From a virus, in the IMG/VR virus record IMGVR_UViG_3300023174_000697, positions 1-21,922 of that record: a DNA stretch of 21,922 nt. One strand, 5' to 3'. Both the position numbers and the translations under genes were made by a program. Positions 1-21,922 of this stretch are shown one piece after another (positions within the stretch are counted from its first letter, which is position 1; each line of letters starts with the position of its first letter). The notes below the pieces were generated by a model that did no database searches, had not been told where the DNA came from, and saw only the letters and a program-made list of their open reading frames with translations.

Positions 1-2371
1 GAAGTGCAAACATAAACTCGATTGGGTAGTAGTACTTGAGCCAAGCAGTCCAGTAGGACAGTGTTGAGTATGCTACAGCGTGGGACTTATTGAATGAGTA
101 CCCAGCGTGAGCCTCAAAGTCATGCCAAAGCTCTTCTGCTACTTCTGGACGAACGTGCTGTGAAGCACCCTTAACAAAGCGTTCCTTGAACACATCGAAC
201 TCACGAGCATCTTTCTTCTTACCAATAATCTTACGAACCTTGTCAGCTTCAGCCATCGACATACCGCCAAGTTCTGTACAGGCAAGCATAACCTGTTCTT
301 GGTACAAGACACAGCCGTAGGTCTCGTCAGTAAACGACTTCATCTTCTCGTGCAAATAGGTGATGCGTTGCTTGCCGTGCTTACGAGCAATGTAGTCCTT
401 ACCAATAGTGTTCATAGCACCTGGACGAACAAGAGCGTTAGAGGCTGCAAGTTCTGCAAAGTTCTTGACACCCATCTTAACTAGCAAGTTGGTATATGGT
501 GTGGCTTCACACTGGAAGACACCCTTAGTGAATCCGTCCGATAGCATGGCGTAGACATTCTTATCTTCCATGTCAAGCTTAAGAAGGTCAATGTTCTTAC
601 CCTCACGGTTCTTGATAATAGCAAGCGTATCCTGTAGAACAGATAGGGTCTTAAGACCAAGAGCATCGATCTTGATTAAACCGATACGCTCTGCTTCTGT
701 CATATCTACCGCAACCACAGGAATACGTTCTTTAGTTCCTGGTGCTGTACGAGTCTCCATTGGAGCGAACTTAAAGATAGGCTCCTTAGATGTAACAACA
801 CCTGCAGCGTGAATACCAGTGCCACGGATACGACCACGAAGTTGCTCTCCATATAGCTCAATCTCTGGATACTTTTCACGGAACTCTGCCGTGGACTGTG
901 AGGTACAGTAGTCGTCCCAAGTGTCAACAAGCTTCATAACCTTATTAACGTCAGGAAGTGGGATGTTTAGAACACGAGCAATGTCTCGTACCACACCCTT
1001 ATCCTTGAACTGCAAGAATGTAGCAATAGAAGCAACGTGACGGTACTGGCGAACTAGATAGTCTTTAACCTCTTCACGTCGTGTGTCCTGAATATCTGTA
1101 TCAATATCTGGAAAGTCATTACGTTCTGGATTAATAAATCGGAAGAACAGCAGACCGTGTACGATAGGGTCAATGTCTGTAATGCCAAGAGAATAGCAGA
1201 GGAGTGAGCCAGCAGATGAACCACGTCCTGGTCCAACCATAATGCCTTCCTTCTTAGCCCAAGCAATCATAGAGCGTACAACTAGGAAGTATGGACCAAA
1301 ATTCTTGTCCTTAATGATCGTCAACTCCTCGTTAAGACGGTCAATATATTCCTGGTTCTGATCTAAGCCTTTAGCCTTTAAGCCCTCCAGAGCAAGGCTG
1401 AGGAGCTCTCCGTCTGGGTCCTGGTACTGGACAGGCAGCAAGTCACGATAGTCTTGGATATCATAATCCTCAATCTTGTTTACAATCTCAAGGGTTGCTT
1501 CATACATATCCTCACGGTCAATGCCCTGTGCCTTCATTGCATTATGCATCTCTTCATCTGACAAAAGGTGAATGTCAAACTTGTTAAATGACATCTGACG
1601 GTCTGCACCATAGAGGTAGTCAAGCTTGTCCATAAGGTTATCATACTTCTTTGTACCGTTGTAAGTTACATCGCCAACGGTCTTGTTTGAGTATGAGTTA
1701 AGGATTAGTTTAAGTTCCTGGATTTCTTTCTGGCTAGTGTCAGAGTGGTGGCAGTCAGGTGTGACTACAGGCTTGATACCGAACTCGTCTGCAAGCTTAA
1801 GAAGCATCTTGTTAACTTCAGCAGGGTTATGTGGCATTACCTCAATGTAGTAGTCGTCATTAAATGTTTCCTTACACCATTTGATATGTTCTTTAGCATA
1901 GGCTAAGTTGTCTGATTCAATTGCTTTAGCCAATACCCCAGACAAACAGCCAGAGGTAACTACAAGACCTTCCTTGTACTTCTCAAGGATTTCCCAGTCG
2001 ATACGTGGCTTCTTGTAGAAGCCTTCTGTCCAAGCAAGTTCATTAAGTTTATTGAGATTCTCAAGACCTTTTGTGTTTTTTGCAAGAATAATAAGGTGAT
2101 TATAGTTGAGATCAAGGGGATCGTTCTTATCCTTCTTGTCTGTGTGGTCTAAGCGATCTTTAGTGATATACCCCTCAATACCAAGAATTGGCTTAATGCC
2201 AGATTCCTTAGCAGATCGATACATCTCACGGTGTCCTGAAAGACTTCCGTGGTCTGTGATAGCAATGGCTGGCATTCCTAGCTCTACGGCACGATCCACA
2301 TATTCCTGTGGGGTAGCTATTCCATCGAATAGACTGTAATGTGAGTGGACGTGAAGCCCAGCGTAACTCAT
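1..2371 (-). CDS. dnaE: DNA polymerase III alpha subunit (DnaE-type), C-terminus cut by window edge
   Basis: Family C replicative DNA polymerase; 790 codons are visible and the C-terminal part lies beyond position 1. My translation of the minus strand from the ATG at 2371 is open throughout. An N-terminal PHP domain shows HVHSHYSLFDG (residues 7-17), TDHGSL (39-44), EGY (66-68) and a later DCHHSD. The polymerase core shows GPGRGSSAGS, then PDIDTD (421-426) whose D422 and D424 match the catalytic pair of E. coli DnaE (D401/D403), and KIDALGL with D569 matching D555. VLYQEQVM and SFNKSHAVAYS follow. A TAAGGA Shine-Dalgarno precedes the ATG by about 5 bases. It is the last visible gene of the replication block, downstream of the SSB, primase and helicase genes. 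The PHP metal ligands look intact, unlike E. coli DnaE, so the domain could proofread. Family assignment is very sure; processivity partners are not visible here. Confidence 0.96.
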   Translation of the reverse strand, partial: MSYAGLHVHSHYSLFDGIATPQEYVDRAVELGMPAIAITDHGSLSGHREMYRSAKESGIKPILGIEGYITKDRLDHTDKKDKNDPLDLNYNHLIILAKNTKGLENLNKLNELAWTEGFYKKPRIDWEILEKYKEGLVVTSGCLSGVLAKAIESDNLAYAKEHIKWCKETFNDDYYIEVMPHNPAEVNKMLLKLADEFGIKPVVTPDCHHSDTSQKEIQELKLILNSYSNKTVGDVTYNGTKKYDNLMDKLDYLYGADRQMSFNKFDIHLLSDEEMHNAMKAQGIDREDMYEATLEIVNKIEDYDIQDYRDLLPVQYQDPDGELLSLALEGLKAKGLDQNQEYIDRLNEELTIIKDKNFGPYFLVVRSMIAWAKKEGIMVGPGRGSSAGSLLCYSLGITDIDPIVHGLLFFRFINPERNDFPDIDTDIQDTRREEVKDYLVRQYRHVASIATFLQFKDKGVVRDIARVLNIPLPDVNKVMKLVDTWDDYCTSQSTAEFREKYPEIELYGEQLRGRIRGTGIHAAGVVTSKEPIFKFAPMETRTAPGTKERIPVVAVDMTEAERIGLIKIDALGLKTLSVLQDTLAIIKNREGKNIDLLKLDMEDKNVYAMLSDGFTKGVFQCEATPYTNLLVKMGVKNFAELAASNALVRPGAMNTIGKDYIARKHGKQRITYLHEKMKSFTDETYGCVLYQEQVMLACTELGGMSMAEADKVRKIIGKKKDAREFDVFKERFVKGASQHVRPEVAEELWHDFEAHAGYSFNKSHAVAYSTLSYWTAWLKYYYPIEFMFAL

Positions 2372-2441
2372 AAAATCCTTACGTTAGAAATAGAAAAGTT
2401 TAGGGTGGGCAGTTTAATGTGTTTACCCAGCACAGCCTTTA

Positions 2442-3092
2442 TTACCAGTCTGCGTTAGTAGCAGAGGTAATAGATGGAGCATCAAAACCGAAGTAGAATG
2501 CTTCCTGTTCAGCGTAAGGAATCTCACGAAGAACTGATTCGAGGTTGTGTGCCTCTACAGAAGACCAGTCGAAAGGCTCTGTGTCTGGTCCCTTGGGAAG
2601 AAGTGTGTAGCTGGTTTCAGTTCCCTGACCATTACGCTTAATCTTCCAGACTACGTTTGAGATACCCTTGGTGTCGTCAAAGTATTCCATCAATGTGGGT
2701 ACTGCAGACTGCTTCGAGATACCCTGCGACCATACAGCCACGTAGGGGTCTTCGAGACCGTCTTCAACGAGGACGTTGCAGTAGAAACGGTTACGTGCTC
2801 TCCAGCCAGACTTAGGCTCTTTACGAGCCATTTCACAGCCGTAGCAGCGACCTTCCGAATCAATTGTACAAGCAGCCTTACGCTTGTAGTCCTTTGGGTT
2901 GGTGTGCTCTGCAAATACGCAAGCCTCTCCACGACTTTCATCGAAGTAGGGCGAATCTGCATCTAGTTCTTCTACAAATCGAATTGTAGCAGACTGTCCG
3001 TCGGCAAGCTTAAGCCAACGAACTTTTGTACCTTCGTACTTTGGTTTTTCGAGTAGGGCGTTTAGATTTTTAAGTCCCTTAATTGCACTCAT
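2442..3092 (-). CDS. ssb: Single-stranded DNA binding protein, T4 gp32-like
   Basis: Probable ssDNA-binding protein of the phage replisome, 216 aa. It begins with a basic stretch (KGLKNLNALLEKPK) and then a beta-rich core (KVRWLKLADGQSATIRFVEE). A zinc site is visible as H63, C75, C83 and C86 (H-x11-C-x7-C-x2-C), very close in spacing and residue number to the T4 gp32 zinc ligands H64, C77, C87 and C90. Aromatic and basic residues follow (GWRARNRFYCNVLVEDG). The C-terminus ends in NADW; a terminal acidic-plus-aromatic pattern is common in SSB tails that contact partners, though here it is only weakly acidic. An AAGGAG Shine-Dalgarno sits well placed before the ATG. It lies between the primase and polymerase genes, as expected for a replication cassette. 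The gp32-like call rests on the zinc pattern, size and context. An unrelated zinc protein is possible but less likely. Confidence 0.82.
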   Translation of the reverse strand: MSAIKGLKNLNALLEKPKYEGTKVRWLKLADGQSATIRFVEELDADSPYFDESRGEACVFAEHTNPKDYKRKAACTIDSEGRCYGCEMARKEPKSGWRARNRFYCNVLVEDGLEDPYVAVWSQGISKQSAVPTLMEYFDDTKGISNVVWKIKRNGQGTETSYTLLPKGPDTEPFDWSSVEAHNLESVLREIPYAEQEAFYFGFDAPSITSATNADW

Positions 3093-3119
3093 AGTTTTCT
3101 CCTTGTTTTGTTGAGGTTA

Positions 3120-4064
3120 TCAGTTTAGCATAGACATGATGGTTTTGTCAAATGCAACATCCAGTTTTGCAATATCTTCATCCGTCATATCTCCGATATC
3201 CTTGTATTGTTTTTCTAGTGTGATTATGGATACACGAGAGCCAAGCTTATCAATAATCTTTGACTTCATGTTTCCTCCTGCTTCGTCATTATCTGCAATA
3301 ACAATTATGTTATTGAAATACTTCTTTAGCAATTCAATCTGTATGTTGGATACGTTAGAACCTAGAGTTGCTACCGCTGGAAATCCAACTTGATCAAGGC
3401 GTATGGCATCGAAAGATGATTCAACTACATATACCTTGTCTGCTGTTTTGACCCTATGTAGGTTAAACAGAAGTTTTGATTTAGGCATTCCTGGAGTATT
3501 CTTAAACTCCTTGCCTTCAATTGATCGACCAACAAACCCGATGCACATTCCATCTGGAGCGTGTACAGGAATTGTCACCATATCTTGTCTCTCAGAAAAT
3601 CCAAGAGCAAACTTTTTAACTGACTGTTCTGTTACTGATCGACCTGCAAAGTAACGCATTGCACGAGGTCCTTCTAGTGCTTGCGTATTTAATCTTTTAA
3701 TTAACAATTCGTCAAACTGTACATAGTCTGGCTTAGTATATAGTTTACGATTAATCTCTGACGTAAGGTCGGACTCAGTTGCTTTAGATTTAATAAAGCG
3801 TACAGATTCAAAGTATGTACGACCAGATGTCTTGACAACTAGCTCTACTAGGTCGGCAACGTGGTGACAGGAAAAACAAAAAAATGTCCCATTTTGCTTA
3901 TCAACCTCACCTGCTGGTGAGCGATGATTGGTATGAAATGGGCAGAAGATAATGTAGTCTGAATCTACTTCTGATTCAATATCTACGCCTGATCCTGTAA
4001 GGACTCTTTTGATTTGTTCTTGTGTGTAGGAACTATTTTTGTTCCGTCTATTCCTGTTATCCAT
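3120..4064 (-). CDS. dnaG: DNA primase, DnaG-type (zinc finger plus TOPRIM), short form
   Basis: Makes RNA primers for lagging-strand synthesis; 314 aa. A CHC2-type zinc finger is visible as CPFH (41-44) and CFSCH (63-67). The RNA-polymerase domain includes GFVGRSIEGKEFKNTPGMPKS (about 176-196), equivalent to the DnaG motif around GRxI...K-Y/F-x-N-(S/T)-P. The TOPRIM domain follows with VYVVESSFDAI (E215) and VIADNDEAGG, where D258 and D260 are the acidic metal-binding pair. At 314 residues it is much shorter than bacterial DnaG (about 580) and lacks the C-terminal helicase-binding domain, so coupling to the helicase must occur another way. The chosen ATG lies inside the preceding gene (82-base overlap); its purine-rich AGGAAAG is about 13 bases upstream, so initiation may depend on translational coupling. 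Function is confident; the exact start is less so. Confidence 0.93.
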   Translation of the reverse strand: MDNRNRRNKNSSYTQEQIKRVLTGSGVDIESEVDSDYIIFCPFHTNHRSPAGEVDKQNGTFFCFSCHHVADLVELVVKTSGRTYFESVRFIKSKATESDLTSEINRKLYTKPDYVQFDELLIKRLNTQALEGPRAMRYFAGRSVTEQSVKKFALGFSERQDMVTIPVHAPDGMCIGFVGRSIEGKEFKNTPGMPKSKLLFNLHRVKTADKVYVVESSFDAIRLDQVGFPAVATLGSNVSNIQIELLKKYFNNIIVIADNDEAGGNMKSKIIDKLGSRVSIITLEKQYKDIGDMTDEDIAKLDVAFDKTIMSMLN

Positions 4065-4309
4065 TGTGTTTTATTCTTTCCTAAGTATGTTCCATATAGT
4101 GATAATTGAAATTCAAAAATTTCTTTCTCGTGGTTGTAAAAGATTGTAAAATCTGGGTCAAGATCTAACCTAGGTGCGTACCCAGTTAGAATCATTTCAG
4201 TTTTTAACAGTCTAACATATTCTTGTTTTAGCCTTGATATTGCAGCTTCGTCGTGAATGATGCCATCTAAACCAAACCTCTTGATTGATTTATGATGCTG
4301 ATTTTGCAT
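3983..4309 (-). CDS. Small protein of unknown function between helicase and primase genes
   Basis: 108 aa, not recognised as a named family. The first third is helical and charged (DEAAISRLKQEYVRLLK, about 21-37). The middle reads GYAPRLDLDPDFTIFYN followed by EIFEFQLSLYGTYLGK, which looks like a run of beta strands. The end is lysine-rich and polar. I see no zinc ligands, signal peptide or membrane segment. It starts 12 bases after the helicase stop, and its last 27 codons overlap the start of the primase gene, so the three are surely co-transcribed. The sequence before the ATG is TATAATGGAGT: this contains a GGAG but only one base from the ATG, and also a perfect TATAAT five bases upstream. 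A replication accessory role is guessed from position only. Confidence 0.8.
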   Translation of the reverse strand: MQNQHHKSIKRFGLDGIIHDEAAISRLKQEYVRLLKTEMILTGYAPRLDLDPDFTIFYNHEKEIFEFQLSLYGTYLGKNKTQWITGIDGTKIVPTHKNKSKESLQDQA

Positions 4310-4314
4310 ACTCC

Positions 4315-4320
4315 ATTATA
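4315..4320 (-). promoter_or_regulatory. Possible -10 element (TATAAT) close to the start at 4309
   Basis: A perfect TATAAT ends five bases before the ATG at 4309, in the 12-base gap after the helicase stop. There is no TG extension and no convincing -35. It resembles the -10 elements found just before starts at 7031, 9118 and 21639, but here a GGAG also lies between it and the ATG. Chance occurrence in AT-rich DNA is quite possible. Confidence 0.25.
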
Positions 4321-4321
4321 A

Positions 4322-5542
4322 CTAGTTATCTTCAAAATCTTTGTATTTATATAGACCCTTGTCAAAATCAACCTGGACCATAAACTCACCCATAAATCCA
4401 TTACGGTTCTTACGGAATACACACTCAATAACATCTGAGTTAGCACCACGACCAAGAGCCATTACCCAGTCAGCATCGTAAGCAATTTGACGTGACCAAG
4501 CGGTTTGACCCAGCGTAGGAACAGTGTCTAGCTTATTAACATCATCTGGTGTTGCAGATGAAATAGCAATGATAGGCACTTCCTCCGAGATAGCCATTAG
4601 TTTGAGTTCACGAGAAAGGTTCTTCATACGAACAGTTTCATTGTCTGACTTCTGGTTTGGTGACATTAGTTGTAGGTAGTCTACAATTACAAAGTCTGGC
4701 TTGTACTGGTCGATCTTCCCTTGCATAACCGATGGCGTAACCTCTCCACCAGAATCATTAGAGATGATGTGGAACTCAGGCTTACCCTGAAGATTCTTCT
4801 CGTGCCAAGACTTAAGCATATCTATCTCCACCTCGCCAGAGGATAGCTTGCGGTGCGACCAAAGACCATTGCCCATAATTGTATAGACACGGTTGCGAAC
4901 CTCTGTCTCGCTCATTTCAAGGCTTACAACCATAGGCGACTTGCCCTGCTTCCAAGCCTGTACAGCAAAGTAAAGAGATAACCACGACTTGCCAATGCCT
5001 GGATAAGCAAGGAAGACTCCAAGTTGTCCTGGCATAATGCCAGCAGGAAGATAGTTGTCAAATCCAGGAAGACCAGTCTTAATACCAATTTGTCCTAGCT
5101 CATTCTGCTTCTGCACATTCTCATAATAAGCAATTGCATCGTCAATGTCTGTAACGTCAATGTCACGGATTGAGGCAGTATTCTTCTTAAGCTCTGAGGT
5201 CATTTGAATAAGTGACTCTAGGGCTTCTGTACCCTTGCCACCCTGCACATCTGCGGCAGTGTTGCGTAGTATATCTTTTAAGCTGTCATTAAGATAGTCT
5301 GCCTGTAGTTCTTCTAAGTGATGCTTGGTTGCACCAACCCCATCAATAGGATGAAAATCACGGAACTTGTCTACTACAAGGGTAACAGGTGGGACAGTAC
5401 CGTTATGCTCAGAGTAGTTCCTAATAAACTGCCATATGTCATTGTGAGTACGAAGAATGTTTTCCACGTTAGCTTGTAGTAATACGTGTACCTGCTTATC
5501 CTGTAGTACTGCTGAGATAAGCTTTGCTTCTGAATCATTCAC
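4322..5542 (-). CDS. dnaB: Replicative DNA helicase, DnaB-like
   Basis: Hexameric 5'-3' replicative helicase, 406 aa, close to the normal DnaB length. An N-terminal DnaB-type helical domain (about 1-110) leads to the RecA-like ATPase core. Walker A is AYPGIGKS (179-186, with K185 and S186) and Walker B is VIVDYLQLM (D288). The acidic motif VSLEMSE (206-212) corresponds to the DnaB SLEMS element, and the later SRQIAYDADWVMALGR resembles the DnaB region ending in DAD. The segment equivalent to the usual SQLSR (motif H3) reads AISSATPDD, so the typical glutamine is missing. The ATG overlaps the previous gene's stop (GAATGA; 8 shared bases), which implies translational coupling. The gene lies upstream of the primase, SSB and polymerase genes in the same direction. 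Confidence 0.94.
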   Translation of the reverse strand: MNDSEAKLISAVLQDKQVHVLLQANVENILRTHNDIWQFIRNYSEHNGTVPPVTLVVDKFRDFHPIDGVGATKHHLEELQADYLNDSLKDILRNTAADVQGGKGTEALESLIQMTSELKKNTASIRDIDVTDIDDAIAYYENVQKQNELGQIGIKTGLPGFDNYLPAGIMPGQLGVFLAYPGIGKSWLSLYFAVQAWKQGKSPMVVSLEMSETEVRNRVYTIMGNGLWSHRKLSSGEVEIDMLKSWHEKNLQGKPEFHIISNDSGGEVTPSVMQGKIDQYKPDFVIVDYLQLMSPNQKSDNETVRMKNLSRELKLMAISEEVPIIAISSATPDDVNKLDTVPTLGQTAWSRQIAYDADWVMALGRGANSDVIECVFRKNRNGFMGEFMVQVDFDKGLYKYKDFEDN

Positions 5543-5843
5543 CTAACCACTTCCTTGCTTGTTCACGGCGAACTGCTCGTTCGGATATGTCATTTTTTTG
5601 TTGTTGTTGTGCAGATATTAGATTATCTGTATAGTGTGCAAAATACTTCCACGTTGGGTTCTGTGCTACATCGAAATAATATTCAAGTAGGTCATAGCAC
5701 ATATGTATTCCGTATGACTCAATGAGAGCGTCTGCAGCCCACTGCTCTACGTTTAAATTTACTAGTGGCTTTTCCTCGTACTTTATAAGATAAAGCTTAG
5801 AGTATCTACTGAGCAAAGCCATTCGGTCTTTGCGTTCAGCCAT
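5535..5843 (-). CDS. Small conserved-looking protein upstream of the helicase; possible helicase loader
   Basis: 102 aa and acidic-aromatic in the middle. Predicted helices include LLSRYSKLYLIKYEEKP (about 10-26), VEQWAADALIESYG (32-45) and YDLLEYYFDVAQNPTWKYFAHY (50-71). A QQQQ run (79-82) links to a basic C-terminal tail (DISERAVRREQARKWLGE). I recognise no enzyme motif. Being directly upstream of, and overlapping, the DnaB-like gene, it is a candidate helicase loader or helicase partner, but that rests on position and on the small helical build only. Its ATG overlaps the stop of the preceding gene (TAATG). The gene contains a seven-A run in a slippery register followed immediately by a -1 frame TGA (5590-5600), noted separately. 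Confidence 0.75.
   Translation of the reverse strand: MAERKDRMALLSRYSKLYLIKYEEKPLVNLNVEQWAADALIESYGIHMCYDLLEYYFDVAQNPTWKYFAHYTDNLISAQQQQKNDISERAVRREQARKWLGE
5590..5600 (-). other. Candidate -1 slippery heptamer followed by UGA
   Basis: On the minus strand codons 82-84 of the 102-aa gene read CAA AAA AAT, giving the heptamer A AAA AAT (5598-5592) in the X XXY YYZ register. A -1 slip would place TGA (5592-5590) as the next codon, ending the protein at about 84 residues and removing the basic C-terminal tail. The arrangement recalls E. coli dnaX, where slippage also leads to quick termination. I see no upstream Shine-Dalgarno-like stimulator and have not found a clear downstream hairpin. Confidence 0.25.
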
Positions 5844-6052
5844 TACTTGCTATCGATCTCGTCTTTTGACTCGTTAATCTTTTCAACAAGTCGTGCTTCT
5901 ACAAACTCGTACACACGATCAAATGCCTGTTGTACGGTTTCTCCTTCACGACGTGAATCTTCAACGCCTAAGTCGATACGTAGTGATTGAAAGTTACCAA
6001 GATTGAGCGTATAGCCCAATGCAATGTTAATCTTTGTGTTTTCGTTTTCCAT
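5843..6052 (-). CDS. Small protein of unknown function
   Basis: 69 aa. The layout is an N-terminal beta hairpin-like stretch (KINIALGYTLNLGNFQSLRI, about 7-26), then DLGVEDSRREGETVQQ, then an amphipathic helix (AFDRVYEFVEARLVEKINESKDE). I do not recognise a named family, and there are no cysteines, membrane segments or catalytic motifs. A good GGAGGG Shine-Dalgarno lies 9 bases before the ATG at 6052. The upstream regulator gene ends 14 bases earlier, and the downstream gene overlaps the stop codon. Its own strong ribosome site suggests it is made in reasonable amounts. Its place at the head of the replication block hints at a DNA-metabolism role, but no function can be read from the sequence. 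Confidence 0.8.
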   Translation of the reverse strand: MENENTKINIALGYTLNLGNFQSLRIDLGVEDSRREGETVQQAFDRVYEFVEARLVEKINESKDEIDSK

Positions 6053-6066
6053 CTCATACCCTCCAG

Positions 6067-6588
6067 TTAAATACTTTCAGACCAAACAGGAACAAACCTG
6101 CCGTCTTCAGTTCTCGTATATGTCAGTATACCATCTCCCATGCGTCTTGTCAACTCTTGTGGCGAAGGCGTAATGTCGTTAGTAACCAACTTGTCTTTTC
6201 TTGGTCTACCAATGTGGTAGGTAGCAAGTATATCACGAATGTCACGCACCTGTGATTCTGAGTAATAACATCGAACCTGCCAGCCACGCTCTCCGCCCTT
6301 CTGAGCACCCATTGGCTCAGGTATTACTCCACGTTTCATCAGGCTTGGCATATACTTTTTATGCCTGTTTACTAGAATTGCTGTTTCTCCTACTGTATAG
6401 GCTCTTTCACGATTACGCTTAAAATCTGTAACTAAACAGCTCTCTACCTGATCTTTAATAATATTGTATACAGACATAATTCCGTTAGACCTATTAAAGT
6501 GGTAGATGCGAACAAGGTCACCATTTAAAAACCAAACTTTTTTGCTGCCTGGGATTATTTGGGCAGAATTATAAGTGTCTCTGTCCAT
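6067..6588 (-). CDS. MerR-like helix-turn-helix DNA-binding protein
   Basis: 173 aa. Residues about 64-120 resemble a MerR-type winged HTH: YTVGETAILVNRHKKYMPSLMKRGVIPEP for the HTH and first wing region, then GWQVRCYYSESQVRDIRDIL, which matches the MerR pattern R-Y-Y-S-E-x-x-(V/L)-x-x-(L/I). The first 60 residues (VWFLNGDLVRIYHFNRSNG and onward) are not MerR-like and may be a separate small domain. The C-terminal part contains GRPRKDK, an AT-hook-like basic patch, and ends in VPVWSESI. No effector-binding domain or long dimerisation coiled coil is obvious. The ATG overlaps the stop of the last tail gene (TAATG). Its position between tail and replication genes suggests a role in controlling the switch between these blocks. 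The fold call is good; target DNA is unknown. Confidence 0.78.
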   Translation of the reverse strand: MDRDTYNSAQIIPGSKKVWFLNGDLVRIYHFNRSNGIMSVYNIIKDQVESCLVTDFKRNRERAYTVGETAILVNRHKKYMPSLMKRGVIPEPMGAQKGGERGWQVRCYYSESQVRDIRDILATYHIGRPRKDKLVTNDITPSPQELTRRMGDGILTYTRTEDGRFVPVWSESI

Positions 6589-7031
6589 TAGACAGGTAAG
6601 CCAACAGCAATAATATTTACAGACATTCCAGAAACATCTCCAGCTTTTTCAAACTTTACGAATCCCTTAACCTGGCTAGTTGTTACTGAACTAATTACAG
6701 CGTAAACATTTTTGTTTGCAGCAGTTGCTGTTCCATCTAAAATTGGAGACACAGTAACCACTGGTGGATATCTAAACGAAATATCAAAGTCGTAAATAAA
6801 TTCTTTGTCATCGTTTGCTTTTACTGAAGCACCAAGATTAAGGGTTGCTCGACCAGTAATAATCTTTGTTTCTGAAACTCTTATCTGTTTGGGACCTTCT
6901 TTTGTCCACAAAGATGCATATGCAGAAACATTTACTGCAACCTTATCCCATAGTGCATTAATTGATTCTGTTATTTTATATACAAAAGAAATGTCAAATG
7001 GTTGACCACGCTGAGGTACTGGTAATTTCAT
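6588..7031 (-). CDS. Probable tail-tip / virion-associated beta-rich protein
   Basis: 147 aa, composed mostly of alternating beta-type segments. It starts with KLPVPQRGQPFDISFVYKITESINALWDKVA, then beta stretches including FIYDFDISFRYPPVVTVSP and a C-terminal SGMSVNIIAVGLPV. It has no cysteine, membrane segment or enzyme motif. The general layout (short helical neck, then a small beta domain with FRYPPVVTVSP and a hydrophobic final strand) is that of small receptor-binding or decoration proteins at a tail tip; this is inference. It is the last gene of the tail block. There is no Shine-Dalgarno before the ATG: the upstream bases are TGCTATAATAGAATT, which suggests a leaderless transcript starting at the ATG. 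Confidence 0.72.
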   Translation of the reverse strand: MKLPVPQRGQPFDISFVYKITESINALWDKVAVNVSAYASLWTKEGPKQIRVSETKIITGRATLNLGASVKANDDKEFIYDFDISFRYPPVVTVSPILDGTATAANKNVYAVISSVTTSQVKGFVKFEKAGDVSGMSVNIIAVGLPV

Positions 7032-7037
7032 AATTCT

Positions 7038-7046
7038 ATTATAGCA
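7038..7046 (-). promoter_or_regulatory. Extended -10 (TGCTATAAT), likely leaderless promoter for the gene starting at 7031
   Basis: The minus strand reads TGC-TATAAT, a perfect extended -10, followed by six bases (AGAATT) and the ATG at 7031. RNA polymerase usually starts 6-8 bases after the -10, so the transcript would begin at or next to the ATG. No Shine-Dalgarno is present and no good -35 is seen. The element lies in the 15-base gap after the previous stop codon. Confidence 0.5.
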
Positions 7047-7511
7047 CTAAATCGTGAATGCGTTGGACTCTCCAAGTAAAAGATTGTTGTTTTCTTCTGT
7101 AACAAGACCTGCAACTTGAACCTTAAACTTTATACGATTTGTTCCAGCTAGTTTAAAAACTGTTGCTGAAGAAATACTAACCGTATCTAGAAACTCATAA
7201 GCAGTATATGTTGATCCACCATTTGTAGACCATCTTACAAAAATGTCATATAGTGGTCTGTAAGAGGATGTTGTTGGTGTCCATTGAAGAGAGATAACAC
7301 TGCTATCTATCGATGCTGTCATTTGAGAAGTTGTTATTGGTAATACAGCTGGAATTTTTTTAGCATCTATATCTAAGTATGGAGACCATGAAGATTTCTG
7401 TGATCCATCTTCATTAGAAACTCTAAATCTTAATACATACTTATTGTTTTCATCAACCTTCTGCAAGGACTCTTGCTGGATAGAAACAATTTTGATATCT
7501 TCGGTAGCCAT
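7047..7511 (-). CDS. Tail protein with fibronectin type III-like domain
   Basis: 154 aa. A first beta segment (KYVLRFRVSNEDGSQKSSWSPYLDI, about 24-48) is followed by a domain from about 65 to 154 that looks like fibronectin type III: SSVISLQWTP, YDIFVRWSTNGGSTYTAYEF, then FKLAGTNRIKFKVQVAG, in the usual strand order with a conserved W and Y. Such Ig/FN3-like domains are common on phage tails and virions and often bind carbohydrates weakly. The ATG is embedded in the stop of the preceding tail gene (GTATAATGG), with a short G-run as a weak ribosome site, so translation is probably coupled. It belongs to the group of small tail-tip proteins after the two large baseplate genes. Virion location is inferred from context. 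Confidence 0.75.
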   Translation of the reverse strand: MATEDIKIVSIQQESLQKVDENNKYVLRFRVSNEDGSQKSSWSPYLDIDAKKIPAVLPITTSQMTASIDSSVISLQWTPTTSSYRPLYDIFVRWSTNGGSTYTAYEFLDTVSISSATVFKLAGTNRIKFKVQVAGLVTEENNNLLLGESNAFTI

Positions 7512-9118
7512 TATACCCCCACGTTTAGGTCAAGATTGAATTTGGCTTCAAATATGTTTGCGGAGTTGACCTCTTTAAGAATTGGTTTATTTGATTCATC
7601 TTGAACTGGAGAGTATGAGACCATTCCATAAATAGGGTTGTTTTCTCTATCTCTGTTATTTTCAAATCTTAATCCATCTAGTGCAACGTAGTATGATCCG
7701 TCTGAATATTGCACTACCCCATTTGGAGAAACTGCTGTGCTGCCAACATTTGCTGCCGTTACAGCATAGGATATAGTGTTAGTTATTGTATTAACATTTG
7801 TGGCTGAGAATGTTCCATTAAATGTTGCATCTACACTACTTACTGTAAACATCTGACCAACAATCATTTTTGGAGTAGTGCTTGTTGTGATTGTTGCAAT
7901 ATTATTGGTTAGCGACTTAGTTGTTACAGCAAGGTTTGCTGTTGGTACAGACACAAAAATTTTAACAATATCTACGGTTGCCCAGTTAAATCCAGAACTC
8001 TTTTTAAAGTCTCCCAAAGATAGGGTTTTTGTAAAATAGGTGTTGTTGCTAATGTAATCAGCTGAGGAAATGGTGAACTGTGCTTTTGCAAAGTCAGATC
8101 CTACGCCAGACTCTGTTTCATCAGAGCCGAACTCCATGAGGATATGCAAGTTTGCTGGAACTGAGGATGCTGGGTCTACTAGCAAAACAGACATTGCAAG
8201 TTTAATTTCATCGGATGAAGCATTCTTATCAAATGGATATTGCTTTCCAATTAAGTGAATATGTGGTTGAGCCAGTGCTACGTTTGAAGACGTATATGTT
8301 GCTGTCCAAATTCCATTAGCTGGTGTTGTGTCTATTCTAGACATTCCAGTAGATAAGGCAATTGATGCTTGTAGTAATCTTGGTTTTTCATTTTTAATTA
8401 CTGAAGATCTAGCTGCATTTTCAAATACTGGGTTTGTATTGTCAATACCGAAAACTACACCTGTTGCATTAGTATCAATAACCCCTGTACTATTAGCATA
8501 TATTGTTGTAGTTGGAGTAGATATTGTGGTTGCTTGGGTAAGTCCGTGATACTCCCAGTTTTCTGCCGTTGTAAAGTTATTTATAATTCTACTATCTATT
8601 CCAGAAGCAGTTGGATTTGATCCTGAAGAAAAAATTCCAGCCTCAGTTATTAAGTATCTTTCCTGAGATGGCAAGTCGCCAGATAAGATAACATTTGTTA
8701 CACCAGTTATGGTGTTTTGCTCAAATGTCCTAGATGTAATTGGGACTCTAAACATTTCAAAATCAAGAACTTCTTTGTTTTTAAAGTTAAGAACTGCAGT
8801 TCCAGAAATATTTTGTGATGCAATATTTGCGGCAGTTTTATCAACTGTGAACCAGTCTGTGCCTACAGGACTTTTTACTGTGTAAGTTCCATTAATAGAA
8901 AGAACGTTGCTAGATATTGTTACTAAGTCCCCAGGCAAAAATGGGTGTGCATTTGCAGCAACGTTTGCAACATTAGTTGTAATTGAATAAGAAGTAACAG
9001 CGTCAGAGTATGCAGTTCTTGGTCTTGACCCACAGCCGATTGCAATATACGATGCATATGCTGGTGCTTGATCGACCAGGTATTTTGCAATAATTGATTG
9101 CCCAGTAGTTGTAATCAT
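7511..9118 (-). CDS. Minor tail / baseplate protein with two inserted beta modules
   Basis: 535 aa. The start (MITTTGQSIIAKYLVDQAPAYASYIAIGCG) and the segment LDFEMFRVPI followed by ERYLITEAGIFSS have the feel of phage tail-fiber or baseplate proteins that share an N-terminal attachment domain. The middle (SAIALSTGM... HIHLIGKQYPFDKN... LHILMEFGSDE... NTYFTKTLSLGDFKKS) is beta-rich. Two copies of a roughly 70-residue module interrupt the core: residues 43-111 and about 402-470. The sequence resumes after the second as DGSYYVALDGLRFEN. No catalytic motif is visible. The ATG has no Shine-Dalgarno; instead TACAAT and TATAAT lie close upstream, overlapping the stop of the previous gene. Role as a tail-tip structural component is likely; receptor binding is possible. 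Confidence 0.8.
   Translation of the reverse strand: MITTTGQSIIAKYLVDQAPAYASYIAIGCGSRPRTAYSDAVTSYSITTNVANVAANAHPFLPGDLVTISSNVLSINGTYTVKSPVGTDWFTVDKTAANIASQNISGTAVLNFKNKEVLDFEMFRVPITSRTFEQNTITGVTNVILSGDLPSQERYLITEAGIFSSGSNPTASGIDSRIINNFTTAENWEYHGLTQATTISTPTTTIYANSTGVIDTNATGVVFGIDNTNPVFENAARSSVIKNEKPRLLQASIALSTGMSRIDTTPANGIWTATYTSSNVALAQPHIHLIGKQYPFDKNASSDEIKLAMSVLLVDPASSVPANLHILMEFGSDETESGVGSDFAKAQFTISSADYISNNTYFTKTLSLGDFKKSSGFNWATVDIVKIFVSVPTANLAVTTKSLTNNIATITTSTTPKMIVGQMFTVSSVDATFNGTFSATNVNTITNTISYAVTAANVGSTAVSPNGVVQYSDGSYYVALDGLRFENNRDRENNPIYGMVSYSPVQDESNKPILKEVNSANIFEAKFNLDLNVGV
7709..7915 (-). repeat. Beta module copy B in the 535-aa tail protein
   Basis: Residues about 402-470. Key elements are SLTNNIATITTS, IVGQMFTVSSVDATFNGTF, an N-T-I-S-Y-A-V strand, then AANVGSTAVSPNGVV. 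It shares with copy A (residues 43-111) the order N-x-A, G-(D/Q)-x-(V/F)-T-(I/V)-S-S, N-G-T-(Y/F), a final strand, and A-A-N. The repeat is seen at protein level; DNA identity looks low. Confidence 0.6.
8786..8992 (-). repeat. Beta module copy A in the 535-aa tail protein
   Basis: Residues 43-111: SYSITTNVANVAANAHPF, LPGDLVTISS, INGTYTV, DWFTVDKTAANIAS, ISGTAVLNF. It sits in a loop between the conserved AIGCG block and the LDFEMFR block. See copy B (7709-7915) and a more distant copy in the large neighbour (11945-12150). Confidence 0.6.
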
Positions 9119-9122
9119 ATCT

Positions 9123-9136
9123 ATTATATTGTACCA
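9123..9136 (-). promoter_or_regulatory. Overlapping -10 elements before the start at 9118
   Basis: The minus strand reads TGG-TACAAT-ATAAT-AGAT-ATG. TGGTACAAT (9136-9128) is an extended -10 ending nine bases before the ATG, and TATAAT (9128-9123) ends four bases before it. The same TGGTACAAT stands before the gene at 21639. No Shine-Dalgarno is present. The TATAAT includes the TAA stop of the preceding gene. Confidence 0.4.
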
Positions 9137-9603
9137 TTAATGACATTGCCATTTGTTAGAATCTCTACGTCAACATAATAGCCTGGCTTAATATCTTTAA
9201 GGTTTATCCTTACGTTACCGTTTGCATTTTGATCTGAGTCAAGTTCTGGCTCAATAAGTGGGTGCGACACATTATTTTCTGGGACATGCTTTTTTAAGTC
9301 TATCGCAAATCCACGAAATGTATTAGAGGAATTGTCGTTAAATGAAATTGCAGATTCTTTAGAAAAAGCTGTACCTGCATCTTGTATTGCAGTATAGTTT
9401 CTATTAAGTGGGCTATCAATAAGGTCTGATCTTGTAGCAGAGAGAATTTCGGTTCCACCGATTGTTGCAAAAATATAGTCTCCCATTGATTCTACAGAAA
9501 TATATGGATCATCAAGCACAACGTCTGGGCTTGCAATCTGAATTCCTTTTCTTATTCTTGTATAAATTGGCTCTGGAAGAAAAGGATTTACCGCACTAAC
9601 CAT
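9124..9603 (-). CDS. Small tail-region protein of unknown function
   Basis: 159 aa, acidic and beta-rich. The start MVSAVNPFLPEPIYTRIRKGIQIASPDVVLDDPYISVES is followed by GDYIFATIGGTEILSATRSDL, a serine/asparagine-rich middle (about 80-105), and a final domain with NGNVRINLKDIKPGYYVDVEILTNG. No cysteines, membrane segments or catalytic motif are visible. It lies between the giant tail protein and the 535-aa baseplate-type protein, sharing a TAATG stop/start with the former; a GGGAGG Shine-Dalgarno belongs to the overlapping junction at 9603. By position it is probably a connector or minor component of the tail tip. I do not recognise the family. Confidence 0.8.
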   Translation of the reverse strand: MVSAVNPFLPEPIYTRIRKGIQIASPDVVLDDPYISVESMGDYIFATIGGTEILSATRSDLIDSPLNRNYTAIQDAGTAFSKESAISFNDNSSNTFRGFAIDLKKHVPENNVSHPLIEPELDSDQNANGNVRINLKDIKPGYYVDVEILTNGNVINGTI

Positions 9604-12600
9604 TATGAGCCTCCCGATGGAATTTCGCTAACATAGATGGTCATTCTTGGACCATCCATTGATCTGCTGTATTCAATATTATACACCACAAATCTTGTAT
9701 CTGAACTAGACACCTGATCTATATTGGCTTGATCTTTATAATTTATGTTAATAATATCTCCAAGCTGTAATGTTGGGATTGCAAAAATAGAAAGACCAAT
9801 AGACTTTCTTGGCTGAATAATCTTGTCAACCATCCAACCCATTAAAGATTCTGCAGCATCCTGTGTTTGAATGTACTCAGAAGAGATGTTGAATTCTTTT
9901 CTTCCATAAGTAATTCTACTATTCTTAATTGATCTATAATCTCTTTTATTATTAAATACTTCGTTTGCATCAATTGTTCCGTATGAATCTACGTCAGACA
10001 CATTACCCTTTTCTTTAAAGAAATCATCTACAGTAAGATCGTGCTGTGATTCTTGGGTAAACGTTACGCCTAAAATTCTTAAATAGTTTCCACTTGTTTC
10101 ATCAAGGCTAAGGACTCTATCTGTTGTGTTGAATAGCAAGAACTCTGCACCATAAGCACTTGAAACAAATCCAGAAATTGAGTATCCCTGAAGCCTATTA
10201 AATGTTGGTGCAATCTTTGCAATAAGTGCAGGGTAAGCCTTGTCGTACTTAATGTTAAAGTATGCCAACTCTCTCATAATTGTTCCAAACTCTTCAAAGA
10301 ATATATCTACGCTTCGAGGAGCAATAGGGCTTACGCCAGAAAGGTAGGTGTCTGAAATTGTAGGTGGCAAGCCATATTTATCGTATGTGTCGTCTGTTTG
10401 AAACTTATCGTTTAAAGAAATTGCAGCATTAAGTGGTGTTTCTGCTGTATCGAAGTAGTTTGCCGCTTCGCTGTTTTTTACTGCATAAATGTTTTCAAAC
10501 ATTATTTTTGATGTGCCTCTAACAAAAAGTGCCGTCTTAGATGTTTTTATAATTGGATCATCATCCCTGACACGTCCCACTAGTTTGTTGTTAACATAAA
10601 TATAAAACTCGTATGCATTAAGCGTACCCTGATTATTTTCAGGAACAAACTCAGTATTTGTACCACGGATCTCTTTTACCTCTACAGCAATGTCGTATAC
10701 GGTTGGTCTTTCTTCGCCCTTCATTCTGTACTGTCCAGCAAATCTTCCGTCGTCAACGAGGACGCTTGTTAAGCCACTCCAGAGCTTGACTGGGACTGCT
10801 TTCGTAGCAGTAGTGTTTGCACCACCATTGGCAACAACCTTGTAAAAGAGAATGTTTGCAATATCTTCTGAGTTAGCAAAGTCTGAAATGTTACTTGATG
10901 ATAGTGCTGCAAGCTCTAAGAAGTATCCAGTATTTTTGGTTGGATTTACCATAAATCCTATACCACCTGAACCACCATTAATAGTAATAGCAGAAACTCC
11001 GTCTGTAGTGTCTCCGTTAATGTACGGCATACCTCCTGTTGGTGTTTGATATGCCATTTCGTTATTTTCTGGAGTACCTATAACTCTTAAACGTGTTCCA
11101 AAATGATTATAGATTTCTCCAATATCGGTGTAAGAGTATGAGATAAAGTCTTTTGCTTGATCTGCTGTATCAAAGTTTGGACCAGTAAAGACCAAAGCTG
11201 AGGACTGAATCTTTCCAGTTTGAGTAGTTGTCAGAGTTGTTGTGGAAATTTCTGAAGAGTACGGTGCTGACATATAGTTTTTTATTAGGGAGGCTCTGGT
11301 TGCCTGTTCACTCTTTTTATAAGAATAGCTTGTAGAAATGTTTGAGGCATTTATGTTTGCTGTTCCAAAGCCATTGCCACCGTCTGGATTAGTTTCGACC
11401 AAATAGCTATTGTAAATTTTTTTACCGCTAAGCTTAACTATATTTCCAAGAACTCCTGTAGGTGCTTTGTTTAGCTTAATACCTCCAGAGACTTTTGCCG
11501 ATACAAATGTTCCAGCCGCAATGTTTGTTCCTGTAACTTTTTGACCAACAATTATATATTTTCTATCAGCCTTTTTAATATATAAAATTTTTCCAGTATA
11601 TCCAACATTTGAGTTTGCAGCATTTTTTAAAACATCAACGTTCTTTGTACTAATAAAGGTATCGTTTAGCAATAGCTTAGAGTTCATCTCAATACCGCCA
11701 ATATTTGAATTAACCCAAGTTGGAAGCTTGTTTGAATGACTAGATATCTTTGTTCCAAACTCTCCTCGTCCGTGCTTCTTTACAGCACCATTTTTAATTC
11801 TAACAACACCGCCCACGGTTTCATAGGCTGGCTCTGTATAAATTCTTACACGACCTGTTGGATAAAGCTTTCCATTAAAAGGAATTTGAGAAAAGTATTT
11901 TTGATACTCTTCTACATCGTTAATCCAATAGTTGCTTGTTGACGATCTTCCGACAACATTTGCAGTTCCACTAACAGTGTGATTGCTTACAACTCTAAAC
12001 GATGTTGAGTTTGTAATTGCAGTCACCGTTGTGTTTAATCCAAACTGACCAGTATTTGAAAGTGTCTTAGAAATTTTATCGCCTACCTTTAAGCCAGTTG
12101 TTGAGCCAGCAGTTACCGTAACAACATTTGTTGAGGTGTTTGCAAGGTTAACAGTAAATTCTGCGGTAGTGGATGCCTGAGAAATACTATACTCTACTGC
12201 ATCGTATCTTATAATTTCTCCATTTGCATAAAAGTATCCATTGTAACGAGACAGCCAATACACACCGTCTCCAAGATCGAGGGTGTTGTTTACTACTGCA
12301 TTGTTTGCAGCGTATGGAACAGTAGTTGAAAGTTCCGAGTTAATAGGCACAGCTGACAATGAATATGCAGACTGTGAAGCTTTTTCCTCGTTGATAGATT
12401 TTGTATTTTCACTTGGTGCAATTTCCCATAAAAGAACTGGTTTATATGTCCAAGTTTTTTGTTCGTCAAGAAGTGCAGCCTGTCTAATCTCTTTATAAGT
12501 TTTTTGAATGTATCTTGATACGTAAGTAATCTTTCCATCATTAAATACATCATTCTTTTTATCACTAATTTCAATGATGTTCGCTAAGTTTGCGGATGGC

Positions 12601-14351
12601 GTTGAGTTTTTTACTACCCCAGACCTGTTGCTATCTTTTGTGCCACGAAGAACAAGGTTGATTTCAGAAGATGGGTTGTCTGGATTTCTGTCACCAGCGT
12701 TAGCCATCATATAGCTTCTGCTCATTAAGACAAAATTGTTGTACTCGTCAAAGAACATTGATGTTTGTGTTGCTATCGCCAGCTGTTCTAGGATTTCTGC
12801 AATTGTTGTATTTGGAGAAACAAAAAAGTTTGGTATTACTGGTTCTGGATCATTCTCAGATTTTAGGTATACATAGTTAGAAAAACCAATTGAGTCGAAG
12901 AGTGTTGCTAGGATATAGCTAAGGCTTGCATCAGTAACAATTAGTTCTGGTGCTGTAATTGATTCAAAATAGAAGTATAGATCTCTTAGATTAATTGTTG
13001 CAATTCTGTTTTCACTCTTTATTTCTGGAAATGAGTTAGCATACATAGTTTTAAGAGGAACATAATAATTTTGAAGTTGAGTTGGTGACGGAACATCTTT
13101 AATAATTTCATAAAACTTTATTTGCATATTACGTTTTACATATGGTGCAATAACGCTGTTTGCATTGTTTGTGTTTAGTACCTGGTCAAAGTCTGCAATT
13201 GTAATTGATCCATCTGATGCTAGTAGTTGACCTACTGGCATACCGCTTACACCAAGGTCTGACGCTACCTTGTTAATTGAGTAGTCTGTAGTAATATCAG
13301 TTAGATCGACTGCAAGGCGTGGGGATAGTTCTATTAAATCAAAAGGGTAGTCTATTCGACTCATTGTGGATACTACGACTCTTAACCCACGGATATAAGT
13401 AAACTGAGAAGATGATGTGTTTAAAAAATCATCAAACAACGGCGTTGTGGATGATACCGTTTCACTGCCACGTGACCAGACTCCGCTGCTGTAATGAAGC
13501 TCAAGGTATCCGTCACGACCAACCACTGGAGAAATATTATTACTTGTTTCATTAAAAGAAATTAGCTCTGCCCAGATATTGCTATTTTGTGGCAAATACT
13601 GTATCTTCCAATCTATTGGCACAACTCTGTTAACAATTTCATTTTCTGGTTCATAGAATGGATCTCCAATAACAGAGGTTCCATCAAAAATCTTTCTGGA
13701 GTTTCCAGTTCCAACATGCGTCTGCATCTTAAGAATGATTCTGTTAACAGGGATTACAGAGTTATATACAATGAATGGTGCTGCATCATCAATGTAGTAG
13801 TACGTTTTACCTGTTACTTTTTTATTTGCAATGCCTCGTTCTACTGTGACCGAAGTGTTGTCTACCTGCTGCTTTCTAAAAGATGTCCAATACTTAAATT
13901 TATCGTCCTTGTCTGAAATATAATATCTTGGACGCTTCATCATATCTGGGGATGTTGAGTGACCATAGTGACCAAGAGAGCTTCCAAATGCCATAGCCTT
14001 ATTGATTCCAGATCTTGGTCTAAATTGTTTAAAACAATCTTCAAGTGAAAATAGCAGTTTTTTCTTTTGATCTATAGATGAAAATGCCACTGGGACTGGA
14101 ACATCTGTGTCTGTTTCATACCCACCATCAACAGCAACGTCTGAGTCTGTATATCCTGTATATGCTACTGCTACGTCTGCTTCATCAAAGGAAGCCTGGA
14201 TTGTTTCTGGAACAGATGGTCTGTTTCTATAGTTACCAATTATTTTAATATTTTCTGCATCATTCATATTTATTTCAGCATAAATAGCAGCTTCTGCTTT
14301 TACTGTAGATGCTTGAGCCAAGTGAGTTTTAAGATAAGCATTTTCGTACAA
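9603..14351 (-). CDS. Very large minor tail / baseplate protein
   Basis: About 1582 aa from the TTG at 14351. The reading frame stays open to a TTG at 14387 (1594 aa), but the 14351 start lies two bases after the previous stop and has GGAAGAGG seven bases upstream, so I prefer it. N-terminal third: beta-rich with segments such as LEDCFKQFRPRSGINKAMAFGSS, IDDAAPFIVYNSVIPVNRIILKMQTHVG and WKIQYLPQNSNIWAEL. Middle: IATQTSMFFDEYNNFVLMSRSY and one module like those in the 535-aa protein (11945-12150). About 10445-11100 encodes a LamG/concanavalin-like beta sandwich ending YEFYIYVNNKLVGRV. The C-terminus (LQLGDIININYKD ... RFVVYNIEYSRSMDGPRMTIYVSEIP) looks like a baseplate hub tail domain. Likely the central tail-tip organiser with host-surface contact; no lytic enzyme motif is evident. 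Confidence 0.85.
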   Translation of the reverse strand: MYENAYLKTHLAQASTVKAEAAIYAEINMNDAENIKIIGNYRNRPSVPETIQASFDEADVAVAYTGYTDSDVAVDGGYETDTDVPVPVAFSSIDQKKKLLFSLEDCFKQFRPRSGINKAMAFGSSLGHYGHSTSPDMMKRPRYYISDKDDKFKYWTSFRKQQVDNTSVTVERGIANKKVTGKTYYYIDDAAPFIVYNSVIPVNRIILKMQTHVGTGNSRKIFDGTSVIGDPFYEPENEIVNRVVPIDWKIQYLPQNSNIWAELISFNETSNNISPVVGRDGYLELHYSSGVWSRGSETVSSTTPLFDDFLNTSSSQFTYIRGLRVVVSTMSRIDYPFDLIELSPRLAVDLTDITTDYSINKVASDLGVSGMPVGQLLASDGSITIADFDQVLNTNNANSVIAPYVKRNMQIKFYEIIKDVPSPTQLQNYYVPLKTMYANSFPEIKSENRIATINLRDLYFYFESITAPELIVTDASLSYILATLFDSIGFSNYVYLKSENDPEPVIPNFFVSPNTTIAEILEQLAIATQTSMFFDEYNNFVLMSRSYMMANAGDRNPDNPSSEINLVLRGTKDSNRSGVVKNSTPSANLANIIEISDKKNDVFNDGKITYVSRYIQKTYKEIRQAALLDEQKTWTYKPVLLWEIAPSENTKSINEEKASQSAYSLSAVPINSELSTTVPYAANNAVVNNTLDLGDGVYWLSRYNGYFYANGEIIRYDAVEYSISQASTTAEFTVNLANTSTNVVTVTAGSTTGLKVGDKISKTLSNTGQFGLNTTVTAITNSTSFRVVSNHTVSGTANVVGRSSTSNYWINDVEEYQKYFSQIPFNGKLYPTGRVRIYTEPAYETVGGVVRIKNGAVKKHGRGEFGTKISSHSNKLPTWVNSNIGGIEMNSKLLLNDTFISTKNVDVLKNAANSNVGYTGKILYIKKADRKYIIVGQKVTGTNIAAGTFVSAKVSGGIKLNKAPTGVLGNIVKLSGKKIYNSYLVETNPDGGNGFGTANINASNISTSYSYKKSEQATRASLIKNYMSAPYSSEISTTTLTTTQTGKIQSSALVFTGPNFDTADQAKDFISYSYTDIGEIYNHFGTRLRVIGTPENNEMAYQTPTGGMPYINGDTTDGVSAITINGGSGGIGFMVNPTKNTGYFLELAALSSSNISDFANSEDIANILFYKVVANGGANTTATKAVPVKLWSGLTSVLVDDGRFAGQYRMKGEERPTVYDIAVEVKEIRGTNTEFVPENNQGTLNAYEFYIYVNNKLVGRVRDDDPIIKTSKTALFVRGTSKIMFENIYAVKNSEAANYFDTAETPLNAAISLNDKFQTDDTYDKYGLPPTISDTYLSGVSPIAPRSVDIFFEEFGTIMRELAYFNIKYDKAYPALIAKIAPTFNRLQGYSISGFVSSAYGAEFLLFNTTDRVLSLDETSGNYLRILGVTFTQESQHDLTVDDFFKEKGNVSDVDSYGTIDANEVFNNKRDYRSIKNSRITYGRKEFNISSEYIQTQDAAESLMGWMVDKIIQPRKSIGLSIFAIPTLQLGDIININYKDQANIDQVSSSDTRFVVYNIEYSRSMDGPRMTIYVSEIPSGGS
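10445..11100 (-). other. LamG / concanavalin A-like domain region inside the large tail protein
   Basis: The encoded segment runs from GTRLRVIGTP through GGIGFMVNPTKNTGYFLELAAL, the strand pair ILFYKVVANGG and VPVKLWSG, VYDIAVEVKEIRG, to YEFYIYVNNKLVGRV and SKIMFENIYAV. The alternating strands and the final YxxYVNxxLVG are typical of laminin-G/concanavalin-like sandwiches, which often bind sugars. Boundaries are approximate. Confidence 0.5.
11945..12150 (-). repeat. Beta module copy C in the large tail protein
   Basis: The encoded stretch contains NLANTSTNVVTVTAGS, GLKVGDKISKTLSN, LNTTVTAITNSTSFRVV and SGTANVVG. It matches copies A and B in order: N-V-x-T-V, G-x-x-(V)-G-D, x-N-x-T-x-T, a strand, then G-T-A. 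It is more diverged than A and B are from each other, so homology is likely rather than certain. Confidence 0.45.
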
Positions 14352-14353
14352 TT

Positions 14354-15025
14354 CTAAACCTCTTCCAAAGTAATAGATATGTCCCAATAGTCAAATCCAG
14401 TGTTTGACTCTGATTCATGCTTTGCACTAACATGTCCTCTTTTATTTACTGTATAAGAAATATCAGAGATGTACATTTCTACTACTTCTGTATATTCTTG
14501 TAAATGTGCATATTTATTAGTTGTAAAGTTTTGTGGCTTATCATATGAAAGATAGACATAGAATGGACCTGTATGATTTTCATACCACTCAAGAATGTCT
14601 GCCCCACCTGCACCGCCGTCTACAGTGTACTGAAACTCTTGATATGTGTTTGGGTAGGTTAAATAATTAGTAAAAGCAGCATTTGTTGGAACACCAGTAG
14701 TAGTATTAAAGTCTGGGTCTCCTGCATATCTACGTGAAGGCAGCATCTCCCAAGAAACTGAAATATTCACTTTATCTGCAACATGGAATGAACGCATACG
14801 ACCATTAATCATGCGTTGGCGAGTTTCAATTCTTTGTGGGGTTACGTCAATTGGGGATCGATTATGATCTGACAGAATTAAGAATGTTGTTGCCGAAGCG
14901 GTATTGGCTCCTACCTCAAATCCGTCTGGATAAACCTTGCCAGAACCGTCTGCTGTGCCATCATTATCTGAAAACAAAATAGCTTGAGGACGATTATACT
15001 TTTGTCTATTTGAAACATATCCCAT
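14354..15025 (-). CDS. Distal-tail-like minor tail protein
   Basis: 223 aa. Starts MGYVSNRQKYNRPQAILFSDNDG and continues with beta-rich segments: VADKVNISVSWEMLPSRRYAG, FQYTVDGGAGGADILEWYENHTGPFYVYLSYD, and EVVEMYISDISYTVNKRG followed by FDYWDISITLEEV. The final repeated strands resemble distal tail (Dit) or tail-completion proteins. It follows directly after the tape measure gene, the usual place of Dit. The ATG shares its A with the TAA stop of the tape measure (TAATG) and has GGAGGG about 11 bases upstream, within the tape measure's last codons. No cysteine, membrane segment or enzyme motif. Dit is the best guess from order and size; it may be another ring-forming minor tail protein. Confidence 0.82.
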   Translation of the reverse strand: MGYVSNRQKYNRPQAILFSDNDGTADGSGKVYPDGFEVGANTASATTFLILSDHNRSPIDVTPQRIETRQRMINGRMRSFHVADKVNISVSWEMLPSRRYAGDPDFNTTTGVPTNAAFTNYLTYPNTYQEFQYTVDGGAGGADILEWYENHTGPFYVYLSYDKPQNFTTNKYAHLQEYTEVVEMYISDISYTVNKRGHVSAKHESESNTGFDYWDISITLEEV

Positions 15026-18000
15026 TAGTAACTATTCCCTCCAAGTCTTTGTTTGTCAACGCTTCTAATCTTTGTGACTACTGTTCGTGCAATTGCATCT
15101 GGATCAGAATTAGTTGCTACGTTGACCCTTACATTATAAGTATACACTGAAGCATCTGAAGATTTTCCACTATTGATTGCTTCTAGTTTCTTTACCCCGA
15201 AATTTTGCACGGCAGGTCGTTTAACAACAAACTCTCCAGGAGTAAGCATAGCAGGAATTATGTCTGAGCCTAATGGACTTCCTCCGCCAGCAAAGTATGA
15301 CATAACTCTTCCACCAGCAGAATATCTCTTCATTATTCCTCCACCAGCATACCCCTTCATCATACCTCCGCCAGAAGCTTTTTTATATTCACGTAGTGCA
15401 ATTTGCATATTAAGTTTATCTATTTGTGCTTGAAGAGATTCTCTCGTCATTCCCTTAAATGTAATACTACCCAAAGATTTTTGTCTATCTTCTTCTAGAG
15501 CTTTCATCTGTTGCTCTTGAGCAAACGCAGCAGCACGTGCTCTTTCTGCTTGTACGGCACGAGCAGCAGATGCAATATCTCCACGTGACAACGCATCAGC
15601 AATATCTAGTTGCGACTGTTGTTGTTCTGCAATTTGACCGTTAATTTTTGCAATTTCTTCAAGAGCTTTTTTGCGTTCATCGTATTTTTTATTAATCTTA
15701 GCTTCTTGTAGTGAAATTATGTTTAAGGCTTTACTTCTCTTGTCTAGTTTTGCTTGAAGTTTTGTTAGTACCTTATCTTCTGGTGGTGTATCGCTACTAC
15801 CAGAACTGCTACCATCATCATATGGGTGGTTTGCTGTTGTATGTGCTTTTGAACCACAGATAGCACACTTTTTAGGTTTCTCGTTACCAGCATCTCCAGT
15901 ACCACTAGTATCGAGTCTATTTAGTAACGCCTTGTCTTGATTACTAATTGAAACATTTGCTATAATACTATAATGTGATGTAACGCCTTCCTCACCACGC
16001 AAAATAAGTGCTTCTGCGGCTGCCTGGCTCATGTTTCCACCAGCAAAATCTGCCTCAAATTGTGTTTTAAATTTACTATTCTTAAGTCCTGTAATCTTTT
16101 CTGCTGTCTTATATAAATCACTATCTTTATCAAATGATGCCAAGAATGCTTTATCAAATTCTGTTTCACCAATTGCTATTTTTTGTTTTTGCACTTCTTT
16201 ATATAGATCAGCGGCAAGTGATTTTTGATTATTTAGATCTTCTGTTCTGCTCTTTTCTAGTTGATTAATTTCCCTCTTAGTCTTAGCTTCTTTAACAAGA
16301 GCATCATATTGAGCATTAATTGCATCAATACCGCCAGCAGCCTGACCATAAGCATTAAGTGTTCCAACAACTGCACCTTTAGCAGCATTAGGGTCTGTTA
16401 TAGTTGTCTTACTTGTTGCAGGAGTTGTCAATACTCTTGAACCAGCAACATCTGTATATTGTGCTGCAGTTGCATAAGTAGAAGTTGCTCCAGCAAATTG
16501 TCCTTGAAGTTGTGCTAATCTATCTCTTGCAACCATTCCAGAAGCTTTTGTTGGATCTTGCATATAGGTTCCAAACTGACCAACTGCGTTGGTAGTAATT
16601 GAACGATCTCCAGAAAGTTTTCCAAGACCAACAATAATACCATCGGCTTGTTCTTTAGTTATTACTCCTTGAGCAACTGCTGTTGCCATATTTGCAGCAA
16701 CATCTTTTCCAATTTGTCCAGAAGATACCCCAGCAGCCTGTTGTGCTTTTACATCAGCAACGAGCTTTTGACCACTTACCATATCTGTTAAGTATTGCTC
16801 TCCAGCAGAAAGTTGTTTTGTCGAAATACCTGCAGCCTTGGCATCTTCTTTTGCTTTTCTAGCTTCTGTTGCACTAACAGTTCCAAAGTCTTCAGACATT
16901 GTTTGTAATGCATCAATATTCATTACCTGAGCTTTAGCAAGATCAATAGATTTCTGTGTTTCTGCTTCTTTTGCTTGAAGTAATGCAAAGGTTACTGTAG
17001 TTAATCCTACTAGTGCTGCCGCAACTAGTCCAATTGGTCCAGGAATCATCATCATTGCAGTACCAGCAAGTGATGCGGCAGTTCCTAATCCTTCAAGACC
17101 TGGAACCATTGATCCAACCATACCGCCAGCCATAGCAAGCCCCATACCAGCTCCCATACCACCCATACCTTTAACGCCATTAGCGATACTTCCACCAATT
17201 TTGCTTAATTTTGCTTTTGGTCCAAATGCATTTTTTGCACGTTCACGAATCATTTGCTGTCGTGCATCTCGTTCTGCTTGAGATTGGAAAATTTGTGGTA
17301 CTGTTCCAGCAGGTCCTTGTGGTCTTGAAACAACTCCTCTTGTACCAGCTTTTCTTGCTTGTGTTTGACCTTGATTTAATCCATTAATATATCCTTGTGC
17401 TGTATCTTGACCAATTTTTCTAGTAACTCTTGAGGGAGAGGCTGTTTGTGCCTGTGCTGCTGCACCATCTGCAATTTGTTTAGCTGTTTGTGAAGCAATC
17501 TTAGAGCCAGTTTCTTTATTTGGTCTCTTGCTTTCTTCTAAAATTTGTAGTGGCATTCCAGCAGCAGCGACCTGTGCATCGCTCACACTTTCATAACTCT
17601 TAATTGCACGACCAACACTCATTGAACCAGAACTAACACTTGCTCCACGCATAGTTACTGGCTTTGTGTTAGGATCTCCTCCTGATGCCCACCACGCTGT
17701 TCTTGCCAGTTCTGATTGTTGTCTAAGTGCTATCTGTTGTGCAGTTGCATTTTTACCACTACTTCCAGGCATAGCATCTCTACCAACCTGTAAACCTGTA
17801 TTACCAAGATACATTCCTTTTTCTTTTGCAGTAAGCTTTCCTTCTTTGTATAATCTCTTAAGTGCTGCATCATCTGTTTCACCAGGTAGTTTTGGAAGGT
17901 TAGACCTGATAGTTCCCACTACCCCTCTTTGATTACTTAATTTTGTAGCAGCATTAGATACAGCAGCATTAGTACTTGTTGCTGCTCTTCCTAAAATTGT

Positions 18001-20562
18001 TTCTGCTGCTTTATCGAGATGTCTATCGAATACTGGTGTACCCTCTAATTTTGCAAGCCTAGCTGCTTCTTTTCCAATTCCATCTTCAAATCCTTGAACA
18101 ATAACTCTTGTTGCTTCACTAGACACATCAAGACCAGCTACTACTGCGGCTTTTCCAAGCTTTCCCTTAGTTTTGTTCCATTCTTGATTAAATGCGTCTG
18201 CATTAATTCCTGGACCAACATTTTCACGCATATCTTGATTCATCCAGTCTGGAAGAGTTACTGTTAGATTGCCCTTTGCTGCCACCAATGCTTGTTGATC
18301 TGGTGTTAACTTTTTAAATCCTGGATACCTTGCTTCAATCTGGTCTATAACTTTAGGATCAGTTATATTAAGATCAGCACCCATATGTGATTCTTGAAAT
18401 CCTTTATAGTATCCAGGAATATTGTCAGCAATCATACCGCTAATAAGACCGCCATATTTCTTAGCCATTGCTGCAGGAATAACTGCTTCTCCTGGTGATA
18501 GCATTGCAGGGACTGTATCACCCTTACCTTTTGGACCAGGAACGCTAACTACACCACCAGCATATGCCTTTGGCTTTGTAGCTGACCCAGCTATTCGTCC
18601 TCCAGGCATTGCAAAACCACGTTGTGCAGTAACTGCTTTTTGATATGCAAGTGTTAGGTTGTTTAGTGCTGCAGCCTCTACGCTAAACGTTTGTACAAGT
18701 CTGCTGTGTGACTGATTAAGTGATGCTGCTACTGCAGCTGCTTCAAGTTGTTGTTGACTCATGTAGTCTGTTTGTAGACCTAGAGTTGTTGTGTCTGCCC
18801 CAGATCTTTTAAATATACCCCCAAGTGCTTGGAACATTTTGATAAGGTTAGCAACACCGTTAGCAACAAGACCAACAGTCATAAGTAGAACAGGACCAAC
18901 ACCTGCTACAACGGTAGTTAGGATAACTGCAAATGACTTTGCACCATCACCCATATTGTTAAACTGATTAAGTAACTTTGTTCCAAATTCAATAACTGGC
19001 GTAATAGCTTTTAGGAACTGTTCTCCAACAGGTGCTAAAGCTGCTTGAAAATCAGCAAAAGCTTTTTCAAACTTGTAAGTAGTTGTATCTTCTACTTTTT
19101 TAAGTTCTCGTTGTGACAAAATTGCAAGTTCTTGTGTAGTTGATTTTGTTAACTCAAGGACACGACTTGCTTGTGTACCCTCGCCAATTACGTTCTGAAA
19201 TAGTGTAGATAGACGTGAGAACTGAAATTTACCAAATAGTTGTTCAATTGCACGAGCACGGTTTAATGGGTCAAGGGTGTCTAGTGCTGAGGCAAAGTCA
19301 ATAACTAGACCTTTAATATCTCCTTTATTTGAATTAACAATTTTTTCAATGTTAATTCCAAAGCCACTAAGCATTTCTTTTGCTTTGCCAGTTGGATTAA
19401 TAAGTGCAGCAAGACCAGACTTAAGTGCGTTAGCACCTTCAGATGCATTAATTCCACCTTCCTTCATTGCTGTAAGGAAAAAAGCTAGGTCTTCTACGTC
19501 TCCACCAAGTTGTTGAACAACAGGTCCAGCTTTTGGAATAGCTGTTGTTAAATCTTCAATAGATGTTACTGATTGGTTTTCAACTGCGTTGAGGAAGTCA
19601 ATTTTTCCAGCAAGTTGCTCAGTTGCAGTGCCAAATGTATTTGTAAGAGATATTGTTGTTTGAAGAGCTTGTGTTTGTTCTACGTTACCAAGAACTGCAA
19701 GACGAGTTGCTTGTGCTATCTGAGCAAGAAGTTCTTGACCAGTATTACCCATAGCTGCTGCTTCTGCAGCAAGACCAAGTGTGTCTTTTACTGCAACACC
19801 GTATTTGGTATATTCATTTGCAAGAGATTTAATAGAATCAATCATCTTGTCCGTTTCTGCAACTGTTGTAGAAAAATCTCCGTAAACACGACGAATTTTA
19901 ATTATTTCTTTTTCAATTTCCATAAAAGATCTAGCAGCAGTACTTGCAAATAATGTAAGAGGAAGTGTAAAACCAACCATAAGCTGACGACCAGCCCACT
20001 GAGTATTTTTACCAAAGTTTAGAAGGTTGGTAGAACCTTGCTTTAGAAGTTGATTATATAATTGTTGTTTCTGTGCAGTAATCATTGTCTGTGTTGCAAG
20101 GTTATTCATATCAAGAGTTAGTGGTCTAACCTTAATTGCTTTTAGTGCTCCGTTAGCATCACGACCCATTGAGACGTATTGAGTCTGAAGATCTTTGACT
20201 CTTTCGGTAGCTACCTTTGTAATTGTTTGAAATTCACTACTAAAGAATCGTCCAAATGTTTTTGTTGATGCCCCAGCATATCTAAAATACTGCCCCATTG
20301 AAAGTTTATTTTTCTCAAGGGCAGTAGTAAATGCTTCGGTGGTTGACTGAACCTTAGTCATTCCAGCTTGGAACTGACCACCAGCATTAATAGAGTTTAT
20401 TAGGTCTTGCTGTAGTTTGGAAGCGTTTTGACCAGCAACTGCTCCACCACGAGCCATTTCTGTGTGAAATCTTGCAATTTGACCTTGTAGTGCTTTAAGT
20501 GCTGCAGTAGCAGCGGTAGTGTCAATATCTATGCGTATATTAGCATTTGCATCTTCAGCCAT
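15025..20562 (-). CDS. Tail tape measure protein
   Basis: 1845 aa; it sets tail length and is carried in the tail lumen. Using the known ratio of about 0.15 nm per residue, the tail would be near 275 nm. Residues about 210-420 form a TP901-type tape measure core (EIIKIRRVYGDF, LGLAAEAAAMGNTGQELLAQ, GGDVEDLAFFLTAMKEGG). Two hydrophobic segments follow, near 539-570 and 1129-1192. PAMLSPGEAV (685-694) and PAMLTPGEFV (1770-1779) are copies of a motif common in tape measures; SPSRVTRKIG near 1045 is another. Residues 1566-1579 hold a CCHH zinc knuckle. A long coiled coil covers about 1590-1740. Purine-rich AAAAAGGGGAAG lies before the ATG. Function is confident from size, motifs and location after the chaperones. 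Confidence 0.96.
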   Translation of the reverse strand: MAEDANANIRIDIDTTAATAALKALQGQIARFHTEMARGGAVAGQNASKLQQDLINSINAGGQFQAGMTKVQSTTEAFTTALEKNKLSMGQYFRYAGASTKTFGRFFSSEFQTITKVATERVKDLQTQYVSMGRDANGALKAIKVRPLTLDMNNLATQTMITAQKQQLYNQLLKQGSTNLLNFGKNTQWAGRQLMVGFTLPLTLFASTAARSFMEIEKEIIKIRRVYGDFSTTVAETDKMIDSIKSLANEYTKYGVAVKDTLGLAAEAAAMGNTGQELLAQIAQATRLAVLGNVEQTQALQTTISLTNTFGTATEQLAGKIDFLNAVENQSVTSIEDLTTAIPKAGPVVQQLGGDVEDLAFFLTAMKEGGINASEGANALKSGLAALINPTGKAKEMLSGFGINIEKIVNSNKGDIKGLVIDFASALDTLDPLNRARAIEQLFGKFQFSRLSTLFQNVIGEGTQASRVLELTKSTTQELAILSQRELKKVEDTTTYKFEKAFADFQAALAPVGEQFLKAITPVIEFGTKLLNQFNNMGDGAKSFAVILTTVVAGVGPVLLMTVGLVANGVANLIKMFQALGGIFKRSGADTTTLGLQTDYMSQQQLEAAAVAASLNQSHSRLVQTFSVEAAALNNLTLAYQKAVTAQRGFAMPGGRIAGSATKPKAYAGGVVSVPGPKGKGDTVPAMLSPGEAVIPAAMAKKYGGLISGMIADNIPGYYKGFQESHMGADLNITDPKVIDQIEARYPGFKKLTPDQQALVAAKGNLTVTLPDWMNQDMRENVGPGINADAFNQEWNKTKGKLGKAAVVAGLDVSSEATRVIVQGFEDGIGKEAARLAKLEGTPVFDRHLDKAAETILGRAATSTNAAVSNAATKLSNQRGVVGTIRSNLPKLPGETDDAALKRLYKEGKLTAKEKGMYLGNTGLQVGRDAMPGSSGKNATAQQIALRQQSELARTAWWASGGDPNTKPVTMRGASVSSGSMSVGRAIKSYESVSDAQVAAAGMPLQILEESKRPNKETGSKIASQTAKQIADGAAAQAQTASPSRVTRKIGQDTAQGYINGLNQGQTQARKAGTRGVVSRPQGPAGTVPQIFQSQAERDARQQMIRERAKNAFGPKAKLSKIGGSIANGVKGMGGMGAGMGLAMAGGMVGSMVPGLEGLGTAASLAGTAMMMIPGPIGLVAAALVGLTTVTFALLQAKEAETQKSIDLAKAQVMNIDALQTMSEDFGTVSATEARKAKEDAKAAGISTKQLSAGEQYLTDMVSGQKLVADVKAQQAAGVSSGQIGKDVAANMATAVAQGVITKEQADGIIVGLGKLSGDRSITTNAVGQFGTYMQDPTKASGMVARDRLAQLQGQFAGATSTYATAAQYTDVAGSRVLTTPATSKTTITDPNAAKGAVVGTLNAYGQAAGGIDAINAQYDALVKEAKTKREINQLEKSRTEDLNNQKSLAADLYKEVQKQKIAIGETEFDKAFLASFDKDSDLYKTAEKITGLKNSKFKTQFEADFAGGNMSQAAAEALILRGEEGVTSHYSIIANVSISNQDKALLNRLDTSGTGDAGNEKPKKCAICGSKAHTTANHPYDDGSSSGSSDTPPEDKVLTKLQAKLDKRSKALNIISLQEAKINKKYDERKKALEEIAKINGQIAEQQQSQLDIADALSRGDIASAARAVQAERARAAAFAQEQQMKALEEDRQKSLGSITFKGMTRESLQAQIDKLNMQIALREYKKASGGGMMKGYAGGGIMKRYSAGGRVMSYFAGGGSPLGSDIIPAMLTPGEFVVKRPAVQNFGVKKLEAINSGKSSDASVYTYNVRVNVATNSDPDAIARTVVTKIRSVDKQRLGGNSY
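15200..15365 (-). repeat. Glycine-rich AGG repeats plus PAMLTPGEFV box at tape measure C-terminus
   Basis: Three roughly ten-residue units (KGYAGGGIM, KRYSAGGRVM, SYFAGGGSPL) are followed by PAMLTPGEFVV. A single AYAGG plus PAMLSPGEAVI occurs earlier at about 18485-18560. These look like flexible or processing-type elements dividing the protein. Confidence 0.55.
15826..15867 (-). other. CCHH zinc knuckle motif in the tape measure protein
   Basis: Residues 1566-1579 read CAICGSKAHTTANH: C-x2-C-x4-H-x4-H, the spacing of a zinc knuckle with the last Cys replaced by His. Lysines precede it (KPKK), and a Gly/Ser-rich linker follows. Metal binding is inferred, not shown. Confidence 0.5.
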
Positions 20563-20586
20563 TCATTAACACTTCCCCTTTTTAGT

Positions 20587-20904
20587 CTAGCCCATAAGAC
20601 CAGCTACAGTATCTGAAAGGTTAATTCCAGATGCTGCTTCTACCACCTTATAAACGGTTGGTAGATCAATATTGTCCTCAAGAGCGGCTACATCTGCTGC
20701 TAGTTCTGGACTATACTGCTTCATTGCAATTTGAACACACTTCATAAGTATATCCATTGACTTTGCGTTATCGTCTGCTACCTTAGCAATACCCTCGAAC
20801 TCCTTCATAAAGTCACGAAGTAGTGAGATCTTAAGTGGACGAACATTAAGTACTGTTCCGTCAATAAGTGTGAGCTGTGTAGCTTCATTAATTGTTGTTG
20901 CCAT
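20587..20904 (-). CDS. Short tail assembly chaperone (paralog of the upstream long one)
   Basis: 105 aa. It aligns over its full length with residues 1-96 of the preceding gene product: both begin MAT, then TL-DGT, PLKI--LR-FMKEFE, an M-KQ--P stretch, and LEDN--LP--Y-V. By eye identity is roughly 40-45 percent. It lacks the 130-residue extension of the long protein. Location directly before the tape measure gene is that of lambda gpG-type chaperones, which hold the tape measure during tail assembly. A strong AAGGAGG sits six bases before the ATG, and an extended -10 lies upstream (20931-20939). The short form is thus a separate gene; no frameshift signal is needed or seen. Confidence 0.85.
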   Translation of the reverse strand: MATTINEATQLTLIDGTVLNVRPLKISLLRDFMKEFEGIAKVADDNAKSMDILMKCVQIAMKQYSPELAADVAALEDNIDLPTVYKVVEAASGINLSDTVAGLMG

Positions 20905-20930
20905 TGTTTCCTCCTTGTTAGGCTTATTAA

Positions 20931-20939
20931 ATTATATCA
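20931..20939 (-). promoter_or_regulatory. Extended -10 promoter (TGATATAAT) for the short chaperone and tape measure
   Basis: The minus strand reads TGA-TATAAT, a perfect extended -10, in the 45-base gap between the two chaperone genes. A weak -35-like TCGAAA lies 18 bases upstream. The transcript would start near 20924, leaving a leader of about 20 bases that contains AAGGAGG (20916-20910). Confidence 0.5.
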
Positions 20940-20949
20940 CAGAAGATGT

Positions 20950-21639
20950 TTAGTTTTCGACTAGTTTTTCATAGTCTAATCCCATACCTATTCCAAATCC
21001 AGCTTGGGCAGCATTTGCTCCTTGTAGGGCTACTACGTCATTTGAATTACTGGTTGCTCCACCACTAAAGAATTTAGCTTTCTTTTGCTCCCACAAGTCC
21101 TGAGACCCACTCTCTTTGTCTAAGTCTACTCCCTGGATTCCAGCCATAAACTTTTTTTCCTGGTAATCTAAATCTCTTTTTACGTTAAGTATTGATGTTA
21201 GTTCTGGCATAGATATTGATGATTCAAGATCTTCAAAATCTTTCCATATTCCTAAAAGAAATACTTCTGCTTCTAGTGTTGCTAGATCAAGAGTCTCCCA
21301 GGTAGATCCACTGTCTACTGCCTGATCCTTTACTGGTTCTTCTTCATCGTCGCCGTCAATTTTAATTCCAGCTCCAATGTCTAATACTCTATAGATAGCT
21401 GGAAGGTTAAGGTTGTCTTCTAAGTCTTCTATTGTTTTTATAGATGGATAAAATTGTTTCATACATACCCTCGCACATTGTGCTAATGCTGAGATTGCTT
21501 CTGCATCATCTTTTGCAAGTTTAACATTTTCAAACTCTTTCATAAATTCTCTAAGGTATTTAATCTTTAGTGGTGTTAAATATATCTCTGTTCCGTCTAC
21601 TAGTGTAGTAGTTCCTGTTTCATAAATTTCTGTTGCCAT
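20950..21639 (-). CDS. Long tail assembly chaperone (G-T-like, single frame)
   Basis: 229 aa. Residues 1-96 form the chaperone domain shared with the short paralog downstream (PLKIKYLREFMKEFE, LEDNLNLPAIYRVLDIGAG). An acidic linker (DGDDEEEPVKDQ) leads to an extension with TLEAEVFLLGIWKDFEDLESSISMPEL, NVKRDLDYQEKKFMAGIQG and a polar C-terminus. The overall build is that of a G-T fusion, which most long-tailed phages make by -1 frameshifting; here it is read in one frame. No Shine-Dalgarno precedes the ATG. The upstream sequence is a terminator followed by TGGTACAAT and six bases, so the mRNA appears leaderless. Role: binds and solubilises the tape measure and recruits the major tail protein. 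Confidence 0.85.
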   Translation of the reverse strand: MATEIYETGTTTLVDGTEIYLTPLKIKYLREFMKEFENVKLAKDDAEAISALAQCARVCMKQFYPSIKTIEDLEDNLNLPAIYRVLDIGAGIKIDGDDEEEPVKDQAVDSGSTWETLDLATLEAEVFLLGIWKDFEDLESSISMPELTSILNVKRDLDYQEKKFMAGIQGVDLDKESGSQDLWEQKKAKFFSGGATSNSNDVVALQGANAAQAGFGIGMGLDYEKLVEN

Positions 21640-21645
21640 ACATCT

Positions 21646-21654
21646 ATTGTACCA
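21646..21654 (-). promoter_or_regulatory. Extended -10 (TGGTACAAT), likely leaderless promoter of the long chaperone
   Basis: TGG-TACAAT is followed by six bases (AGATGT) and the ATG at 21639, so transcription should start at or beside the start codon. It lies directly after the terminator's T-run, meaning the gene needs its own promoter unless termination is leaky. No clear -35. Confidence 0.55.
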
Positions 21655-21690
21655 AAAACAAAACTGCCCAGAGCCGAAACTCTGAGCAGT
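21652..21690 (-). terminator. Intrinsic terminator after the major tail protein gene
   Basis: On the minus strand an 11-bp stem (ACTGCTCAGAG / CTCTGGGCAGT, one G-T pair) closes a six-base loop (TTTCGG; 21679-21674) and is followed by TTTTGTTTTT. It starts 15 bases after the stop codon of the upstream gene. It probably insulates the highly made major tail protein from the less needed chaperones. Confidence 0.85.
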
Positions 21691-21705
21691 CCTGATTATA
21701 TTAAA

Positions 21706-21922
21706 TTATGATGCGAGTGTGCGATCTACAATCTTTCCATAAGACGCATTGTCGTTAGGAAGAAGTCTAAATGAGACTTCGAACATTGTAGCTTCGTCAC
21801 GCTTTGCTGATACTGTAACACTCTCGATTGAGAGAGCACGGTAAGCAACATAGATTCGCTCAATTGATGAACCAGCTGCACAGTCTCCTGTACCTGGACC
21901 AACTGCAACGAGACCACGCTCA
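21706..21922 (-). CDS. Probable major tail protein, C-terminal part only
   Basis: Only the last 71 codons are in the window; the gene continues past 21922. The translated end includes GLVAVGPGTGDCAAGSS, IERIYVAYRALSIES, VTVSAKRDEATMFEVSFRLLP and YGKIVDRTLAS before TAA. Codon choice is different from the low-GC tape measure, with more C and G at third positions, which fits a highly expressed gene. It sits just upstream of the tail chaperones, the standard site of the major tail tube gene, and is followed by a strong terminator. The beta-type alternation suits a tube protein. The call is from order and C-terminal style; another abundant virion protein cannot be excluded with so little sequence. 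Confidence 0.7.
   Translation of the reverse strand, partial: ERGLVAVGPGTGDCAAGSSIERIYVAYRALSIESVTVSAKRDEATMFEVSFRLLPNDNASYGKIVDRTLAS

Follow-up and report, generated by a model that had tools for sequence, protein, structure and literature searches.

A terminator packed against a leaderless-type promoter precedes a fused gpGT-like tail assembly chaperone gene with a separate short copy in relatives of Streptomyces phages

In phage lambda the short and long forms of the tail assembly chaperone, gpG and gpGT, are needed at a ratio of 30:1, which is obtained by a −1 frameshift, and the G–GT frameshift is reported to be widely conserved among long-tailed phages (PMC5009743). Two-gene chaperones are described for some T4-like phages (PMC10885494, from Vladimirov et al., 2022, Virology). 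For Gordonia phages of cluster DJ the only chaperone candidate is described as having no slippery site, so that other groups without the frameshift may exist (PMC12859696). Leaderless actinobacterial promoters carry TANNNT just before the start codon (PMC3898074), and leaderless promoters have been predicted in cluster O mycobacteriophages (PMC4351075). The terminator and the leaderless promoter are thus known as kinds of element, and short-plus-fused chaperone genes are known in T4-like phages. A two-gene solution with opposite start signals in relatives of Streptomyces phages was not found in the open-licence literature searched, and within that literature the arrangement reported below appears to be new.

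The window is the whole 21,922 nt stretch of IMG/VR virus record IMGVR_UViG_3300023174_000697 (positions 1 to 21,922); the coordinates of the features are collected in Table 1. Both the long and the short proteins match phrog_10504 at residues 1–99, and the second part of the 229-residue product matches phrog_10474. The short gene begins 45 nt after the stop codon of the long gene. The two genes lie just upstream of the tape measure gene and encode short and long forms that share an N part; in lambda too the N and N+T forms are encoded between the tail tube and tape measure genes (PMC5009743). In Targaryen and Karp, both phages of Streptomyces, each part has an ORF of its own; the ORFs differ in frame, carry the annotation tail assembly chaperone and lie between the major tail and tape measure proteins. 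The nearest named relatives of the long gene were found in 127 Streptomyces phage records, none of which holds 80% of the protein in one place; Targaryen and Karp, the two that were opened, belong to the Stanwilliamsviridae. Pfam gave no family for the long protein. Its fold model is poor (pLDDT 65), and a structural search with this model gave no PDB match at E 0.001. In a scan of cellular genome contigs none of 148 pattern matches was confirmed as a relative. Relying on how the genes of Streptomyces phages are annotated and on the order of the genes, we call the long gene a putative gpGT-like tail assembly chaperone. The upstream gene matches phrog_2175 'protein with Ig domain' (E 1.7e-8) and is probably the major tail protein, judged by its position and by the gene annotated as such at the same place in Targaryen and Karp. 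Its stop codon is 66 nt from the next start.

Table 1. Features of the chaperone locus and its flanking genes in the window, with the Targaryen element for comparison.
Feature	Position	Strand	Basis or remark
Upstream gene, 3' end, open at window edge	21706..21921	−	Major tail protein by position (probable)
Intrinsic-terminator hairpin, 16 pairs (7 G–C), UUCG-type loop	21694–21659	−	Terminator scan, folding
Terminator T-run	21658–21654	−	Sequence; last T shared with the TG of the extended −10
Extended −10 TGG-TACAAT, TGGTACAAT	21654–21646	−	TGG 21654–21652, TACAAT 21651–21646
Discriminator AGATGT, six bases	21645–21640	−	Sequence
ATG of long chaperone gene	21639–21637	−	No Shine–Dalgarno upstream
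Fused long tail assembly chaperone (putative), gpGT-like, N+T, 229 aa	20950..21639	−	PHROG matches, N and T in one frame
Short gene extended −10 TGA-TATAAT	20931..20939	−	Just behind stop of long gene; TATAAT 20936–20931
Short gene Shine–Dalgarno AAGGAGGA	20909..20916	−	Duplex −11.2 kcal/mol with general 16S tail
Separate short tail assembly chaperone (putative), gpG-like, N only, 105 aa	20587..20904	−	Paralogous to the long protein's N part
Tape measure protein, 1845 aa	15025..20562	−	PF10145 PhageMin_Tail E 4.5e-25, position, length
Targaryen unfused chaperone gene promoter element, TGATATAAT

A preliminary description of this DNA had reported a terminator, its T-run, an extended −10 and an ATG six bases later with no Shine–Dalgarno (SD) sequence. 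All of these were found, on the minus strand, which the description had left unnamed, and we confirm that they abut one another. Its remark that the T-run doubles as the region upstream of the −10 is literally so, because the last T (21654) is the T of 'TG'. It had missed what the gene is, that a second, short copy exists and that the leaderless start goes together with a lost frameshift. The element is a GC-rich hairpin followed by a T-run and then TGN-TANNNT, placed for a start at the start codon and without an SD. The fold of 91 nt around the hairpin has an energy of −28 kcal/mol against −15.2 ± 2.5 kcal/mol in 200 shuffles, none of which folded as well (z −5.1), and its stem is the longest among the 18 terminator-like sites listed for the window. 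Terminator-like sites of any strength occur in the window at about chance level (9 against 6.9 and 9 against 7.0 expected). The pattern TGN-TANNNT-N6-ATG is mildly enriched, with four copies against 1.53 expected and 2 of 100 shuffles reaching four. The site at 21654–21646 was not among the output of a −35/−10 scan of the window, and other starts of the window do have an SD, for example AAGGAGG before 20904. Taken alone, the evidence in the window is moderate and would not prove a promoter; it is the conservation among relatives that decides the case for one.

A first scan for relatives gave 64 loci, 60 of which had upstream sequence (L051, L057, L062 and L064 lacked it and were left out) and were reduced together with the window to 24 representatives. 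Three further scans brought the total to 230 loci; two of these scans took the best 80 of 554 and the best 80 of 101 relatives. Of the contigs behind the 230 loci, five fused and one unfused are counted twice. The final representatives, less than 85% identical over the 60 nt upstream, were 62 fused long genes (window included), 74 short genes and 29 unfused genes. Scoring was based on an anti-SD tail, a promoter consensus and a rule for slippery sites. SD energies were computed against the general 16S tail, from which the anti-SD of the host may differ.

In 50 of the 62 representatives the −10 of the long gene stands 6 nt from the start; the gap is 7–9 nt in 11 others and reaches 15 nt in L047. 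TANNNT at a gap of 6–9 nt was found in 61/62 and TGN before the −10 in 60/62. Just one of the 62 (again L047) is preceded by an SD duplex that reaches −5 kcal/mol, and one of 165 before dereplication. The 60 nt upstream of position 1501 in L047 contain the −10 at 15 nt and an SD-like GGGG, a combination seen in this fused representative only; the locus is possibly a short-leader intermediate. In the upstream profile the TG and −10 columns are conserved and the letters of the discriminator weakly so; the length of the discriminator is kept. A terminator-like hairpin was found in the 60 nt before the −10 of the long gene in 56/62, always at most 17 nt away, by a test that includes a T-run directly behind the stem; 2 of 1240 shuffles, which keep base composition but not dinucleotides, passed. 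The same test before the −10 of the short gene gave 1/74 (shuffles 3/1480). Among 17 sequences chosen by hand because their stems are similar, 12 of 15 pairs have changed on both sides with pairing kept; this alignment was cut from 20 to 17 rows of the 62 by removing L220 (wrong coordinates), L108 (misaligned) and L017. No −35 is kept at the long gene in the 62 fused representatives: the best match to TTGACA averages 1.9 of 6 against 2.5 at random positions, and for the short and unfused genes the average is 2.9 against 2.5. The packing of a terminator against a leaderless-type promoter at the next start codon, which the preliminary description had read from one sequence, is borne out in that the spacing and the −10 are kept although stems and discriminators differ.

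The fetched loci are of two kinds. Among the 230, 163 have a fused N+T gene plus a separate N gene, 61 have an N gene with T in the −1 frame, and six are cut by contig ends (three fused, three N-only). As in the window, N and T are in one frame in 166 of 230 loci, 163 with a second N and three without. A short N-only gene lies downstream in every one of the 163 fused loci that do not run into a contig end, and the 61 unfused loci have a leader and a single N gene with no second copy. The distance from the long gene's stop to the start of the short gene is 26–83 nt (median 48) in the 161 fused loci for which both starts could be called. The short gene has an SD of −5 kcal/mol or better in 72/74 and a gap of never less than 13 nt; the two short genes without such an SD, L146 and L247, look by eye like mis-called starts. 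Its −10 is TATAAT in 73/73 scored, compared with 24/62 for the long gene. Profiles were calculated without the short genes of L044, L146 and L247 and the unfused gene of L194, and the hexamer table without L044. When the two −10 boxes of the same locus were compared with TATAAT in 60 fused loci, that of the long gene was poorer in 37, equal in 22 and better in one (L044, where the promoter of the short gene had been missed by the parser). A terminator-like site between the long and short genes was found in 0/73 tested, so that the short gene could be read from both promoters and the long gene from its own.

Nearly all fused, unfused and short genes have similar extended −10 promoters, and the position relative to the start is what separates them. 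The −10 lies within 9 nt of the start in 61/62 fused genes, 0/29 unfused genes and 0/74 short copies. For the unfused genes the gap is 18–37 nt in 29/29, with an SD of −5 kcal/mol or better in 23/29 and of −3.8 kcal/mol or better in 29/29. In 26 of the 29 the heptamer G GGA AAC/T or C CCA AAC/T is found at codons 98–101, where the −1 frame opens toward T; the other three, which are Streptomyces-like, have CCCGGAA at that place. The unfused locus L065 has a textbook G GGA AAC at 1797–1803, from which the −1 frame leads into the T part. Heptamers of the GGGAAAC/CCCAAAC type were found at codons 85–130 in 0/62 fused genes, a search for a conserved slippery site within the fused gene found none, and the clade of the window lacks the usual frameshift signals. 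Other X XXY YYZ heptamers, mostly A or T runs, occur at codons 85–130 in 18/62 fused genes, and X XXY YYZ heptamers occur in 5/74 short genes (one CCCAAAG, the others TTTAAAT); these leave slipping in fused or short genes formally possible. The terminator lies within 17 nt of the −10 in 17 of the 29 unfused representatives, which keep their leader; in four Streptomyces-type unfused genes the hairpin is 30 nt from the −10, and no hairpin was detected in 8/29. Because the packing is common to the fused genes and to 17/29 unfused genes, it is probably not tied to the fusion; the leaderless start is. No intermediate between fused and unfused was seen among the sampled loci (the best 80 of 554 and the best 80 of 101 in two scans); as these are the best-matching loci, intermediates may have been missed. 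What the comparison of related sequences shows is that the elements exist and are conserved, that the two parts are fused and a second copy is present, and that a leaderless start goes with the fusion.

The locus differs from lambda gpG/gpGT in that the clade of the window has two genes and 0/62 fused genes keep G GGA AAC or C CCA AAC/T; the unfused relatives resemble lambda in having a slippery heptamer, with the T part in the −1 frame (PMC5009743). Like the T4-like two-gene chaperones (PMC10885494), to which we liken it by arrangement alone, it has a short gene and a fused long gene; it belongs to another phage group, however, its copies are adjacent, and the start signals on the two copies are opposite. 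As in actinobacterial leaderless promoters, the −10 lies about six bases before the ATG, with no −35 and no SD; unlike those, it abuts a terminator, and TGN is present in 60/62 compared with 7% of the conserved M. tuberculosis TANNNT motifs (PMC3898074). Targaryen and Karp also have a terminator-like hairpin and an extended −10 promoter before the chaperone gene, but their hairpin is 30 nt from the −10, there is a leader with an SD, the parts are in two frames and there is no second copy. Related phages would be split into frameshifters and two-gene users, with the start signals swapped as well (leader and SD in the former, leaderless in the latter). For annotation, the lack of a joined chaperone gene in a genome of this group need not be an error.

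We think it probable that the terminator and the leaderless start of the GT gene, together with a separate G gene, provide much G and little GT without a frameshift. The element would end the transcript of the upstream gene, probably encoding the major tail protein, and a new leaderless mRNA would begin at, or immediately beside, the A of the long chaperone's start codon. The extended −10 would be used without a −35, the terminator occupying the place where a −35 would lie. The short form would come from the second gene, with its consensus TATAAT promoter, leader and strong SD. The predicted outcome is an excess of G over GT, the imbalance for which lambda and many other long-tailed phages use the −1 frameshift; frameshifting would have been replaced by two genes, the long form being made from a leaderless, often weaker start, and control of the presumed G:GT ratio would be the reason for that start. 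The earlier suggestion that a 'weaker' transcript restarts here finds indirect support with respect to the next, short gene only, in a −10 that departs from TATAAT in 38/62 long genes against 0/73 short genes, a poor −35 and the missing SD. If the proposed reading holds, the locus offers a natural experiment in which a stoichiometry once set by ribosome slipping was re-encoded in promoters and start sites.

A leaderless start need not be weak. A leaderless reporter is reported to be made as well as its SD pair in M. tuberculosis and better in M. smegmatis, and 10-fold less in E. coli (PMC8485053), and extended −10 promoters are described as the more active ones in M. tuberculosis (PMC3898074). 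Nor need it concern dosage, since leaderless starts precede other genes of these phages. It is conceivable, if rather unlikely, that such starts are a house style: the terminator and promoter would be real, the missing SD would have no dosage meaning, and the ratio would be set otherwise, by protein turnover or mRNA decay, or not at all. The frequency of leaderless starts in related records, another such start in the window before 7031, the good translation of leaderless mRNA possible in mycobacteria (PMC8485053) and the 22 of 60 loci in which both −10 boxes match equally well all agree with this, but the near-perfect split of the −10 position between fused genes on one side and unfused genes and short copies on the other does not. 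We regard as improbable that the hairpin is not mainly a terminator, with the long gene read through from upstream and the hairpin protecting a 3' end or tuning read-through. In favour of this, the window has a UUCG-capped stem of high stability, and its long ORFs are all on one strand (minus); however, the T-run behind the stem is part of the test passed by 56/62, and if the mRNA were read through, the ATG of the long gene would lack an SD and follow a stop codon at a distance of 66 nt.

That a hairpin with a T-run came to lie beside an AT-rich −10 lookalike by chance could be entertained from the window, which is AT-rich, has promoter-like and terminator-like sites at background rates and shows just a mild enrichment of the 18-base pattern. 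It is hardly credible given the relatives, in which the spacing and the stem pairing are kept with changed letters, and a chance origin was rejected as contradicted by this comparison. The most daring reading is a direct hand-off, in which the polymerase that ends the tail tube transcript would slide 5–17 bp to the extended −10 and restart there leaderless, coupling the genes. Re-initiation at nearby promoters after intrinsic termination has been described in vitro with E. coli polymerase (PMC6978380). A hand-off would explain the distance of at most 17 bp between terminator and promoter in 56/62 fused and 17/29 unfused genes, and would make GT output a fixed fraction of tail protein output; we nevertheless consider it a long shot.

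The history of the fusion was examined in trees of the N and T parts. The N-part tree was calculated from 99 rows and 100 columns after removal of near-copies at 80%, and its bootstrap had not settled; L146 and L247 were left out, as were L113 and L130 (too short). All 37 short copies fall together (100/98) and form a larger group with five unfused contig relatives (100/99). The 54 fused N parts lie on one side of a weakly supported branch (78/50), next to three of Streptomyces type. In the T-part tree, for which the bootstrap had likewise not settled, only the Streptomyces type is set apart; the fused contigs are intermingled with the unfused ones, without resolved branches. On the N-part tree, one duplication would be the most economical account. 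The trees are compatible with unfused contig relatives that are ancestral or reverted, and with more than one number and order of conversions.

Leaderless starts elsewhere were counted in five related records, namely G001, G005 and G006 (fused), G007 (unfused) and Streptomyces phage Targaryen, using ORFs of at least 50 codons. Before ORFs, a gap of 6 nt is the commonest for TGNTA[TCA]A[AC]T, with 8, 11, 10, 7 and 4 cases in that order. The reversed motif gave 1, 0, 0, 0 and 1, but is also the less frequent of the two by a factor of 1.4 to 2.6 (25, 48, 28, 33 and 19 copies against 65, 74, 56, 45 and 29). A terminator close upstream of a leaderless start is rare (1/14, 1/15, 2/11, 0/10 and 2/6), and three of these six cases are the chaperone locus itself. 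The leaderless start is thus common in these phages, and the packed terminator and promoter are special to few places.

In the window a second leaderless-type start is located at 7029–7046 on the minus strand, where TGCTATAAT is followed by six bases and the ATG of a 147-residue ORF (6588–7031) that gave no PHROG match. At 4310–4320 (minus) a TATAAT lies 5 nt before the start at 4309, with GGAG in between. Overlapping TACAAT/TATAAT boxes are found at 9119–9136 (minus) before the start at 9118. The 535-residue ORF beginning there (7511–9118, minus) gave no tblastn match at 1e-5 among annotated phage records and has a weak match to the tail-protein family phrog_9983 (E 1.5e-6).
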